Below the pieces are notes generated by a model that was not told the DNA's origin, made no database searches, and was given only the letters and a program-made list of their open reading frames with translations. From assembly GCA_019752925.1 (NCBI GenBank), contig JAIELP010000005.1, positions 1-64,000 on the forward strand: a DNA stretch of 64,000 nucleotides. The letters run 5' to 3'. Shown here piece by piece: positions 1-64,000 of the stretch. Both the position numbers and the translations under genes were made by a program. Origin of the DNA: a bacterium (GTDB taxonomy: Bacteria > Bdellovibrionota > Bdellovibrionia > Bdellovibrionales > Bdellovibrionaceae). Every line of letters begins with the position of its first letter. The first letter of the stretch is position 1.

Positions 1-51
1 TGCGAACCACCACAAAAACTATCAAAAGCAATTCAACAACTTAAATTAAAA

Positions 52-1260
52 ATGAGGGTTCTATTCGCAGATTCAGGAAATCTCACATGGAATGAGGCCG
101 TTAATTTAGCCCAACAAAACAGTTTAGAATTACAGGCGGCTATTTCTAATTTACGTGCAGCAGATCATTCTGAATTATCAAAAATTAGTCCATTTCTTCC
201 GCGCTTGAGTGCGTCTGCCTCCAGCACTCACAGCGGTGCACCGGGTACGGCCAGTGCTAACAGTTATTCTGCGTCTTTAACTTTGAGCCAAAATATTTTT
301 GCAGGCTTTGCTGATATCAATACCTATTCACAAAAAAAAATCACATTACGAATTGCAGAAGCCACGCTAGACTCTGTTAAGTCGTCATTAAGTAAATCTC
401 TCAAACAAGCCTACGCTGGTGTTTACTATATTCAAGATTACAAAAAATTAGTGATCGATATACTTAAACGTCGTAAAGAAAATTATCGTAATGTTAAATT
501 GCAATATGAAGTGGGACGAGAAAATCGAGGTTCACTCCTTTTGTCGCAATACTATGTGGAGCAAGCCGAATATGATTTGAGTTCTACTGAACATCAAGAA
601 GAAGTGGCATTAGAAGATTTACGTAGAGTTTTGGGCTTACCATTGGAAGAGTCCATAACGTTAACCGAAACTATAGAGCGAGCGCCCCTAAAAAAAGAAA
701 AGCCAGACTTCGCCGAGTTAGCGCTACGTCATCCCGATGTAATCATAGCTCAGAGCCAAGAGCTCAGTGCATTGTATGATCTTAGAATCACAGGGGCGCA
801 GTTTTTACCGAGCTTAGATTTTTCAGGAAGCTATAGTTACGGCGGCAGCAAATTTTTTCCAGACCAAGATAGCTGGCGGTTAGGGCTAACACTTTCGATT
901 CCTATTTTTGATGGGCTTAGAACTTTTTCATCTTACCGCAGCCAAATGTCCACGCGAGATGCCAGAAGTTTTTCTGGGCGCAATAGTGTGCTTAAAACTG
1001 CTAGTGAAATTAAAAAAGCTTATTACGAGTACATAGAATCTTTACAAAAAGAAAAAATTGACGAAGGCTTTAGCCAGGCAGCAGCCCTTAGGGCTGAGGT
1101 GGCCCGCAATAAATATAAAAATGGCTTTCTGTTCTTTGAAGAGTGGGATCAGATCGAAAGTGATCTGATTTCAAGACAAAAAGAAAAACTCAGCAGCGAA
1201 CGCAATCGTATTATAAAGCAGGCTGCTTGGGAAGAAGCACAGAATCTTGGAGTGTTTTAA
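52..1260 (+). CDS. TolC-family outer-membrane efflux protein, 5' end uncertain
   Basis: The protein resembles the outer-membrane channel component of tripartite exporters. The typical family opening (LTWNEAVNLAQQNSLELQAA) is followed by two repeats of long amphipathic helices and beta segments, with the second repeat near residue 225. The length of about 400 residues suits the family. The frame stays open upstream to the window edge, and the ATG at 52 leaves only a few residues before the mature domain, too short for a signal peptide. The true start is therefore probably before base 1. The stop codon abuts the ATG of the adaptor gene, so it forms one transcript with the adaptor and MacB-type genes. 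Family assignment is firm; the exported substrate is unknown. Confidence 0.85.
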   Translation: MRVLFADSGNLTWNEAVNLAQQNSLELQAAISNLRAADHSELSKISPFLPRLSASASSTHSGAPGTASANSYSASLTLSQNIFAGFADINTYSQKKITLRIAEATLDSVKSSLSKSLKQAYAGVYYIQDYKKLVIDILKRRKENYRNVKLQYEVGRENRGSLLLSQYYVEQAEYDLSSTEHQEEVALEDLRRVLGLPLEESITLTETIERAPLKKEKPDFAELALRHPDVIIAQSQELSALYDLRITGAQFLPSLDFSGSYSYGGSKFFPDQDSWRLGLTLSIPIFDGLRTFSSYRSQMSTRDARSFSGRNSVLKTASEIKKAYYEYIESLQKEKIDEGFSQAAALRAEVARNKYKNGFLFFEEWDQIESDLISRQKEKLSSERNRIIKQAAWEEAQNLGVF

Positions 1261-2199
1261 ATGAAAAAAAAGTACGTTATCATTTCAGTCATCTTAGTCT
1301 TAACTGTAGGAATCTCGTTGTATTTCGTTTTCAAAAAAAAACCGGCTTTATACAAAGAAGCAAAAGTCGAAAAAGGTAGTATTACTCTTAAAATTTTAGC
1401 CACTGGAACGGTACAGCCCGAAAACCGTTTGCAGATTAAGTCTCCTATTTCTGGCCGGGCCGAACAGATCTTTGTGAAAGAAGGTCAGAAGGTTTATAAA
1501 GGCCAGGTGCTAGCCATGATTAGCTCGACGGAGCGTGCAGTGATGCTAGATTCTGCTCGATCGCAGGGGAAAGACGAAATCAAAAAATGGGAAGAGATTT
1601 ACAGACCAACCCCCATTGTCGCACCACTTGCAGGAATGATTATTCTTAGAAGTATAGAACCAGGACAAACTTTCACTACAAGCGATGCTGTTTTTGTAAT
1701 GGCAGATAGGATGACGGTTGAAGCCTCGGTAGATGAAACCGACTTAGCCCAGATATATGTGGATCAAAAGGCTGAAGTTAATTTAGACGCCTATGTTGAT
1801 AAAAAAATAGAAGCTAAAGTTAGTCAGGTAGCGTTTGAGGCTAAAACAGTTAATAATGTAACCACATACACCATTCAAGTTCTTCCTATTGAAAAACTAG
1901 ATTTTCTGCGAAGTGGGATGACCGCCAATGTAACTTTTGTAGGAACTGAAAAGAAAGATATTTTAATAGTTCCGAATGAGTACATCAAATATGAAAGTGG
2001 TAAAGCCAAAGTACAGGTTAAAACTAACGACAAACCGGATAATCGTGAAGTTAAACTAGGTATTACCAATGGTAAAATCACCGAAATTGTTTCAGGACTA
2101 GTTGAAGCCGATACGATTTTACTACCGCTTAACAGCGACAACAATAGTGGAAGTAAAAAGGGAGCCACATTTTCATTTGGTGGCGGACGGAGAAGATAA
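1261..2199 (+). CDS. MacA/HlyD-like periplasmic adaptor (membrane fusion protein)
   Basis: This should be the periplasmic adaptor linking the MacB-type inner-membrane ATPase to the TolC-type channel. It has an N-terminal membrane anchor (residues 5-24), a split biotinyl-lipoyl domain (VQPENRLQIKSPISG near 50 and PIVAPLAGMI near 119) and a beta-barrel/membrane-proximal domain (SVDETDLAQI near 156). At 312 residues it is short for MacA. Only about 30-40 residues separate the lipoyl halves, so the usual long alpha-hairpin is reduced. The C-terminus is Gly/Arg-rich (FGGGRRR). It sits between the channel and ABC genes with no gap upstream and 3 bp downstream. Confidence 0.85.
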   Translation: MKKKYVIISVILVLTVGISLYFVFKKKPALYKEAKVEKGSITLKILATGTVQPENRLQIKSPISGRAEQIFVKEGQKVYKGQVLAMISSTERAVMLDSARSQGKDEIKKWEEIYRPTPIVAPLAGMIILRSIEPGQTFTTSDAVFVMADRMTVEASVDETDLAQIYVDQKAEVNLDAYVDKKIEAKVSQVAFEAKTVNNVTTYTIQVLPIEKLDFLRSGMTANVTFVGTEKKDILIVPNEYIKYESGKAKVQVKTNDKPDNREVKLGITNGKITEIVSGLVEADTILLPLNSDNNSGSKKGATFSFGGGRRR

Positions 2200-2202
2200 G
2201 AC

Positions 2203-4128
2203 GTGATTGAAATCGTTGGCGTAAGAAAAACTTATCAAATGGGTGAAACCGCTCTTGATGTGCTGAAGGGTGTTAGTCTTTGTATCGAAGACGGTGAGTT
2301 TGTTGCCATTATGGGGCCCTCTGGCTCGGGTAAATCTACACTGATGAATATTTTAGGGCTTCTCGATGTTCCCAGCGAAGGCTCTTACAAATTTAACGAT
2401 ATTGAAACTGCAAAGATGAATGAAGATCAACTGGCGGTCCTGAGGCGCCAAGAAATTGGTTTTATTTTTCAACAGTTTAATTTGCTGGCTAGAATGAGCG
2501 CTTCTGAAAATGTATCTATGCCACTGCTATATTCTAAACAAGGTGCGGGCTCAGAACGCGCTGACGAACTTTTAAAAGAGGTGGGCTTAGCTGATCGTAC
2601 ACATCATCGACCTAACGAACTTTCAGGAGGCCAGCAGCAGCGCGTAGCTATTGCTAGAGCGTTGATTAATAGTCCACATATGATTTTAGCAGACGAACCC
2701 ACGGGAAATCTGGATTCTAAAAGCGAAAAAGAAATTATGGCGATCTTAAAAAAGCTCAACGCCGAAGGCATTACTGTTGTGATCGTTACCCATGAAGAAG
2801 AAATCGGAAAGCAGGCCCGAAGGCTTGTTCGCATGCGAGATGGCATGATTTTGTCGGACGAGCGGCTGGAGAATGAAAAAAAACTGCAAATTGCCAAAAG
2901 TCCTCTACAAATAACAAAATCTAATTTTCTCAAAGATTTTGGAATCTATTTTAAGCAGGGTTTTAAAACTTTGCTTGCCAACAAAGTACGAACGGCGCTT
3001 TCTATGCTAGGTGTACTGATTGGCGTAGCAAGTGTTGTTTCTATAATGGCACTGGGTAAGGGCGCAGAAGCCGAAATTAAAAAAAGTCTGGAAAGCCTTG
3101 GCACTAATATTTTGCGTGTTCGCGCCAACTATATGGGTTACGGCAACAAAAGCTACTGGCTTCGCCATGAAGATATGAGTGTACTTAAAGAGCGCATCGC
3201 TTCCATTAAAAGTATCTCCGCTGTTGTTAGAGAACAAGCTAAAGCTACATACGGTAGTAGCGACTACGACGCCACCATTCAGGGAGTGGCGTCTACCTGG
3301 GCTAAAATGCATGCAAGTGAGCCTGAAAAGGGACGCTTTTTTACTGAAGAGGAGAATGTCGATCGTGCGCGCGTGGCCGTGATAGGTGACGAAGTAAAAA
3401 AACAACTGTTCGGCGAACAAAATGCAATTGGCGAAATGATTAAGGTCAATAATGTGATCTTTCAGGTGATAGGTGTTTTTCCAGCTCGTGGCTCTGGCTT
3501 TAGTAACCTTGACAGCATGATCATGGCGCCGCTTCAAACAGTCATGCATCGTATAGCTGGTCCTGCATGGGTGGACTACATCGAAGTTGAAGCCGACAGC
3601 GTAGAAAATTCCACCGAAATTCAGGAATCAGTTGTTGCAGTATTAAACTCCACGCATCGTGTTCCAGAAGATAAGCAAGATAAAGCTTATACAGTAGATA
3701 ACTCCGCCGATGTTTTGCAAATTATGCAAACAACCATTGGCGCAGTGTCGGCGCTACTTTCGGCCATAGCCGCAATTTCATTATTGGTGGGGGGCATAGG
3801 CATAATGAACATTATGCTGGTATCGGTAACTGAAAGAACTAAAGAAATTGGCTTAAGAAAAGCGGTGGGTGCCAGAGGGCCTGATATACTTTCGCAATTT
3901 TTATCTGAATCTGTTGTGGTGAGTGTGGTTGGTGGACTGATCGGTGTTGCTTTGGCTGGAACGGTGTCTTTAATGGTCAACTTAATTAGCGGCTGGAAAA
4001 CAGCGATAACACTGAACTCAGTGTTAATGGCGGTTATTTTTTCAACGGTAATCGGAATTATTTTCGGAGTGTATCCCGCGAGAAAAGCTTCGAAGTTAAA
4101 CCCGATTGATGCTTTACGTTCAGATTAA
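2203..4128 (+). CDS. macB: MacB-like ABC transporter, fused ATPase and permease
   Basis: This is an inner-membrane type VII ABC exporter subunit, using ATP hydrolysis to drive periplasmic efflux through the adaptor and channel encoded upstream. The N-terminal ATPase has Walker A GPSGSGKST (near residue 38), signature LSGGQQQRVAIARAL (near 140) and Walker B ILADEPTGNLDS. A transmembrane helix near 265 precedes a large periplasmic domain, and three C-terminal helices follow in FtsX/MacB arrangement (GIGIMNIMLVSVTERTKEIG near 535). At 641 residues it matches MacB length. It starts at GTG 2203, 3 bp after the adaptor stop. Whether it moves macrolides, peptides or lipids cannot be told. Confidence 0.9.
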   Translation: MIEIVGVRKTYQMGETALDVLKGVSLCIEDGEFVAIMGPSGSGKSTLMNILGLLDVPSEGSYKFNDIETAKMNEDQLAVLRRQEIGFIFQQFNLLARMSASENVSMPLLYSKQGAGSERADELLKEVGLADRTHHRPNELSGGQQQRVAIARALINSPHMILADEPTGNLDSKSEKEIMAILKKLNAEGITVVIVTHEEEIGKQARRLVRMRDGMILSDERLENEKKLQIAKSPLQITKSNFLKDFGIYFKQGFKTLLANKVRTALSMLGVLIGVASVVSIMALGKGAEAEIKKSLESLGTNILRVRANYMGYGNKSYWLRHEDMSVLKERIASIKSISAVVREQAKATYGSSDYDATIQGVASTWAKMHASEPEKGRFFTEEENVDRARVAVIGDEVKKQLFGEQNAIGEMIKVNNVIFQVIGVFPARGSGFSNLDSMIMAPLQTVMHRIAGPAWVDYIEVEADSVENSTEIQESVVAVLNSTHRVPEDKQDKAYTVDNSADVLQIMQTTIGAVSALLSAIAAISLLVGGIGIMNIMLVSVTERTKEIGLRKAVGARGPDILSQFLSESVVVSVVGGLIGVALAGTVSLMVNLISGWKTAITLNSVLMAVIFSTVIGIIFGVYPARKASKLNPIDALRSD

Positions 4129-4144
4129 CTATATAAAATTAAGA

Positions 4145-5104
4145 TCATTGTACTAAGCCAGCATCAAAAAATGAGTTTGCTAAATCTTTCGTTGATTCCG
4201 GAGACATATGGCCATCGGAAAATGTATTTTGAAACCATTTTTGAGGTATGATTTTAATATTTGAATACTTCTCAAAATTTTTTAGTCCTTTTTCATCACC
4301 ACGCCAGACTAGGGTAACATTTTCGACATCAAACTGATTTCGATACATTTCAGAGATACTTTCAAAAACTCTAGCGGCTATTTGGTATTGTTCATCAGAT
4401 ACGCCAGTATCAAAAAAAGCAATTTTTGAAGAACAGAGCATATAGGGAACACAATATTTGGCGAGTAAACGCTGCCAATACGACCCTTTATTGTCGAATC
4501 GACCATCTAATATGAAGTTGCCGGGTAAAGTTTCTTTTAATTGAGGAAATCTTGAAGCAAATGACATAACCGCTGGGCTACCAAAAATTCTTTGAATTTC
4601 ATTTTGATGTGTTAGAATTATCGCACTTCCTTTTTTTTCTTTAATTTGCTGAGGCAGCTTTCCTTCTTTGAAATGTAGCCACATATGTTGTGGGCCGTAA
4701 CCATAAAATGCTATTGGGTAGGCTTCGTAGATATCGCTACGCATGTTTATGATGTGAGACAAAGTTTCGTCATCTTTTAAGCCTTCACCAAACACCGTAG
4801 AACTATCTAATAGTAGTAAATGCTTTTTTTTGCGAATTCTATGTGAGGCTGGACTGGTGCGAATACCAAATTTATCGATAGTGGCACTGGTTGAGTGAGC
4901 AATAGACCCATTTCGTAATTTTTTAAACTCATGGCGTGAATTAGGTATGGCAACATGTCCCCAAACATCATCTTGTCTGTAGAAAGATTCTTCGGTGACT
5001 GTCTCAACTCCGTTAATGTAAACTCGATTTACCATATCAACAATTTCATTTGCTAATACAGGCATGTGAAAATATAACAAAATTAAAAACAAACAAAATC
5101 TCAT
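4145..5104 (-). CDS. Exported SGNH-hydrolase-like protein
   Basis: A signal peptide (FLILLYFHMPVLA) is followed by a fold resembling SGNH/GDSL esterases. The block I region reads LLLLDSSTVFGEG (D100, S101), and the C-terminal block V reads FSDGHMSPES (D297, H299), the arrangement common in envelope polysaccharide or lipid esterases. The glycine of the GDS motif is replaced by leucine, so activity is plausible but not assured. It ends 16 bp from macB in tail-to-tail orientation. No clear Shine-Dalgarno precedes the ATG. Substrate unknown. Confidence 0.6.
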   Translation of the reverse strand: MRFCLFLILLYFHMPVLANEIVDMVNRVYINGVETVTEESFYRQDDVWGHVAIPNSRHEFKKLRNGSIAHSTSATIDKFGIRTSPASHRIRKKKHLLLLDSSTVFGEGLKDDETLSHIINMRSDIYEAYPIAFYGYGPQHMWLHFKEGKLPQQIKEKKGSAIILTHQNEIQRIFGSPAVMSFASRFPQLKETLPGNFILDGRFDNKGSYWQRLLAKYCVPYMLCSSKIAFFDTGVSDEQYQIAARVFESISEMYRNQFDVENVTLVWRGDEKGLKNFEKYSNIKIIPQKWFQNTFSDGHMSPESTKDLANSFFDAGLVQ

Positions 5105-5534
5105 TAAATAACAGTATAGATGCTGAATTTAAAAAAACAAGAAAACATCGCGTCGAAGTTCAATTAAAGGGGCCAGTTTAAAGTGGTTTAATATGCAGAA
5201 TAGTTTTTGGAATTATAGTAAACCGTCAGACTACAACCGATAGTCATTTCACATAGATATTTAGATAATATGCTAAATTTCTTCGCGGGTCAGATCAATC
5301 TGACCCGCATTTTTAATTATAAGTTGAGCCTTTAGAAAAGAATTGTGCCAATTGTATTTAGAGTTGATGTTGTCAGGGTATGAATATTTGCTGTAATTAT
5401 TTCAATAAGTTTAGGCGCAATGTCTTGCGCAATACTTGCTATTAACGTCAATTTATTAATATAATTCTAGTTATGAAAATATTATTTTGCACATAAATGC
5501 TTGCTAAATTAATCAAGAAATAAAGTAGGTTCAG
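5105..5534. other. 430-bp intergenic region between divergent genes
   Basis: No coding frame is convincing here. The region is AT-rich and contains a strong terminator-like hairpin at 5285-5308 and a second perfect inverted repeat, GCGCAA/TTGCGC, at 5415-5430. The hairpin lies between two outward-facing gene starts, where no protein-coding transcript should end, so a short untranslated transcript from about 5150 is possible. Confidence 0.5.
5285..5315 (+). terminator. Terminator-like hairpin with T-rich tail, orphan position
   Basis: The arms GCGGGTCAGA and TCTGACCCGC pair perfectly over 10 bp around a TCAA loop and are followed by ATTTTTAATT. This looks like an intrinsic terminator read on the plus strand, but no plus-strand gene precedes it for more than 1 kb. 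It may end a small RNA or block read-through towards the 5535 gene. Confidence 0.6.
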
Positions 5535-6131
5535 ATGAAATTGTTTTTAAGTGTTTTTATTTTAAGTCTTCAATCTTGGGCCGTTAATTGCGATTTAGAA
5601 TTGCAAAAAATCACACAGGCTTTTAATCAGCGCTATGAATTTACAAAGATGAAAAACACAGTTACGTTGGTTGCAAATCACACTTCATCTGATGAAAAAG
5701 AAGAATTTTTAAGTTTGCAGAAAAAATTTATTTCAACTCCTCACGATGCTGATCATATGAATGATTTATATGCCATGCAAGCTCGTGCTCGTGAGTTGGT
5801 GCGAGCTATTGTGAGTCGCAGTGGCTTTGAGGTGTTAAATCCGGTAGTCGGGCCCTATGATGCGGTTATTTCTGAGAAGTCGGACAGCACAGGTTATGTG
5901 TATCGCTCAACAGAGGTGCGCAGCCTACTAGCTAGGGAAAATCCACTAGGTCACATCACCATCTGGGAGCACACTACAAATCCAAAATTAAATCCTTGGA
6001 GTATTGTTCAAGTAGGCATTACCGATCAGTTTCGTACCGACTATGTTTCTTATCGCCCGCAAAATGGAAATCGTGTTACGGTTTCTACAGAAGTTTTTTT
6101 GAAAACGTTGTTGCCTCTGAACTGCCGTTAG
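5535..6131 (+). CDS. Exported protein of unknown function
   Basis: I do not recognise the family. A signal peptide (MKLFLSVFILSLQSWAVNC) ends near residue 19. The mature part is about 180 residues with a helical first half (EEFLSLQKKFISTPHDADHM; ARARELVRAIVSRSGF) and a beta-rich second half (HITIWEHTTNPKLNPWSIVQ). There are two cysteines in the mature protein, one near each end, compatible with a disulfide. It ends 15 bp before the VF530-like gene and may be cotranscribed with it. Confidence 0.7.
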   Translation: MKLFLSVFILSLQSWAVNCDLELQKITQAFNQRYEFTKMKNTVTLVANHTSSDEKEEFLSLQKKFISTPHDADHMNDLYAMQARARELVRAIVSRSGFEVLNPVVGPYDAVISEKSDSTGYVYRSTEVRSLLARENPLGHITIWEHTTNPKLNPWSIVQVGITDQFRTDYVSYRPQNGNRVTVSTEVFLKTLLPLNCR

Positions 6132-6146
6132 TTGTAGAACTCTAAA

Positions 6147-6467
6147 ATGACAGATTTTAAACCACCAAAGCCACGGAAAAATAAATATCCTGCTGAAGGC
6201 ATCACTTTAGAAATGATGGTTATTGATCTCGTCAGTGTTTACGGTTGGGAGCTGCTGGGTGAGAAGATCTATATTAGATGCTTCAATCTTGATCCAAGTA
6301 TAAAATCTAGTGTCAATTTTCTCAGAAAAACTGAGTGGGCCAGAATACAGGTTGAAACACTTTACCGCTGGCGTGCTGCGACCGGTTGGGATCCAAGAGA
6401 TGATTCAGATCCCACACCTGTGACAACGCAATTTCCGGAACTTAACGCCGGCAAGTATGAAGAGTGA
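6147..6467 (+). CDS. VF530 family (DUF2132) small protein
   Basis: This 106-residue protein carries the VF530 signature: [18 protein letters not shown], then [20 protein letters not shown] and [15 protein letters not shown]530 of Vibrio fischeri is annotated as a small DNA-binding-like double-helix protein and its biological role is not established. The N-terminal stretch ([10 protein letters not shown]) is basic and the C-terminal 20 residues are acidic and variable. It ends 12 bp from the convergent CBS gene with no terminator between them. Confidence 0.85.
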
Positions 6468-6479
6468 TTTTAAACAATA

Positions 6480-6944
6480 TCACGATATATACTGAGTGCT
6501 CGAAATCCAACCTTCATCTGCCAACGAAGCTAAATCTAATTGTTCGGCTTCATTTAAGAAATCTACATTGTCGGCCAGCAATCTGATTAAATCGTCCGTT
6601 GTAACAATGCCAATGGCTTCATCGTTTTCAACAATTAAAACGCTGCTGATTTTTTTATTTAAAAACAGTTTTGCAACTTCTTTAACAGTGGCGGTTTTGT
6701 GAACTGCCTTTACGGGAGAACTCATTACGTCTTTAACTTTAAAAGAGGTCATTTTGGAGTCGGCGTATTTAAGAGCTATAAAATCACTTTTTGAAAGCAA
6801 TCCAACCAGAGTATTTTTTTCGTCGGTAACGGGTAAATGGCGAATATTGTAATTATTCATCATGTCGTTAGCTTCAGCCAGTGTGGCATCGGCTTTGATA
6901 GTAACTAGTCTTCTTGAAAATATATTTTTGATGTTGGCTTCCAT
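6480..6944 (-). CDS. Tandem CBS-domain protein
   Basis: Two CBS domains make up nearly the whole 154-residue protein: MEANIKNIFSRRLVTI to about residue 60 (including NIRHLPVTDEKNTLVGLLS) and VKDVMSSPVKAV to about 130 (including ISSVLIVENDEAIGIVTTDD). Such stand-alone pairs bind adenine nucleotides and act as energy or redox sensors on partner proteins. No partner is evident nearby. The start has a good ribosome-binding site (AAAGGAG, 7 bp before ATG). The C-terminal tail (residues 135-154) is not part of the CBS fold. Confidence 0.85.
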   Translation of the reverse strand: MEANIKNIFSRRLVTIKADATLAEANDMMNNYNIRHLPVTDEKNTLVGLLSKSDFIALKYADSKMTSFKVKDVMSSPVKAVHKTATVKEVAKLFLNKKISSVLIVENDEAIGIVTTDDLIRLLADNVDFLNEAEQLDLASLADEGWISSTQYIS

Positions 6945-7083
6945 GTGTTCTCCTTTGCGGGTTGTTAATTTATTTACATTACTTGTCCTTTATTTTTATT
7001 GAAGTTCGATTAAAAATATATGATGTCGGTCATAATTGGCCGATTAGTTTGAATTTGTGTATTAGGGCTATAAGCTAATAAGA

Positions 7084-7959
7084 TTAATCTGAGCCCTCAA
7101 TGGGCTCCATATCTCCCATTTTTCCGGCTTCAAAATCTTTCATGGCTTGATAGATTTCGGCTGTCGTGTTCATCACAAACGGACCATGACCTACGATGGG
7201 TTCGTTCAAAGCTTGGCCACCTAAAAACAATAATTTTGTATCTTCGCCAGCTTTTAATTGAATTTTTTCACCTGCAGTTTCAAGTACCGCCATTTCAGCT
7301 GAAATTAACTGATGTGATTCTGAAACCACAACATTTCCGCTGAGCACAAAGACTAAAGCTGTGTGTCCGTTTGGAACCATTAATTCAAGGTTAGCTCCGG
7401 CTTTTAATCTTACATCCCACATATTTATGGGGCTGAAAGTTTTTGCGGGGCCTTTAGCTTCACCGTATTCACCAGCTATAACTCTAAGCTGTCCGCCAGC
7501 TAATTCAACCTGAGGAATCTGTGAGCTTTTAATTCCCTGATAACGGGGAGAGGTCATTTTATCTTTTTTAGGTAAATTAACCCACAGCTGAATCATTTCA
7601 AAAGGGCCGCCAGTTTGTGAAAACTCTTTACCGTGACGTTCTTCATGCACTAAGCCTGAACCGGCTGTCATCCACTGTACGTCGCCGGATTGAATCACTC
7701 CGCCGCCTCCGGCTGAGTCACGATGTTCAACTTGTCCGTCGTAAACAATAGTTACAGTTTCAAAGCCTCGATGAGGATGTGATCCCACACCACGACGTTG
7801 TTTGGTTGGAGAAAATTCGGCAGGGCCTGCATAGTCCATTAATAAAAATGGAGAGGTTTCTTTGGCTATATCGTTATAACTAAAAATTGTGCGTACAGGA
7901 AAACCGTCGCCCACCCAGTGGGGAAAGTCGCTTCTTTGTGTGAATAATACCTTTTTCAT
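7084..7959 (-). CDS. Pirin family protein
   Basis: A bicupin of the pirin family, 291 residues. The metal-site region GSHPHRGFETVTIVYDG, then VEHRDSAGGGG and GSGLVHEER, supplies the three histidines and glutamate typical of pirins. The C-terminal cupin ends with the family motif EPIVGHGPFVMNT. Bacterial pirins are iron-binding proteins, some with quercetinase activity and some that bind metabolic enzymes. The precise role here is open. It stands alone between the CBS gene and an exported protein, with the same orientation, and has a GGAAGG ribosome-binding site. Confidence 0.9.
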   Translation of the reverse strand: MKKVLFTQRSDFPHWVGDGFPVRTIFSYNDIAKETSPFLLMDYAGPAEFSPTKQRRGVGSHPHRGFETVTIVYDGQVEHRDSAGGGGVIQSGDVQWMTAGSGLVHEERHGKEFSQTGGPFEMIQLWVNLPKKDKMTSPRYQGIKSSQIPQVELAGGQLRVIAGEYGEAKGPAKTFSPINMWDVRLKAGANLELMVPNGHTALVFVLSGNVVVSESHQLISAEMAVLETAGEKIQLKAGEDTKLLFLGGQALNEPIVGHGPFVMNTTAEIYQAMKDFEAGKMGDMEPIEGSD

Positions 7960-8035
7960 AGAGCCTTCCGAAAGTTGATGCTTTCAGATGTAAATATGAG
8001 GTCTTTTTATAATTTGTAAAGCTCAGATTTTAAGT

Positions 8036-9340
8036 TTACCAGTGATGAATAACTTCGCCTGGCTTCATGCTTGTTCCGGCAGGAACCTCTATATTATCCG
8101 GAATCATTTCTGGACGCATATAAATATTAATGCGCGGATCAGCTAAGTCCGTTAATGATTTAGTAATAAATTTTAATATGTCGCTTTCGTATTCAGAGGC
8201 TGTATTAACATTATCTGGCAAAACATCGCGCGGAGATTTTGTTGGCTTCCAATTGTCAAAGTGATCTGCAGTAATACCCACCTGCGCAGCAAGAGCTTCT
8301 AGCTTATCCATTGGCAGAGTGGCAATGTCGAGCATCGCGTGTTCCAGTGAATAACCTTTTGAAGAGTAATGACGTGCGATACTGGTTTCCCAAGAGTATT
8401 GAACGGTATCAACCCCTTCAAAACATCCAGAAATCAAAACATAACGTAAGTGATTTTTTGAACGTGTGTTTCTGAATAATGTGGCAGCGGCCATAGGGTG
8501 AGAGTTGGCAAAGTGAATATGCTTAAGGTCGTGGCCTTGTAATGTTAACAGCCACATATTGCTTGAAACGATGTCGCGGTAAGCTTCATAAGATAAAATC
8601 CCACCCGAGCCGTAGGCGCGGGGCGGTTGTTTATTTTTAGCCAGAGCCATAGCAAAAGCCGGATATTCGCTTAGCGACACGATCACATAGCCGGGAGTAT
8701 TAAGTGAAGTAGTAGAAGAAGTTTTATATTCGCGTAATTTATATTCTTCAATTTTTGTTATATTCTCCGCAAATGCAAACTTAGCTCTTAGTAATTCAAG
8801 TTTAATATTTTCATACTCAGCCATCAGGGCTTCTGTAGCCTCTTTAAGCTGTGCTTCGCTCAGATCGGGATTTTTATCTTTAAGAATTGTTGTTGCGTCT
8901 TCTTTTGTTAGACTGTAGAGACTATTTTCTTCTCTTGTGATACGTTTCTTTTTGAAAAATGTTGTGAGCCTTTTTTCTAAAACTTCATAAATTTTTGTGG
9001 AAACTGTAGCATACTTAGTACTTTTGGCTAAAACATCTCCACTACCAGCTTCAATTTTTTCGCGTAGAGCAGTGGCTAAGGTATTCGTGTTATCAATTTC
9101 ACGCAGACCCATTCTTGAAACAAGCGGCTTAATGGCTGTTACTTCTTTATCTGTAAAATCAATAGTCTTAAGTTTATCAACAGTTTTTCGGGCTGTTGCT
9201 AAAGAAATGGCGTTATTAGATCTGCTTGCAGCTCCGGGTCTAACATCTTCAAACAGTATTGTGCATTGATTGGCTGCAAATGTGGGAACAGTTGCAATCA
9301 GGGAAATTGCCAATAATAAGAATTTGAATTGATTTTTCAT
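8036..9340 (-). CDS. Large exported protein of unknown function
   Basis: A clear signal peptide (FLLLAISLIATVPTFAA) precedes about 410 residues that I cannot place in a family. Residues 60-210 are charged and helical (ITREENSLYSLTKEDATTIL; EEATEALMAEYENIKLELL-like heptads). The C-terminal half is more compact and contains GHDLKHIHFANSHPMAAATL, a histidine cluster, and ISGCFEGVDTVQYSWETS. These could form a catalytic or metal site, but that is speculation. It is monocistronic, with a palindrome GGAGATAAATCTCC at 9381-9394 upstream. Confidence 0.75.
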   Translation of the reverse strand: MKNQFKFLLLAISLIATVPTFAANQCTILFEDVRPGAASRSNNAISLATARKTVDKLKTIDFTDKEVTAIKPLVSRMGLREIDNTNTLATALREKIEAGSGDVLAKSTKYATVSTKIYEVLEKRLTTFFKKKRITREENSLYSLTKEDATTILKDKNPDLSEAQLKEATEALMAEYENIKLELLRAKFAFAENITKIEEYKLREYKTSSTTSLNTPGYVIVSLSEYPAFAMALAKNKQPPRAYGSGGILSYEAYRDIVSSNMWLLTLQGHDLKHIHFANSHPMAAATLFRNTRSKNHLRYVLISGCFEGVDTVQYSWETSIARHYSSKGYSLEHAMLDIATLPMDKLEALAAQVGITADHFDNWKPTKSPRDVLPDNVNTASEYESDILKFITKSLTDLADPRINIYMRPEMIPDNIEVPAGTSMKPGEVIHHW

Positions 9341-9380
9341 AATCCACTTCTTTCAAAATAAGGATAAAGTTCAGGTTTTA

Positions 9381-9394
9381 GGAGATAAATCTCC
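9381..9394. promoter_or_regulatory. Palindrome upstream of exported-protein gene
   Basis: GGAGAT-AA-ATCTCC is a perfect 14-bp inverted repeat about 40 bp upstream of the minus-strand start at 9340. It has no T-tract on either side and could be an operator or an RNA hairpin in the leader. No regulator is suggested by the sequence. Confidence 0.3.
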
Positions 9395-9565
9395 CTTTAG
9401 TTAACCCAGTATAAATATCCATTGGGCTTTATTAGCAGGAAGTGTTCCGGCTACGAATGCATTTAATTTGAACTGACGTAAATAACTGTCTAAAATTCTT
9501 AATATGAGACGCCAATGGGCACTGTAGATAAGCTGAACATTGAGATTTATCCTCATAAATGAGAT

Positions 9566-9594
9566 TTGCATAGTATGGGAACTTATCTTATAAA
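9566..9594 (+). promoter_or_regulatory. Candidate sigma-70 promoter for yajQ
   Basis: TTGCAT (9566-9571), a 17-bp spacer and TATAAA (9589-9594) lie about 33 bp before the chosen yajQ start. The -10 matches consensus at 5 of 6 positions. It would serve the yajQ-S4-pseudouridine synthase run. Confidence 0.45.
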
Positions 9595-9627
9595 ACTGGT
9601 TCAGAGAGTTTTTTGAAAGGAAGTTTA

Positions 9628-10113
9628 ATGCCATCATTCGATATAGTTTCAGAACTAAACATGCAGGAATTAGACAACGCTATTAACCAAGCTCAAAAAG
9701 AGGTTGGGGGACGTTACGACTTTAAAGGAAGTAATGCCGAAATTAAATGGGATAAAAAAGATGTAACCATTTTAGCTGAAGATGATTACAAATTAGGAGC
9801 TATGATTGATATTCTGCAAACTAAAATGAGTAAGCGTGGAATTGATTTGCGTGCGGTTAAGCTTGATAAAGTTGAGCCTGCTGGTGGAAAGTTGTTAAGA
9901 CAAAAAATTACTTTTTCACAAGGAATTGAAAAAGAAGTGGCTAAAGAAGTTATTAAATTTATTAAAGATGCAAAATTAAAAGTTCAAGCGCAGATAATGG
10001 ATGATAAATTACGTGTAACTTCTAAAAGCATAGATGAGTTGCAATCAACCATGCAAACTGTAAAAGGCCACGACTTTAAAGTGCCCTTACAGTTTGACAA
10101 CATGAGATCTTAA
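9628..10113 (+). CDS. yajQ: YajQ family nucleotide-binding protein
   Basis: A YajQ-family protein, 161 residues, with the characteristic start [20 protein letters not shown] and [11 protein letters not shown], two ferredoxin-like halves, and the C-terminal [11 protein letters not shown]...DFKVPLQF. Family members bind nucleotides, and the Xanthomonas member is a c-di-GMP effector; whether this one is cannot be read from sequence. I start it at ATG 9628, preceded by GAAAGGAAG, rather than at the in-frame TTG 9613. The next gene is 19 bp downstream. Confidence 0.93.
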
Positions 10114-10132
10114 CAAGAAACGACAAAATATA

Positions 10133-10354
10133 ATGGCCAGTGAAAAAGAAATTAAATTAGACGGTGAAGAGTTCATACTGTTACAGTCACTGTTAAAATA
10201 CAGCGGACTGTGCGACACCGGTGGCGAAGCGAAAGCCATTATCACAGATGGTAAAGTTAAAGTGAATGGTGAAGTTGAAACCCGCCGTGGTAAAAAAATC
10301 CGCGCTGGCCAAGTTGTGTTTTACAATGGCCTAACTGTTAAAGTTATCGAATAA
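10133..10354 (+). CDS. YbcJ-like S4-domain RNA-binding protein
   Basis: A 73-residue protein that is essentially one S4 RNA-binding domain. The S4 motif runs [20 protein letters not shown] and [17 protein letters not shown], and is closest in layout to E. coli YbcJ. It probably binds structured RNA or ribosome intermediates. It lies between YajQ and a pseudouridine synthase, only 3 bp before the latter, which suggests a shared function in RNA maturation. Confidence 0.88.
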
Positions 10355-10357
10355 AAA

Positions 10358-11209
10358 ATGTCTGAATCTGACGGCGACATTAAACATTTTAATAATTCTG
10401 AAATCGGTCTATTAAGTGAGATACTTCATAAAAATTTATCTCTAAATTTTGAAGAGTTCAAAAACTTATTAAAATTTGGTGCTATCTACGTTAATAGTGA
10501 GAGACAAGAAAAAGATAAAACTGTTCAGGCAAATGCTACGTTTCGAGTTCATACAAAACCACGTAGATATAATTGCGATTATCCATGGAGTTCTTTGATT
10601 ATTTATGAAAATGATTTTTTTCTAATTTTAAATAAACCTTCAGGAATCCCGAGCCATCCAAGTATCGATAATGCGATTGAAAATTCTCTTACTCAAGTAA
10701 GCCTTGCGCGCAAATATCCTCTTTATGTTACTCACAGACTGGACACTTTGACTTCAGGTTTAATTGTTTACGCCAAAAAGCAGGCTTTTGCTAAAACTTT
10801 TAATGTCCAGATGCAAAAACGCGGTGTTCGTAAAAAATATGTAGCCTTAGTTGAAAGTGCTCAGAAGTTTCCAGAAATGCTAACTCATTATATGAATCCG
10901 GTAGGTAGAACTCCTAAAGAGTTAACAGATAAAATGAATCATGAGTGGCAAGTATGCGAACTCGGAGTGCTGGAGCAAAAAAAGATTTCGCCTGAGCTGA
11001 CATGGCTTAAATTAAACCTGTTAACAGGTAGAACTCACCAAATTAGAGCCCAATTATCGTTCATGCAGGCTCCTATTTTAGGAGACGCCCTGTATGGTTC
11101 TAAAATGCCATTTAAAAAAGATGCGATTGCATTAAGATCTTGCGAAATTGAATTTACCTACAACGATGAGCGCATGAAATTCAATATTAGCGAAGACTTC
11201 GAACTCTAG
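10358..11209 (+). CDS. RluA-type pseudouridine synthase
   Basis: Converts a specific uridine in rRNA or tRNA to pseudouridine. The catalytic motif HRLDTLTSGLIVYAK (Asp near residue 129) is intact, and the C-terminal TGRTHQIRAQLSFMQAPILG is the standard RluA-family segment. The first 70 residues look like a degenerate S4 domain (LLKFGAIYVNSERQEKDKTV). Target site cannot be assigned. The stop codon TAG interlocks with the stop of the convergent decarboxylase in the four bases CTAG at 11206-11209. Confidence 0.9.
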   Translation: MSESDGDIKHFNNSEIGLLSEILHKNLSLNFEEFKNLLKFGAIYVNSERQEKDKTVQANATFRVHTKPRRYNCDYPWSSLIIYENDFFLILNKPSGIPSHPSIDNAIENSLTQVSLARKYPLYVTHRLDTLTSGLIVYAKKQAFAKTFNVQMQKRGVRKKYVALVESAQKFPEMLTHYMNPVGRTPKELTDKMNHEWQVCELGVLEQKKISPELTWLKLNLLTGRTHQIRAQLSFMQAPILGDALYGSKMPFKKDAIALRSCEIEFTYNDERMKFNISEDFEL

Positions 11210-13068
11210 GCTTTTTCTCGCACACAATCCACGAAGTATTTTTTAACTCCGTTTACATTTTCTGTAGCCAAGCCATGAACATCAGTTTCAAAGCCAGGGA
11301 ACATGCTATTGAAGTCGCGAGCAAACTTTAGGTAGTCCACAATTGTTTTGTTAAATCTTTCGCCAGGAACCAGTAGTGGAATGCCCGGAGGGTATGGAGT
11401 TAACAATACCGCTGTAACTTTACCTTCTAAATCATCGATCTCAATACGATCGATTTCTTCATGGGCGATTTTAGCAAATGCATCTGAAGGTTTCATAGCC
11501 GGTGTGATTTCTGAAATGTAAATATCAGTGGTCATGCGGGCCATGTCGTTTGCTTTGTATTCGTCATGAATTTGCTGGCAAAGATCTTTAAGCCCTAATT
11601 TTTGATATCCAGGGTGAGCGGCGGCAAACTTTGGCATAGCTTTAGTTAAAGCTTTGTTTTTGTCGTAATCCGCTTTGAACTGGCTTAGTTTATCGACAAT
11701 GGTTTTCCATTTTCCTTTAGTTGTTCCGATCGTGAACATCACAAAGAAAGAATACAGCCCACATTTTTCAACGATAATGCCGTTTTCAACTAAATATTTA
11801 GCAACGATAGAAGCCGGAACCCCTTGGTCGGCAAAATTACCATCAACATCTAAGCCCGATGTTAAAATAGTGGTTTTTAAAGGGTCCATGATGTTGAAGT
11901 TTTCGCTCACTTCGCCGAAACCGTGCCATTTTTCATTGGGTTTTAAAATCCAGTTTTCTCGCGGACCAACACCTTCGCTAGGTAAGTTGTCGGGACCCCA
12001 AACTTTAAATCCGATTTTATCTTGAAGCGGCTGCATAGCTCGGCGGAAGTCGATAGCTTCAACTAAGCTTTCTTCAACCAAAGCTCTGCCATTTGGCCCA
12101 TCCATCATAGCGGCAGTTACGTCACAAGACGCAATAATAGAGTACTGCGGGCTTGTTGTTGTATGCATCATGTAGGCTTCGTTGAAAACAAAACGGTTTA
12201 ACTTTTTGTTTTCAGAGTCTTGAACTAAAATTTGCGAAGCCTGACTGAGTCCTGCTAGCATTTTGTGTGTAGACTGAGTTGAAAAAATCAAAGAATCAGT
12301 CGGGCGGGGGCGACCGGCGCCCATGGCATGCATATCTTTATAGAACTCATGAAAGTGTGCATGGGGAAGCCAAGCCTCATCAAAGTGAAGTGAGTCGACT
12401 TTGCCATCAAGCTCGGCTTTAATGGCTTCAACGTTGTAGCTGATGCCATCGTACGTGCATTGAGTAAGGGTCATTATGCGTGGCTTTTTGGTTTTATCTT
12501 TAATAAATGGATGATTCGTAATTTTCTTCTGAATATTTTCATAAGAAAACTCGCTGGCTGGTATCGGCCCGATAATACCGTAGTGATTACGTGTTGGAGC
12601 TAAGTAAACCGGTATAGCTCCCGTCATCATAATGGCATGCAAGTTGGATTTATGGCAGTTGCGGTCTACGATAACGATATCGTCGGGCCCAACTGTCGAG
12701 TGCCATACTATCTTATTAGCCGTAGAGGTTCCGTTAGTTACAAAAAATAAATTATCTGCATTAAATATGCGAGCCGCATTTTTTTCAGAAGCTGCAATAG
12801 GTCCGGTGTGCTCAAGCAGCTGACCTAATTCTTCAACCGCATTGCAAACATCGGCCTGTAGCATGTTGTGGCCAAAAAAATTATGAAAAACCTTTCCCAC
12901 AGGCGATTTCAGGAAAGCTGCGCCGGCAGAATGGCCAGGGCAGTGCCACGAAGCTGCGCCGTTTTCGATGTAATTTAAAAGTGCCTGAAAGAACGGCGGA
13001 GCTATTGTTTCGCGGGTGGTTTCATCAGCTTTTCTACTCTGTGGAAAAATATCTTTTTCAATTTTCAA
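11206..13068 (-). CDS. Orn/Lys/Arg-type PLP decarboxylase, probably arginine decarboxylase
   Basis: A fold-type I PLP decarboxylase aligning by eye with E. coli AdiA/LdcC from their core domain on: WHCPGHSAGAAFLKSPVGK, FVTNGTSTANKIV, HFDEAWLPHAHFHEFY, the PLP-lysine motif STQSTHKMLAGLSQAS, MMHTTTSPQY and the C-terminal TPYPPGIPLLVPGE. It would remove CO2 from arginine, lysine or ornithine. AdiA-like resemblance and ARG-type operators favour arginine. At 620 residues it lacks the N-terminal receiver-like wing domain of enterobacterial enzymes (about 715-755 residues), which helps decamer assembly there. The start is TTG 13068 behind GGGGG. It is divergent from argC and probably repressed with it. 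Confidence 0.85.
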   Translation of the reverse strand: MKIEKDIFPQSRKADETTRETIAPPFFQALLNYIENGAASWHCPGHSAGAAFLKSPVGKVFHNFFGHNMLQADVCNAVEELGQLLEHTGPIAASEKNAARIFNADNLFFVTNGTSTANKIVWHSTVGPDDIVIVDRNCHKSNLHAIMMTGAIPVYLAPTRNHYGIIGPIPASEFSYENIQKKITNHPFIKDKTKKPRIMTLTQCTYDGISYNVEAIKAELDGKVDSLHFDEAWLPHAHFHEFYKDMHAMGAGRPRPTDSLIFSTQSTHKMLAGLSQASQILVQDSENKKLNRFVFNEAYMMHTTTSPQYSIIASCDVTAAMMDGPNGRALVEESLVEAIDFRRAMQPLQDKIGFKVWGPDNLPSEGVGPRENWILKPNEKWHGFGEVSENFNIMDPLKTTILTSGLDVDGNFADQGVPASIVAKYLVENGIIVEKCGLYSFFVMFTIGTTKGKWKTIVDKLSQFKADYDKNKALTKAMPKFAAAHPGYQKLGLKDLCQQIHDEYKANDMARMTTDIYISEITPAMKPSDAFAKIAHEEIDRIEIDDLEGKVTAVLLTPYPPGIPLLVPGERFNKTIVDYLKFARDFNSMFPGFETDVHGLATENVNGVKKYFVDCVREKA

Positions 13069-13088
13069 AATAACCCCCTTTGTGCATA

Positions 13089-13106
13089 TGTGGCTAATTA
13101 TGCACC
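13089..13106. promoter_or_regulatory. ARG-box-like operator A (decarboxylase side)
   Basis: GGCTAATTATGC at 13092-13103 matches 10 of 12 positions of the perfect palindromes at 13152 and 13173; 18 bp is the usual ArgR footprint size. A GTGCAT half-site at 13083-13088 is in inverse repeat to ATGCAC at 13100-13105. It covers the predicted -10 of the minus-strand decarboxylase gene. Confidence 0.6.
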
Positions 13107-13124
13107 AAAATGATTTAAAATCAA
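13097..13124 (-). promoter_or_regulatory. Candidate promoter of the decarboxylase
   Basis: On the minus strand TTGATT (13124-13119), a 16-bp spacer and CATAAT (13102-13097) give 4/6 and 5/6 consensus matches. The -10 lies inside operator A, so bound ArgR would block it. Confidence 0.45.
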
Positions 13125-13132
13125 TATAACTA

Positions 13133-13161
13133 TTGACAAAATCTCATATCGGCATAATTAT
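13133..13161 (+). promoter_or_regulatory. Candidate promoter of the argC operon
   Basis: A perfect -35 TTGACA (13133-13138) is followed after 17 bp by AATTAT (13156-13161), a weak -10 that lies inside operator B. The predicted transcript would start near 13168, about 40 bp before the argC ATG. Confidence 0.5.
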
Positions 13162-13166
13162 GCACG
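13149..13166. promoter_or_regulatory. ARG-box-like operator B
   Basis: The core GCATAATTATGC (13152-13163) is a perfect palindrome. Its centre is exactly 21 bp from the identical core of operator C, the spacing of paired ARG boxes bound by one ArgR hexamer (18-bp boxes 3 bp apart). It overlaps the predicted -10 of argC. Confidence 0.75.
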
Positions 13167-13169
13167 TAT

Positions 13170-13187
13170 AGAGCATAATTATGCACA
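13170..13187. promoter_or_regulatory. ARG-box-like operator C
   Basis: A second perfect GCATAATTATGC (13173-13184), in tandem with operator B and covering the predicted start of transcription. An in-frame ATG at 13181 lies inside this operator, which argues against that ATG being the argC start. Confidence 0.75.
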
Positions 13188-13207
13188 ACAAGAAAGGAGC
13201 AAAAAAT

Positions 13208-14278
13208 ATGAATTTTTCTATGAAATCGTCTCTGAAAACTCACAAATCAATTCGTATTTCTTGTTCGATCGTTGGGGCGCGTGGTTACTCAGGTATTGAA
13301 CTGGCGCGTGTTTTATTGCAACACCCCAACGCGGAACTGAAATACTGTTTTGCCACTTCGGAGTTCAAACTTTCAGATTATTTAAACTCAGAAGCTGCAT
13401 CTAAAGTGCTTTGCATGACGGATGATAAAGTTCAGGCCAATTTAACAGATGTAGTTTTCTTGGCTACGCCTGCTGAAGTTTCTTTAAAACTAGCTCCGGC
13501 TATTTTGGCAGCAGGCAAAAAGGTTATCGACTTAAGCGGAGCTTTCCGCTTGCAGCAAAACAGTTATGACAAGTGGTATGGGTTTACCCATACCGAACAA
13601 AATTTGTTGAAACAAGCTCAGTACGGACTGCTTCCATGGACGGGGCCTTTACTGAGCGAAAATTTAATTGCAAATCCGGGTTGCTTTGCCACTGCGGTGG
13701 CGATGGCTCTGATCCCGTTAATTAAAGCGGGTGTTATCAGCACAGATAATATTGTGATTGATGCTAAATCTGGTGCGACTGGTGCGGGCCGTAAAGCAGC
13801 TGAAAGAATGCTATTTACGGAAGTTGATGGTGAATGTCTTCCTTACAAAGTAGGTAGCCATCAGCATTACCCGGAAATAATTGAAACGATTTCGGCCTTC
13901 ACCGGTCATGTTGTGGATGCACACTTTATAACAAGCTTATTGCCGGTTCGCAGAGGCATAATCGCTGGAATTTACGGTCGATTAGCTGCAGGCAAAACAA
14001 CTCAAGATATCGAGCAGGCTTTTGCAAAAGCTTACGGCGATTATCCTTTAGTTAGTTTTGCTTCTGTAACTAAAAGCCCACAGCTGCTCTCTTTAAAAAG
14101 AGTAGTGGGTACAGCTAAAACGCACATCAGTTATGAAGTGCAAGGCGATAAAGTATTTGTGTTTTCGTGTATTGATAATTTAATGAAGGGCGCTGCAAGT
14201 CAGGCCGTTGAAAACTTTAACCGGATTTCAGATTTGCCTTTGGCAACTGGAATCGATGGATTGGAGGCTGCAATATGA
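13208..14278 (+). CDS. argC: N-acetyl-gamma-glutamyl-phosphate reductase (ArgC)
   Basis: Third step of arginine synthesis: NADPH reduction of N-acetylglutamyl phosphate to the semialdehyde. The N-terminal nucleotide-binding motif is IVGARGYSGIELARVL, the catalytic cysteine sits in ANPGCFATAVAMAL, and AKSGATGAGRKA and SHQHYPEI are family hallmarks. I choose ATG 13208 (AAAGGAG, 8 bp upstream) giving 356 residues; the ATG 27 bp earlier lies in an operator. It is the first gene of a five-gene operon and overlaps argJ by ATGA. An ArgR-controlled promoter lies directly upstream. Confidence 0.95.
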   Translation: MNFSMKSSLKTHKSIRISCSIVGARGYSGIELARVLLQHPNAELKYCFATSEFKLSDYLNSEAASKVLCMTDDKVQANLTDVVFLATPAEVSLKLAPAILAAGKKVIDLSGAFRLQQNSYDKWYGFTHTEQNLLKQAQYGLLPWTGPLLSENLIANPGCFATAVAMALIPLIKAGVISTDNIVIDAKSGATGAGRKAAERMLFTEVDGECLPYKVGSHQHYPEIIETISAFTGHVVDAHFITSLLPVRRGIIAGIYGRLAAGKTTQDIEQAFAKAYGDYPLVSFASVTKSPQLLSLKRVVGTAKTHISYEVQGDKVFVFSCIDNLMKGAASQAVENFNRISDLPLATGIDGLEAAI

Positions 14279-15471
14279 CTATCGGACCGGGAGTACGCCG
14301 TACCCCATTACCTAAGGGTTTTTTAGCCAGCGGAGTTAACTGCGGAGTTCGCCGTTATCGTCCAGATATGGGTGTTTTGATTTCTGAAATTCCAGCTGTA
14401 GCTGCGGGCGTATTTACTGTAAGTGAAAGCCGTGCAGCTCCTGTTCGTTACACTCAGGCTTTATTGCCTGCAGATAATATCCGCGCCATTTTAACTAATT
14501 CAGGCCAAGCCAACGCGGCTACTGGTTCTGAAGGTGTTGAAAAAAACTTAATGATGGTTTCAGCTTTATCAAAAGTATTAGGCTGTGATCACAATCAAGT
14601 ATTAGTAGCGAGTACTGGTAAAATCGGTGATCAGTTGGATACAGAAAAAATATTACCGTCAATGCCTGAGCTTGTAGCTCGTGCAAACGACTGTGCTGAA
14701 AGTTTTGCCACAGCGATTTTAACTACGGACTTAGTTCCTAAAACTGTATCGGCTGTGGTTAATTTATCAGGTGGTTCTATCCGTATTACCGGAATCAGCA
14801 AAGGTTCTGGTATGATTCATCCAAATATGGCCACTATGTTGGGTTACATCATGACAGATGTAAAACTAACTAAAGAACATGCTCAAGCCTTAATTAAAAA
14901 AACCGCTGATGTTAGTTTCAATATGATCAGTGTAGACGGAGATACTTCTACAAACGATTGCTGTTTTATTATGGCTAACGGAGCTTCAGGTGTTTCTTTG
15001 GATAATGAAAAAGATATCCAGAAATTTGAATCTGTTGTGGAAGATATCGCGATCTTCTTAGCTAAATCTATCGCAGCTGACGGTGAAGGCGCTTCTAAAT
15101 TAATTGAAGTGGCTATCAAAGGTTCTGACGATTTAGCTTTAGCAAGAAAAGCGGCAAGAGGCGTAACAATTTCTCCTTTAATTAAAACAGCTATTCACGG
15201 CGAAGATCCTAACTGGGGCCGCATTTTAGCCAGACTTGGTGCCGAAGGTATTCCTTCAGCTCAGCTCGATAAAATGTCGTTAAAACTTCAAGGTGTATTA
15301 CTGTTTGATAAAGGACAGCCGGTAAAATTCAACAGAGACGAAGTAAAAGCTCTTTTGAAACAGTCGATTGTTAAGATGGATATTAACTTAAACTCTGGAA
15401 AGCAAACAGCAACAGCTTGGGGCTGCGATCTTTCTAAAAAATATGTTGAGATCAACACGGAGTATTCGTGA
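14275..15471 (+). CDS. argJ: Glutamate N-acetyltransferase / ornithine acetyltransferase (ArgJ)
   Basis: Transfers acetyl from N-acetylornithine to glutamate, making the acetyl cycle of arginine synthesis; some members also use acetyl-CoA for the first step. The self-cleavage site is present: KGSGMIHPNMATMLGYIMTD, with cleavage expected between Ala and Thr of NMATML to give alpha and beta chains. Other signatures are LTNSGQANAATG and EDPNWGRILARLG. It is 398 residues, normal length. It overlaps argC by 4 bp and argB by TGATG, so translation is coupled. Mono- or bifunctionality cannot be decided from sequence. Confidence 0.95.
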   Translation: MTIGPGVRRTPLPKGFLASGVNCGVRRYRPDMGVLISEIPAVAAGVFTVSESRAAPVRYTQALLPADNIRAILTNSGQANAATGSEGVEKNLMMVSALSKVLGCDHNQVLVASTGKIGDQLDTEKILPSMPELVARANDCAESFATAILTTDLVPKTVSAVVNLSGGSIRITGISKGSGMIHPNMATMLGYIMTDVKLTKEHAQALIKKTADVSFNMISVDGDTSTNDCCFIMANGASGVSLDNEKDIQKFESVVEDIAIFLAKSIAADGEGASKLIEVAIKGSDDLALARKAARGVTISPLIKTAIHGEDPNWGRILARLGAEGIPSAQLDKMSLKLQGVLLFDKGQPVKFNRDEVKALLKQSIVKMDINLNSGKQTATAWGCDLSKKYVEINTEYS

Positions 15472-16283
15472 TGAAACCAATTGTCGTTATTAAATTAGGC
15501 GGATCATCATTGCATAATGATGAAACTGTTCAGCAGTTAGCGATTTTAGTGCGTGGATATCAAAAGCGCCGCTACCGTGTTGTGTTGGTACACGGTGGCG
15601 GGCCTGCTATTAATGCAGAACTAACTCGCCGAAATATCCAATGGCAATTTATAAACGGACAACGTCAGACGACTCCTGAAATGATGGAAGTTATCGATGA
15701 AGTTTTGGCTCAACAGGTAAATGGTGCTTTAGTTGCAAACTTAAAGCAGATTGGGATTTCAGCTATAGGTCTTTCTGGAGCTAAGTCAGAAATTTTATTC
15801 TGTACTCAAGCCGATGAAGAATTAATGCAAGTTGGAAAAGTTGAAACTGTTAATACTCAGAACATTTGCGAAATATTAAATCAGTTTGGTGGAAAAGTTC
15901 CTGTTATTGCGCCCATTGGTTACGGAGCATACGATGAAAAGTACAATATTAATGCAGACTGGGCTGCATGTCAGATTGCAGTGGCTTTAGGAGCTAAGAA
16001 ATTAATTTTCTTAACCGATCAAAATGGTATTTTAGATCAGCAAAAGCAGTTGGTGCAGCGTGTGGAATGTCATATGATTGACGCCATGATTGCCGACGGA
16101 ACTATTTACGGTGGAATGTTTACAAAAGTAAAATCCATGATGACTGCGTTCCGTGCAGGCGTGAAACACGTACATGTACTGAATGCAGGTTTTGCCGCGC
16201 AGGCGTTAACTGCTCAAGGCACAGGTACTTTACTGACAGAAAGTCAGAGAAGTAAGGAAATCATATATGAGCGAGCGCTTTAA
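15471..16283 (+). CDS. argB: Acetylglutamate kinase (ArgB)
   Basis: Phosphorylates N-acetylglutamate. It has the amino-acid-kinase opening VIKLGGSSLHNDE, the VHGGGPAINAELTRR loop, INADWAACQIAVALGAKKLIFLTD and the C-terminal GGMFTKVKSMMTAFRAGVKHVHVL. The N-terminus is short, without the extra helix that forms the arginine-sensitive hexamer in some bacteria, so feedback inhibition may be absent and control may rest on ArgR. ATG 15471 overlaps the argJ stop; a GTG lies just before it at 15468. The last 17 bp overlap argR. Confidence 0.93.
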   Translation: MKPIVVIKLGGSSLHNDETVQQLAILVRGYQKRRYRVVLVHGGGPAINAELTRRNIQWQFINGQRQTTPEMMEVIDEVLAQQVNGALVANLKQIGISAIGLSGAKSEILFCTQADEELMQVGKVETVNTQNICEILNQFGGKVPVIAPIGYGAYDEKYNINADWAACQIAVALGAKKLIFLTDQNGILDQQKQLVQRVECHMIDAMIADGTIYGGMFTKVKSMMTAFRAGVKHVHVLNAGFAAQALTAQGTGTLLTESQRSKEIIYERAL

Positions 16284-16734
16284 TTTAACTCAGGAAAGAC
16301 AAACAGTTTTGCGTCAACTGATTCGCGAAGGTGAAGCCAGTACGCAAGAAGAACTATGTAATGCACTGAAGAGAAAAAAGTTTGATGTAACTCAAAGTAC
16401 GGTATCGCGCGATTTGCGTCGTATTGGTGCGGTAAAAGCTACTAACAGCGAAGGTGAAATTATTTATTTTTTACCTGAAGAGCATAGAGCTCAGATACCG
16501 GTTATTAGCCACGATATGAGTCAGTTGGTTCTTGAAGTTGAATCCAATGAAAACATGATTGTGATTCATACAACTCCGGGATCAGCTAGCTTGATTGCCG
16601 CAGACTTAGACCGCAAACGTAAGAGTTTAGATGTTTTAGGAACCTTATCGGGAGATGACACCATTTTTGTTGCGCCGCTTTCTGTAAGAAGTATTTCAAA
16701 AATCGAAAAGAAAATTAAAGAAGAGTATTTATAG
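16267..16734 (+). CDS. argR: Arginine repressor (ArgR)
   Basis: Hexameric arginine-dependent regulator, 155 residues. The winged helix-turn-helix is STQEELCNALKRKKFDVTQSTVSRD shortened here to its key segment VTQSTVSRDLRRIGAVKA. The C-terminal arginine-binding and trimer domain carries TTPGSASLIAADLDRK and GTLSGDDTIFVAP, including the GDD aspartates that contact arginine. Being inside the arg operon it likely controls itself through operators B and C, and the divergent decarboxylase through operator A. It overlaps argB by 17 bp and ends 10 bp before the synthase gene. Confidence 0.93.
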   Translation: MSERFNLTQERQTVLRQLIREGEASTQEELCNALKRKKFDVTQSTVSRDLRRIGAVKATNSEGEIIYFLPEEHRAQIPVISHDMSQLVLEVESNENMIVIHTTPGSASLIAADLDRKRKSLDVLGTLSGDDTIFVAPLSVRSISKIEKKIKEEYL

Positions 16735-16744
16735 GAGGCTCATA

Positions 16745-18172
16745 ATGACTACAAATCAAAACTACGGACAAATCAAAGGTCCAATCGTAATGATAGGCTT
16801 TGGATCAATCGGTAAAGGAACTTTACCGCTGATCGAACGACATTTTTCTTATAACAAAGATAAAATGGTGGTTATTGATCCAAGTAGCGCTGATCGTAAG
16901 TTATTAGACGAGCGCGGAATTAAATTTTTACAATTAGGTTTAACAGCTGAAAATTACGAAGAGGTTTTAAAGCCTTTATTAATTTCAGATGAAGGCCCTG
17001 GCTTTTGCGTAAATTTATCAGTTGACGTTTGCTCACTTGATGTCATGAAACTTTGCCGTGATATCGGTGCCTTTTACATTGATACAGTTGTTGAGCCATG
17101 GGCGGGTTTTTACTTTGACGCTTCTAAAAAAGCTTCAGCTCGTTCTAACTACGCTTTACGCGAAACTATTTTAGAAGAAAAAGCAAAAAGCCCAGGCGGG
17201 ATCACAGCTATTTCTTGCTGTGGAGCCAATCCCGGAATGGTTTCATGGTTTGTTAAGCAAGCATTAATCAATTTAGCTATGGACTTAGAAATTCCATTTA
17301 CAGTTCCAACCACAAGAACTGAATGGGCTTTATTAATGCAAAAAGTTGGCGTTAAAGGAATTCACATTGCTGAACGCGATTCGCAAAGATCAACTAATCC
17401 AAAACCAGCCGGTAATTTTGTAAACACTTGGTCGGTTGAAGGTTTCGTAAGCGAAGGTATGCAACCTGCTGAATTAGGCTGGGGCACTTTCGAAAAATGG
17501 AAACCACACAACGCTCAAGAACATGAATCTGGTTGCCAAGCTGCCATTTACTTACAACAACCGGGCGCAAACACTCGCGTACGTACATGGTGTCCTACTT
17601 TAGGTGCTCAGTACGGCAGATTAGTAACACACAATGAAGCCATTTCAATTTCAGATTACTTCACTGTAGGTTCTGGTAAAAATGCAACTTATCGTCCAAC
17701 TTGCCACTACGCTTACCATCCATGTAACGATGCAGTTCTTTCATTGGAAGAAATGTTCGGACAAATCGGCGAGCGCCAAAAAGTTCAAACCATTTTAGAT
17801 GAAAATGAAATCGTAGATGGTTTAGATGAATTAGGAGTTTTACTTTACGGTCATGCGAAAAATGCTTACTGGTACGGTTCGCAACTTTCAATTGAAGAAA
17901 CCCGTAAGTTAGCTCCTTACCAAAATGCAACGGGTTTACAAGTAACGTCTGCAGTAATTGCAGGTATGGCTTGGGCTTTAGAAAATCCACAAGCAGGTAT
18001 TGTTGAAGCTGACGAGATGGACTACAAACGCTGTTTAGAATTCCAATTGCCTTATTTAGGACCGGTTAAAGGTTACTACACAGACTGGAATCCTTTGAAA
18101 AACCGCCCGGGTTTTTTCCAAGAAGATATTGATATGGAAGATCCTTGGCAATTTAAGAACGTAATCGTTTAA
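16745..18172 (+). CDS. hss: Homospermidine synthase
   Basis: A bacterial homospermidine synthase, 475 residues, making sym-homospermidine from putrescine with NAD as prosthetic cofactor. The N-terminal dinucleotide motif is IVMIGFGSIGKGTLPLIERH; other segments typical of the enzyme are CVNLSVDVCSLDVMKLC, YIDTVVEPWAGFYFD and CCGANPGMVSWFVKQAL. The family is related to saccharopine dehydrogenase folds. Its place as last gene of the arginine operon, next to a divergent amino-acid decarboxylase, links arginine supply to polyamine output. Strong AGGAGG ribosome-binding site. A symmetrical terminator follows. Confidence 0.9.
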   Translation: MTTNQNYGQIKGPIVMIGFGSIGKGTLPLIERHFSYNKDKMVVIDPSSADRKLLDERGIKFLQLGLTAENYEEVLKPLLISDEGPGFCVNLSVDVCSLDVMKLCRDIGAFYIDTVVEPWAGFYFDASKKASARSNYALRETILEEKAKSPGGITAISCCGANPGMVSWFVKQALINLAMDLEIPFTVPTTRTEWALLMQKVGVKGIHIAERDSQRSTNPKPAGNFVNTWSVEGFVSEGMQPAELGWGTFEKWKPHNAQEHESGCQAAIYLQQPGANTRVRTWCPTLGAQYGRLVTHNEAISISDYFTVGSGKNATYRPTCHYAYHPCNDAVLSLEEMFGQIGERQKVQTILDENEIVDGLDELGVLLYGHAKNAYWYGSQLSIEETRKLAPYQNATGLQVTSAVIAGMAWALENPQAGIVEADEMDYKRCLEFQLPYLGPVKGYYTDWNPLKNRPGFFQEDIDMEDPWQFKNVIV

Positions 18173-18182
18173 GAATATAAGA

Positions 18183-18209
18183 AAAAAGCCCCGAGTAGGG
18201 GCTTTTTTC
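18183..18209. terminator. Bidirectional intrinsic terminator
   Basis: AGCCCC-GAGTA-GGGGCT (18187-18203), flanked by A6 on the left and T6 on the right. It ends the arg/hss operon on the plus strand and the convergent SIMPL gene on the minus strand. Confidence 0.9.
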
Positions 18210-18223
18210 TTTGATGTCGAAGA

Positions 18224-18967
18224 TTATTTTGCTTCTTCAACTTTGAAAGTAAACTGGCGGGATAATTTTAATGAAACAGTTCCAAGGCTTGCACCGCTTG
18301 TGTCGCCTTCAGAATCTACGCGGTCGTATAATACTTGTCCAGATGATGCGTTAGTAGTGGCTACCTTTTGTAATTCAACTTTAGGGTTAAGCATACCTTC
18401 GCTTAATACTTTTACTTGGCGTAAAGCATTGGCGTGAGCGCGTTTTAAAGCTAAATCGCTCATAGCATCCCAAGTTTCAGCTAATACACCCGGAGTCGGT
18501 TGCGATAATGATAAAGCCAAACGTGGTTGGTTAATAGCACTTAATGGCGGAGTTCTGCCATTGAGTTTAAGTAAAGCATCTTGCAACTCAGCTAATTGAA
18601 GTAAGTTGTTTAATTTAAACTGAATTACTGTGCTTGAGTTCCAGCTGTGGTCTTCATCACAGATGATAACAGTTTCGTTTTGGATGTAAGCTGTTTTAAC
18701 CTTTTGGCTATTGCCTTCAGGAGATACTGAAAGTTGTTCTGGCAAATCGGTTTTGAAAACCTGTAAAGCCGCAATTGCTTTTTGAGTTAATTGATCCACG
18801 TCTTGACGTGCATCAAGTGCAGAAGCGTGACATTCAGATACCACTGAAATTTTTACGCGTACAAATTCTGCGGGTTTTGAAGAAGTGCCTTCTCCGATAA
18901 TTTCAAATTTTCCGGCCCATGCCGTTGTGCTGATCAGTGCGGTTAATAATAGTAAAGCTGTTTTCAT
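18224..18967 (-). CDS. Exported SIMPL-domain (DUF541) protein
   Basis: A signal peptide (MKTALLLLTALISTTAWA) is followed by a SIMPL/DUF541-type domain: FEIIGEGTSSKPAEFVRVKI at the start of the mature chain, a central helix pair, and LKRAHANALRQVKVLSEGML near residue 175, the usual SIMPL segment. Bacterial members are periplasmic or outer-membrane oligomers linked to oxidative stress, but their function is poorly defined. Here two cysteines (near 49 and 103) could pair. It has an AGAGGA ribosome-binding site and stands alone. Confidence 0.75.
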   Translation of the reverse strand: MKTALLLLTALISTTAWAGKFEIIGEGTSSKPAEFVRVKISVVSECHASALDARQDVDQLTQKAIAALQVFKTDLPEQLSVSPEGNSQKVKTAYIQNETVIICDEDHSWNSSTVIQFKLNNLLQLAELQDALLKLNGRTPPLSAINQPRLALSLSQPTPGVLAETWDAMSDLALKRAHANALRQVKVLSEGMLNPKVELQKVATTNASSGQVLYDRVDSEGDTSGASLGTVSLKLSRQFTFKVEEAK

Positions 18968-19215
18968 AATTAGTCCTCTTTCGGGTTATAAGTTGTGAAG
19001 AGGGTTGTAGCTGTATTTTATATATTAATATAATTAAATATATATCTAAATATGATTAATATTTTTAATGATTAAACAATGAGTTGATAAACTACGATAA
19101 AATGAAGTACAGAAAGAGGAGAATTCAAGTTGTTGTCAATAAGCATAGTGGGTTTATCAGTATAATGAAAAAGTAAATAGCTATGAGCATAGGGTAGAGC
19201 AGGTTAGGTTGATGT

Positions 19216-19569
19216 ATGAAAACTCATCCGTGCTTAAGCTGCGGAGTCTGTTGTGCCTTTTACCGTGTTTCATTTCACTGGTCAGAAACCTTGGCTGAAA
19301 GTCATGGAGTGCCTCTTGAACTTACAAAAAGCATAACTATCCATAAAAGTGCAATGAATGGTACAAATCAGATTAAACCCAGCTGTGTTGCGCTCTTAGG
19401 TTCAGTGGGAAAATCAACAAGCTGCGGAATTTACAATAATCGTCCTAGTGCGTGTCGTAATTTTAAAGCAAGTTTTGAAGATGGTTTGGTTAACAAAGAC
19501 TGCGAAACCGCCCGCCTGAGCAAGGGTTTAGATTGTTTGACGCTTGCCGATTGGCCAATACCGATATAA
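19216..19569 (+). CDS. YkgJ-type cysteine-cluster protein
   Basis: Small protein (117 residues) with the YkgJ/CxxCxxCC cluster: CLSCGVCCAFYRVSF at the N-terminus and CGIYNNRPSACRNF near residue 76, together giving the set of cysteines expected to bind zinc or an iron-sulfur cluster. The function of this family is not settled. It precedes a DEAD-box helicase by 27 bp in the same direction and may share its transcript. Confidence 0.85.
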   Translation: MKTHPCLSCGVCCAFYRVSFHWSETLAESHGVPLELTKSITIHKSAMNGTNQIKPSCVALLGSVGKSTSCGIYNNRPSACRNFKASFEDGLVNKDCETARLSKGLDCLTLADWPIPI

Positions 19570-19596
19570 TCTGGGCCTATAACAGGGTTGTGTTGA

Positions 19597-20835
19597 ATGA
19601 ATTCGTTTAGTGATTTTGGCCTATTGTCGTCTATCTTGGATACCTTAAAAGAAAAAAAGATTTTTAAACCTACTGAAATTCAAAAAAATGCTATTCCACT
19701 TTTAATGTCGAACCAATCAGTTGTTGGTGTATCTGAAACCGGTAGCGGTAAAACTCTAACCTATGCTTTGCCTATCCTTCATCTTCTTAAAACTTTGGAA
19801 AACAACAAAGAAGCTGTTTTTTACGATAGCACTCCGAGATCCATCATTTTGGTGCCCAACCGTGATTTAGGTGAGCAGGTAGCAAAAGTATTTAAGGAGT
19901 TCACTCACAAAACTCGTTTGCGTGTGCGTGCAGCTTTGGGCGGTATGGATATGGCACAAGCACGTCGTAATGTAGCTGGCCAGTTTGAAGTTTTGTTGGC
20001 AACTCCGGGCCGATTGGTGCAGCTGATTTTGAATGATCATATTAAGATGGATGATGTGCGCACAATTATTTTTGATGAAGCCGATCAAATGCTGGACGAT
20101 GGATTTTTAACAGACTGTCGAAATATTTTTGAAGCCTGTCCGGAAGATGTTCAGCTGGCTTTATTTTCCGCTACTGTTTCAGCGCATGTGGAAGCGCTTA
20201 TGAATACTTTTTTTTCTAAAGCTGAAATTATAAAAAGTTCTAACAGTGGAAAAACTGTTAAAACTTTGGTAACGCAAAACCGTTTAGTTATCGATGGTAA
20301 ACGCTGGCCCGTGTTTGAAAGCATTCTTAAACAACGAGTAGCGGGCGGCACAATAGTATTTACCAATACACGTGAACAATGTGATAAATTAGCAGCCGAG
20401 CTTGTTGCAAAAGGTTATGCCTGTGCCGTTTACCGTGGTGAAATGGATAAAACCGAAAGACGTGGTAATTTAAGAAAATTCCGCAAGGGTGAAATTGACT
20501 TATTGGTTTCAACAGACTTAGCAGCGCGTGGATTAGACGTAGATCATGTAGGACGCGTTATTAATTTTCATCTGCCGCAACAGATGGAAAATTACTTACA
20601 CAGAGTTGGTCGTACAGCACGTGCGGGACGCTCAGGCTTAGTTATTAACTTGGTAACCGAGCGCGATGAGCGTTTAATTTCAAAAGTTGAAGGTAAAAAA
20701 ATTGAAGTTCCGCGACCAGTAAGAGCTAAGAAAAATCCTGAAACAGATAAAAAAGCAACTTTTGGTAAAGCTCAGGAAAAAACTTTTGCCAGAGCTAAGT
20801 CAGCATCTAAGAAAGCCTTTAAGCGCAAAAAATAA
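19597..20835 (+). CDS. DEAD-box ATP-dependent RNA helicase
   Basis: All helicase motifs are present: Q motif FKPTEIQKNAIPLL, motif I SETGSGKT, Ia VPNRDLGEQV, motif II FDEADQML, motif III SAT, motif IV VFTNTREQ, motif V STDLAARGLDVDHVGRVINF and motif VI HRVGRTARAG. The 412-residue length and short basic C-terminal tail (KKAFKRKK) fit the RhlE/SrmB class used in ribosome assembly or RNA decay. No helicase-associated extra domain is seen. The exact orthologue cannot be assigned. Confidence 0.93.
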   Translation: MNSFSDFGLLSSILDTLKEKKIFKPTEIQKNAIPLLMSNQSVVGVSETGSGKTLTYALPILHLLKTLENNKEAVFYDSTPRSIILVPNRDLGEQVAKVFKEFTHKTRLRVRAALGGMDMAQARRNVAGQFEVLLATPGRLVQLILNDHIKMDDVRTIIFDEADQMLDDGFLTDCRNIFEACPEDVQLALFSATVSAHVEALMNTFFSKAEIIKSSNSGKTVKTLVTQNRLVIDGKRWPVFESILKQRVAGGTIVFTNTREQCDKLAAELVAKGYACAVYRGEMDKTERRGNLRKFRKGEIDLLVSTDLAARGLDVDHVGRVINFHLPQQMENYLHRVGRTARAGRSGLVINLVTERDERLISKVEGKKIEVPRPVRAKKNPETDKKATFGKAQEKTFARAKSASKKAFKRKK

Positions 20836-20916
20836 ATGTTCTAAATTGAGATAATTACTATTTAGCTGTTTTTTGTGAATTTAATCTTATATTCTGTAAG
20901 TTCTCAGGGGGAGTGC

Positions 20917-21672
20917 ATGGGATTTTTACGTCTTATTGGATTCTTTTTGTTTTTAATTTTCAGCTTACAATCTAACTCAGATATATTGCGTAAAGGGACT
21001 TCAGGACCTTTTATACTTCCAGGAGGCAGTACGACATCGGCACAGCCTAAACGAACGCCACCAGTGCAGTATACTAAACCTAGAGAGCCAAGCTCCGAAG
21101 TCAATCAGGTGCAAGTTACGACTTCACAAAAAATAAGTGAAGATGAGAAGCTAGAGCCAAGAGCCGTTTACATGGGCGGTAACGGACAAGTAAGAAGCAG
21201 TGGCGGAGGCTCAATGATAAGTTTTTTAAATCTAACAATAGAGCATAGCTACAGCGATAAGATGCCTGATGACGGAACCTATCATGTAGGATGGGCGAGC
21301 TATTGGGGTGGTAGTGGTGGTACAGCTAGGAAAAGATTGGACTATTCTTTGGAGGTGGAAAGTATAGATCCGCCAGAAGGAAAAATTCGTCGAGTCGTAT
21401 TTTATAATACTAAAGGCTACAATCCGGTCATTGAGTTTGTTGCCATATTTGACAGAGAAGATTTGTATAACTCAAAGCTCTACTATTGTTCTAAAGTAAT
21501 CACCAGTATGCTTGAGCATTGCGATAAAAAAGAGATAACGGTTAAAAGTAAAGATTTATTTGGCAATGTTAGCAAACTACTTATGGGGCCACCTGAGAAT
21601 CCATCCCTAAAAATAGATATGCTGATTTGGAGATTATTCAACAACGGAAGAAGTTTACTCGGTCTACGTTAA
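20917..21672 (+). CDS. Exported protein of unknown function
   Basis: I choose ATG 20917, preceded by CAGGGGGAG, over the upstream GTG 20875, because it places a clean signal peptide (MGFLRLIGFFLFLIFSLQS) at the N-terminus. The mature protein starts with a Ser/Thr/Pro-rich stretch of about 70 residues and then a compact domain with GGNGQVRSSGGGSMISF, HVGWASYWGGSGGTARKRL and two cysteines near the C-terminus (YYCSKVITSMLEHC). The family is not recognised. It could be a surface or periplasmic protein. Confidence 0.65.
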   Translation: MGFLRLIGFFLFLIFSLQSNSDILRKGTSGPFILPGGSTTSAQPKRTPPVQYTKPREPSSEVNQVQVTTSQKISEDEKLEPRAVYMGGNGQVRSSGGGSMISFLNLTIEHSYSDKMPDDGTYHVGWASYWGGSGGTARKRLDYSLEVESIDPPEGKIRRVVFYNTKGYNPVIEFVAIFDREDLYNSKLYYCSKVITSMLEHCDKKEITVKSKDLFGNVSKLLMGPPENPSLKIDMLIWRLFNNGRSLLGLR

Positions 21673-21676
21673 TATT

Positions 21677-21877
21677 TTATTTTTTCAAAGGTGTTAAGGT
21701 GGTGCCGCAATCACAACAAAAACAATCGCGCAGTTTACGCTTTTCATTGTGAGTTATGTCGGTACAGTGTTTAATATCTGTTTTAACATTGAATCTTTCA
21801 CCACAATTTGGACAGTACTGTATGTGTACTAAAATGCGGCCATGGTTGAAATTTTTGCAGTGAGTGGTCTTAATCAT
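21677..21877 (-). CDS. Small zinc-ribbon-like protein
   Basis: A 66-residue protein with a cysteine pattern suggesting a double zinc ribbon: CPNCGERF near residue 22, then CFCCDCGTTL near residue 53, plus isolated CKNF and HC elements. It ends 5 bp from the convergent exported-protein gene. The cysteine spacing makes a chance ORF unlikely, but function is unknown. It probably follows the RRM gene on one minus-strand transcript, 30 bp downstream of it. Confidence 0.6.
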   Translation of the reverse strand: MIKTTHCKNFNHGRILVHIQYCPNCGERFNVKTDIKHCTDITHNEKRKLRDCFCCDCGTTLTPLKK

Positions 21878-21907
21878 AGATTCTCTCGATTCATGTAATT
21901 TATTAAA

Positions 21908-22180
21908 TTACTGATTTTTAATGAGATTCAGATCAGAAGTTTTAATACGGCGAACATTAATGGCGCGACCGGAAAGATCGTAGCCATTTAGTTTTTTAAT
22001 AGATTCGGCAGCTTCTTTTTCAGAAGACATCTCGATAATTGCAAAGCAACGTTTACTTCTTTGGTTTTGGTGTAGAACAATATTAATTTTTTCAACACTA
22101 CCATAAACCGTAAAAACACTCGCAAGTGATTCTGCGCTGTAATCGCTGGATAAATTTCCAATGTAGATTTTTTTGTTCAT
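21908..22180 (-). CDS. RRM-type RNA-binding protein (divergent paralogue)
   Basis: A 90-residue single-RRM protein: RNP2 KIYIGNLSSDY, RNP1 CFAIIEMSSE (degenerate relative to KGFAFVEM), and AAESIKKLNGYDLSGRAINV. I start it at ATG 22180 (CAGGAGTCGTT before it), not at the longer frame to 22234. It is the diverged partner of the RRM gene at 22476 on the opposite strand, and such short RRM proteins act as RNA chaperones in cyanobacteria and some proteobacteria. RNP1 lacks one of the usual aromatics. Confidence 0.85.
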   Translation of the reverse strand: MNKKIYIGNLSSDYSAESLASVFTVYGSVEKINIVLHQNQRSKRCFAIIEMSSEKEAAESIKKLNGYDLSGRAINVRRIKTSDLNLIKNQ

Positions 22181-22280
22181 AACGACTCCTGAGCATAAAC
22201 TCAAGGAAGAACAAGCAGAGAGCTTTTCAAACACGAGAGGTGTATGGGTATTGTAGCGGATTTTGAGGTATTCACCTACA

Positions 22281-22286
22281 TATAAT
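22281..22286 (+). promoter_or_regulatory. Consensus -10 box, possible long-leader promoter of RRM gene
   Basis: A perfect TATAAT lies about 190 bp before the RRM ATG at 22476. No good -35 is seen at the usual distance. If used, the transcript would carry a leader of roughly 180 nt, as cold-inducible RNA-binding protein genes often do. Confidence 0.3.
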
Positions 22287-22475
22287 CGTTATTGCTCTTT
22301 AGAAAAGTAAAAAGAACAGCTTGTTGTGTTCAAATCGTTGGAGATGCATTTGAAAAGATAAGTGTATCTATACTGAAAGAAGTATGTTCTTATTAAGTTT
22401 CAACGACTGCTCTCTTAATTCATTAGATTCACTTTTGTATTCTGCGACGGCACCCAGCTTTCACAGGAGGCTCAA

Positions 22476-22757
22476 ATGGGAAAAAAATTATACGTAGGTA
22501 ACCTTTCATACACAGTTGATTCAAATCAACTTACAAATCTTTTTGCAGAGTTCGGTACTGTAGACACAGTAAATGTAATCACTGACAGAGAAACAGGACG
22601 TAGCAAAGGTTTTGCCTTTGTTGAAATGTCATCTGACAGCGAAGCAACTGCTTCTATTGCGAAACTTAATGGTACTGATCTTTCAGGTCGTGCAATGAAT
22701 GTTTCAGAAGCTAAGCCTATGGAAAAACGTGATGGCGGCGGCAGATCACGTTACTAG
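22476..22757 (+). CDS. RRM-type RNA-binding protein
   Basis: A 93-residue single-RRM protein with canonical RNP2 (KLYVGNLSY, residues 4-12) and RNP1 (KGFAFVEM) motifs and a short C-terminal tail RDGGGRSRY. It closely follows the bacterial/cyanobacterial Rbp layout. It likely binds A/U-rich RNA in the cytoplasm and may act as an RNA chaperone. Strong AGGAGG ribosome-binding site and a following intrinsic terminator suggest a highly expressed single-gene unit. It faces away from the related RRM gene at 21908. Confidence 0.93.
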   Translation: MGKKLYVGNLSYTVDSNQLTNLFAEFGTVDTVNVITDRETGRSKGFAFVEMSSDSEATASIAKLNGTDLSGRAMNVSEAKPMEKRDGGGRSRY

Positions 22758-22789
22758 ATTACTAATAGACTAGTTTTAGATTTTAGTTG

Positions 22790-22817
22790 AAAACCGGCCG
22801 CAAGGTCGGTTTTTTTG
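22790..22817 (+). terminator. Intrinsic terminator of the RRM gene
   Basis: AAACCGGCC-GCAA-GGTCGGTTT with one G-T pair, a stable GCAA tetraloop and a T-tract. It separates the RRM gene from the FKBP gene. Confidence 0.85.
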
Positions 22818-22845
22818 TTACTTAATAACTAAATAAGGAGGCTTT

Positions 22846-23313
22846 ATGGGTATTCAGGTGATTTCTTTCAACTGCGTTCTTAAAAATAGCACCGGACAGT
22901 TTATCAGTTCTACATATAATCGCGAGGTTCTAGCGCTTGAAAATAAAGGTGCCGTATTAAATGGTTTGGCTCGAGAGCTACAGGATGTTGTGGCAGGACA
23001 AAAAAAGCAGATTAAGTTGAAGGCCGAATCGGCATATGGTTTTTACGATCCTTCGAAAGTCATTTTGTTTCCAAGAAACAAGCTGCCAAATGCTCTTAAA
23101 GAAGGGCAGATCATACAAATTGCCGGAAAGAGTGGAATGATAAGAACATATAAAGTAATTCAGTTACATCAGAACATGGTTAGCCTTGATGGCAATCATC
23201 CACTAGCTGGGCAGGATCTTGTTTTTGAAATTGAGGTACTTAGCGCTCGTGAAGCTTTGCCGGAAGAAGTACAAGAGGCAGATAACGTAGTATCTCAGCA
23301 GTTATTACACTAA
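22846..23313 (+). CDS. FKBP/SlyD-like peptidyl-prolyl cis-trans isomerase
   Basis: A SlyD-like FKBP (155 residues): the FKBP part includes QFISSTYNRE, AYGFYDPSKVILFPRNKLP, then an inserted-flap chaperone region, and the family-defining NHPLAGQDLVFEIEVL near residue 125. It lacks the histidine-rich metal-binding tail of E. coli SlyD. It probably helps proline-limited folding in the cytoplasm, since no signal peptide is present. AGGAGG ribosome-binding site; monocistronic. Confidence 0.9.
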   Translation: MGIQVISFNCVLKNSTGQFISSTYNREVLALENKGAVLNGLARELQDVVAGQKKQIKLKAESAYGFYDPSKVILFPRNKLPNALKEGQIIQIAGKSGMIRTYKVIQLHQNMVSLDGNHPLAGQDLVFEIEVLSAREALPEEVQEADNVVSQQLLH

Positions 23314-23566
23314 GAAGTTTAGCTTACATCGCCTTAGTTAAAAGAAAATATGGAATAAAAACATAAATTGTGAGATCGCGTATTAAATAATACATCAATA
23401 CATGATAAATTTCATTTACATACATTGTTAAAAAGCAGTAAAGACAGTTGTTAAAGCGTGTTAAGTTATCTGTTCGCTAATGAGAAGCTTTGCGTGTGAA
23501 AAAATTTATTTTTAGAGTTTTTTATCCTGATCCGATATTATGGATATATAAGTTATTGGAGGATTT

Positions 23567-24100
23567 GTGCTTAAGATGTTTTTAATAACAGTAATGATGA
23601 GCTCTGTAGCATTTGCAGTAGGTGGCTTTAAGAATCTTAAGTTCGGTATGAGTGTCGTCGAGGTGAGAGCTCATAAGTACTGTACTCTTGAATATAAACA
23701 GAACGGCGAAAAAATCGTTGATATATATGTTTGTCATGATTTTAAATTCGGTTCCAAACAAACATCAGCAGCTTTTTACTTTATTAATAATAAGTTAGAA
23801 AGAGTATCAATAGACGTAGGTGACCGTTATAACGATATGGAGCTTGCAGCATCGTTTTTACGTGATGAATTCGGTTCACCTTCCAGCATGTTTGATATAA
23901 GAGCTATACAAGCCTTTAATGCAGGTATTCGAGACCAGCTAGTTATAGGCTTTAATGATGATACCGTTTTGCTAAAGCTTTTTAAAACAGATGGTAAGGG
24001 TGAAGTGACTTTAACTTATTCAACTGAAGATTATTATGCAAAGTTGTTAGGTGAACGAAGACGTAGCAATGTGGCCGCTGACTTCTTTAAAGGCCGTTAA
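23567..24100 (+). CDS. Exported protein of unknown function
   Basis: A short signal peptide (KMFLITVMMSSVAFA) precedes a 160-residue domain beginning GGFKNLKFGMSVVEVRAH, a motif seen in many small periplasmic proteins with a helix after the FGMS turn. Two cysteines (CTLEYKQ and VCHDF) may form a disulfide. The C-terminal part is a beta-sheet-like segment followed by a basic helix (LLGERRRSN). Start GTG 23567 lies just after TTGGAGGA; ATG 23576 is an alternative. No family recognised. Confidence 0.65.
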   Translation: MLKMFLITVMMSSVAFAVGGFKNLKFGMSVVEVRAHKYCTLEYKQNGEKIVDIYVCHDFKFGSKQTSAAFYFINNKLERVSIDVGDRYNDMELAASFLRDEFGSPSSMFDIRAIQAFNAGIRDQLVIGFNDDTVLLKLFKTDGKGEVTLTYSTEDYYAKLLGERRRSNVAADFFKGR

Positions 24101-24203
24101 GAAAAACAGCAAATTTATATTGGTTCAGGTTTACAGAAGTTTAAACAATAGATGCAATAAAAAATAAAGCGTGTTAATTTTTTTGTTCATTAACGAGGTT
24201 GTT

Positions 24204-24824
24204 ATGAAGCTTTTTGTAATATGCAGTTTGTTTGGATTTTTTGCAAATGCTGAAATTGTGATTCCATTTGAAAAATCTAAATGGATTGAAATTAATATGG
24301 ATAAGACGCCGCCGAATAAAGTGGAGTATAAAGCCAATTCTATTAATGTTGTGGTCAACTCGTCGGCTTCGTTACTTGTTTATAAGTTTGGTGAACCTAC
24401 AGACCTATCTTCTTTTGAAGTTAATATGAATATAAATGGGAAGCTGAATGCTACTAAAGATGCTTTCGAAGAAGATTCGTATATGCGCTTTGGTTTTGTG
24501 GTTTTAGGCGATCATCAAATGGGAACTATGGGAAAAATGTTTGCTCCTAAATGGGTTTTGCAGCTTTTTGAATTAGCTCCTGAAGGAAAAGGCTTAGAAA
24601 AAATTTATTTTTACAATATGGCTGAGAATAAATCTTTAATCGGGCAGGAGAGGGTCAGCCCTCTTAGTAAACATATGCTTGAAAAAGTTATTTCAGGACG
24701 TGAGCCCATTTTAAAGTACAGTTTACCTAAGCCTGTAAAGACTGTTGCAATATGGCTTAATATCGATGGTGACGATACAAAATCGAAATTCAACACTGAA
24801 ATTACTGGCATTAAGGTTAAGTAG
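24204..24824 (+). CDS. Exported protein of unknown function
   Basis: Start ATG 24204 (AACGAGG upstream) gives a signal peptide MKLFVICSLFGFFANA and a mature protein of about 190 residues rich in beta strands: SINVVVNSSASLLVYKF, SSFEVNMNINGKL, YMRFGFVVLG and VAIWLNIDGDDT. The pattern vaguely recalls DUF3047-type beta-sandwich proteins, but I cannot support that. It ends 66 bp from the convergent htrA gene, with no clear terminator between. Confidence 0.6.
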   Translation: MKLFVICSLFGFFANAEIVIPFEKSKWIEINMDKTPPNKVEYKANSINVVVNSSASLLVYKFGEPTDLSSFEVNMNINGKLNATKDAFEEDSYMRFGFVVLGDHQMGTMGKMFAPKWVLQLFELAPEGKGLEKIYFYNMAENKSLIGQERVSPLSKHMLEKVISGREPILKYSLPKPVKTVAIWLNIDGDDTKSKFNTEITGIKVK

Positions 24825-24890
24825 ATTGTTGCTACTTTAGATTTCGCGATAAAAAACGAACCCCAAAAACATTCTTAAGTATTTGCAATT

Positions 24891-26090
24891 TTATCGGTTC
24901 TGTTTTTTGAAAATATCTTGGAGTAATTTCTTTTCGTCTGGACGTTCGATGATAGTCAGAGTAGCCACTTTCTCTACTGCTTCACCTTTGTTGTTACGTA
25001 AAAATTTTACTTTTATTTTTGAGCCTGTTGCTTTGTCGGAAATAATATCGATTAAATCCTGAGTGTTTTTAACTTTTTTGTCATCTACACTAATAACAAT
25101 ATCATAGACCTGTAAACCAGCTTTATCAGCTGGTCCATTTGGTTGTACGTTGACGATGACGGAGCCTCGATTATCGTCGTCCATTTTAAGATAGGCAGCT
25201 GTTTGGTTGTCTACATCGTCCAAAGCTAAACCCACATAACCTTTTTGTAATCCGCCTTTTTGTTCTAACTGTGGCAGTATCGCTTTAACTTCGTCGATAG
25301 GGATGGCAAAACCTATTCCCTGTGCTCTGGCATCAATAGCTGAGTTGACTCCTATTACCTGACCTCTTGCATTGACTAAAGGGCCGCCGGAATTTCCTGG
25401 GTTGATTGAGGCGTCGGTTTGTAATAGTGGAATTTTATTAATTTCCTGAATTGCTCTTCCTTTTGAAGAAATAATTCCTTTGGTCATGGAGTGGCCGTGT
25501 CCGTAAGGGTTGCCAAAAGCAGCCACCCATTCGCCGACTTCAAGATCTTTTGAGGATCCTAGATTAACCGCTGTTAGTTTGACATCGGGCTTAATTTTGA
25601 TCAGAGCAATGTCGGTACGTTGATCGCTACCGATAACGTCGGCTTTGTACTGTTTTTCAGAACTTTCAGATAGTTGTACTTCGATGATGTCGGCGTTACG
25701 TATAACATGGGCGTTTGTTAAAATTAAACCATCGTCGCGTATAATAAAACCTGTTCCTAAACCTACACGTCGAGGTTTGTTATTCCACGAGTTATCGTCC
25801 TGAGGTGGAATGCCGTAAAACCTTTCCAGCATTTCCTGCATGGGATCTTTAGGGCCTCGGCGCGCTAAGGCAGAAGTAGAAATATTCACCACTGAAGGGT
25901 TAATGGACTTAGCAAGCTCAACAAATAAATTACCAGGAAGAGGATCGTTGAGCTTCAGTGTTGGTAGGGGGGTGGCGGGAAGTACTAATGTTTTTGTTGC
26001 TTTAGTTTGTTGTGCAGTAGAGTTTTGCGACATAAAAAATAAACTCGTAACTGCGATACTGATTAAAGATACGATAAAATATTTTTTCAT
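24891..26090 (-). CDS. HtrA/Deg-family periplasmic serine protease
   Basis: A membrane-anchored or secreted serine protease for damaged envelope proteins. The N-terminal hydrophobic segment (residues 4-21) precedes a trypsin-like domain with an intact triad: H128 (LTNAHVI), D160 (RTDIALIKI) and S234 (PGNSGGPL). One PDZ domain follows (residues 290-375, with GYVGLALDDVD and NGPADKAGLQVYDIVISVDD). A single PDZ and 399-residue length are DegS-like rather than DegP-like. It is the third gene of a minus-strand operon behind a DUF1844 gene and an HtpX-like gene, each junction about 23 bp. Confidence 0.92.
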   Translation of the reverse strand: MKKYFIVSLISIAVTSLFFMSQNSTAQQTKATKTLVLPATPLPTLKLNDPLPGNLFVELAKSINPSVVNISTSALARRGPKDPMQEMLERFYGIPPQDDNSWNNKPRRVGLGTGFIIRDDGLILTNAHVIRNADIIEVQLSESSEKQYKADVIGSDQRTDIALIKIKPDVKLTAVNLGSSKDLEVGEWVAAFGNPYGHGHSMTKGIISSKGRAIQEINKIPLLQTDASINPGNSGGPLVNARGQVIGVNSAIDARAQGIGFAIPIDEVKAILPQLEQKGGLQKGYVGLALDDVDNQTAAYLKMDDDNRGSVIVNVQPNGPADKAGLQVYDIVISVDDKKVKNTQDLIDIISDKATGSKIKVKFLRNNKGEAVEKVATLTIIERPDEKKLLQDIFKKQNR

Positions 26091-26113
26091 ATAAATTCCT
26101 CCCGAAAGGGTAT

Positions 26114-26374
26114 TTATTTAGTTTGAATAAATTTCATCTGCAAGTCCTGAAGCACGTGATCAATGAGACCATTTTCTTCGCTGCTCAAATTGCTTTTAGT
26201 TTTTTCTTTTAACATCACCAGTAAATCTATGTTGAAGCGGGCCATATTTTTATCGGTTTCTGTTTTACCGGTTTGTGGGTCGGGTGTTAAACCCATCGCC
26301 ATCATAGCGTTTGATGCAATCGACATTGTAAGTAACGAAAAAGTTGCTTCTAGTTTTGGTTCTGATGAAGTCAT
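26114..26374 (-). CDS. DUF1844 small protein
   Basis: An 86-residue protein matching DUF1844: ATFSLLTMSIASNAMMAMGL, then PDPQTGKTETDKNMARFNID, and LVMLKEKTKSNLSSEENGLI. The family is widespread in deltaproteobacteria-like groups and its function is unknown. The hydrophobic first helix and charged second half suggest a helical hairpin. It is placed between an HtpX-like protein and HtrA, so a role near membrane protein quality control is possible. Confidence 0.88.
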   Translation of the reverse strand: MTSSEPKLEATFSLLTMSIASNAMMAMGLTPDPQTGKTETDKNMARFNIDLLVMLKEKTKSNLSSEENGLIDHVLQDLQMKFIQTK

Positions 26375-26397
26375 AGTGCTCCTTAGTTAAAATATAG

Positions 26398-27150
26398 CTA
26401 AATAGAAAATCCCATAATTTTCTGTAGTCTTAGGTTTAGATCGGGGATGTCGTAGTGCCCGTACAATCCCTGTTTTTTTAAACTTAAAACTGAAAAATAC
26501 TCTGTACCTATTTGTTTTGCGGTCTGGTGAAATTCAAACTGGTGTAACTTATTTACAAAGTAACCAACTTCATAGGCTGGAAAATCCACAGCATTTCTGA
26601 ATTTGATGTCTGAATAGAGAATATCTTTTTTTGTTTTAAAAAAGAAGTTGGCTACGTGGGATAATCCAATTGAAAAAATATTAAAATTAAAAAAGCTCTG
26701 GTTAATAACCGATAAAATAGGAGTAATTAAAAATGATCTGTTTTGAAGATGCGAAAGCAAAAATACAGCCAATAATTTAATTTCGGTCTCGTTAATGTGG
26801 TCGAGTAGTTGGTTGTTTATAATAAGGTGGCCTTCGTTGGCTTTACTTCTCCAGATTAATGGAGGGCTAGAGTGCTCGGTCTTGTAGACATGAATTTTAC
26901 GAAAACCAAATTTAAGTTTATTGCTCTCGATTTCTGTTAAAAATCCACTAGCATCGTTGCCACTGAACTCCTGGGCGTTGAGTTTTTTTCTAAAGAGGCG
27001 AACGCCCCTGTGAAGCGTAGCATAAACTATGAACAAGCTGATTAAAAACGCTACAAGAAGGCCCGCTCTTCCAGCCAATTGGAAGCCCAGTAGTAAAAAT
27101 AAAAAAGTCAGGGCTATGAAAAAAACCCAGACTTGAGTCAAGGTACGCAT
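26398..27150 (-). CDS. HtpX-like (M48) membrane protein without catalytic motif
   Basis: The layout follows HtpX/M48 membrane proteases: two N-terminal helices (residues 7-45) with GRAGLLVAFLISLFIV, a cytosolic domain with IHVYKTEHSSPPLIW, and NNQLLDHINETEIKLLAVFL. In HtpX the next residues are the zinc motif HELSHIKNRD; here they read FLLSHLQNRS (residues 130-139), so the first histidine and the glutamate are lost. The downstream E-x-x-x-D ligand is also not recognisable (RNAVDFPAYEVG). It should therefore be inactive as a protease, perhaps a regulator. It heads the operon with DUF1844 and HtrA. Confidence 0.65.
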   Translation of the reverse strand: MRTLTQVWVFFIALTFLFLLLGFQLAGRAGLLVAFLISLFIVYATLHRGVRLFRKKLNAQEFSGNDASGFLTEIESNKLKFGFRKIHVYKTEHSSPPLIWRSKANEGHLIINNQLLDHINETEIKLLAVFLLSHLQNRSFLITPILSVINQSFFNFNIFSIGLSHVANFFFKTKKDILYSDIKFRNAVDFPAYEVGYFVNKLHQFEFHQTAKQIGTEYFSVLSLKKQGLYGHYDIPDLNLRLQKIMGFSI

Positions 27151-27233
27151 AGAGGACTATATTCTTACGAGTTCATGTTGAAATCAAGACCAATTGTGAC
27201 AGAATAATAAGGCACAATACATTGGGAGCAATA

Positions 27234-28229
27234 ATGTCAGAACTAGATTTATCAACCTTGAATCAGACCGTGAAAGAACAAAGTGTATTTGTTTCGCAAA
27301 TGATGAGTGAAATGAGTAAAATGGTGGTGGGCCAAAAAGAAATGATCGAGGGCATCACGATGGGATTGCTAACGGGCGGTCATATTTTGCTCGAAGGTGT
27401 TCCGGGCTTAGCAAAAACACTTACAATTTCAACTTTAGCGGACACAATTTCTCTAGATTTTAAACGAATTCAGTTTACTCCAGATTTATTGCCGACGGAT
27501 TTGATCGGGACAATGATCTTTAATCCTAAGACGGGCGATTTTGCTCCTAAAAAAGGCCCAGTTTTCTCAAATATCGTATTAGCCGACGAAATCAATCGAG
27601 CTCCGGCAAAAGTTCAGTCAGCCTTGCTTGAAGCAATGGCCGAAAAACAAGTCACCATCGGTGAGCAATCGTACAAACTGGATCATCCATTTTTAGTTTT
27701 AGCTACGCAAAATCCGTTAGAGCAAGAAGGCACATATCCTTTACCTGAAGCCCAGATGGATCGTTTCATGTTTAAGATCAATGTAACTTATCCCACTAAA
27801 GCTGAAGAACTGGAAATTGTTTCCAGAATGGGAAATAATCAAAAGCCTGAACTTAAAAAAGTAATTACAAAAGAGCAATTGATCAAAACAATAGGTATTG
27901 TGGATCAGATTTATGTAGATCAAAAAGTTAAAAACTACATCGTTGATTTAATTATGGCCACTCGTCAGCCGACTCAGTACGGTTTAGGGCGTTTAGATAA
28001 ATTAATTACTGTAGGCGGATCTCCGCGTGCCAGTTTAAGTTTGATCCGCGCGGCCAAAGCTCATGCGTTTTTACGCGGCCGTGGTTTTGTGACTGTAGAG
28101 GACATTAAGGCTGTAGTTTATAAAGTTTTACGTCATCGTTTGATTTTATCTTACGAAGCCGAAGCTGAAAATTTAAAACAAGACGATATTATTAAAGAAG
28201 TACTTTCAGCCATTGAGGTTTCGGGGTAG
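27234..28229 (+). CDS. moxR: MoxR-type AAA+ ATPase
   Basis: First gene of the Bat-type operon. Walker A is GVPGLAKT (residues 55-62), Walker B VLADEINRAP, sensor 1 ATQNPLEQEGTYPLPEAQMDRF, and the C-terminal lid contains GGSPRASLSLIRAAKAHAFLRGR, all MoxR hallmarks. MoxR ATPases act as chaperones on partner proteins with von Willebrand domains, which are encoded downstream. Start at ATG 27234 (GGGAGCA before it); a TTG at 27222 is less likely. 331 residues. Confidence 0.93.
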   Translation: MSELDLSTLNQTVKEQSVFVSQMMSEMSKMVVGQKEMIEGITMGLLTGGHILLEGVPGLAKTLTISTLADTISLDFKRIQFTPDLLPTDLIGTMIFNPKTGDFAPKKGPVFSNIVLADEINRAPAKVQSALLEAMAEKQVTIGEQSYKLDHPFLVLATQNPLEQEGTYPLPEAQMDRFMFKINVTYPTKAEELEIVSRMGNNQKPELKKVITKEQLIKTIGIVDQIYVDQKVKNYIVDLIMATRQPTQYGLGRLDKLITVGGSPRASLSLIRAAKAHAFLRGRGFVTVEDIKAVVYKVLRHRLILSYEAEAENLKQDDIIKEVLSAIEVSG

Positions 28230-28233
28230 TTGA

Positions 28234-29112
28234 TTGACTGTTCCAGCGGAGATTCTAAAAAAAGTTAAACGTATCGAGATTGATACCCGTAAAATGGTTA
28301 ACAACATTTTTTCGGGTGAATATCATACGCACTTTAAAGGGCAAGGGATGACCTTTGCCGATTTCCGTGAATATGTGGCCGGTGACGATGTGAGATCTAT
28401 TTCGTGGACTCTTACCGCCCGTGCCGGAAAACCTTACATCAAAACATTTGAAGAAGAACGCGAACTCACAATGATGTTGGCTGTAGACGTGAGTGGTTCG
28501 CAGGATTTCGGTTCTAAAAATTATTTTAAGGGTGAAACCTTAGCCTATGTTGCCGCTACTTTGGCATTCAGTGCGGTAAAGAATAACGACCAGGTGGGAT
28601 TGTTACTTTTTTCTAACGACGTTGAGTTATATATTCCACCGAAAAAAGGCCGTGCACAGGTTTACCGTATTATTCGTGAGCTTTTATATTTTAAGCCTAA
28701 AAACAACTCGACCAATATTTCAATGGGGCTTGATTATTTGCGCGGAGTTCTTAAAAAACGCGCCACTATTTTTGTATTAAGTGATTTCCAGGATAAAAAC
28801 TATGATTCATCTTTAAAAATGCTGGAACGCAAGCATGAAGTTATTGCAGGCTTAGTACAGGATGAGGCTGAGTTTTTATTTCCTGACGTCGGCATGATCG
28901 AATTGCAGGATTCGGAAACAGGTGAAACTGTTTTGGTGGATACATCTAATCCAGTATTCCGTGAAGAAATGAAAACCAGATTTAAAGGCGATTTTGAAAA
29001 ATTCCAGAAAAATTTAAGTAAATCAGGTATTCGTTCATTTAGCTTTGTGCCGGATGATAATTACCATAAGGCACTTATGGCTTTCTTTAAAAGAAAGAAG
29101 GCTAAAAAGTGA
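28234..29112 (+). CDS. DUF58 protein
   Basis: A 292-residue DUF58 protein with the typical signature FADFREYVAGDDVRSISWTL, ARAGKPYIKTFEEERE, and a VWA-like core with MLAVDVSGSQDFGSK (metal-site D-x-S-x-S). It normally accompanies MoxR ATPases and Bat proteins, and may be an ATPase substrate. There is no signal peptide, so it is cytosolic. Start TTG 28234, 4 bp after the moxR stop. Its end overlaps the next start by GTGA. Confidence 0.9.
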   Translation: MTVPAEILKKVKRIEIDTRKMVNNIFSGEYHTHFKGQGMTFADFREYVAGDDVRSISWTLTARAGKPYIKTFEEERELTMMLAVDVSGSQDFGSKNYFKGETLAYVAATLAFSAVKNNDQVGLLLFSNDVELYIPPKKGRAQVYRIIRELLYFKPKNNSTNISMGLDYLRGVLKKRATIFVLSDFQDKNYDSSLKMLERKHEVIAGLVQDEAEFLFPDVGMIELQDSETGETVLVDTSNPVFREEMKTRFKGDFEKFQKNLSKSGIRSFSFVPDDNYHKALMAFFKRKKAKK

Positions 29113-29948
29113 GTCAGGTTGACTGCGTAGTCGATATTCCTAAAGTAGAGGGTCTTGAAGATGCCAAATTAACAGTTGGCCGTCATATTAACTTAAACTG
29201 CTCGGGTGAAATGCCAGAAGGTTTTTCATACAAAGATGCAAATTTCAAGTTAGATGAAGCTGTAAGAAGTACAGCTAAAGTTTTTTCAGTTAAATCTTCT
29301 GAGTCCGGCAAGTTTTCAATGGACTTTACTTTTTATACTGCTGGCGAGCATCCACTTAATAAATTTGTGTTAACTGACGGTGTAAATGAGATCGCTTTGA
29401 ATGCACCGAGTGTAACAGTAGAAAGCGTATTAAAACCCACAGAAGACGGTAAACATCAGGAACCATTTGGTCCCGTCTTTCCGGTTTCAATTCAAATCCC
29501 AGTGTATTATTTTATTTTTGTCATTGCGGTTGTTGTGTTGGTGGCTTTATTTACAGTGTTTAGATTCAAAAGAATTTCTTACTATCGTAAATTGAAAGCC
29601 AAACTTAAAAACTATTCGTCACCTCTTGAGCCAGATATGCAGTTTTACAAATCAGTGCGTATGGCTGAAAAACTTGAATATCCTGTTGATAAATTAGAGC
29701 AGGCTTTCAGGTTATATAATTTAAGAGCTTATCAGTTGCCATTATTTGATTTATCAAATGACAGAGTAATGAAGTATTTTAAACGCAACTATCCTCAGTA
29801 CAAAAGCACCAGATTGGTTTTACATAAACTGTTAGGTGAGTTTGAGGAATTAAATAAAAAGTCAAAAGACCTGAGTTTTCAGGAAAAGCAGGATTTTGTA
29901 AAAAAATTGTACCGCTATGTTGATAAAAACAAAGGACTGAATCCATGA
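29109..29948 (+). CDS. Bat-operon membrane protein, DUF4381-like
   Basis: A 279-residue protein with a periplasmic-type N-terminal beta domain (about 130 residues), one transmembrane helix (IPVYYFIFVIAVVVLVALF) and a basic cytosolic helical domain (RFKRISYYRKLKAKLKNY onward). The topology and place in the operon match the DUF4381-type components of MoxR/Bat loci. The sequence similarity itself is weak. It overlaps its neighbours at both ends, a sign of coupled translation. No signal peptide precedes the beta domain, so the topology is uncertain. Confidence 0.65.
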   Translation: MSQVDCVVDIPKVEGLEDAKLTVGRHINLNCSGEMPEGFSYKDANFKLDEAVRSTAKVFSVKSSESGKFSMDFTFYTAGEHPLNKFVLTDGVNEIALNAPSVTVESVLKPTEDGKHQEPFGPVFPVSIQIPVYYFIFVIAVVVLVALFTVFRFKRISYYRKLKAKLKNYSSPLEPDMQFYKSVRMAEKLEYPVDKLEQAFRLYNLRAYQLPLFDLSNDRVMKYFKRNYPQYKSTRLVLHKLLGEFEELNKKSKDLSFQEKQDFVKKLYRYVDKNKGLNP

Positions 29949-30964
29949 GCCATTATTTATGGGGACAGCCTTGGGCATTTATTTTAATTTTACCTTGGCT
30001 AGCTGCTGGCTTCTATATTTTATTTTATAAAAACAAAAGTGCCGCATCTCTGAAAATCAGTTCAGTCAGTAATTTTATAAAATGGAAAAACCGCGGCAAA
30101 GTTATATTTTATAAATTAAATCAAGTGGTGCTATTGCTTGGGATACTTTGTTTTATTTTAGCTCTGGCCCGCCCGCAAAGAGCAGACTCGCAGGTTAAGC
30201 GTACCCTAGAAGGGCTTGATATCGTTATTGTATTGGACGTTTCTGACAGTATGTTGATTGAAGATATGAAGCCTGTAAATCGCTTAGAATCGGCCAAAGA
30301 AACCATCGCTAACTTTGTTAAACAAAGAATGTCAGACCGTATAGGTATTGTTATTTTCGCGGGTGAGGCCTTTACATTAGTACCACCCACCTTAGATTAT
30401 CAGTTGATTCTAGATCGTATTTCGCAAATCACCACTGCTGCTTCGGCCCGTATTAAAGACGGTACGGCAATTGGTGTCGGTATGGCCAGCGGTGCCGCCA
30501 GATTAAAAGATTCACAGGCGAAATCACGCGTCATGATTTTCATGACCGATGGTGAAAACAATTCAGGTACTATCGATCCTGAAACTGGTTTAGAAGTTGC
30601 TAAGGGTTATGGCATTAAAATTTATACGATTGGTATAGGAAAAAGCGGCCCTACAAAAATTCCGGTTTATTCCCAAGATTTATTCGGTAATAAAGTGAAG
30701 CGTTACCAGCCCTTTGAAAGTACTGTTAACGATGAACTATTAAAACAAATGGCGGATGTAACTGGCGGTAAATATTTCCGCGCGTCTCAAGAAGATTCGT
30801 TAACGGGTGTATTTAATGAAATCAACAAATTAGAAACCACAAAAATTGAAGACAATAAATATGTCAGATACGAAGAATTTTTTCCGAAATTTTTATTAGT
30901 AGGGATTTTACTTTTTGTACTCAGTCGATTGCTCGGCATGAGTCTGTTAAAGGTGGGGCCATGA
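29945..30964 (+). CDS. batA: VWA-domain membrane protein BatA
   Basis: Two N-terminal transmembrane helices (residues 10-28 and 60-76) followed by a von Willebrand A domain with intact metal-binding site: LDVSDSMLIED (residues 97-107), TAIGVGMASGAARL and MIFMTDGENNSG. A C-terminal helix (FPKFLLVGILLFVLSRLLG) anchors it again. This is the BatA layout of Bacteroides aerotolerance operons, where BatA and BatB are thought to form membrane complexes with MoxR activity. The last codons overlap batB by ATGA. Confidence 0.9.
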   Translation: MSHYLWGQPWAFILILPWLAAGFYILFYKNKSAASLKISSVSNFIKWKNRGKVIFYKLNQVVLLLGILCFILALARPQRADSQVKRTLEGLDIVIVLDVSDSMLIEDMKPVNRLESAKETIANFVKQRMSDRIGIVIFAGEAFTLVPPTLDYQLILDRISQITTAASARIKDGTAIGVGMASGAARLKDSQAKSRVMIFMTDGENNSGTIDPETGLEVAKGYGIKIYTIGIGKSGPTKIPVYSQDLFGNKVKRYQPFESTVNDELLKQMADVTGGKYFRASQEDSLTGVFNEINKLETTKIEDNKYVRYEEFFPKFLLVGILLFVLSRLLGMSLLKVGP

Positions 30965-32031
30965 TCGGACCATTTTTAAAGTGGGGTAATCCCCAATCCT
31001 TTTATTTCTTGATCTTAGTGGCGGCACTTGTAGCCGTATATTTTATTTTTGAAAAATACTTCTCACTCAAGCTTGATAAAGCTTTTGGTCACAAAGTTGC
31101 AACTTATCTGACTCAGAGCTTATCGCTCGCAAAACGGCGTTCACAGCTAGGTCTGCAGGCTCTGGGGTTAATTTTTGTTATTATAGCCATGGCCCGTCCG
31201 CAGGCCGGTGAAAGCCAGCAGCAGGTTAAGAGTGAGGGTGTTGAATTGTTAGTTCTGGCTGACGTATCCGATAGTATGATGGCTGAAGATGTAAGGCCTT
31301 CGCGTTTAGCTCAAATGAAAATTGAGTTATCAAAATTGTTGGAGCTGATGCCGGGTAATAAAATCGGCATAATCGCCTTTGCCGGCAGCAGTGCATTACT
31401 CTCGCCTTTAACCAGCGATCCCAATGCACTTCGCATGTATATTGATTCATTAGATATAAATTCGGTGAGCTCGCAAGGAACCAATTTTGAAACAGCGTTA
31501 AGTTATGCCAAAGAAGCTTTTGAAAGAGGCGGGGTAACTCAGGATAATTCAGCCAGAACCACCCGTGTAATTTTAGTATCATCTGACGGTGAAGATCAGG
31601 AAAAAGGTGCACTTGATACTGCCAAAATTCTGGCTAAAGAGGGCATACGCATTTTTTCAATGGCTTATGGTACAGAAAAAGGCGGAGCTATTCCGGTTCG
31701 TGATCCCTATGGTAATGCGATTGGATATAAAAAGGATGCTTCAGGGCAAACTGTATTAACTCAGGTTCGTGGAGATTTTTTAAGATCTCTGGCAGAGGCC
31801 GGAAGCGGGCAATTTTATTTTGCTTATTTTAACGGAGATCATCTCAGAAAATTTGTCGATGACATTAACACACTTGAAAAAACAGAATTTCAATCAAGCA
31901 TGATGACTCAATACGAAGAAAAATTCACATTTCCTCTTTTAACCGGAATTATTCTGATTTTGTTCAGCTTATTTATAAATGATCGTAAATCTAAAAATGC
32001 AAACTGGAAAGGTAAGTATGAAACAGAATAA
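30961..32031 (+). CDS. batB: VWA-domain membrane protein BatB
   Basis: A paralogue of BatA with the same plan: N-terminal helices (residues 12-28 and 64-78), VWA domain with LADVSDSMMAEDVRPSR (DVSDSM at 101-106), TNFETALSYAKEAF and VSSDGEDQEKG, and a C-terminal helix (LLTGIILILFSLFI). It overlaps the start of batC by 14 bp. The metal-site motif is complete, so it should bind a divalent ion and a partner protein. Confidence 0.9.
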   Translation: MIGPFLKWGNPQSFYFLILVAALVAVYFIFEKYFSLKLDKAFGHKVATYLTQSLSLAKRRSQLGLQALGLIFVIIAMARPQAGESQQQVKSEGVELLVLADVSDSMMAEDVRPSRLAQMKIELSKLLELMPGNKIGIIAFAGSSALLSPLTSDPNALRMYIDSLDINSVSSQGTNFETALSYAKEAFERGGVTQDNSARTTRVILVSSDGEDQEKGALDTAKILAKEGIRIFSMAYGTEKGGAIPVRDPYGNAIGYKKDASGQTVLTQVRGDFLRSLAEAGSGQFYFAYFNGDHLRKFVDDINTLEKTEFQSSMMTQYEEKFTFPLLTGIILILFSLFINDRKSKNANWKGKYETE

Positions 32032-32812
32032 GATGTTTTTATTACTTTTTATTGCATCTGGATTTTTATTAAGTGGCTGTAGCAAATCTATGCCGAGCCC
32101 AGTGATTTTATTTAAGGACTATTTAGCTCGTAAAGATGTTAAAGCTGAAAAATACGATGAAGCTCTCGGCAAGTATTATAGCTTGCTTGAGGAAGACGGC
32201 GACAGGTCTACAACCCATTCCAATATTGGTGTTTTGCTGGATTTACAGCAAAAAAAAGACGACGCGCTTAAATCATTACAGTACGCGCTAAAATTGGCTG
32301 AACAAAAAAACGATGCGCAGGAAATTTTCACGGTGCGCTATAATCTGGGAGTTTACTACGGTGCTTTAAAAAAAGTGACTGAAGCTCTTGAAAATTATCA
32401 GGTTGCTTTGGATTTAATGCCAACTTCCAACGAAATAAAAACCAATATTGAGTTGTTGATCCAGCAACAGCAGCAGGATCAACAAAAAGAGCAGCAACAA
32501 AAAGACGGAGAGCAAAAACAGAATTCCGACGGTCAGGATAAAGATAAAAACGACCAGAACAAAGACGACAGCCAAGATAAGAAAAACGATCCTAAAGATG
32601 ATGAAGACAAAGATGGTAAAGATAAAGAAAATCAGGATAAAGATAAACAAAATTCTCCTAAATACCAGCCGCGTCCATTTAAAGGCGATCAACTTTCAGA
32701 GGGTGATGTTAAAAAAATTCTGGGTGAACTGAGAAATCAGGAACAGAAGATCCGTGCTAATTTCGATAAAAAAGAAAAAGGAAAAACTAAAAACAATGAC
32801 AAAGATTGGTAA
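32018..32812 (+). CDS. batC: BatC-like TPR lipoprotein
   Basis: The start ATG 32018 (AAAGGTAAGT before it) gives a lipoprotein signal FLLSGC with lipidated Cys21. TPR repeats fill residues 40-135 (KYDEALGKYYSLLEE; NAQEIFTVRYNLGVYYGAL; EALENYQVALDLMP). The C-terminal tail from about 140 to 240 is an acidic Lys/Asp/Gln repeat (QQQQDQQKEQQQKDG style), as in many BatC proteins. It probably scaffolds the Bat complex in the periplasm. It overlaps batD by 17 bp. Confidence 0.85.
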   Translation: MKQNKMFLLLFIASGFLLSGCSKSMPSPVILFKDYLARKDVKAEKYDEALGKYYSLLEEDGDRSTTHSNIGVLLDLQQKKDDALKSLQYALKLAEQKNDAQEIFTVRYNLGVYYGALKKVTEALENYQVALDLMPTSNEIKTNIELLIQQQQQDQQKEQQQKDGEQKQNSDGQDKDKNDQNKDDSQDKKNDPKDDEDKDGKDKENQDKDKQNSPKYQPRPFKGDQLSEGDVKKILGELRNQEQKIRANFDKKEKGKTKNNDKDW

Positions 32813-34787
32813 TTTTATATTATTTGTTCTTTTAGTTTCGCTTGTGCAATTGAGCGCAATTAAGGTTATGGCTGCAGATGTACAAGTTGAAGCCTCTGTT
32901 GACCGCAACCAAATGGGGATCGGGGATTCTTTTGTTTTAAATATAGCTGTACGCTCAGAAGAAGATTTTGAACTTTCAGATTTACAGTTACCTAAAATGC
33001 CAGGTATTGAATTAATTAACTCGATGCCGGGCGGACGTCAGTCTTCAAGCAGTATGACTATCATAAACGGTAAAACAAAATTTGTTTCGCAAACATCACA
33101 GGATTATAATTTTGTTTTGTCGCCGCAAAAAGAAGGCAGTTTTATTATTCCGGCTATCGATATTCACATTGGCGGCAATACGTATAAAACAAATCCTATT
33201 AAAATTGATGTTCAGGAAGAGTACCGCAACACAAAAGCTCAACCCAAAGGGCGTCCGCGCTTTCCGCCGGGCTATGGTGGGCAAAAAAATGATGAAGAGG
33301 ACGCCTTCGGTAGTCCACTAGGAAATATTCAGGATACAGAAGACCTTTTTGAGCAGTTATTAAAGCAACAGCAGCGTATGTTCGGCGCAGGTGGAGGCGG
33401 CGGTGGATCGCAAGGAAACCAAATTCCTTCACGTCAGTTGAATATTAACACGAACGAAGCTTTTTTTGTTTATTTAGATGTTGATAAAACCGAAGTTTAT
33501 GAAGGCGAGCAAATTACCGCAAATTGGTATATTTATACCCGCGCCAATATTGAATCTTTAGACAGAGTTAAGTTTCCTGACCTGAAAGGTTTCTGGAAGG
33601 AAATAATCGAAGAAGTTCCTGCATTACAATTTACGGAAGAAATTGTAAACGGTATGCGCTACCGCAGAGCTTTGCTTGCCAGTCATGCATTATTTCCAAT
33701 AAAAGCAGGTTCAGCAGTTATTGATGAATTTAAAGTGAAAGCCCGTGTTCGAATGCCAACACAATTTGGATGGGGTCAAGCCCATGATTTTACGAAAGCA
33801 TCCCGTCGCACAGAAATTAAAGTATTGCCACTGCCGAATGAGGGTCGTACGCAAAGCTTTTCCGGGGCTGTCGGAACTTATCATGTGACTCTTAAAACAG
33901 AGGGCAATAGTTTTCCGGCCCACCAGCCATTTTCAATTAAAGTGCGATATGAAGGAATCGGTAATGCAAAATTAATAGATTTGCCTTCAATTAATTGGCC
34001 TTCAGGGCTCGAAATTTACGATACAAAAAGTGATTCTAAATTTTTTAAAGAGGGTCAGAGCTTTAAAGAATTTGAAATTTTAGCAATTCCGCGCAAAGAA
34101 GGCGAAATGCTTATTCCAGCCTTGGATTTAACTTATTTTGACCCTCAGCAAAAAAAATACGTTTCAGCTTCAACTCAGGAATTGCGTTTGCAAATTACTG
34201 CAGGAACGCAACCTGTTGGTAGTAATCCGGCAAGCAATCTGGGAAATAAAGCCAGCACAGGAGAGGTTTTTAAACCTCAGCCTATTTTGCAATTGCCACA
34301 GGCCAGCTTCAGTTTCGTAAATTACAGATTTCCGATTTATCTGGCGGTGCTCATTTTGGGTTTGGTCGGCCTAATTTCTTATTTTTCAGTGCAATTGAAA
34401 AATCTGAAATTTGAGCCTGAGTTTTTGACAAATGTTAATAACAAAATCAATTTGATCGAAAAATACGTATCAGTAAATGACTACAGAAAAATCGGCTCTG
34501 AAGCTACGAATCTAATTTATATTTTAGTGGCCAATTTAGCCGGACAAAAAAAAGCAGATCAGGAAATGCATTTACTAATTAATGAAATTTCATCTAAAGA
34601 TCAGCAATTGTATTTGGCTCGTATTACACAACTCTTTGATTATTTCCAATTGCTGGGCTTTTCTCCTGACGAAATTATGCAGAGTGCACTCGCAAAAAAG
34701 CCTATAAAAGAACAGGCTGAACAGTTGAAAAATTTGGCTAAAGAAGTAGTTGCTAATTTAAAAAAACAAGACAAGTATAATGAATGA
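32796..34787 (+). CDS. batD: BatD-like protein
   Basis: A 663-residue Bat-operon protein with signal peptide MTKIGNFILFVLLVSLVQLS and the family opening VQVEASVDRNQMGIGDSF. Several beta-sandwich domains follow, with VEVYEGEQITANW-like repeats, a Gly-rich linker (GAGGGGGGS) and DLTYFDPQQKKYV. A transmembrane helix near residue 520 (YLAVLILGLVGLISYF) leads into a cytosolic helical tail. I start at ATG 32796, after a poor ribosome-binding site but consistent with coupling to batC. It overlaps mltD by ATGA. Confidence 0.9.
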   Translation: MTKIGNFILFVLLVSLVQLSAIKVMAADVQVEASVDRNQMGIGDSFVLNIAVRSEEDFELSDLQLPKMPGIELINSMPGGRQSSSSMTIINGKTKFVSQTSQDYNFVLSPQKEGSFIIPAIDIHIGGNTYKTNPIKIDVQEEYRNTKAQPKGRPRFPPGYGGQKNDEEDAFGSPLGNIQDTEDLFEQLLKQQQRMFGAGGGGGGSQGNQIPSRQLNINTNEAFFVYLDVDKTEVYEGEQITANWYIYTRANIESLDRVKFPDLKGFWKEIIEEVPALQFTEEIVNGMRYRRALLASHALFPIKAGSAVIDEFKVKARVRMPTQFGWGQAHDFTKASRRTEIKVLPLPNEGRTQSFSGAVGTYHVTLKTEGNSFPAHQPFSIKVRYEGIGNAKLIDLPSINWPSGLEIYDTKSDSKFFKEGQSFKEFEILAIPRKEGEMLIPALDLTYFDPQQKKYVSASTQELRLQITAGTQPVGSNPASNLGNKASTGEVFKPQPILQLPQASFSFVNYRFPIYLAVLILGLVGLISYFSVQLKNLKFEPEFLTNVNNKINLIEKYVSVNDYRKIGSEATNLIYILVANLAGQKKADQEMHLLINEISSKDQQLYLARITQLFDYFQLLGFSPDEIMQSALAKKPIKEQAEQLKNLAKEVVANLKKQDKYNE

Positions 34788-36136
34788 CTAAAACGATAAA
34801 TTTTATATTATCTATTGGTTTGCTTATTGTTTTCACAAGCTGTGCAACCACCCCAAAACCGAATAATACAGTACAGGCTGATGCAGCAGCTGGAATTGAT
34901 CATTTCCGCATTGATGAAGCTAATAATGAGCCAGCTCCGACCCCAGACCAAAGTATACAAGAGCTGGAAATCATCCCAACTGAAATCAATGAAAATGTAG
35001 ATAAATGGATACGTTATTTTCAAAACAGAGGCCGCGTTCATATGGAGCGCTATTTATTACGCTCTACACGTTATGAAGCCCTGATGAAAAAAGTTTTACG
35101 TGATAATAAACTTCCTGAAGATTTGTTTTACATCGCTTTAATTGAATCCGGTTTTAGCTCTCAGGCCTTCAGTCATGCCTCAGCTGTGGGTTACTGGCAG
35201 TTCATCAGAGGAACGGGTAAACGCTATAAATTACAAATCAACCAATTGGTGGATGAGCGCCGTGACCCGGTGTTATCAACTCAAGCAGCGGCAGAATACT
35301 TTAAAGATCTCTACGCACGATTTAATTCATGGTATCTGGCAATGGCAGCTTATAACGTCGGTGAAGGCCGTGTAGACCGTGCCATCAAAAAATATAAAAC
35401 TAAAGACTTCTGGGTTCTGGTGCGCAACAAGCGTGCATTACCATCTGAAACCGACAATTACGTTCCTAAATATATTGCGGCCAAGTTGATTGCTAAAAAT
35501 CCAGATAAATACGGATTTGAAGGCATTGACTACATGCCACCTATTGAGTTTGACCATATATCAGTTGATCAGCCTATCAATTTACGTTTGATGGCCGAAA
35601 AAATGAATATCAACTACGAAGATTTTAAAGCATTAAATCCTAAATTTAAAGGAGAGATTGCACCTCTTGAAGCCGGCAATAAGCTTGGGCTTAGAATTCC
35701 GCCGGGTAGCTATGAAGCCGCCGCTGTGGCCTATAAAGAAAGTACTGTTGATAAAGTTGAATACGTAGCAGATCAAAATGAAATGCAACTCTACAAAATC
35801 AGAAAAGGCGACACTCTTTCAACTGTAGCGAGACGCTACCGAACAACAGTGGCGTACTTACGTGATATCAATGATTTCACACGCAAAAAGAAGTTAAGAA
35901 TAGGGCAGCGCATTTTTGTTCCGGATCGCACACCTCTAAAAGAAAAGCGCCCAGAGTTAGTGGCTAAAGCCTCAAAAAAATTCCACATCGTACAAAAAGG
36001 CGATAACGTAGCCTCAATTGCGAAAAAATATAAAACGACTGTTTCTACAATCCGTAAAATTAATAAGTTGAAATCTAAATCCAGTTTGAGAATCGGCTCT
36101 CGCATTTACTTACCGGAAGATAACAAGAGATTGTAA
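34784..36136 (+). CDS. mltD: Membrane-bound lytic transglycosylase D-like lipoprotein with LysM repeats
   Basis: Cleaves peptidoglycan glycan strands. The lipobox VFTSC gives lipidated Cys20. The SLT domain spans about residues 100-215 with catalytic Glu121 in ALIESGFSSQAFSHASAVGY, and AMAAYNVGEGRVDRAI. Two LysM domains follow (residues 341-386 and 402-446: YKIRKGDTLSTVARRYRTT and HIVQKGDNVASIAKKYKTT). It sits at the end of the Bat operon, overlapping batD, which suggests a link between Bat complexes and cell-wall remodelling in this organism. Confidence 0.92.
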   Translation: MTKTINFILSIGLLIVFTSCATTPKPNNTVQADAAAGIDHFRIDEANNEPAPTPDQSIQELEIIPTEINENVDKWIRYFQNRGRVHMERYLLRSTRYEALMKKVLRDNKLPEDLFYIALIESGFSSQAFSHASAVGYWQFIRGTGKRYKLQINQLVDERRDPVLSTQAAAEYFKDLYARFNSWYLAMAAYNVGEGRVDRAIKKYKTKDFWVLVRNKRALPSETDNYVPKYIAAKLIAKNPDKYGFEGIDYMPPIEFDHISVDQPINLRLMAEKMNINYEDFKALNPKFKGEIAPLEAGNKLGLRIPPGSYEAAAVAYKESTVDKVEYVADQNEMQLYKIRKGDTLSTVARRYRTTVAYLRDINDFTRKKKLRIGQRIFVPDRTPLKEKRPELVAKASKKFHIVQKGDNVASIAKKYKTTVSTIRKINKLKSKSSLRIGSRIYLPEDNKRL

Positions 36137-36182
36137 TTTTTAAAAAATTTATTGAATAATATTTTATTTTGGAATTTTGGGC

Positions 36183-36223
36183 AAAAAAAAACTCTAAGCT
36201 CGTCGTCCTGAAAGCCTAGAGTT
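36183..36223 (-). terminator. Intrinsic terminator of the c-di-GMP RNA
   Basis: On the minus strand AACTCTAGGCT (36223-36213) pairs with AGCTTAGAGTT (36200-36190) with one G-U, around a 12-nt loop, followed by at least seven T (36189-36183). It is oriented only for minus-strand transcription. Confidence 0.9.
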
Positions 36224-36306
36224 AAGGGGAATGAAACCAATCCATGATATAATTTTTAGAAACTTTTTTTACTTCCATTGCAGTTCTCACCGCAGGTCTT
36301 TAATTA

Positions 36307-36393
36307 CCTTTGGCAGCTGGCTAGCATGTCGTTAGACAAAGCCCCTTTAGCTTTGCGTCCCTCAGTTTCCTGAGGTTTGCCTTGAGACAAAGG
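36307..36393 (-). promoter_or_regulatory. c-di-GMP-I (GEMM-I) aptamer
   Basis: An 87-nt minus-strand domain closed by P1 CCTTTG (36393-36388) with CAAAGG (36312-36307). It contains AAGGCAAACC, P2 CCTCAG with GAAA tetraloop and CTGAGG (36375-36360), the signature GGGACGCAAAGC, and P3 GGCT/AGCC with an internal receptor-like TCTAACGACATG. Order, spacing and tetraloop match class I c-di-GMP riboswitches such as Vibrio Vc2. Confidence 0.88.
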
Positions 36394-36755
36394 AAGTACA
36401 CGGTTTGACCCGTGACTCAAAGTCCGCTAGTGCCTCCTATGATAAATATAAGATTGAACTAGAAACCTACTTCCTATGATCGTTTGTAAGATATTTTATT
36501 GGGGTTCTTCGTCACTTCGGTGATTTATCGTTGTGATTAAAAATTCTCTTCACACGTCCTCCATCTGTTGCGTGAATCTAGAATAACTCCCAGGCATGAA
36601 TAATTTCCAATTTTTTTTAATTATTATCAAAATAGTTCATTTTTTGATTCATTCTGAAAAGTAGCTATAAAATCAGCTAGTTATATCAATCATTTTGATA
36701 CAAAAAGCGGGCAAATGTGCTTGATCTTAGATGAGTATTCAGACATATTACCCGC

Positions 36756-38378
36756 ATGATTGCTTTCAATGCCGTAACTAAACAACAGGGTTCTAAAATT
36801 CTTTATTCTAACGCTTCTTTTCAGATTAATCCGGGAGAAAAAATCGGGTTAGTTGGACCAAACGGCGCGGGTAAAACCACTATTTTCCGTCTGATCATGA
36901 ATGAAGAATCTGTTGATCAAGGCACTATCAGTAAACCTGAAAAAGTGCGCATCGGATATTTCTCACAAAACATCGAAGAGATGAAGGGCCGCAGTGTAAT
37001 CGCTGAAGTTTTATCTGCAGGAAATTTAGATAATATTAAAGATGAAATCGCTCGCTTAGAAGAAAAACTTCAGGATCCTGAATTAGGCGAAGACGAAATG
37101 ATGACAGTGGTTGAGCGCTACGGCGACTTACAGGCTCAATTTGAAGCCGTAGGCGGTTACGACCTGGAATCTAAAGCTAAAGAAATCCTAGGCGGTCTTG
37201 GTTATTCAAATGAAGATATGCAAATTGATGTAGGTAAGTTCTCAGGCGGTTGGAAAATGCGTGTGAGCTTAGCTAAAATTCTTTTATTAATGCCGGATGT
37301 TTTATTAATGGATGAGCCGACGAATCACTTAGACGTTGAATCTATCATTTGGCTTGAGCAGTGGCTGCAGAACTACAAAGGTTCTCTCTTAATGACGTCC
37401 CATGACCGTGAGTTCATGAACCGCTTAGTTTCTAAAATTGTAGAAGTGGCTAATAAAACCGTTACTGTTTATGGCGGTAACTACGAATTTTACAATAAAG
37501 AAAAAGCTATTCGTCGTGAGCAATTAATTGCAGCGGCAGCCCGCCAAGAAGATATGTTAGCTAAAGAAGAAGAGTTTATTGCTCGGTTTGCTGCGCGCGC
37601 CTCACATGCGGCACAGGTGCAATCACGTGTTAAAAAATTAGAAAAAATCGACCGTATTGAAATTCCACCCGAAGATAAAGCCATGCAATTTGTGTGGGGC
37701 GAGCCACCTCGCGGCGGGGATGAAGTTGTTAAGTTTGAAGGCCTAGGTAAAATTTGGAAAATGGATGACGGCCGCGAGAAAAATGTTTTCTCGGGCGCTA
37801 GTGCCTTAGTTAAACGCTTAGACCGCGTTGCTGTTGTGGGTATCAACGGTGCCGGTAAATCGACATTATTGAAAATCATTACAGGACAAACGGATGCAAC
37901 AGCCGGCACCTGTAAAATTGGCCCTAGTATTCAATACGGATACTTCTCGCAAAACTCTTTGGATGTATTAGATCCTAAAAAAACAATTTTTCAGGAAGTC
38001 GAATCCCGTGTTCCCAATGCATCAGTGGGTTTTATTAAAAGTTTATTAGGTTCTTTCCTTTTTTCCGGTGAGGAAGTAGAAAAGAAAATTTCAGTTTTAT
38101 CCGGTGGTGAAAAATCCCGTGTGATTTTAGCATGTATTTTATCTCAGCCGGTTAATTTACTTGTTCTAGATGAGCCGACCAATCACCTAGACATTAAGTC
38201 CCGCGAAGTTCTGTTGCATGCGATCAAAACATTCCCCGGAACAGTAATGATGGTTTCCCACGACCGTTACTTCTTACGTGAAATCACAACTAAAGTTTTT
38301 GAAATCGACAAAAACCATCTGAATGTGATCGAAGGTAATTATCAGCACTATCTGGATTTTAAAGCGGCGCGGGTTTAA
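36756..38378 (+). CDS. ABC-F family ATPase
   Basis: Two ABC domains without membrane parts, 540 residues. The first has GPNGAGKTT (residues 34-42), FSGGWKMRVSLAKILL and LLMDEPTNHLD; the second GINGAGKST, LSGGEKSRVILACIL and LVLDEPTNHLD. The linker between them is charged and contains RAAHAAQVQSRVKKLEK-like helices, as in ribosome-acting ABC-F factors of the YbiT/Uup/EttA group. It likely relieves stalled ribosomes or acts in translation initiation. Which subfamily is unclear. Its stop codon interlocks with that of the convergent RND gene (TTAA at 38375-38378). Confidence 0.9.
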   Translation: MIAFNAVTKQQGSKILYSNASFQINPGEKIGLVGPNGAGKTTIFRLIMNEESVDQGTISKPEKVRIGYFSQNIEEMKGRSVIAEVLSAGNLDNIKDEIARLEEKLQDPELGEDEMMTVVERYGDLQAQFEAVGGYDLESKAKEILGGLGYSNEDMQIDVGKFSGGWKMRVSLAKILLLMPDVLLMDEPTNHLDVESIIWLEQWLQNYKGSLLMTSHDREFMNRLVSKIVEVANKTVTVYGGNYEFYNKEKAIRREQLIAAAARQEDMLAKEEEFIARFAARASHAAQVQSRVKKLEKIDRIEIPPEDKAMQFVWGEPPRGGDEVVKFEGLGKIWKMDDGREKNVFSGASALVKRLDRVAVVGINGAGKSTLLKIITGQTDATAGTCKIGPSIQYGYFSQNSLDVLDPKKTIFQEVESRVPNASVGFIKSLLGSFLFSGEEVEKKISVLSGGEKSRVILACILSQPVNLLVLDEPTNHLDIKSREVLLHAIKTFPGTVMMVSHDRYFLREITTKVFEIDKNHLNVIEGNYQHYLDFKAARV

Positions 38379-41300
38379 TTATTTTTTTTAACCAGTATCA
38401 AGTAAACTGATGGCACCCAAACTAGTGTTAAAACAGTACCGATGATCATTCCCCAAGATAATGATAATGTGATTGGAACTAAAATCGGATCGTATCCACC
38501 CATGCCAAATGCAGTGGGCAATAGCCCAACCACAGTAGTAAGGCCTGTTGCTAATACTGCACGAAGTCTCTGTTTTGAGGCTAGAATTAAAATTTCATGC
38601 AAAGACAGATCTTTTTTAGTTCTAATTAGTTCTTCAATGTAATCAACTAAAATAATAGCAGAATTAATAACTACTCCAGATAAACCAACAATTCCAACGA
38701 ATGCTAAAAAGCTGAGTGGTCTTTGACTCAGTGTGAAGGCGTAGAAAACCCCCACTAAACCCAAAGGAATTGTTGTTAATATAATGAAAGGCTTTATAAA
38801 GCTTTTAAATGTAAATACTAAAGTTGCAAAAATTCCGAAGAGAGCAATTACAAGGGCAAGTGCAAGTGAACCTAAAGACTCATTTGTGCTTTCTTCTTCG
38901 CCACCAAAAAATGCTGTAATATCAGGGTAGGATTTAATTTTTTCATCTACAATGGCTTTTACTTTTTTATTTAACTCTGATGCCGTAATTTTATTTACAT
39001 CTATATCGGACGTAATTGTAATCGACCTTTGATAGTCATAACTTTTATGAGTTTTTGGAGATTGCTGCTGCTCAAATTTTCCCAGTCGGTGAACGGGCAC
39101 ATATTGGCCAAACTGATTCATCACTTCAATGTTCTTGATATAGTCTACTTGAGAAATAAATTTTGGATCATACTGCACAACTACATCAAATTTGCGGCCA
39201 TTTTCGTTCAGTACAGCCACAGGAGTTCCCTTTAGAGCCGTAGCTAAATTTAAAGCAAGAGCTTCGCTGTTAACCGAAGAATAAGATATTTTCTGGGCGT
39301 CTGGAATAAATCTATACTCCATTCCGGTGGTTTGTTCGTCGGAATCAGTCCCGATGCTACCATCAATTTTTTTTACTTCTGACAAAACGCTTTCTGCTAA
39401 GCTTGATAATGTTTCATATTCTGTTGATCTGAATGTAAGTGTTAAAGGTTTTCCGACGGGTGGGCCATTTTCGATAGGTTCAAATGAAATTTTAGTAATA
39501 TCATCAAAAGGTTTTATAGTTCTGAGTTCAGACAATGTTTTTTGGATATCAAGTTTAGGTGCCCAATCAGGTTTTATGGCTACCATGATAAGTCCTACAT
39601 TTTCGCCAACTAAACTTTTAGGATCGGATGGATCAGTTTGCGATACACCTACTCGGGTGATGGTGCTGTCAATTGCCTCTTTGGGGATTTTTTGCATTAC
39701 CATTTCGTTAATTTTTTTTGCCACTAGGTCAGTGTTATAGATGCTCGAGTCTGTTTTTAATTCAAATCTTACTATGTAATATTCAACGCCTTCGGCAGGG
39801 AAAAGTTCAAATCTATTGAATAAACCGTTTACAAAAAAACCAGAAATAACAAAGCCGCCTAGTATAGAAACTGTCCACCACTTAACTTCGATACTTTTTT
39901 GAATAACAGAAGCAAAAAAGTTTTCTAATTTATAAAACCAATTGTTATTTTTATTTAAATTCTTGGTGGGGTTTAAAAACTGTAATCGCGCAGGTAACAA
40001 CGTAACGGATTCAATTAAGCTTGTGAAAAGGGCAATTGTTACAATGATGGGTATCCACTTGATAAATTGGCCCATTACACCTGTTGTTACAATCATGGGT
40101 AAAAAAGCTGAAATAATTGTAATTGTGGAAGCTAGAAAAGGTATCCAAAATTGTTTTGCAGCTTTAAGTGCAGATTTTTTTGCATCCTCACCATTTTCAC
40201 GAAGTTGAGTGTAGTATTCTGAAATAACAACTGAGTTATCAACTAAATTACCCAAACAGATGACTAAGGCGATCATTGTGATCACATTAAACTGCGCACC
40301 TTGCCAAATCATAAAAGTCACTGTGGCTAGAGCGCATATTGGTAAGCTAAGCGCGCTAAAAACGCCAACCTTTCCAGGTAAAAATAAAAATAACACTAAC
40401 AGTACAACAACAATACCTACTACAGCGTTAAAATTAACGATATTCAGTCTGTTTACAACGCGTTGGCCTTCGTTGTTGTAAACTTTTAGACTGTAATCTG
40501 CAGGTAATTGTTTTGTGAGATCGGTCAGCTCATTTTCGATATCGCTTACTAGCTTTATAGTGTCAGCTTCAGTTTTTTTAGTTACTACAAACAGGGTGGC
40601 CTCTTCGCCATTAAAGCGACTGATGACTTTAGGGCGATCGGCACCATATGAAACTTGAGCTACATCTTTTATTTTGATAGACTGTCCGCTGTCATTAGCA
40701 CGTAAAGAAAGTTCAGATATTTCTTCAGGATTGTTTTTTTTACCAAATACGCGCACTAATGAAATATTTTTTTGATTGTCTATGAAGCCAGAAGGAGAAT
40801 TTTTAAGTTGAGCGCTCAAGGTCACGATCATCTCGTTCAGACTTATTTGATTCAGTTTTAATTTGTTTGGGTCTACCAAGATTTGAAGTTCTTTTTGCGC
40901 ATAGCCAGAAACTCTTGCGTCTAGCACGCCTTTAACGTCATCGAGTTTGTCTTCAATTTTTTCAGCTAAAATGTCGCGAGCGCGATTACTATTGGATCCT
41001 ACAAGTGCAAATTCATAAACAGGAATTTCTTCGGCTTTAACTTCTATAATTCTTGGATCTTCAGGAAGGTCTTTAGGTAATTGTGATGTGGCCCGCTGTA
41101 CGGCTTTTTGAATGTCAGAGACAATGTCTTTTGTATTTTTTGTATCAATATCAATTTCAACGACTATTTCGCTACTTTCGCTTCGCGAAGTCGATTTAAC
41201 CCGTTTTAAGCCACTAATTCCTTTAAGCTCAGCTTCAATTTCTTTTGTTACTTTGTCGTGAACTTCTTCTGGTGATGCTCCTGGGTATATTGTCGAAATT

Positions 41301-41440
41301 GAAACGACTGCAAAATTAACTGGAGGAAAACTTTCTTTGCGAAGTAAATTTAAACTCACTGAGCCAACAATTAGAATTAAAACTGTTAAAAGTGCAGAAA
41401 ACCTCCAGTTGTCGATGAAAAATTTAAATAATCTTGTCAT
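38375..41440 (-). CDS. RND-family efflux transporter (AcrB/HAE1 type)
   Basis: Inner-membrane proton-driven exporter, 1021 residues. It has 12 predicted helices in the two-repeat RND plan, with the first helix RFSALLTVLILIVGSVSL, the periplasmic NFAVVSISTIYPGASPEEV segment, the TM4 region ALVICLGNLVDNSVVISEYY, and the C-terminal VGIVGLSGVVINSAIILVDY. Both conserved TM4 acidic-type positions appear changed from the usual DD to GNLVDN, which keeps one Asp. No adaptor or outer-membrane gene is adjacent; it follows an Mrp ATPase by 10 bp. Substrate unknown. Confidence 0.88.
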   Translation of the reverse strand: MTRLFKFFIDNWRFSALLTVLILIVGSVSLNLLRKESFPPVNFAVVSISTIYPGASPEEVHDKVTKEIEAELKGISGLKRVKSTSRSESSEIVVEIDIDTKNTKDIVSDIQKAVQRATSQLPKDLPEDPRIIEVKAEEIPVYEFALVGSNSNRARDILAEKIEDKLDDVKGVLDARVSGYAQKELQILVDPNKLKLNQISLNEMIVTLSAQLKNSPSGFIDNQKNISLVRVFGKKNNPEEISELSLRANDSGQSIKIKDVAQVSYGADRPKVISRFNGEEATLFVVTKKTEADTIKLVSDIENELTDLTKQLPADYSLKVYNNEGQRVVNRLNIVNFNAVVGIVVVLLVLFLFLPGKVGVFSALSLPICALATVTFMIWQGAQFNVITMIALVICLGNLVDNSVVISEYYTQLRENGEDAKKSALKAAKQFWIPFLASTITIISAFLPMIVTTGVMGQFIKWIPIIVTIALFTSLIESVTLLPARLQFLNPTKNLNKNNNWFYKLENFFASVIQKSIEVKWWTVSILGGFVISGFFVNGLFNRFELFPAEGVEYYIVRFELKTDSSIYNTDLVAKKINEMVMQKIPKEAIDSTITRVGVSQTDPSDPKSLVGENVGLIMVAIKPDWAPKLDIQKTLSELRTIKPFDDITKISFEPIENGPPVGKPLTLTFRSTEYETLSSLAESVLSEVKKIDGSIGTDSDEQTTGMEYRFIPDAQKISYSSVNSEALALNLATALKGTPVAVLNENGRKFDVVVQYDPKFISQVDYIKNIEVMNQFGQYVPVHRLGKFEQQQSPKTHKSYDYQRSITITSDIDVNKITASELNKKVKAIVDEKIKSYPDITAFFGGEEESTNESLGSLALALVIALFGIFATLVFTFKSFIKPFIILTTIPLGLVGVFYAFTLSQRPLSFLAFVGIVGLSGVVINSAIILVDYIEELIRTKKDLSLHEILILASKQRLRAVLATGLTTVVGLLPTAFGMGGYDPILVPITLSLSWGMIIGTVLTLVWVPSVYLILVKKNN

Positions 41441-41450
41441 TGGCGTATCT

Positions 41451-42233
41451 TCATTTCATTTGATTTAAGTTTAAAGCTAATTTTTTGAAACACAGAGATT
41501 CGACGCCTTCGGAATTACTCTCAACAATTGGAACTCCAGCTTCAGATCCCAAAGAAACTGATGTATTAAACGGAATTTCAGCTAGCTTAGTTAACTTTTT
41601 TGCGTCAAGGTAAGAGTCTAATTCCCCCTTGGGATAGAGCTGTATCTTCTCACCATTAGCTGGGTTTAACATGTAGGACATATTTTCAACTACTCCGGCG
41701 ATCTTGACTCCTGTTCTTTCAAACATATCGATGGCTTTTTTGGCATCAATTAAAGAAATATTTTGCGGCGTGGTCACAACTATGGCGTAGTTTACAGGTA
41801 CTTTTTGAACTAAAGACAGCTGAACATCGCCGGTACCAGGTGGAAGGTCAATAACCAGATAGTCGAGCTCGCCCCACTGAACATCACGGAAAAATTGATC
41901 CATGGCTTTAAATAGCATAGGTCCACGCCAAACAATGGCCGAACCTTCTTCAACTAAAAAGCCTATGCTCATCACTTTAACTCCATAGCGGTTAATCGGT
42001 GTGATTTTAGCTCCATCTGCTGTGGGTTTTTGGTTAAGAGCGCCCATCATGCGAGGAAGACTGGGGCCGTAAATATCAGCATCAAGAAGGCCCACGTTAC
42101 CAAACTCCCTAAGAGCCAGTGCCAGATTTGTAGCAACTGTACTTTTGCCTACGCCGCCTTTACCTGAGGCCACTGCTATAATTTTTTTAACACCGGGAAT
42201 AGCCTGTTGTTGGTCGAAGGGATTAGTAGCCAT
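41451..42233 (-). CDS. Mrp/NBP35-family ATPase lacking CxxC
   Basis: A P-loop ATPase of the Mrp/ApbC group (260 residues): deviant Walker A GKGGVGKST (residues 24-32), DADIYGPSLPRMMG, DLPPGTGDVQLS and GVVENMSYM. These proteins carry iron-sulfur clusters on a C-terminal CxxC, but here that spot reads NPAN (residues 190-193) and the only cysteine is near the C-terminus. The N-terminal DUF59 domain is also absent. It starts at ATG 42233 (AGAGG upstream), not at the in-frame GTG 42242. Its role in cluster transfer is thus doubtful. Confidence 0.88.
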   Translation of the reverse strand: MATNPFDQQQAIPGVKKIIAVASGKGGVGKSTVATNLALALREFGNVGLLDADIYGPSLPRMMGALNQKPTADGAKITPINRYGVKVMSIGFLVEEGSAIVWRGPMLFKAMDQFFRDVQWGELDYLVIDLPPGTGDVQLSLVQKVPVNYAIVVTTPQNISLIDAKKAIDMFERTGVKIAGVVENMSYMLNPANGEKIQLYPKGELDSYLDAKKLTKLAEIPFNTSVSLGSEAGVPIVESNSEGVESLCFKKLALNLNQMK

Positions 42234-42295
42234 ATGAAACACCTCTGGATTGATAGCTTTACAAATTCGAATCTTCTTTTCATAATGAATTTAAC

Positions 42296-42712
42296 GTGAA
42301 TAGCCAACAGCTTTTATTTATTAATTTTCTTATCTTCTTAGCACTTGTGCTATTTTTCTGGTTTGGAAGATCAAAACCCAAGCAGCCGACACGTTTAAAT
42401 ATGAAAGCGCCTCCTTCACAGCCCGAAGAGCTACTTCAGGACAAAAAGCAGATTCTTGAGTTAAAACCTGAAAAAGAACCAATCGCTCGAGATGTGAGCC
42501 CTAAGAAACCAGCTCAATTGGGAGCGGTCAAAACAGTCTACTTTGTCTATAATGGCCATGAGTGGGATGCTTATGAAGTATTGGGGTTGCCCCGTGGGTG
42601 TGCGATTAATACCGCCACCAGCCATTACCAAAACCTAATTAAAACTTCTGATCCAAGCACTTTTGAGTTTTATGACGCTGCCTATTCGGCGATATTGAAA
42701 ACAAAGTCCTAA
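42296..42712 (+). CDS. Membrane-anchored J-like protein
   Basis: An N-terminal transmembrane helix (residues 7-23) is followed by a proline-rich linker and a C-terminal segment resembling a J-domain: WDAYEVLGLPRGCAINTATS, HYQNLIKTSDPSTFEF and YDAAYSAIL (residues 90-133). The HPD motif needed to stimulate Hsp70 is replaced by SDP, so it cannot work as an ordinary DnaJ. It may recruit a partner to the membrane, like other J-like proteins. The start is GTG 42296 and the ribosome-binding site is weak. It is divergent from the Mrp gene. Confidence 0.6.
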   Translation: MNSQQLLFINFLIFLALVLFFWFGRSKPKQPTRLNMKAPPSQPEELLQDKKQILELKPEKEPIARDVSPKKPAQLGAVKTVYFVYNGHEWDAYEVLGLPRGCAINTATSHYQNLIKTSDPSTFEFYDAAYSAILKTKS

Positions 42713-42818
42713 AACTAAGATTAAGAAACCTCGTCCCAGTAAATATTTCCGCCTTGTGATAAACGCTGGTTTATTAGAGTGAAATGTTTTAAAAACTGAG
42801 CCTATCAAAGAGGTTTTT

Positions 42819-43235
42819 ATGAATTCAGTTTTTGCACTTTTAGTAAGTTCTGTAGTCGCTTTTTCAGCTCAGGCTGCGTTGAGAATTGTTAATCCTGAAG
42901 AATTCCAATTTGTACATTGTACACCGGTAAGCGTGAGTGATAAGGCTTTAGTTAAGCACTATGTTGTAGATATAAGAAACGAAAGACAACATAAGCTTTA
43001 CTCAATGATCGCAACTCAAGATTCTAAAGCTAAAAACTTGCGCAATTTAAGACTTATCGACAACCGCTTATTAGTAAATACGATCACCACAGTTGATGTG
43101 AGCTGGATTTCGGCCCGTAACGGTCTTAGGTTTGAACTGAATATTCTCGATAACGGCGGCTACGCAATGGACGGCACGCTCACTCAAAATGGAGTTTCTA
43201 CTCCAGTTTCTTGCATTGATTCTAGCTTGGAATAA
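42819..43235 (+). CDS. Small exported protein of unknown function
   Basis: Signal peptide MNSVFALLVSSVVAFSAQA followed by a 118-residue beta-rich domain. A cysteine near each end of the mature chain (FVHCTPVS and VSCIDSS) may form a disulfide closing a beta-barrel or sandwich. Segments such as TVDVSWISARNGLRFELNI look like alternating strands. The family is not recognised. It has AGAGG upstream and is followed by a hairpin. Confidence 0.6.
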   Translation: MNSVFALLVSSVVAFSAQAALRIVNPEEFQFVHCTPVSVSDKALVKHYVVDIRNERQHKLYSMIATQDSKAKNLRNLRLIDNRLLVNTITTVDVSWISARNGLRFELNILDNGGYAMDGTLTQNGVSTPVSCIDSSLE

Positions 43236-43247
43236 GCCCTAAAAACT

Positions 43248-43271
43248 GATTTGCCCCATACAGGGCAAATC
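43248..43271 (+). terminator. Stable hairpin without T-tract after exported-protein gene
   Basis: GATTTGCCC and GGGCAAATC pair perfectly over 9 bp around a 6-nt loop. No T-run follows on either strand (CTCAAATTG on the plus side), so it is not a standard intrinsic terminator. It could be a factor-dependent terminator, an RNA-end protector or part of the glyS leader. Confidence 0.4.
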
Positions 43272-43374
43272 CTCAAATTGACACTCTACAGAAATCTCCA
43301 TAGTAACTACAGTTTTTATCGTAAAAAATGTAGGCTCATAATTGAAAAAAATGTGAAAAAACAGGAGTTATTTC

Positions 43375-44763
43375 ATGACTGAAACAGCAACACCGAGCGT
43401 TCGTCATTTAAAAGATTTAAATACACTGGTGAGCTTATCAAAACGCAGAGGTTTTGTTTTTCAAAGTTCAGAAATTTACGGCGGCTTAGGTAGCTGTTGG
43501 GATTACGGTCCTTTAGGTTCAATTTTAAAACAAAATGTTAAACGCGCTTGGTGGAATGCCATGACTCGCAGATCCGACATCGTTGGTCTTGATGCGGCTA
43601 TTTTAATGCATCCCACAGTTTGGAAAGCTTCCGGTCACGTAGATGGTTTTTCGGATCCATTGGTGGACTGTAAAGATTGTAAAACACGTTTCCGCGCGGA
43701 TAATACGGATTCTTACATCAATAAAAAACAATGTCCTCAGTGTGGTTCTAAAAATTTATCAGAAGAACGTAATTTTAATTTAATGTTCAAAACTCACATG
43801 GGTCCGTTAGAAGATTCAGCTTCAGTTGTTTACTTGCGTCCTGAAACAGCTCAAGGCCACTTTGTAAACTTCCAAAACTGTCAGCAGAGTTCACGTTATA
43901 AAATTCCATTCGGTATTGCGGCTATAGGTAAATCTTTCCGTAATGAAATCACTCCGGGTAACTTTATTTTCAGAACCCGCGAATTTGAACAAATGGAAAT
44001 GCAATACTTTGTTAAGCCGGGCACTGATGAAGGTTTCTTTAACGAGTGGAAAGAGCGCCGCTTAAACTTCTATTTAAAATTTGGTATTAAAAGAGAGAAT
44101 CTTCAATTTAAAGATCACGAAAAGTTGGCGCACTATGCGCGTGCGGCCACTGACGTAGAATATAAGTTCCCGATGGGTTACTCAGAACTAGAAGGTATTC
44201 ATAATCGTTCTGATTTTGACTTAACTCAACATATGAAATTCTCAGGCAAGAATTTAGAGTATTTCGATGAAGCCAATAAAGAAAAATTTATTCCGTATGT
44301 AATCGAAACAGCTGTAGGTTGTGATCGCTTAATTTTAGCTTTCATGTGCGATGCTTACCGCGAAGAAGTTTCAACTCAAACAGATGAAGCTGGAAAAGTT
44401 TCTGAAGATGTACGCGTGGTGATGGGTTTCCATCCTGAAATTGCGCCAATTAAAGTTGCGGTACTTCCGCTTTCTAAAAAAGATGAACTATCAGGTCCGG
44501 CCATGAAAATCCGCGACCAACTGGCTGAAGACTTTGACGTCACTTACGACGAAACAGCTTCTATCGGTAAACGTTATCGCCGTGCAGACGAAGTGGGTGT
44601 GCCTTTCTGTGTAACCATCGATTTTGAAACTGTTGGCGAGGCCGGTAAGCCCGGTGATCAAGCGGTTACAGTACGTCACCGCGACAAGATGACTCAGGAT
44701 AGAGTTTTAATTAAAGATTTAAATGCATACGTAGCTAACGGATTAAAAAACTTTTACAAATAA
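43375..44763 (+). CDS. glyS: Glycyl-tRNA synthetase, single-chain type
   Basis: Attaches glycine to tRNA-Gly. It is the alpha2 eukaryote/archaea-like class, 462 residues, with [20 protein letters not shown], the zinc pairs CKDCKTRF and CPQCGSKN, motif 2 [20 protein letters not shown] and motif 3 [10 protein letters not shown], followed by the anticodon-binding domain ([16 protein letters not shown]). Strong ribosome-binding site AGGAG. The next gene lies 17 bp downstream, so it is probably cotranscribed with the dikinase. Confidence 0.95.
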
Positions 44764-44780
44764 CAAGGAGAACGAACGTT

Positions 44781-47456
44781 ATGGAGACTTTAACAGATTC
44801 GAAATCCCAATCAAAAACAGGAATCCCAAGTAAATTTGTGTATTACTTTGCAGCTGGTGAAGCTGAGGGTAGTGCGGCTATGAAAAATACTTTGGGTGGT
44901 AAGGGCGCTAACTTAGCTGAAATGACAGCGATTGGGTTAGATGTTCCTCCGGGCTTTACTATTTCAACAGATATCTGCACGCATTTTTATCTTGAAGGCG
45001 GAAAGTTACCAGACTGGGTAAAACCAAAAGTTATGGAAGCTTTAAACCGTGTTGAGAAAAAAATCGGTAAAAAATTCGGCGACGTTAAAAATCCTTTATT
45101 AGTGAGTGTTCGTTCAGGCGCACGCGCTTCTATGCCGGGTATGATGGATACAATTCTTAATTTGGGTTTAAACGATCAAACAGTGGAAGGTCTTGCAGCT
45201 TCTTCAAATAACCCGCGCTTTGCATGGGATTCATACCGTAGATTCATTCAGATGTACTCTGACGTAGTGATGGGAATGAACTCTTCATTGCTGGAAGTTA
45301 CACTTGAAGATTTAAAAGCTGAAAAAGGTATTCATAACGATACCGACTTAACAACTGATGACTTAAAAAAATTAGTTTCAAAGTTTAAGGCCATGGTTCA
45401 ACAAATGACGGGCCAGAGCTTTCCAGCCGATCCTCTCGAGCAACTTTGGGGTGCGGTATCAGCCGTATTCCGCAGTTGGAATACTCCGCGCGCGATCACT
45501 TACCGTGAATTACACGATATTCCGGCAGAGTGGGGTACAGCAGTAAATGTTCAATCCATGGTATTTGGTAACTTAGGTGATGATTCGGCAACAGGCGTTG
45601 CCTTCACTCGTAACCCAAGCACAGGTGAAAGAAAATTTTACGGTGAGTTCTTAATCAATGCTCAAGGTGAAGACGTTGTGGCGGGTATTCGTACTCCGCA
45701 ACCTATTTCTATTTTGCAGGAAGTGATGCCTCAGGCTTACAAAGATCTTGAAGCCAACTACATGAAGCTTGAAACATATTTTAAAGATATGCAGGACATT
45801 GAATTTACAATTGAAAGAAATAAATTGTGGATGCTGCAAACCCGTAACGGAAAACGTACGGCAAAAGCGGCCTTACAAATTGCCTGCGACATGATTGATG
45901 AAAAAATGATTTCCGAAGAAGAAGCTATTTTAAGAATTGATCCCTCTTCTTTAGATCAGTTATTGCATCCGACATTAGATCCTAACGCTAAAAAAACTGA
46001 ATTAGCCAAAGGTTTACCGGCAAGTCCTGGTGGCGTTTGTGGTCAGGTTGTATTTACCCCTGAAGACGCGGTCGAAATGAAAGAAAAAGGCCATAAAGTT
46101 ATTTTAGTACGTGTTGAAACTTCTCCGGAAGATATCGCCGGTATGGTGGCGGCTCAGGGTATTTTAACTTCTCGTGGTGGCATGACGTCACATGCGGCGG
46201 TTGTGGCGCGTGGGATGGGTAAATGTTGCGTTGCTGGCTGTGCTGAAGTTGAAGTGAATTACCATAACGAAACTTTTAAAGCTAAAGGTCACATCATTAA
46301 AAAAGGCGACATCATCACTCTTGATGGCAGCACCGGTGAAGTATTCATGGGCGAAGTTAAAACTATTGAGCCAAAACTTGATGGTACTTTCAATCGCTTA
46401 ATGGGTATGGCGGATAAAGTGCGAAGACTAAAAGTTCGTGCCAATGCTGACACGCCTAAAGACGCAAAAACAGCCCGTGAGTTTGGCGCTGAAGGTATTG
46501 GTTTGTGCCGTACAGAACATATGTTCTTCGGTGAAGACCGCATCGATGCAGTTCGTGAAATGATTATTGCGGATACTAAAAATGAGCGCGAAAAAGCATT
46601 GGCTAAATTATTACCTATGCAGCGTGATGACTTCTACCAATTGTTTAAAATCATGGAAGGTTATCCGGTAACGATTCGTTTATTAGATCCACCTTTACAT
46701 GAGTTCGTGCCTCATACAGATGAAGAGATTGCTGAATTAGCCAAGCGTATTAAGTATGATGAAAACCGCTTAAAACATAAAATCCACTCGCTACACGAAT
46801 TCAACCCGATGTTAGGTCACCGTGGTTGTCGTTTGGCGATTACATTCCCTGAAATTTACCAGATGCAATCGCGCGCCATTGCTGAAGCGGCTGCGCAATT
46901 GGTAAAAGAAGGTATGAAGCTAGTTCCTGAAATTATGATTCCTTTAGTTGGTACAGCTAAAGAATTAGAAATTTTAAGAGCGCAAACAGTGGAAGCTGTT
47001 GAAAAAGTTCAAAAAGAAAAAGGTATTAAGTTTGATTACCAAGTGGGAACAATGATCGAGCTTCCACGTGCTGCGGTTACAGCTCACGAAATTGCTCATC
47101 ATGCAGACTTCTTCAGTTTTGGTACAAATGACTTAACTCAAACCACTTTAGGATTGTCGCGCGATGATTCAAGCCGCTTCTTAGGTAGCTATGTATCGCA
47201 AGGTATTTTTGCTAAAGATCCGTTTGTAAGTATTGATCAAGTTGGTGTGGGTACTTTAGTTAAAACGGGTGTGGATTTAGGCCGTCAAACTAAGGGTAAC
47301 TTAAAAGTCGGCGTATGCGGTGAACATGGTGGCGATCCGGATTCAATCCAGTTCTTCGAAAATGTTAACTTGGATTACGTAAGTTGTTCACCTTATCGTG
47401 TGCCTATTGCAAGATTGGCAGCAGCAAGAGCTAAAATTAAGCGTACGGCTAAATAA
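44781..47456 (+). CDS. ppdK: Pyruvate, phosphate dikinase
   Basis: Interconverts pyruvate, ATP and phosphate with PEP, AMP and pyrophosphate. The 891-residue length is typical. N-terminal ATP-grasp: GGKGANLAEMTAIGLDVPPG; central swivelling domain with the phospho-histidine motif GGMTSHAAVVARGMGKCCV; C-terminal PEP-binding barrel with GIGLCRTEHMFF, FGTNDLTQTTLG and VCGEHGGDP. It allows gluconeogenesis or glycolysis with pyrophosphate. It is followed by a strong terminator. Confidence 0.96.
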   Translation: METLTDSKSQSKTGIPSKFVYYFAAGEAEGSAAMKNTLGGKGANLAEMTAIGLDVPPGFTISTDICTHFYLEGGKLPDWVKPKVMEALNRVEKKIGKKFGDVKNPLLVSVRSGARASMPGMMDTILNLGLNDQTVEGLAASSNNPRFAWDSYRRFIQMYSDVVMGMNSSLLEVTLEDLKAEKGIHNDTDLTTDDLKKLVSKFKAMVQQMTGQSFPADPLEQLWGAVSAVFRSWNTPRAITYRELHDIPAEWGTAVNVQSMVFGNLGDDSATGVAFTRNPSTGERKFYGEFLINAQGEDVVAGIRTPQPISILQEVMPQAYKDLEANYMKLETYFKDMQDIEFTIERNKLWMLQTRNGKRTAKAALQIACDMIDEKMISEEEAILRIDPSSLDQLLHPTLDPNAKKTELAKGLPASPGGVCGQVVFTPEDAVEMKEKGHKVILVRVETSPEDIAGMVAAQGILTSRGGMTSHAAVVARGMGKCCVAGCAEVEVNYHNETFKAKGHIIKKGDIITLDGSTGEVFMGEVKTIEPKLDGTFNRLMGMADKVRRLKVRANADTPKDAKTAREFGAEGIGLCRTEHMFFGEDRIDAVREMIIADTKNEREKALAKLLPMQRDDFYQLFKIMEGYPVTIRLLDPPLHEFVPHTDEEIAELAKRIKYDENRLKHKIHSLHEFNPMLGHRGCRLAITFPEIYQMQSRAIAEAAAQLVKEGMKLVPEIMIPLVGTAKELEILRAQTVEAVEKVQKEKGIKFDYQVGTMIELPRAAVTAHEIAHHADFFSFGTNDLTQTTLGLSRDDSSRFLGSYVSQGIFAKDPFVSIDQVGVGTLVKTGVDLGRQTKGNLKVGVCGEHGGDPDSIQFFENVNLDYVSCSPYRVPIARLAAARAKIKRTAK

Positions 47457-47508
47457 TATTAAGTTTCGTAAAGCGCTGAAATTTGCGTTTCAGTGCTGTT
47501 AAGTGCAG

Positions 47509-47541
47509 GGCGGGTTTGTGAAAGCAAATCCGCCTTTTTTA
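47509..47541 (+). terminator. Intrinsic terminator after ppdK
   Basis: GGCGGGTTTG (47509-47518) pairs with CAAATCCGCC (47525-47534) with one G-U pair, loop TGAAAG, then six T. A second hairpin without T-run (GCTGAAA/TTTCAG, about 47472-47497) precedes it. Confidence 0.9.
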
Positions 47542-47630
47542 TTAATTAAAACATGTTTAATAAAATCTGAAAATATTGTCTCAAATTGAGAAACTATTCA
47601 GAATAACTCGCAATATTCCGATAAGTACTT

Positions 47631-47972
47631 ATGCGCAAAGAATCTGATGCAGTAGCAAAACGTAAATATCCGCGGAAATCTTTCCGTAAAAATGTCAGTT
47701 TTATGTGTGATGGTAAATCAAGCCTGGGCGTTGGCGTTGAAATCGGCGAGGGCGGATTATCTTTTTCTTCAGATGACAAGATTGATGTGAATAAAAAACT
47801 GATTTTAAATTTCTTTTTATCGGACAAAGACTTTTTCTCGGTGCGCGTGACTTTATTGAATGTTTTAAATACGACTAAATCTTTTACTTATGGTGCGAGC
47901 TTTGATGACGTATCCATAGCCCTAAAACGACAAATCCGAGCCTATGTAGCTCGGAGTGCCTTGAATTCATAA
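47631..47972 (+). CDS. PilZ-like protein with incomplete c-di-GMP motif
   Basis: A 113-residue protein with PilZ architecture. The first c-di-GMP motif RxxxR is present as RKSFR (residues 15-19), preceded by RKYP. The second motif (D/N-x-S-x-x-G) reads EIGEGG (37-42), so Asp/Asn and Ser are changed. It may bind c-di-GMP weakly or act without it. The rest shows the beta-barrel pattern (KKLILNFFLSDKDFFSVRV). No strong ribosome-binding site is visible before ATG 47631. Confidence 0.7.
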   Translation: MRKESDAVAKRKYPRKSFRKNVSFMCDGKSSLGVGVEIGEGGLSFSSDDKIDVNKKLILNFFLSDKDFFSVRVTLLNVLNTTKSFTYGASFDDVSIALKRQIRAYVARSALNS

Positions 47973-47992
47973 AATTGAATTAAAACTAAATA

Positions 47993-48265
47993 CTACTTAG
48001 TGCCTAAAGCTTTGTGAACTTGTGCAGATAAACGCGCAATTTTACGAGAAGCTGTAGTTCTGCTGAAAACGCCTTTTTGAGCTGCTTTCATCATTTGGCT
48101 TGTATAGTGAGAAAGTAATGCAGGAATTGCTTTAGCATCTTTCTTTTTAAGAGCTGTTAATAAGCTTTTTTCGCCAGTACGAACCTTAGATTTACGGTTA
48201 GTATTAACTTTGTTTTTACGAACGGCTTGACGTGCTCTTTTAGCTGCTGACTTATGTTGTGCCAA
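47993..48265 (-). CDS. rpsT: 30S ribosomal protein S20
   Basis: A 90-residue S20 with the typical start (M)AQHKSAAKRARQAVRKNKVN and C-terminal TASRKIARLSAQVHKALG. It starts at TTG 48265, 7 bp behind a strong GGAGG. E. coli rpsT also uses UUG, where it contributes to low initiation and autogenous control, so this is probably a conserved regulatory feature. It is divergent from murJ, an arrangement common in proteobacteria. Confidence 0.95.
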   Translation of the reverse strand: MAQHKSAAKRARQAVRKNKVNTNRKSKVRTGEKSLLTALKKKDAKAIPALLSHYTSQMMKAAQKGVFSRTTASRKIARLSAQVHKALGTK

Positions 48266-48297
48266 GGGATAACCTCCATATATAATTAAACGAATAT

Positions 48298-48311
48298 AAG
48301 GAGTTAACATA
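48298..48311 (+). promoter_or_regulatory. Strong ribosome-binding site next to an ATA triplet
   Basis: AAGGAG (about 48298-48303) followed by TTAAC and ATA at 48309-48311, the ideal distance. The frame is that of murJ and the sequence from this ATA to ATG 48360 reads as a natural MurJ N-terminus. It may be an AUA initiation site. Confidence 0.45.
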
Positions 48312-48359
48312 GCGCCTCCAGACAAGCAAGAGCAATCTGTTCTAAAGAACGCCTTAAAA

Positions 48360-49886
48360 ATGGCTTTTGGTACTATGACCAGCCGGGTTCTGGGTCAGGT
48401 CCGTGAAAGTCTATTGGCTTACTACTTTGATAAGCGAATTACCGATGCCTGGAATGCGGCTTTTCGCCTACCTAATTTGTTTAGACGTCTTTTGGGCGAG
48501 GGTTCTTTATCGGTCAGCTTTATACCTGTATTTGTTGAAGCCCAGCTTGACTCTCAAAAAAGAGCCCAAAATTTAGTCAACTCAGTCTATAGCTTTTTAC
48601 TGGTTATTTTGGGGGTTATCACTACTTTAGGGATTTTATACCCGGATCCTCTCTTAAATTTGGTGCTCGATCCGGCCTATGTTGCCGATCAGGAAAAGTA
48701 TTTGCTCACGCTCCGAATGACCAAAATTATGTTTGGTTTCATATTTTTTATCAGTTCCTATGCGTTTACGATGGGTATTTTAAATGCCCTCGGGCAATTT
48801 GCATTACCAGCTATTGCCCCTACTTTTTTAAATATTGTGATGATTATTTCAACGGTTTTACCTGACAATTACTTTCCGATTCATGGAGATCAGTTGTCGA
48901 TCGGGGTGTTAATAGGGGGAGCGGTTCAGTTAGCTATTTTACTGCCTGCACTTATTAAATCAGGTTATTTTCCTACTCTGTCATTTGATTACCGAAATCC
49001 TGATTTTTTAAAAGTTATACGAAATATGGCTCCCGGTCTGCTGGGGATGGGATTACTACAATTTACAACCATCATTAATTTGAGATTTTCTTCTTCTTTA
49101 CCTGAAGGAACTATTTCGTTTATTGGTTACGCAGATCGTCTGGTGGAGTTACCGTTATCTTTGATATCGGTGAGTCTTGGTACGGCGTTGTTACCAGCAC
49201 TCTCAGGTTTTTTAGCTCGTAATGAAAAACAAAAATTTAGTTTTATCACGCGCCATTATTTAGAATTAAACTTAATGATGACGATGGCGGCGGCGGCGGG
49301 GCTTTACGTGCTAGCGCATCCAGTTGTGCAATTATTATTTGGTCGTGGTCGTTTTGGTCCTGAAAATGTTTTAGCCACATCACAAATCTTACAAACCTAT
49401 TGCTGGATTATGATTTTTTCAAGCGGGGTAAGAGTATTAACACCGGCCTACTATGCCGTAAAAAATACGTGGTTTCCCGCTTTGGTTTCCTGCGTTTGTT
49501 TAACAGTACATTTAATTGTGGCACCCTTACTGATGGAGAGATTTCAGGTTCACGGATTAATGATGTCGACCATTATCAGCGCCACATTGAATTTAAGTTT
49601 ATTGCTTTTGTTTTTCACTAAATATGTAGGTGAATTTGAATACAAACATTTTTTTAAAAACATATTCATTTTTTCGGGTTTAGCAGTGGTTACGGCAGCG
49701 GTGGCCAGTGTGTATTATACAATCGCTCCACTTGTTCCTGCAGGTACTTTATTTTTAACGTTAAATATATTTTTCAGTATAGGATTATCTCTAGTGGCTT
49801 TTGCAAGCCTAGGTTACTTACTTAAAATCAGTGCGGTAACCGAAGCTTTGAATAAAGTTTTAAGAAAAATTAAAAAGAACAACTAA
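48360..49886 (+). CDS. murJ: Lipid II flippase MurJ
   Basis: Flips lipid II across the inner membrane for peptidoglycan synthesis. The MviN/MurJ pattern is clear: MTSRVLGQVRESLLAYYF, AFRLPNLFRRLLGEGSLSVSFIPVF, and about 13-14 transmembrane helices (FIFFISSYAFTMGILNALGQ, LLPALSGFLARNEKQ). From ATG 48360 it has 508 residues and begins in the middle of TM1. The frame extends 17 codons upstream (AL preceding MAFGT), where an ATA at 48309 has an ideal ribosome-binding site, so the real product is probably 525 residues. Its stop interlocks with that of the next gene. Confidence 0.93.
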   Translation: MAFGTMTSRVLGQVRESLLAYYFDKRITDAWNAAFRLPNLFRRLLGEGSLSVSFIPVFVEAQLDSQKRAQNLVNSVYSFLLVILGVITTLGILYPDPLLNLVLDPAYVADQEKYLLTLRMTKIMFGFIFFISSYAFTMGILNALGQFALPAIAPTFLNIVMIISTVLPDNYFPIHGDQLSIGVLIGGAVQLAILLPALIKSGYFPTLSFDYRNPDFLKVIRNMAPGLLGMGLLQFTTIINLRFSSSLPEGTISFIGYADRLVELPLSLISVSLGTALLPALSGFLARNEKQKFSFITRHYLELNLMMTMAAAAGLYVLAHPVVQLLFGRGRFGPENVLATSQILQTYCWIMIFSSGVRVLTPAYYAVKNTWFPALVSCVCLTVHLIVAPLLMERFQVHGLMMSTIISATLNLSLLLLFFTKYVGEFEYKHFFKNIFIFSGLAVVTAAVASVYYTIAPLVPAGTLFLTLNIFFSIGLSLVAFASLGYLLKISAVTEALNKVLRKIKKNN

Positions 49887-51925
49887 GGTTTCGTCTCTGT
49901 GGGCGTGTTAATTGACCAATCCAACTTTGTATTGCAATCCTGTTTGGATGTTTGTGCTTTTTTCAGGTCCATTTTTGGTAATTGAACCGGAACAGTATTG
50001 TTTTTTGCCATAGCTGTTGAAATACCGCGATCCAACATATGTCCAAAGAATGTATCAATAAATACATTTTTAAAATTACCTTTTGCATCTGTGAACTGAA
50101 TGCAAGGAGAGCCTTTACAGTTGGCAACTTTTGCGCGAACTTGCCCTTGAATGTCTACATTAAAAATCGCTTTGGTGGCTTCAGCGTCAATATCTACAAC
50201 AAATTCGCCGTTAGAACAGCTTATTTTAGGAGGTTTTTTTAATTCCACTTTAGTGCCTCCGGCACAGGTTGCGGGGGTGTCTGAGCCCACGCACATGTTG
50301 AGATTTTTCTTTGCAGCCATTCGGTTGAAGTATTCCTGTAAAGTGTTAACACCAAACTCGGTACGAACATCAAAGTCTGTTTCAGTATCTTCTGAAAATC
50401 TTTTAGGAACAGTAGAGCATTTAGGGTCAGTTGTGCCGATCTGAGCCCGCAGTAGCGAGCCATTACGCGTGTTTTCGTCGATGGCCACCTCGGTATCGAT
50501 AGAAACCCAGTCACTTTCCATTTTTCTTTTAAGAATATCAATTTCTCTTTGGATGCGGGCTTTTTCTTTGGGTCCTTCAGCGGTTTTTAATTTTTCCTGT
50601 AAATCGCTGAGTACTTGTAAGTTCTGCATTTTAAGATTTGGAATTTTAGAAATCTGATTCCAGTATGTTTTAAGATTACGCATTTCATTGTTTACTTGCT
50701 GATGTACTGCAGGTAACACTTCTTTTTCGATCATAGGTTTAATGAACCAATCCATACCAATTTCGGTATCAGCAGCTTGATTTGCCATTTGAACTGCAAA
50801 TGCCGAATACATAAAAGCACTTGCATTTTGGAAGCCAGCTTTTTCACCGGCAGCAGCTATCTGTACAAATTGCATCTTTTGAACAATTTCGGGGAACAGA
50901 GCTAATTCTTTAGGAGGATTTTGCATAAATTCGTATGTGGCTTTGTCGTCATCTTTAGGTGGCCATTTAATTGTGGCTAGTGTTGCTTTGAATCCTTGAG
51001 GAGAGCCGTAAGCTTCTTTAATTAAAGCGGCCACACGTTTCTTGGCCTCTGCACGGGCGGCGGTCCAATGCAAAGCGGGTTTTCCGGCAGCAGAACGTTC
51101 ACGCTCAATTTCACGTTCAATTTCAAGCTCATATTTCCAAATTGCGGCTTCATATTGTTGATTAATATATTTTGCATCGATTTTATCTACTGGAACATAG
51201 CGGTGGAAATTTCGAGCAGTTACACGAGCAGCTTCGGCTTCGCTTGCAAAAGGTTTCCCGAAATCCATATCGACGCGTAAACTTCCAGGAGTAATTTTAA
51301 TTTTAGATTGATCTTCTTTGATATGCACCAGATCGTTCAGCTTTCCTGACTTTGGATCAATGTGAGCTTGTCCGAAAAAACGAATATCCGATTTGTCAGT
51401 GGCGGAAAGTTTCATTTTAGTAGGCGGCATGAAAACTTCTTTATTATCGGAGTAAGTCACGTGCATGTCGCCTTCTATTTCAAGCTCATTGGTTTTAATT
51501 TCAAAATCGCAAACAAAATTTTTACACTTTACTGGTGCGGCTAATTCAAGATCGAGTTTTTTTAATTTAATATTATCAATCCCGGCAACAAAGGGACGCA
51601 GTGGAGTGTCGCCGCTGACACTTCCAGTTTCGCCGAATTGCGGTAAGCCAAAACAGTCGAGTTCTTCTGGTTTTTTATTCCAGATATCTGAAACCTTTTT
51701 GGGTTTGCAGTGGCTGCGATCCATTTTAAGATCACGGAATCCGGCGCGTTTAATAACCTCTTCATCAAGAGCTTTTAGATTTTGATCTATAGACTGGCTT
51801 AATATTTTTTCAAGCCCGGCATTGGTAATGGAAACCTCGGTCAGTGGTTTGCAACCATCACAAATGTCGGCTGCTCGGGTTTGGAGTATGGTAGATAAAA
51901 ATGTAAATAAAATTAATGTTTTCAC
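49883..51925 (-). CDS. Large exported protein of unknown function
   Basis: A 680-residue protein with signal peptide (LILFTFLSTILQTRAA) and start GTG 51925. The N-terminal third has repeated amphipathic beta segments (IDNIKLKKLDLELAAPVKC; IKTNELEIEGDMHVTYSD), the middle is helical and highly charged (YELEIEREIERERSAAGKP), and the C-terminal third returns to beta structure with cysteine pairs (VANCKGSPCIQF). Both end regions begin with a similar helix (GLEKILSQSIDQ; GVNTLQEYFNRM), which hints at a duplicated fold as in tubular lipid-binding proteins, but this is a guess. It overlaps murJ by 4 bp. Confidence 0.65.
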   Translation of the reverse strand: MKTLILFTFLSTILQTRAADICDGCKPLTEVSITNAGLEKILSQSIDQNLKALDEEVIKRAGFRDLKMDRSHCKPKKVSDIWNKKPEELDCFGLPQFGETGSVSGDTPLRPFVAGIDNIKLKKLDLELAAPVKCKNFVCDFEIKTNELEIEGDMHVTYSDNKEVFMPPTKMKLSATDKSDIRFFGQAHIDPKSGKLNDLVHIKEDQSKIKITPGSLRVDMDFGKPFASEAEAARVTARNFHRYVPVDKIDAKYINQQYEAAIWKYELEIEREIERERSAAGKPALHWTAARAEAKKRVAALIKEAYGSPQGFKATLATIKWPPKDDDKATYEFMQNPPKELALFPEIVQKMQFVQIAAAGEKAGFQNASAFMYSAFAVQMANQAADTEIGMDWFIKPMIEKEVLPAVHQQVNNEMRNLKTYWNQISKIPNLKMQNLQVLSDLQEKLKTAEGPKEKARIQREIDILKRKMESDWVSIDTEVAIDENTRNGSLLRAQIGTTDPKCSTVPKRFSEDTETDFDVRTEFGVNTLQEYFNRMAAKKNLNMCVGSDTPATCAGGTKVELKKPPKISCSNGEFVVDIDAEATKAIFNVDIQGQVRAKVANCKGSPCIQFTDAKGNFKNVFIDTFFGHMLDRGISTAMAKNNTVPVQLPKMDLKKAQTSKQDCNTKLDWSINTPTETKP

Positions 51926-52045
51926 AGGTTCTTATCGGTTTAACACCAAAAGAATTGAAGTTTATCTAGATAAAGGTCCAGCTATTTCTGATGCAGTCGC
52001 CAGTGTTCGACAGAGCGGCCCAGTATCTTATAAATTGTCTATTAT

Positions 52046-53224
52046 ATGTATTTTATAGGTGATGAGGAAATTGAAGCACTCAAAAAGCTTTTTGAAAGAA
52101 AAAAGCTGTATCGGTATCAGTCGGCCTATGAAAGTGAATGCGATCTTTTCGAGAAAGAATTTTCTACTTATGCAGGTATAAAGCATTCTCTTTTGTTATC
52201 AAGCGGCACCAATGCGTTATCAGTTGCGCTATTAGCTGCTGGTTTGCAAAAAGGCGATGAAGTTTTAATTCCAGCTTATACATTTGTGGCCACGGCAGCG
52301 GCCGTTGTACATGCCGGTGGTATACCGGTTATTGTAAATATAAATAGTAATCTCAGTATGGATTGCGCTGATGCGGCTACAAAAATTTCTGCAAAAACAA
52401 AAGCGCTTATTCTGGTTCATATGGATGGCTTGGTAGCCGATGTTGATTGTGCGCAGAAGCTCTGTAAAGAAAGAAATCTAATTTTTATTGAAGATGTTGC
52501 GCAGGCCATAGGAGCTTCGTTTAAAAACAATAAACTTGGCACCTATGGCGATTATGGATGTTTTTCATTAAACGAAAATAAAAATATTTCTTGCGGTGAA
52601 GGTGGTATTGTAATCACTAATAGCAGAAGTGGTTACGAAAAAGCTTTTTGTCTGCATGACGGGCCAGCGCAGTTTAACCCCACTAAAAAAGATTTTTTCA
52701 AAGAAGTAACTCCATTTATGGGGTTGTCAGCGCGTGTTTCTGAAATTCAAGGCTCTATTATGAGAGTACAGTTAACACGCCTTGAGTTTATTTTAAAAGA
52801 ACTTCGAACGCGCAAAAATATTATATTAGATACGCTTAAGCTTCTGCCTGTTAATTATTGTGTTAAAGGTTATTCAGAACAGGGTGAGTGTGCATCTTCT
52901 TTACATCTCCAGTTTGATAGCCCTGATAAAACTATGTTGCTAGGTAAGCAGCTTAGAGAACAGGGATTAATGTTTTTGCCCGTAACTAATCGCCCAGCCC
53001 ATGCCAGTTGGAAGTGGACTCATTTATTAGGTGACAAAGCCCACTTGCAAGAGGGTAGTAATCCCTTTAAAAATAATTCTCATTCTTATATTTACATGGC
53101 CGCAGATTATGTTCAATCGGTGGATATTTTAACACGAACTTTGAAAATGGATATTGATATTCATTTATCTTTGGAAGAAACCAAAGTCAAAGCAGAACAA
53201 ATTTTTAAAATATTAAATCAATAA
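52046..53224 (+). CDS. DegT/DnrJ/EryC1/StrS-family aminotransferase
   Basis: A PLP-dependent sugar-nucleotide aminotransferase or dehydratase, 392 residues. Motifs: SSGTNALSVALLAAGLQKGD, EVLIPAYTFVATAAAVVHAG, IEDVAQAIGASF and the lysine loop SLNENKNISCGEGG (Lys near 181). Such enzymes make amino sugars for surface polysaccharide. No sugar-biosynthesis neighbours are found, so the substrate is open. It is divergent from the large exported protein. It ends 8 bp from the convergent dioxygenase. Confidence 0.85.
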   Translation: MYFIGDEEIEALKKLFERKKLYRYQSAYESECDLFEKEFSTYAGIKHSLLLSSGTNALSVALLAAGLQKGDEVLIPAYTFVATAAAVVHAGGIPVIVNINSNLSMDCADAATKISAKTKALILVHMDGLVADVDCAQKLCKERNLIFIEDVAQAIGASFKNNKLGTYGDYGCFSLNENKNISCGEGGIVITNSRSGYEKAFCLHDGPAQFNPTKKDFFKEVTPFMGLSARVSEIQGSIMRVQLTRLEFILKELRTRKNIILDTLKLLPVNYCVKGYSEQGECASSLHLQFDSPDKTMLLGKQLREQGLMFLPVTNRPAHASWKWTHLLGDKAHLQEGSNPFKNNSHSYIYMAADYVQSVDILTRTLKMDIDIHLSLEETKVKAEQIFKILNQ

Positions 53225-53231
53225 CTACAAA

Positions 53232-54029
53232 TTATCCGAGTGAAAAGCTTCGCATAGCAATAGAGCCATTTTGTATTTTTTCATAGATAAATTCTAATTT
53301 ATCATGCTCATCGCTGGCGCCAACAATATACAGAAGTGGCAAATAGTGATCAAGTGTAGGAATACTGAGTTTTCCAAGTGGAGTGTTGTGGTACTCATTT
53401 ACCAGCGCTGAATAGTTTTTGTTTTCCAGTTGCTGTTTGACCCACAAATCAAATTCTAAGGCCCAGTCAAAAGGATGTTCTGTTTCTTTCCAGGAAAAAT
53501 TACGCAAATTATGTACGACATTTCCGCTACCAATAATAAGTATACCGTTTTCGCGGAGCACGCGAAGTTGTTGACCTAATTTCAAATGGTATTCAGCTGG
53601 CTGGCGAATATCGATACTGAGCTGTAAAACCGGAATATTGGCATTAGGATAAATGTGTTTTAATACGCTCCATGAGCCGTGATCTAATCCCCATTCACCG
53701 TTGTCGAATTTAATATTAGTAGATTCAATTAAACTATGAATTTTGATAGCCGCTGCCTGTGAGCCTTTTGCAGGATATTTAACTTGATAGAGTTCGTCTG
53801 GAAAGCCGTAAAAATCGTAAATTATTTTTGGCGTATCGGTGCTGGTGATGTAAGTGCCTTCTGTAAGCCAATGAGCCGAAATACATAAAATAGCTTTAGG
53901 TGTCTGTGAAAGTTTGGAGGCAATATTACCTAAAGCCAATGTGTAATCATTTTGCGCTAAAGCATTCATAGGAGAGCCGTGTCCGATAAACAAAACTGGC
54001 ATTTTGTTGTTATTATTTTGTGCCGACAT
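53232..54029 (-). CDS. Extradiol dioxygenase of the 4,5-DOPA dioxygenase (YgiD) type
   Basis: A LigB-superfamily class III enzyme, 265 residues. The metal and active-site residues follow the family: FIGHGSPMNAL (His), CISAHWLTEG (His), LDHGSWSVLKH, GSGNVVHNLRNF and the C-terminal DHYLPLLYIVGA. YgiD-type proteins cleave DOPA-like catechols with zinc or iron. The natural substrate in bacteria is poorly known. Strong AAGGAGG ribosome-binding site, 28 bp after the YceI gene on the same strand, probably one transcript. Confidence 0.85.
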   Translation of the reverse strand: MSAQNNNNKMPVLFIGHGSPMNALAQNDYTLALGNIASKLSQTPKAILCISAHWLTEGTYITSTDTPKIIYDFYGFPDELYQVKYPAKGSQAAAIKIHSLIESTNIKFDNGEWGLDHGSWSVLKHIYPNANIPVLQLSIDIRQPAEYHLKLGQQLRVLRENGILIIGSGNVVHNLRNFSWKETEHPFDWALEFDLWVKQQLENKNYSALVNEYHNTPLGKLSIPTLDHYLPLLYIVGASDEHDKLEFIYEKIQNGSIAMRSFSLG

Positions 54030-54057
54030 GTCTCCTCCTTAGTTTGCTGTTTATTTA

Positions 54058-54663
54058 CTATTTTTTTGCAGCTACTTCCTTGGCAGCTTGGATTTTAAGT
54101 TCGATTGTTACTTCGTCGCCCACAACTGGGCCGGCCTCAACCATTTTACCCCAAGTTAAATCAAAGTCTTTGCGGTTGATTTTAGTTGTTCCTACGAATG
54201 CGGCTTTTTGATTGCCGTAACCATCAGTTACAGTTCCTTTATAAACAGTTACAAAAGTAACTTTTTTAGTTTTACCCTTCAGTGTTAAATCGCCAGTTAA
54301 TTTAAATGATTCTGCTTTTCCAGATATAGAAGTACTTTTAAAAGTCATTTTAGGAAATTTAGCCACATCAAAAAAGTCTGGGCTTTTTAAATGCTGATCG
54401 CGATCGGCAACACCTGTGTCGATAGAAGCAATGTCGGCCTCTGCCTCTAATTTTGTTTTATCGAATTTTTCATCTACTGTGATAACGCCGCTGAAAGTTT
54501 TAAAAGTACCTTCAACCGATGAGATCACAAGATGCGGAATTTCAAAGCCCACCTTTGAGTGCATAGGATCGATATTGTATTTACCTGCTTCGAGTTTTGA
54601 AGCGGCGAAGGCGCTGCCAGTTAAAGCTAGGGTGATAAGTGTTGTCGTTATGAATGAACGCAT
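54058..54663 (-). CDS. Exported YceI-family protein
   Basis: A lipocalin-like periplasmic protein that binds polyprenols or other lipids in its relatives. From ATG 54663 (AAAGGAG before it) it has a signal peptide (MRSFITTTLITLALTGSAFA) and the YceI domain: YNIDPMHSKVGFEIPHLVIS, DRDQHLKSPDFFDVAKFP and KDFDLTWGKM. A longer frame to 54684 begins with MTHKGEI and is less likely. It is the first gene before the dioxygenase and is divergent from a LysR regulator. Confidence 0.92.
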   Translation of the reverse strand: MRSFITTTLITLALTGSAFAASKLEAGKYNIDPMHSKVGFEIPHLVISSVEGTFKTFSGVITVDEKFDKTKLEAEADIASIDTGVADRDQHLKSPDFFDVAKFPKMTFKSTSISGKAESFKLTGDLTLKGKTKKVTFVTVYKGTVTDGYGNQKAAFVGTTKINRKDFDLTWGKMVEAGPVVGDEVTIELKIQAAKEVAAKK

Positions 54664-54748
54664 GATTTCTCCTTTGTGAGTCATTTGTGTATGCCAATAC
54701 TATTGCAGCTTTTTAATTGTTCTAAAAGGTGGTATATTATGAATTTAG

Positions 54749-54766
54749 TGTTGCAAATTTGGAACA
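54749..54766. promoter_or_regulatory. Candidate LysR-type operator
   Basis: TGTTGCAAATTTGGAACA is an imperfect palindrome (8 of 9 pairs match) containing the T-N11-A core of LysR-type sites. It lies 20 bp before the LysR gene start, on the side facing the divergent YceI gene. A related ATTGTTC half-site lies at 54716-54722. Confidence 0.5.
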
Positions 54767-54785
54767 ATGAAAATACAATTTATGC

Positions 54786-55688
54786 ATGGATTATAATCAG
54801 ATAGCTCTATTTGTAAACGTCGTAGAAGCTGGCAGTCTTTCAGAGGCCGCTAGACGCATGGGCGTGGCAAAATCAAACGTTAGTCGCTCACTCACTGCAC
54901 TTGAAAAAGATATAGGTTCACAACTGGTTTACCGTAATACGCGGAATTTTCACCCCACCGAAGCGGGTATTAATTTTTACAATCAATGCAAAGGTCCAAT
55001 GTTCGAAGTTAGGATGGCCGCTGAAAACTTGAAGCAAGATGAGTCTGTCCTTAAGGGAAAATTTATTATCACCACAGCATTGGATATAGCATTAACTATT
55101 CTTCCTCCGATTGTAGCGGAGTTTTCAAAAAAATATCCAAAATTAAATTTAGAAATAAGAGCTGAAGATCGACGCGTGGATTTAGTACAAGAGGGTGTGG
55201 ATTTGGCCATCCGTATGGGGCATTTGCAGGATTCAAATTTAAAGGCGCTTAAAATAAGTGAGATTTCTATGATTTTAGTGGCCAGCAGTCAGTACGTAAA
55301 TAATAGTCCTAAAGTAAGAACTATCGAAAATCTTGCGGATCACCGTATGATTGCTTTTAATAAAAGATTTGAAAAAGGCTTTACGCTTATTAAACGTGGC
55401 GGAAAAAGCCAGAAAATTAAAGCTCATTCGTCGATGCTGGCCAATACTCCTTTGTTTGCCAAGTCTTTTGCCATGCTAAATCAAGGTATAGCTTTGTTGC
55501 CGGATATTATCTGTTATGAAGAAATCAAACAGGGTGATTTGGTGCGGATACTTCCAGACTGGGCAACTGAGTCTACACCTTGCAGTTTTGTGTGGCCATC
55601 GCATGTGTCAGAGTCGGCTAAGGTGAGAGCCTTTGTGGATTTCAGTAAAGATCTTTTACGTAAATACTTTATAACTTCAACCTATTAA
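54786..55688 (+). CDS. LysR-family transcriptional regulator
   Basis: A 300-residue LysR protein. The N-terminal helix-turn-helix is GSLSEAARRMGVAKSNVSRS (near residues 18-37), followed by the linker helix and a periplasmic-binding-type effector domain (IITTALDIALTILPPIVAEF; GVDLAIRMGHLQDSNLKALK). It is divergent from YceI and the dioxygenase gene, the usual position for the targets of such regulators. The inducer is unknown. Confidence 0.92.
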   Translation: MDYNQIALFVNVVEAGSLSEAARRMGVAKSNVSRSLTALEKDIGSQLVYRNTRNFHPTEAGINFYNQCKGPMFEVRMAAENLKQDESVLKGKFIITTALDIALTILPPIVAEFSKKYPKLNLEIRAEDRRVDLVQEGVDLAIRMGHLQDSNLKALKISEISMILVASSQYVNNSPKVRTIENLADHRMIAFNKRFEKGFTLIKRGGKSQKIKAHSSMLANTPLFAKSFAMLNQGIALLPDIICYEEIKQGDLVRILPDWATESTPCSFVWPSHVSESAKVRAFVDFSKDLLRKYFITSTY

Positions 55689-55697
55689 GGATTATAT

Positions 55698-56327
55698 ATG
55701 TTGGAAAATTTTGAAAAATTGTTTGAAAATAAAATTTCACAATTAGTTAAGTCGGTGGATCCAGCCCATGATATTCTACATTTCAAAAGAGTAGTTTCTA
55801 ATGCTAAAAAATTAGCTACAACCGAACAGGCCGAAATAAATGTGGTTGTGCCGGCAGCTTGGTTGCACGATTTTGTCATCGTGCCAAAAGACAGTCCGCA
55901 GAGAAGCAAGGCTTCCCGCATGTCGGCAGAAAAAGCTGTGGAGTATTTAAATGAAATTCAATATCCCAGTGAATATTACGAGCAAATTTTTCATGCCATT
56001 GAAGCCCACAGCTTCAGTGCAAAAATTGCTCCGATTGGCATTGAAGCACAAATCGTACAGGATGCAGACAGGCTTGATGCCCTAGGTGCTTTGGGCGTGG
56101 CCCGCTGTTTTGCCACTGCAGGCTTGTTAAAAAGAGCTTTCTACAATCCCGACGATCCATTCTGTAAAGAGCGTGAACCGGATGATCAGGAATTTACAGT
56201 GGATCACTTTTATAAAAAATTATTATTGCTGGCGGGGAGTATGCAAACTCAGGCAGGAAGACAAGAAGCCCAGCGCCGCGTAGATTTTATGAAAATCTAC
56301 TTAAACGAGCTGAGCCGCGAAATTTAG
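55698..56327 (+). CDS. HD-domain phosphohydrolase, YedJ-like
   Basis: A 209-residue HD-family hydrolase with HDILHFKRVVSNAKKLA (first His), AAWLHDFVIVPKD (HD pair) and QDADRLDALGALGVARCF (final Asp). It resembles E. coli YedJ and B. subtilis YpgQ, which are nucleotide pyrophosphohydrolase-like enzymes. Substrate unknown. It follows the LysR gene by 9 bp but may not be functionally linked. It ends 24 bp from the convergent coiled-coil gene. Confidence 0.87.
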   Translation: MLENFEKLFENKISQLVKSVDPAHDILHFKRVVSNAKKLATTEQAEINVVVPAAWLHDFVIVPKDSPQRSKASRMSAEKAVEYLNEIQYPSEYYEQIFHAIEAHSFSAKIAPIGIEAQIVQDADRLDALGALGVARCFATAGLLKRAFYNPDDPFCKEREPDDQEFTVDHFYKKLLLLAGSMQTQAGRQEAQRRVDFMKIYLNELSREI

Positions 56328-56350
56328 TCTGAAATGAGAGGTAGGTCTAA

Positions 56351-57001
56351 CTATTTACCGTCAGCTAACCCCTGATACGTATCATGAATTTTCTGTTGTT
56401 TGTCGGTTTCAGCGGCCCAACGTTTAACTTCGGACTCATACTTTTTCTTTTTACCGAGCCAACTGCTTTCTTCAGAAGCTATACCTCGTAAGGCCTGTGC
56501 TGTTTTATTTTCTTGCTCACGTAATTTTTCTTCACGCTCTTTCCAGGCTTTTTTGTGATTACCTGCAGAATTGAGCTGAGCCTGATAGTCGGCAATAATG
56601 GCACTACGCTGCTCTTGATTTTTTTTAATCTGACCTATCAAGTTTTGAAGTTGTTCAATTTGTTTAGTTTCAAGATTGATCTTGTCATTTTCTTTTGCAA
56701 TAAAAGCTGTGATGTCTCTTTCCTGATTTTGAATTTTTTTAAGAGATTCATTATTTTTTGTGATTTCAGAGGCCACCATTTTTTTCTGCGCTAAAGTAGA
56801 CTCTTTGGCTTTTTGAACTTCGACCACATTGCTTTTGACAAGTTCTAAGTTTTTGTCGTACTCGCTTTTGTTTTTTCTGGCATTTTCCAGGTTGATTTTA
56901 ATTTTTTCTAATCCTTTGTTGGCTGTCATTGGTTCAGCTTGTAGCTTAACCACCACTAATGACATAATCACTACTGTTAATATTGATAAACACGTTCTCA
57001 T
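56351..57001 (-). CDS. Exported coiled-coil protein of the Glt-like cluster
   Basis: A signal peptide (SILTVVIMSLVVVKLQA) is followed by about 190 residues of nearly continuous heptad-rich helix (NLENARKNKSEYDKNLELV; INLETKQIEQLQNLIGQI). It is the last gene visible in the minus-strand cluster, 1 bp from the TPR/coiled-coil gene upstream, so it likely shares a complex. Such proteins would extend through the periplasm. The name of the partner in Myxococcus cannot be assigned. Confidence 0.7.
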   Translation of the reverse strand: MRTCLSILTVVIMSLVVVKLQAEPMTANKGLEKIKINLENARKNKSEYDKNLELVKSNVVEVQKAKESTLAQKKMVASEITKNNESLKKIQNQERDITAFIAKENDKINLETKQIEQLQNLIGQIKKNQEQRSAIIADYQAQLNSAGNHKKAWKEREEKLREQENKTAQALRGIASEESSWLGKKKKYESEVKRWAAETDKQQKIHDTYQGLADGK

Positions 57002-59004
57002 TATTGCTCTCCTTGTTTAGCTAATTCATCATTGGCGCATACATTTTTAAGCGAAGAGCGGTAATGGCCGATTTCGTCTTCCCACACCTCGCCTCTGAAT
57101 TTCCATTTGTAACTGTTTTTTTCCTCAGGCGTTAGTGCCGTTGGATTACGCTCATCAATTTTGCCGCCGGCCATTTGATAGCGGATGTGTTCACCGGCAC
57201 CTGAGTAAATTTCGTAAGCCAGAATTTCTTCCTGCTCTAGCAACTTTGTTAGTGAAGTCAGAAAATCTGCATAGCGATTTTTAAGATTATTGGCGGCAAC
57301 AATACGCAGTGCCGATTTTTCAGTTTCAAGACGCATCTGGGCTTTATCGCGCATTTTCTTTAAGCCTTCTTTAGCTCGGTTGACAATTTGGATTTCGATA
57401 TCAGCAACCACGTTACGTATTTCATTTCGCGCCAACATTTCTGCAGAGGCCTTTTGGTTTTTTAAAGTCTGGTATTCGCTTTTGTTGGTCACAATACGTT
57501 GGCGTGCCGCTTGTTCACGATTTGAAAAATCAGTTATCATCTTTGAAAATTTCTGATTTTCTTCCTCGTAGTTGTTAATTTGGCGCTGTACATTGGTAAA
57601 GGAAGGATGGCCGGCCAGTTCAACCACGAATGAGCGTGGAATGTTATTATATTCGCTTTGATTTGTATTACTGAACCAGGCTTTTACTAAATCATAATAA
57701 GCCATATTGTTTTTGCTATTTTCAGTCTGGAATTTATCAAGTCGATCTTTAGTTTGTTTGAAGCGGTTATCTAAGTCGGTGAGTACATGTAAAGCATCAC
57801 CGTACTGACATAAATTTAAGTAGCCCACTGAACGCACGATGTAGGATTCAGGTAAGTAGGTTTTTTTAAAGTATTCCGTATGCAGCGAAAACATATTACC
57901 AGCAGCGCCGATATGATCACCTACTAGAATCTGGGCCCAGGCCTGTTCAACCATGGATTGCAACCAGAGCGGGCTTGAACGGTCTATTTTTAAATAGTTC
58001 TGATAGGATTCTTTATATTTACCTTTTTGAAAATATAGACGGGCTAAAGTCAGTATCAGAATATTGCGATTTTTATTTTTTTTATCATTCTCAATTGTTG
58101 GAATTATCTTTTCAAGTTTACTAATAGCCGCGTTGGGATCACCTTTGCGATAATTTAAACTGGTACTTAAGATAACCGAATCCAGATAAATAGCAGATTT
58201 TGGACTGATGTCGTTTAAAGCCGCTTCAGCCATACCTAAGTTACCTTTGTAAATATAGTATTTGGCTTGTTTGTAAAGATATTCATCGTTCTGGCTTACA
58301 TCTATGTTGCTATCTTGAATAATCGGATCAATTTTTTCCATATCCGATGTTTCAAGAAATTTAATATTGTTAACGATACTTTCCATGGCCTTTTGTTTTA
58401 AAGAGCGGTCTTTAGTTTCATCTATGGCCATAAGAGCTTTTTGGCGGTATTCAGAATACAGTCCCTGATTATAGGCCGATTCGGCATATTGCAGTATAGA
58501 CTGCGCTTTAAATTGTGTCGTATCCATTAATTCAATAAATAAACTCATCGCCACATCGTATTTTTTTTGCATTTCAAAAAATATCAGTGCTTGAATCATT
58601 TTGTATTCATCGCTCTGGATATTTTCAATTTCTTTAAGAGATGGATCGGCATTTTGTATTTTTGGATCATCGATTTTAGCTAAAGGTTGAACTGGAGGGG
58701 TTTCAACTTTAAGGTTCACCGAAAAGATCTGCTTAGCCGGAGAGGGCTTAGCTATATTTAAGTTCGGAAGCTTTGCTATTTTTGGCGAAACCAGAATCTT
58801 TTTTACCGGAACGGCCGGCTTGGTTTCCGGAATAGATACAATCAGTTCCTGCGGGGTGAAAACTCTTTCTGTACCCAGATTAACGACTTGTACGCTTTTT
58901 GATTTTTTTACGAATGAATCCAGTTTGATACTTAGATCAAGCTTAGCAAAGCCTGCTGCTGGAAAAATAAATAAAATAATCAATAAATTTTTAGTCATAC
59001 ACAT
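57001..59004 (-). CDS. Exported TPR/coiled-coil protein of the Glt-like cluster
   Basis: A 667-residue exported protein: signal peptide (NLLIILFIFPAAGFA), a Pro/Lys-rich linker (residues 50-115), TPR-type helices (150-440, e.g. YKMIQALIFFEMQKKYDVAM and RLYFQKGKYKESYQNYLKI), then a coiled coil (about 490-590, EEENQKFSKMITDFSNREQA) and a C-terminal domain ending in GEVWEDEIGHYRSSL. It lies between an outer-membrane barrel gene and a coiled-coil gene, so it may build the periplasmic part of a gliding or envelope-spanning machine. Confidence 0.72.
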   Translation of the reverse strand: MCMTKNLLIILFIFPAAGFAKLDLSIKLDSFVKKSKSVQVVNLGTERVFTPQELIVSIPETKPAVPVKKILVSPKIAKLPNLNIAKPSPAKQIFSVNLKVETPPVQPLAKIDDPKIQNADPSLKEIENIQSDEYKMIQALIFFEMQKKYDVAMSLFIELMDTTQFKAQSILQYAESAYNQGLYSEYRQKALMAIDETKDRSLKQKAMESIVNNIKFLETSDMEKIDPIIQDSNIDVSQNDEYLYKQAKYYIYKGNLGMAEAALNDISPKSAIYLDSVILSTSLNYRKGDPNAAISKLEKIIPTIENDKKNKNRNILILTLARLYFQKGKYKESYQNYLKIDRSSPLWLQSMVEQAWAQILVGDHIGAAGNMFSLHTEYFKKTYLPESYIVRSVGYLNLCQYGDALHVLTDLDNRFKQTKDRLDKFQTENSKNNMAYYDLVKAWFSNTNQSEYNNIPRSFVVELAGHPSFTNVQRQINNYEEENQKFSKMITDFSNREQAARQRIVTNKSEYQTLKNQKASAEMLARNEIRNVVADIEIQIVNRAKEGLKKMRDKAQMRLETEKSALRIVAANNLKNRYADFLTSLTKLLEQEEILAYEIYSGAGEHIRYQMAGGKIDERNPTALTPEEKNSYKWKFRGEVWEDEIGHYRSSLKNVCANDELAKQGEQ

Positions 59005-59021
59005 TTTATTTTACTTCACCC

Positions 59022-59816
59022 TTAGTTTGTGAAAAGAGTTAAACCTAAAGTTATTGTTGTATCGTTGGCGCTTTTACTGTTGGTTAATCGTGATGATTCA
59101 GGTGCACCAATGCCAATTTCATATTGCTTACTGTTTTGCTGATAAAACGAGTTTTTAATATCCAAGCGGAAAGCCACATTACGGTTAATAAACAGTTGCT
59201 GTACAAAACCGATTTCATAGCTAGTGGCCGACTGCATTTCGTTAGCTTGCGATTTATTGCCGACACCGTCTTTATTCACTTTTTGTATTTCGTAATCGCT
59301 TTGGCCGAGTCCAAGTGTGAACCCCATATCGAAATATAAAATTCCAATATTCATAAAAGCCATTTTAGCATAAAAAGGCGTATAGGTGAGTGATAGAGTT
59401 TTTGAAGCTTTAACTAAGTTGAAGTCGGGTTTAGCTCCACCGAATTGCGTTTCATAGGAAGTTACAGTGTCATTCTGTGTAGATCCGTAAGTTAAATAAC
59501 TGAATTCCACGCCAAAATCTTCGTTAATAAAATAGCCCAGCATAGCGCCCGTAGCTTTGGCTTTCGCAAAAGGATCATTAATTAAGGGTCCATAAACTGC
59601 TGAAAGATAAAGTTTGCCGGTTTTAGAAAAGGTTCTATTCTGAATAACGCCGTAGTCATCATCTTTTGCCGCCCAGTATTTATCTTCGAGCTTTTTTAAA
59701 TCCACCTGATCGTTTGATGCGGGTGTTGTTGTTTGAGAGTATGCAAAATGAGCTATTAAATTAATTAATAAAACAATAATTAATGTTTTTGCATATTGAG
59801 GTTTTCTGATTTTCAT
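59022..59816 (-). CDS. Outer-membrane beta-barrel protein, GltH-like
   Basis: A signal peptide (TLIIVLLINLIAHFAYS) is followed by an acidic periplasmic part and alternating aromatic-rich strands: GKLYLSAVYGPLIND, FGVEFSYLTYGSTQND, SYEIGFVQQLFINRNVAFRL and DTTITLGLTLFTN, ending in a terminal aromatic-containing strand. The pattern fits a small outer-membrane beta-barrel. Position directly after an FHA/TonB-like gene matches GltH in Myxococcus xanthus; that assignment is by context, not by strong sequence similarity. Confidence 0.75.
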   Translation of the reverse strand: MKIRKPQYAKTLIIVLLINLIAHFAYSQTTTPASNDQVDLKKLEDKYWAAKDDDYGVIQNRTFSKTGKLYLSAVYGPLINDPFAKAKATGAMLGYFINEDFGVEFSYLTYGSTQNDTVTSYETQFGGAKPDFNLVKASKTLSLTYTPFYAKMAFMNIGILYFDMGFTLGLGQSDYEIQKVNKDGVGNKSQANEMQSATSYEIGFVQQLFINRNVAFRLDIKNSFYQQNSKQYEIGIGAPESSRLTNSKSANDTTITLGLTLFTN

Positions 59817-59860
59817 AAATTCTCCTACTGTCCTTGTGGTGTAATTCTCTTCATGAGAAA

Positions 59861-61285
59861 TTAAATAGTACTTTTGAATAAGAACGGGTATGTTACCAGC
59901 ACTTTAGTGCCGCCTTTAGGTTCCGGAAATTTCCATTTCGAAACCTTACTTAAAATACAGGATTCAACCGATAAATTTTTTAAAGTTGTATCGTTGATAG
60001 ACTGTGTTTCAACCTGACCGGTGCCTGCAATCGTAAATTTCACTGCAATTTTTCCGTACAGGTTAGGGTTGGCAGAAAGCTGGCGTTCGTAGCAATATAA
60101 AATTTGTCCCAATTGGGTTTTAATATATTGAGCGATCACTTCGCGATCTAAGCCTCCTACGATTTCAGATTCATCTTCAATAAGCCCGACGCCACCAGAG
60201 CCGGTTTTTCCCTGACCCAGTCCGCCTCCTAAACCCTTAGTGCCTTTACCGCCACCAACCCCGGCAGTTGAAACTCCAGAACCATTACCGACGGCTTCGC
60301 CGTTCCAGTTACGACCTGAAGCTTCCATTTTTCCCACGGCAGCTAAAGCTCTGCCTGAAGCGGCTTCACCTGCTTTAACTCCTTGAGTTGTTACCAGAAC
60401 GTTGGCTGTACGCGCCTCAGTAGCAGAAACTTTTCCTAGCAATTGTGAAATACGTGCACCAATAGCCCCTTTAAGTAGAGCTGTGGTTTTTGAACCACCC
60501 TGTGAGCCAGCTTTGTTGGGTGCAGCTGATGTTACGGCTTTTGAGCTTGGTTTATTTTGTTCACGTTTTATTTTTTTCATATCATTTTTAACCACAACAA
60601 TGCTTCCTGAAGTTTTTGTAACCGGTACTAAAACTTCTTCTTTTTTAGCTAAAAAAATAGCTGAAAAAATAAATGCGGCGGTAATACTTAAAGTGATAAT
60701 AAAAGGCTTTTTGCTTTCTTTATCTAGACCGCTGTTTTCAGCAGCTTCTTTTAAGTGTGCTATATCTTCTTTATTGATAATTTTTGTTCTGATTTGATAA
60801 CTAAACATTTCGCTTTGCTGCCAATCTTGGCTTGCGGGCAAATCAACTTTTTGCTGTTTTCCCTCTGCATACAAACTGAATTTTTCGCTAGGTAGGGTAA
60901 TATGAACACCCAGAAGTTTATTGTTTTGACTTACTACAACCAACTTTTTACTGATGGAGCCGTTTGAGTTGATGCGATCTAGCCCAGCTAAAATATCCAA
61001 ATCTTTCGTAAAAGATTCAAACTTTAGTGTTGAAGCGTGTAACTTAATTGTCGTACCGGATTCAATTAACTGATCGGCTTTTTCATTCTTGGTAGTAAAC
61101 GAAATGTAATGCCACTGTGAATCGCGGTACTCGATAACCGACTCAAAACTTGGTAAACTGTTGTCAATTGAGTTTAAATCAGCTTTGCGCGAGCAACCAA
61201 AGGTTAATAAGTCGGAGCCTTCGCTAAGCTTCCAGCTTTTAACCCGTCCGTCATTGGTTGTTTGTACAAGTTTTAAAGTACTCAT
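59861..61285 (-). CDS. FHA-like, single-TM, TonB-like protein, GltG-like
   Basis: A three-part protein: an N-terminal FHA-like fold (LTFGCSRKADLNSIDNSLPS, residues 27-46), a transmembrane helix (PFIITLSITAAFIFSAIFL, 194-212), a Gly-rich periplasmic stretch (GVGGGKGTKGLGGGLGQGKT) and an AgmX/PglI TonB-like C-terminal domain (LDREVIAQYIKTQLGQILYC to FPEPKGGTKVLVTYPFLFK). Myxococcus GltG has this layout and links an inner motor to outer-membrane parts. The lack of the GR of the FHA motif means phosphothreonine binding may be weak. Confidence 0.8.
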   Translation of the reverse strand: MSTLKLVQTTNDGRVKSWKLSEGSDLLTFGCSRKADLNSIDNSLPSFESVIEYRDSQWHYISFTTKNEKADQLIESGTTIKLHASTLKFESFTKDLDILAGLDRINSNGSISKKLVVVSQNNKLLGVHITLPSEKFSLYAEGKQQKVDLPASQDWQQSEMFSYQIRTKIINKEDIAHLKEAAENSGLDKESKKPFIITLSITAAFIFSAIFLAKKEEVLVPVTKTSGSIVVVKNDMKKIKREQNKPSSKAVTSAAPNKAGSQGGSKTTALLKGAIGARISQLLGKVSATEARTANVLVTTQGVKAGEAASGRALAAVGKMEASGRNWNGEAVGNGSGVSTAGVGGGKGTKGLGGGLGQGKTGSGGVGLIEDESEIVGGLDREVIAQYIKTQLGQILYCYERQLSANPNLYGKIAVKFTIAGTGQVETQSINDTTLKNLSVESCILSKVSKWKFPEPKGGTKVLVTYPFLFKSTI

Positions 61286-61302
61286 TATTTTCTCCTACAA
61301 AA

Positions 61303-61554
61303 TTAATCAGCAAAGAGAGCAGCTTCGCGGATTTTCTGGTCCACATCTTTTTGAATATTATAAAGCGGCAAAAATTTAAGACCTTTTTTCTGCACCAAAT
61401 AGGCTCCATCCGGGTTACGGATAGTTCCTTTAAGATTCATTTCAGAAAAGTTTACTTCCTGAATGGGTCTTATTTTTGTTGTTTTGGCGATAGCATCAGA
61501 ACTGACAACTAATATGAGGCTCAGCACTATCGTCGTAGATGAAATCCATTTCAT
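61303..61554 (-). CDS. Small exported protein of the Glt-like cluster
   Basis: An 83-residue protein with signal peptide (STTIVLSLILVVSSDAIA) and a short mature chain containing VNFSEMNLKGTIRNPDGAYL and a C-terminal helix (YNIQKDVDQKIREAALFAD). Related small proteins occur in the Glt clusters of myxobacteria and Bdellovibrio, in the position of GltF, but there is too little sequence to be sure. GGAG ribosome-binding site. It is 17 bp before the FHA/TonB-like gene and 43 bp after the TPR gene. Confidence 0.65.
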   Translation of the reverse strand: MKWISSTTIVLSLILVVSSDAIAKTTKIRPIQEVNFSEMNLKGTIRNPDGAYLVQKKGLKFLPLYNIQKDVDQKIREAALFAD

Positions 61555-61597
61555 ATATGATCTCCATGTTCATATGAATTGTTAACCAGCTCATAAT

Positions 61598-64000
61598 TTA
61601 CCCACCTACGTTCGACGTTAACTGATTGTTTTTAAAGTTCTTAATAAATTCAATTTTCTTTTTCAACCATTCCTGTTGTTCAGGTAGGCTCGATTTAGCT
61701 AAAGCTTTTTGATAGTAAACGGATGCGGTTTCTCGGCTGTTGCCCAAGTGTTCGTATATGCGGGCCTGCTCGATCAGCATTTCAACACGCTCGGTTTTAC
61801 TAAGAGCGGCGTACATTTCCGCTGTTTTCAGTGCCTGCACTGAATCGCCTTTTAATAAAATTGAGTCTACATGAAGTAAGTCCACACCATAATTATAGAT
61901 CTGCTCTGCCGATAATCTAGAAAATTCATCACTGGCCTTAAGATAATCCCCATCTGAGAAACACTTAATTGCGTAAACAAGTCGGGCTTCAGGAAGTTGC
62001 TCGCGATTGTCGAAAAGCTTTGCGAAAAATTCTAAAGAACTGTTCATATTTTTTACAGAATATAAAGCTTTTGCTTTGCCATAATTAACTAATGAACTGT
62101 TTTCTATTTGGCCTGATTTCTCCAATAACCAGAGAGCTTTTTCGTAATCAGATTCAGCATCGGCAATCAGAGCTAAATAGTACAAGCCGATAGCGCGATT
62201 TTCTTGAGTTGATGATATCTGTAGTGCGAGTTTTTCGGCGTCGTCTAATTTTTTATTTTGAATGCATGCATTTATGCTGGCTGCAGATAGATTTTTAACA
62301 TCACATCTGTTTGCTGATGCTGTCGAACGTGTATTAAATGATGATTTTAATGAAATTTCATTAGGGTAGTAAGAATTGAGCTTACTAATATCTGGGTACT
62401 TCACGCGCGGCTCCACAGTGTTTTCAATGCTGTGCTCATCCCATGCTATGATGTGGTTTTCATTAGAAGATAACTTTGAAATCTGTTTTAATGCGGAGTT
62501 ATTGTTTTTGCGTTTTTCGGCAAAGGGCTCGGTAAGTTTTACTAATTCGGACTTAAGTGTTTTTTTATCTGCAGCACTTAAAGTTTCAGGCAAGGGCATA
62601 TTACTGATGGCATCTATAAAGTGTGAGTAGACTCGGTCAATACCCTGTAATCCGCGCAATTGAATGGCATCTGATTTTGACATTTTAATTGCTGAAGAGA
62701 AAGCGGTGAAGGCTTTATCCATTTTTTCGGTTTTCATTGCAATCACCATAGAAAATTTGCTTTCACGGGTTTTAACACTTTGGCTGACAAACTCCTGCTC
62801 CAGTATCTGTGCCTGAATAAGCCGTGCTTCGGCTCTGAAGTCGGCATCCACAGGACGACTGTTGATTTTTAAACTTAAATTAAATGCTGAGGTGTAATCC
62901 TTCTTTTCTAATAATTTTTTAGCCTGATTAATCAGTATTTCGGTAGCAAAAGGTTCTATGTTGGAAGAGAGAATTTGATTTTGTATCTCCAGATATTCAG
63001 AGTTGTTCTGATTATCAAAGGTTTTCATCATCTTAGATAAAATTTCTACTTTTTTAGATTTGTCAGCAATCGCAAAAATTACTTTATAACATTTACGTGA
63101 ATCTGCTAACTGGCGATTGATTTTAAGTAAATCACAGATCAATTCTTGGTGTTTGAGAGCTTGAGCTTTATCAGCGATAACTAAATCCTTTAAAGTACTG
63201 ATTGCTAAATTAATATGGCCTGAATCAACATAGGTTTTTGCGGCTTCTTTAAGTGCGTCTAAATTACGTTTATCGTCGGGATACTGCTTGATAAAAGATA
63301 AACTTAAATTGGCTCCGTTAACATCCAAGCCTTTTGCGTACGATAATGAAATAGCCTGCCAGTAAGCATCCTGTGCCAGCTTGCTTTGTTTGTGTTCTTC
63401 TGAAAACTTAACCAGTAAATCAATTTGCTTTTGAACAGCTAAATTTTTTGAATCTATCTGTATTTGCGAGTAGTGAGATTCTTCTGCAATTTTTTTCAGC
63501 GCCTGCTCTCGCTTAGAATTTGATGTGCGTTTTAAAATATCCTGAGATATTTTTTGGATTGTAACATAATCTTTTTTGATGTTGTAAATATCTAGAACCA
63601 AGTCTTCTGATTTAAGTTTGATCTCTTCAGAGGCTTTGGTCATTAAAGGTTTAACATAGTTGAGTGAAAGATCGTAATCGTTCTGTTTATAGGCGATATA
63701 ACCCAGTTTGTACTGGATTTCGCTAGCGTGTTCTCCTGAGCTAAATTCTTTAATATAGCGTATGCCTAAAGTTTTTTGTTTTTCGGTGTAGGCAGCGTTT
63801 TCTTTTTTATCGAGAATTTTTTCTATAGAAAATAAAGCGGCATATAGCGAATCATGGGCCAGAGCTTTGTCTAAGCCTGGGTGTGTTGAAACCTGTTCGT
63901 AGTTTTGTGCCGCTTGTTCAAATTTAGATTGTTGGAAAAGTAATTCGGCAAATGCGTAACGGGATTTTGAATCGGGTTGTGTAGAGGTGTCGGTTGAAAG
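61598..64000 (-). CDS. Large TPR protein of the Glt-like cluster, 5' end outside window
   Basis: The frame runs open from its stop to the right edge (at least 800 codons), so the start lies beyond base 64000. ATG 63643 is merely internal. The sequence consists of TPR-type helix pairs throughout, such as GYIAYKQNDYDLSLNYVKPL, KTYVDSGHINLAISTLKDLV, LAQAQILEQEF-like helices and EHLGNSRETASVYYQKALA. Its position upstream of the small and FHA/TonB-like genes agrees with the periplasmic TPR proteins GltD/GltE (AgmU/AglT). No signal peptide is visible because the N-terminus is missing. Confidence 0.78.
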   Translation of the reverse strand, partial: LSTDTSTQPDSKSRYAFAELLFQQSKFEQAAQNYEQVSTHPGLDKALAHDSLYAALFSIEKILDKKENAAYTEKQKTLGIRYIKEFSSGEHASEIQYKLGYIAYKQNDYDLSLNYVKPLMTKASEEIKLKSEDLVLDIYNIKKDYVTIQKISQDILKRTSNSKREQALKKIAEESHYSQIQIDSKNLAVQKQIDLLVKFSEEHKQSKLAQDAYWQAISLSYAKGLDVNGANLSLSFIKQYPDDKRNLDALKEAAKTYVDSGHINLAISTLKDLVIADKAQALKHQELICDLLKINRQLADSRKCYKVIFAIADKSKKVEILSKMMKTFDNQNNSEYLEIQNQILSSNIEPFATEILINQAKKLLEKKDYTSAFNLSLKINSRPVDADFRAEARLIQAQILEQEFVSQSVKTRESKFSMVIAMKTEKMDKAFTAFSSAIKMSKSDAIQLRGLQGIDRVYSHFIDAISNMPLPETLSAADKKTLKSELVKLTEPFAEKRKNNNSALKQISKLSSNENHIIAWDEHSIENTVEPRVKYPDISKLNSYYPNEISLKSSFNTRSTASANRCDVKNLSAASINACIQNKKLDDAEKLALQISSTQENRAIGLYYLALIADAESDYEKALWLLEKSGQIENSSLVNYGKAKALYSVKNMNSSLEFFAKLFDNREQLPEARLVYAIKCFSDGDYLKASDEFSRLSAEQIYNYGVDLLHVDSILLKGDSVQALKTAEMYAALSKTERVEMLIEQARIYEHLGNSRETASVYYQKALAKSSLPEQQEWLKKKIEFIKNFKNNQLTSNVGG

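Follow-up and report, generated by a model that had tools for sequence, protein, structure and literature searches.

A stand-alone c-di-GMP-I riboswitch RNA of the merRNA type with a conserved upstream mini-ORF in Bdellovibrionaceae

The window (the whole stretch of 64,000 nucleotides analysed here) carries on its minus strand a c-di-GMP-I (GEMM-I) aptamer that belongs to an RNA orthologous to merRNA of Bdellovibrio bacteriovorus. We propose that this is a stand-alone RNA that binds c-di-GMP and is also translated, a dual-function RNA and not a pure sponge, which would regulate no downstream gene; we give this reading a probability of about 0.6. The features on which the proposal is built are the following, in the order of transcription, with the two flanking genes at the end.

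36580..36610, minus strand: putative sigma-70-like promoter called on consensus, TTGGAA (36610..36605), 19 nt, TATTCT (36585..36580)
36183..36573, minus strand: predicted transcript of about 390 nt, by analogy with HD100 merRNA and from the promoter and terminator positions
36558..36562, minus strand: Shine-Dalgarno sequence GGAGG of ORF1, from the sequence and the ORF1 scans
36512..36553, minus strand: ORF1, GTG start, MKRIFNHNDKSPK and stop, a conserved mini-ORF upstream of the aptamer with a coding signal
36433..36438, minus strand: AGGAGG, Shine-Dalgarno-like with no start codon behind it, seen in the sequence and kept in relatives
36392..36398, minus strand: P0 5' strand UACUUCC, whose best helix is with GGAAGUA, also by RNAalifold; a competing pairing appears in the fold of the window RNA
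36309..36391, minus strand: predicted c-di-GMP-I (GEMM-I) aptamer, RF01051, 69.7 bits
36279..36294, minus strand: possible hairpin UGCGGU-GAGA-ACUGCA with a GNRA loop, just before ORF2, read from the sequence
36270..36276, minus strand: P0 3' strand GGAAGUA, overlapping the ORF2 start, from helix search, pair counts and RNAalifold
36222..36278, minus strand: ORF2 (tentative), MEVKKVSKNYIMDWFHSP and stop, running from P0 to the terminator, with a kept frame and no synonymous excess
36183..36223, minus strand: intrinsic terminator, stem 36223..36217 / 36196..36190 plus nine U, from fold and sequence
34784..36136, plus strand: mltD, best NCBIfam match murein transglycosylase D, below the curated cut-off; converges on the RNA
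36756-38378, plus strand: gene of an ABC-F family protein (NF000355, ribosomal protection-like, above cut-off), the divergent neighbour

The aptamer, its transcript and its genomic setting

A sequence-only reading of this DNA had placed a GEMM-I aptamer on the minus strand, and the covariance search agrees, with an RF01051 match at 36391..36309 (-) that scores 69.7 bits against a gathering threshold of 35 (E = 1.3e-11) and spans positions 1-87 of the 87 in the model. This aptamer is the sole Rfam match at the gathering threshold within the 64-kb window, and one RF01051 match was reported in the window's genome of 2,738,205 bases (completeness 94%). RF01051 was found in 59 of 66 family genomes, 88 of 140 order genomes, 90 of 143 class genomes (53 of the 143 being without a match) and 136 of 368 phylum genomes, always with exactly one match per positive genome; 135 of the 136 phylum genomes had theirs above the cut-off. 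In each of these searches, 14 control genomes gave no RF01051 match. Present as a single copy in 90 of 143 genomes, the c-di-GMP-I riboswitch RNA is old within the window's class.

The base that selects the ligand, which we take to be position 20 of the window and class aptamers, is G in the window; in the class, a script assigned G to 88 of the 90 loci, and the other two read G by eye. The relevant passages on GEMM-Ib riboswitches report that A at position 20 selects cGAMP and that the A20G change leads to c-di-GMP (PMC6456294). Since Bdellovibrio itself is described as making cGAMP (excerpt of PMC9140294), the identity of this base matters; with G throughout the 90 class loci, cGAMP was rejected as the ligand, and c-di-GMP is the expected one, as predicted from this base. 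The window RNA thus shares with RF01051 riboswitches the full aptamer and a c-di-GMP-type base at the ligand-selecting position, but it differs from them in that no target gene lies downstream, the P0 helix encloses the aptamer and two mini-ORFs flank it.

The RNA was also said to possess its own intrinsic terminator, and we located one at 36223..36183 (-), a stem followed by nine U that starts 85 nt past the aptamer. All seven outer pairs of AACUCUA...UAGAGUU (36223-36190 to 36217-36196) form in the minimum-energy fold. A simple terminator scan of the window did not list it, probably because the scan allows loops of 3-8 nt and the loop here is long. The extent first given to the RNA, 36183-36480, turned out too short: by analogy with HD100, the predicted transcript would begin at or near 36563-36573 and end within the T tract. 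Relative to the RNA, the putative promoter occupies the position that TTGAAA-18-TATCCT has in genome G003, which we take to be B. bacteriovorus HD100; the 19-nt spacing of the window promoter is longer than the usual 17. From the published coordinates, the 5' end of HD100 merRNA lies 234 nt before the aptamer (PMC3627812).

Between ORF1 and the aptamer, AGGAGG recurs at 56 of the 59 loci of the family and 73 of the 90 of the class, and inspection by eye showed no start codon that follows it consistently. In two genomes of another order (G140 and G142), an AGGAGG-like site is followed by an AUG that directly abuts a stop codon, also by eye.

The further claim that no minus-strand gene follows was upheld, as no credible one lies past the terminator in the window and no same-strand gene was found there for the RNA to control in cis. 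Between 33,000 and 36,183, six minus-strand ORFs of at least 50 aa occur; none exceeds 89 aa, all are antisense inside plus-strand genes (mltD and the gene preceding it) and they look like chance ORFs. Among the 90 class loci, the nearest downstream ORF with 100 aa or more runs on the opposite strand in 62 and on the same strand in 23, with none found in one locus and a contig too short in four. An mltD-like match was downstream and convergent in 50 of the 90 loci (downstream flanks covered 0.1 to 3.9 kb), 41 of these matches having at least 40% identity over at least 200 residues, and it was upstream in one more. With mostly opposite-strand or convergent neighbours, the RNA looks stand-alone throughout the class.

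Antisense action on mltD was considered and rejected, since the end of the RNA lies 46 nt past the mltD stop codon and since, in relatives, the mltD-like match can be more than 1 kb away (16 of 50) or absent from the covered flank (39 of 90).

The mini-ORFs and the enclosing helix

ORF1 has counterparts well beyond the window. It reads MRTHEHHDDELK in G003, where it spans 1,074,121-1,074,083 on the minus strand, inside the published merRNA transcript, and MKNRIHDHHDEPPK in other members of the G003 genus, while sister families have MAKRPKDWRLDPPPK, MRARPSGWVADPPPE and MKVNPMEWRRDPPPE. Using a rule on the C-terminal pattern (with G046 added and the start of G001 picked by hand), we recovered ORF1 at 61 of the 88 order-level loci, leaving 27 without a recognised one; by family, the counts were 43/59 in f1, 7/8 in f7, 11/15 in f9, 0/5 in f5 and 0/1 in f6. 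The rule applied by script alone found 60 of 88 real upstream regions, against a mean of 0.65 of 88 and a maximum of 2 after dinucleotide shuffling.

Moreover, the changes between nearest neighbours carry a coding signal. Over the last eight codons of ORF1, 72 single changes were synonymous and 31 non-synonymous, with 28.9 synonymous ones expected (p = 1.6e-18; this and the following p-values for ORF1 are approximate, as sequences recur among the pairs and some of the genomes are close relatives). The frames shifted by one and by two show a synonymous deficit (9/93 and 10/80). A retest left out the last four codons, where the selection of the set could bias the result, and still gave 39 synonymous changes of 70 against 16.5 expected (p = 7.8e-9), with p = 2.3e-10 in f1 and p = 2.6e-7 in the G003 genus (g4) alone; f7 and f9 alone gave 11/27 (p = 0.09, not significant). 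That ORF1 is conserved and under coding selection is strongly supported by these comparisons, and it is predicted to be translated. The earlier picture of a stand-alone RNA is kept, but its treatment as non-coding is not, given a conserved upstream ORF with a synonymous excess.

Consecutive prolines slow ribosomes. A DPPP(K/E)-stop ending marks ORF1 at 16 of the 88 order-level loci, in families f7 and f9, and all four Pro codons occur at each of the three positions among these 16. No such arrest motif is present in the window's MKRIFNHNDKSPK, which has one proline; G003 ORF1 has none, and the proline repeats are lost in most of the window's family. Because the G003 peptide is without proline, stalling cannot be the general role of ORF1.

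Three side observations concern the same subject. An ORF1-like ORF, MLNVFLFTRPKELSTNPPFR, was seen by eye in G140 of another order. In L068, L079 and L086 (family f5), the rule finds no ORF1, and inspection by eye shows a proline-rich ORF past the aptamer (MDITPIFRPPYPPPK... and MGFNCCLHPPYSPQ). Finally, ABC-F family proteins act on stalled ribosomes, and such a gene neighbours an RNA with a short ORF that is proline-rich in relatives, possibly by coincidence.

The arrangement recalls mgtL of Salmonella, in which a short ORF preceded by a Shine-Dalgarno sequence, with a proline-rich end (here in the sister families), also stands before a regulatory RNA structure; however, no structural gene follows the merRNA-type RNA, and ORF1 has a single proline in the window and none in G003. 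SR1/SR1P and SgrS/SgrT are likewise cases in which one small RNA acts as RNA and encodes a small protein, but the window-type RNA bears a second-messenger aptamer and its ORF is just 9-19 codons long.

The P0 helix encloses the aptamer. Its 5' strand, CCUUCC (UACUUCC in the window), directly precedes the aptamer's UUUG, and its 3' strand, GGAAGG (GGAAGUA in the window), lies 30 to 40 nt past the aptamer in most family loci and farther away in several deeper genera. Of the 53 f1 loci that fit both strands, 46 have C-G at the variable pair, 6 have A-U and one has U-A; the other 6 of the 59 fall outside the strand pattern. The P0 anchor is found in 58 of 59 family loci (all but G057); with 10 deep-genus loci left out, the remaining 48 were aligned, and RNAalifold predicted P0 in them unprompted. 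Both partners differed in 8 rows, no row disrupted the variable pair, and the 288 cells covered by the six pairs contained 3 breaks. Swapping partners between genomes gave z values of about 2.5 in f1, 2.6 outside f1 and 1.7 in f9 alone, and both in f1 and outside it the best swapped mean was slightly higher than the observed mean; the low variation of the strands keeps this signal modest. When the window RNA was folded by energy on its own, neither P0 nor an extended P1 formed; in the minimum-energy fold, the 5' strand of P0 takes an upstream GGAAGUA, 36474..36468 (-), as its partner. Over the 12 RNAs folded, P0 reached a probability of at least 0.87 in four. Judged from the aligned loci, P0 is a covarying helix enclosing the aptamer.

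The upstream GGAAGUA copy (36468-36474, minus strand) thus rivals the P0 3' strand for the same partner. Two other pairings were set aside: a helix between AGGAGG and CUUCCU, envisaged as an off state, had base-pair probability support in one (G038) of the 11 site-bearing RNAs among the 12 folded, and an anti-aptamer pairing of CCCCUU with AAGGGG is conceivable by eye, with both strands hardly varying.

P0 includes the bases adjoining the AUG of ORF2, which reads MEGTNTYKDWFHSP in G003. By rule ORF2 was found in 52 of 59 family loci, with an SP ending in 44, and it stops just before the terminator in most loci; in four loci where its frame is kept (G013, G016, G018 and G023), it continues into the terminator. 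By eye, the expected position of the ORF2 Shine-Dalgarno sequence is taken by GGAAGGA in deeper genera. The region of the possible GNRA hairpin just before ORF2 varies between genera and lies outside the RNAalifold consensus.

The frame of ORF2 was examined in the 49 of 59 family loci whose genera have the start at GGAAG. It is common to 45 of them, the other four being out of frame, and within genera 10 length changes keep the frame against 2 that do not (p = 5e-4, counting distinct lengths per genus and not events on a tree). There was no synonymous excess in ORF2 (4 synonymous and 30 non-synonymous changes, 7.3 synonymous expected). ORF2 was therefore rejected as a plainly conserved peptide: its conserved ends hardly vary at silent sites, so that constraint at the RNA level explains their conservation. 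We tentatively regard ORF2 as a translated spacer between two RNA elements, and not yet as a proven gene.

Relation to merRNA and to an RNA upstream of queE

Karunker et al. (2013, PMC3627812) place merRNA of B. bacteriovorus HD100 at 1,073,741-1,074,185 on the reverse strand, with a length of 445 nt. The RF01051 match of G003, at 1,073,868-1,073,951 (-), falls within these coordinates, which makes the window RNA an orthologue of merRNA and not merely a similar RNA. The resemblance to the attack-phase riboswitch RNA of Bdellovibrio suggested at the outset is thus confirmed as orthology, and the independence of the window RNA with it; beyond the G003 match, the RNAs have in common a single copy per genome, ORF1 and P0. 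Both the HD100 and the window RNA have one GEMM-I aptamer, stand alone and end in their own terminator.

The merRNA passages of the 2013 paper state that, in attack phase, its reads roughly equal all coding reads, that its level is about 5000-fold lower in growth phase and that c-di-GMP is bound with a KD near 1 nM (PMC3627812). They term merRNA non-coding and restricted to the Bdellovibrio lineage, with no conserved ORF downstream of the riboswitch (PMC3627812). Another paper describes merRNA as down-regulated in B. bacteriovorus stator mutants (PMC11323537). Compared with this published picture, the RNA described here has a class-wide range and bears ORF1 before the aptamer, the P0 helix and possibly an ORF2; given that ORF1 is upstream, the statement on the downstream side is not contradicted. 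The merRNA passages of the Bdellovibrio papers covered, largely open-access ones, do not mention an ORF1-like ORF, and among titles and abstract beginnings retrieved for GEMM together with leader peptides or small proteins, none deals with an ORF-bearing GEMM-I RNA. By its orthology with merRNA, the kind of RNA is already known; what this analysis adds is its range across the class, a coding ORF1, the P0 helix and, in sister classes, a link to queE.

This link appeared when loci were inspected across the phylum (127 of the 136 genomes with a match, 9 being left out). In the sister classes, that is, in the phylum outside the window's class, a queE-like gene lies downstream on the same strand in 28 of 37 loci, 136-322 nt past the aptamer in 27 of them and 1,256 nt past it in one; by eye, the gene is found beyond a hairpin. 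In the one gene examined, the best NCBIfam match of this QueE-like radical-SAM gene was TIGR04349 (1.3e-73), below the curated cut-off. It would be unusual for c-di-GMP to be tied to queuosine synthesis. The window's class may have lost a cis target, or the sister classes may have gained one.

By eye, the RNAs of L091-L125 (e.g., L096:1501-2433) consist of a single GEMM-I RNA with a hairpin terminator and, in many, an outer helix UGAAGAGG/CCUCUUCA. Moreover, L123, L124 and L125 (f27) show by eye a possible mini-ORF between aptamer and queE, ...ARPPLR-stop or ...ARPPH-stop, with its start codon unassigned.

Possible function and its alternatives

In the dual-function reading, the window RNA would be the merRNA orthologue of a Pseudobdellovibrio-like lineage, an independent transcript that binds c-di-GMP through its GEMM-I aptamer. 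If it were as abundant in attack phase as its HD100 counterpart, there would be enough aptamers to bind an appreciable part of the cell's c-di-GMP. Ribosomes on ORF1 may shield the 5' portion of the RNA or pace it, which would link the level of the RNA to translation. Binding of c-di-GMP would stabilise P1 and the adjoining P0 and thereby hide the start region of ORF2 or, in deeper genera, its Shine-Dalgarno site; with a ligand-closed P0 over the ORF2 start, the RNA would also be a tiny translational riboswitch.

One alternative shifts the weight to the ribosome, with translation of ORF1, ORF2 or both as the main output, c-di-GMP as the input acting via P0, and micropeptides or parked ribosomes acting in trans. 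We consider it possible, though not the reading we favour. The strong coding signal of ORF1, the proline-rich ends whose three positions draw on all four codons, the contact between P0 and the ORF2 start and the in-frame length changes of ORF2 all speak for it, but most of the window's family has lost the proline repeats, ORF1 went unrecognised in 27 of 88 loci and ORF2 is without synonymous excess.

Somewhat more doubtful is a pure c-di-GMP reservoir, in which an abundant non-coding RNA would soak up c-di-GMP in attack phase and release it at prey entry. The 2013 paper offers storage of c-di-GMP by merRNA as a speculation (PMC3627812), which the sequence-only reading took up as a possible buffer, and this published proposal leans on the absence of a conserved downstream ORF. 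The attack-phase abundance with its steep fall in growth phase and the nanomolar affinity (both PMC3627812), as well as the stand-alone position of the RNA, fit a reservoir well; yet a sponge would need neither a coding ORF upstream nor a kept frame downstream, and a single copy with conserved flanks may point to more than aptamer dosage. Both of these alternatives overlap with the dual-function reading, so that the odds do not sum to one.

An ordinary cis riboswitch, be it with an overlooked target gene or with read-through into a downstream one, is improbable. The queE-like genes of the sister classes and the 23 class loci with a same-strand first ORF lend this some plausibility, but the window has a terminator followed by a convergent mltD, and none of the 90 class loci had a queE match in the flanks covered. 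A lost cis target was rejected on the same result, queE being the only gene sought as a shared neighbour among the 23 same-strand cases. Hardly credible is a riboswitch decaying after the loss of its gene, conceivable relative to the queE-linked relatives and given the 53 class genomes without a match, but at odds with the full aptamer model (1-87) covered by every match listed for the class, with the selection on P0 and, where present, ORF1, and with the massive transcription of the HD100 copy (PMC3627812).

The boldest reading, which we consider unlikely as it stands, is that merRNA is a very abundant, c-di-GMP-gated translated RNA, with ribosomes held on ORF1 (whose end is polyproline in sister families) and P0 opening or closing a second micro-ORF. 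If true, c-di-GMP would set ribosome occupancy or micropeptide output in non-growing attack-phase cells, and merRNA would connect c-di-GMP with the way translation halts and restarts on entry into prey. merRNA is described among the most abundant RNAs of attack-phase Bdellovibrio (PMC3627812). ORF1, P0 and the class-wide conservation provide testable handles on how the predator uses c-di-GMP to change life phases, and they put the merRNA-type RNA among the rare candidates for a riboswitch RNA whose action needs no target gene.
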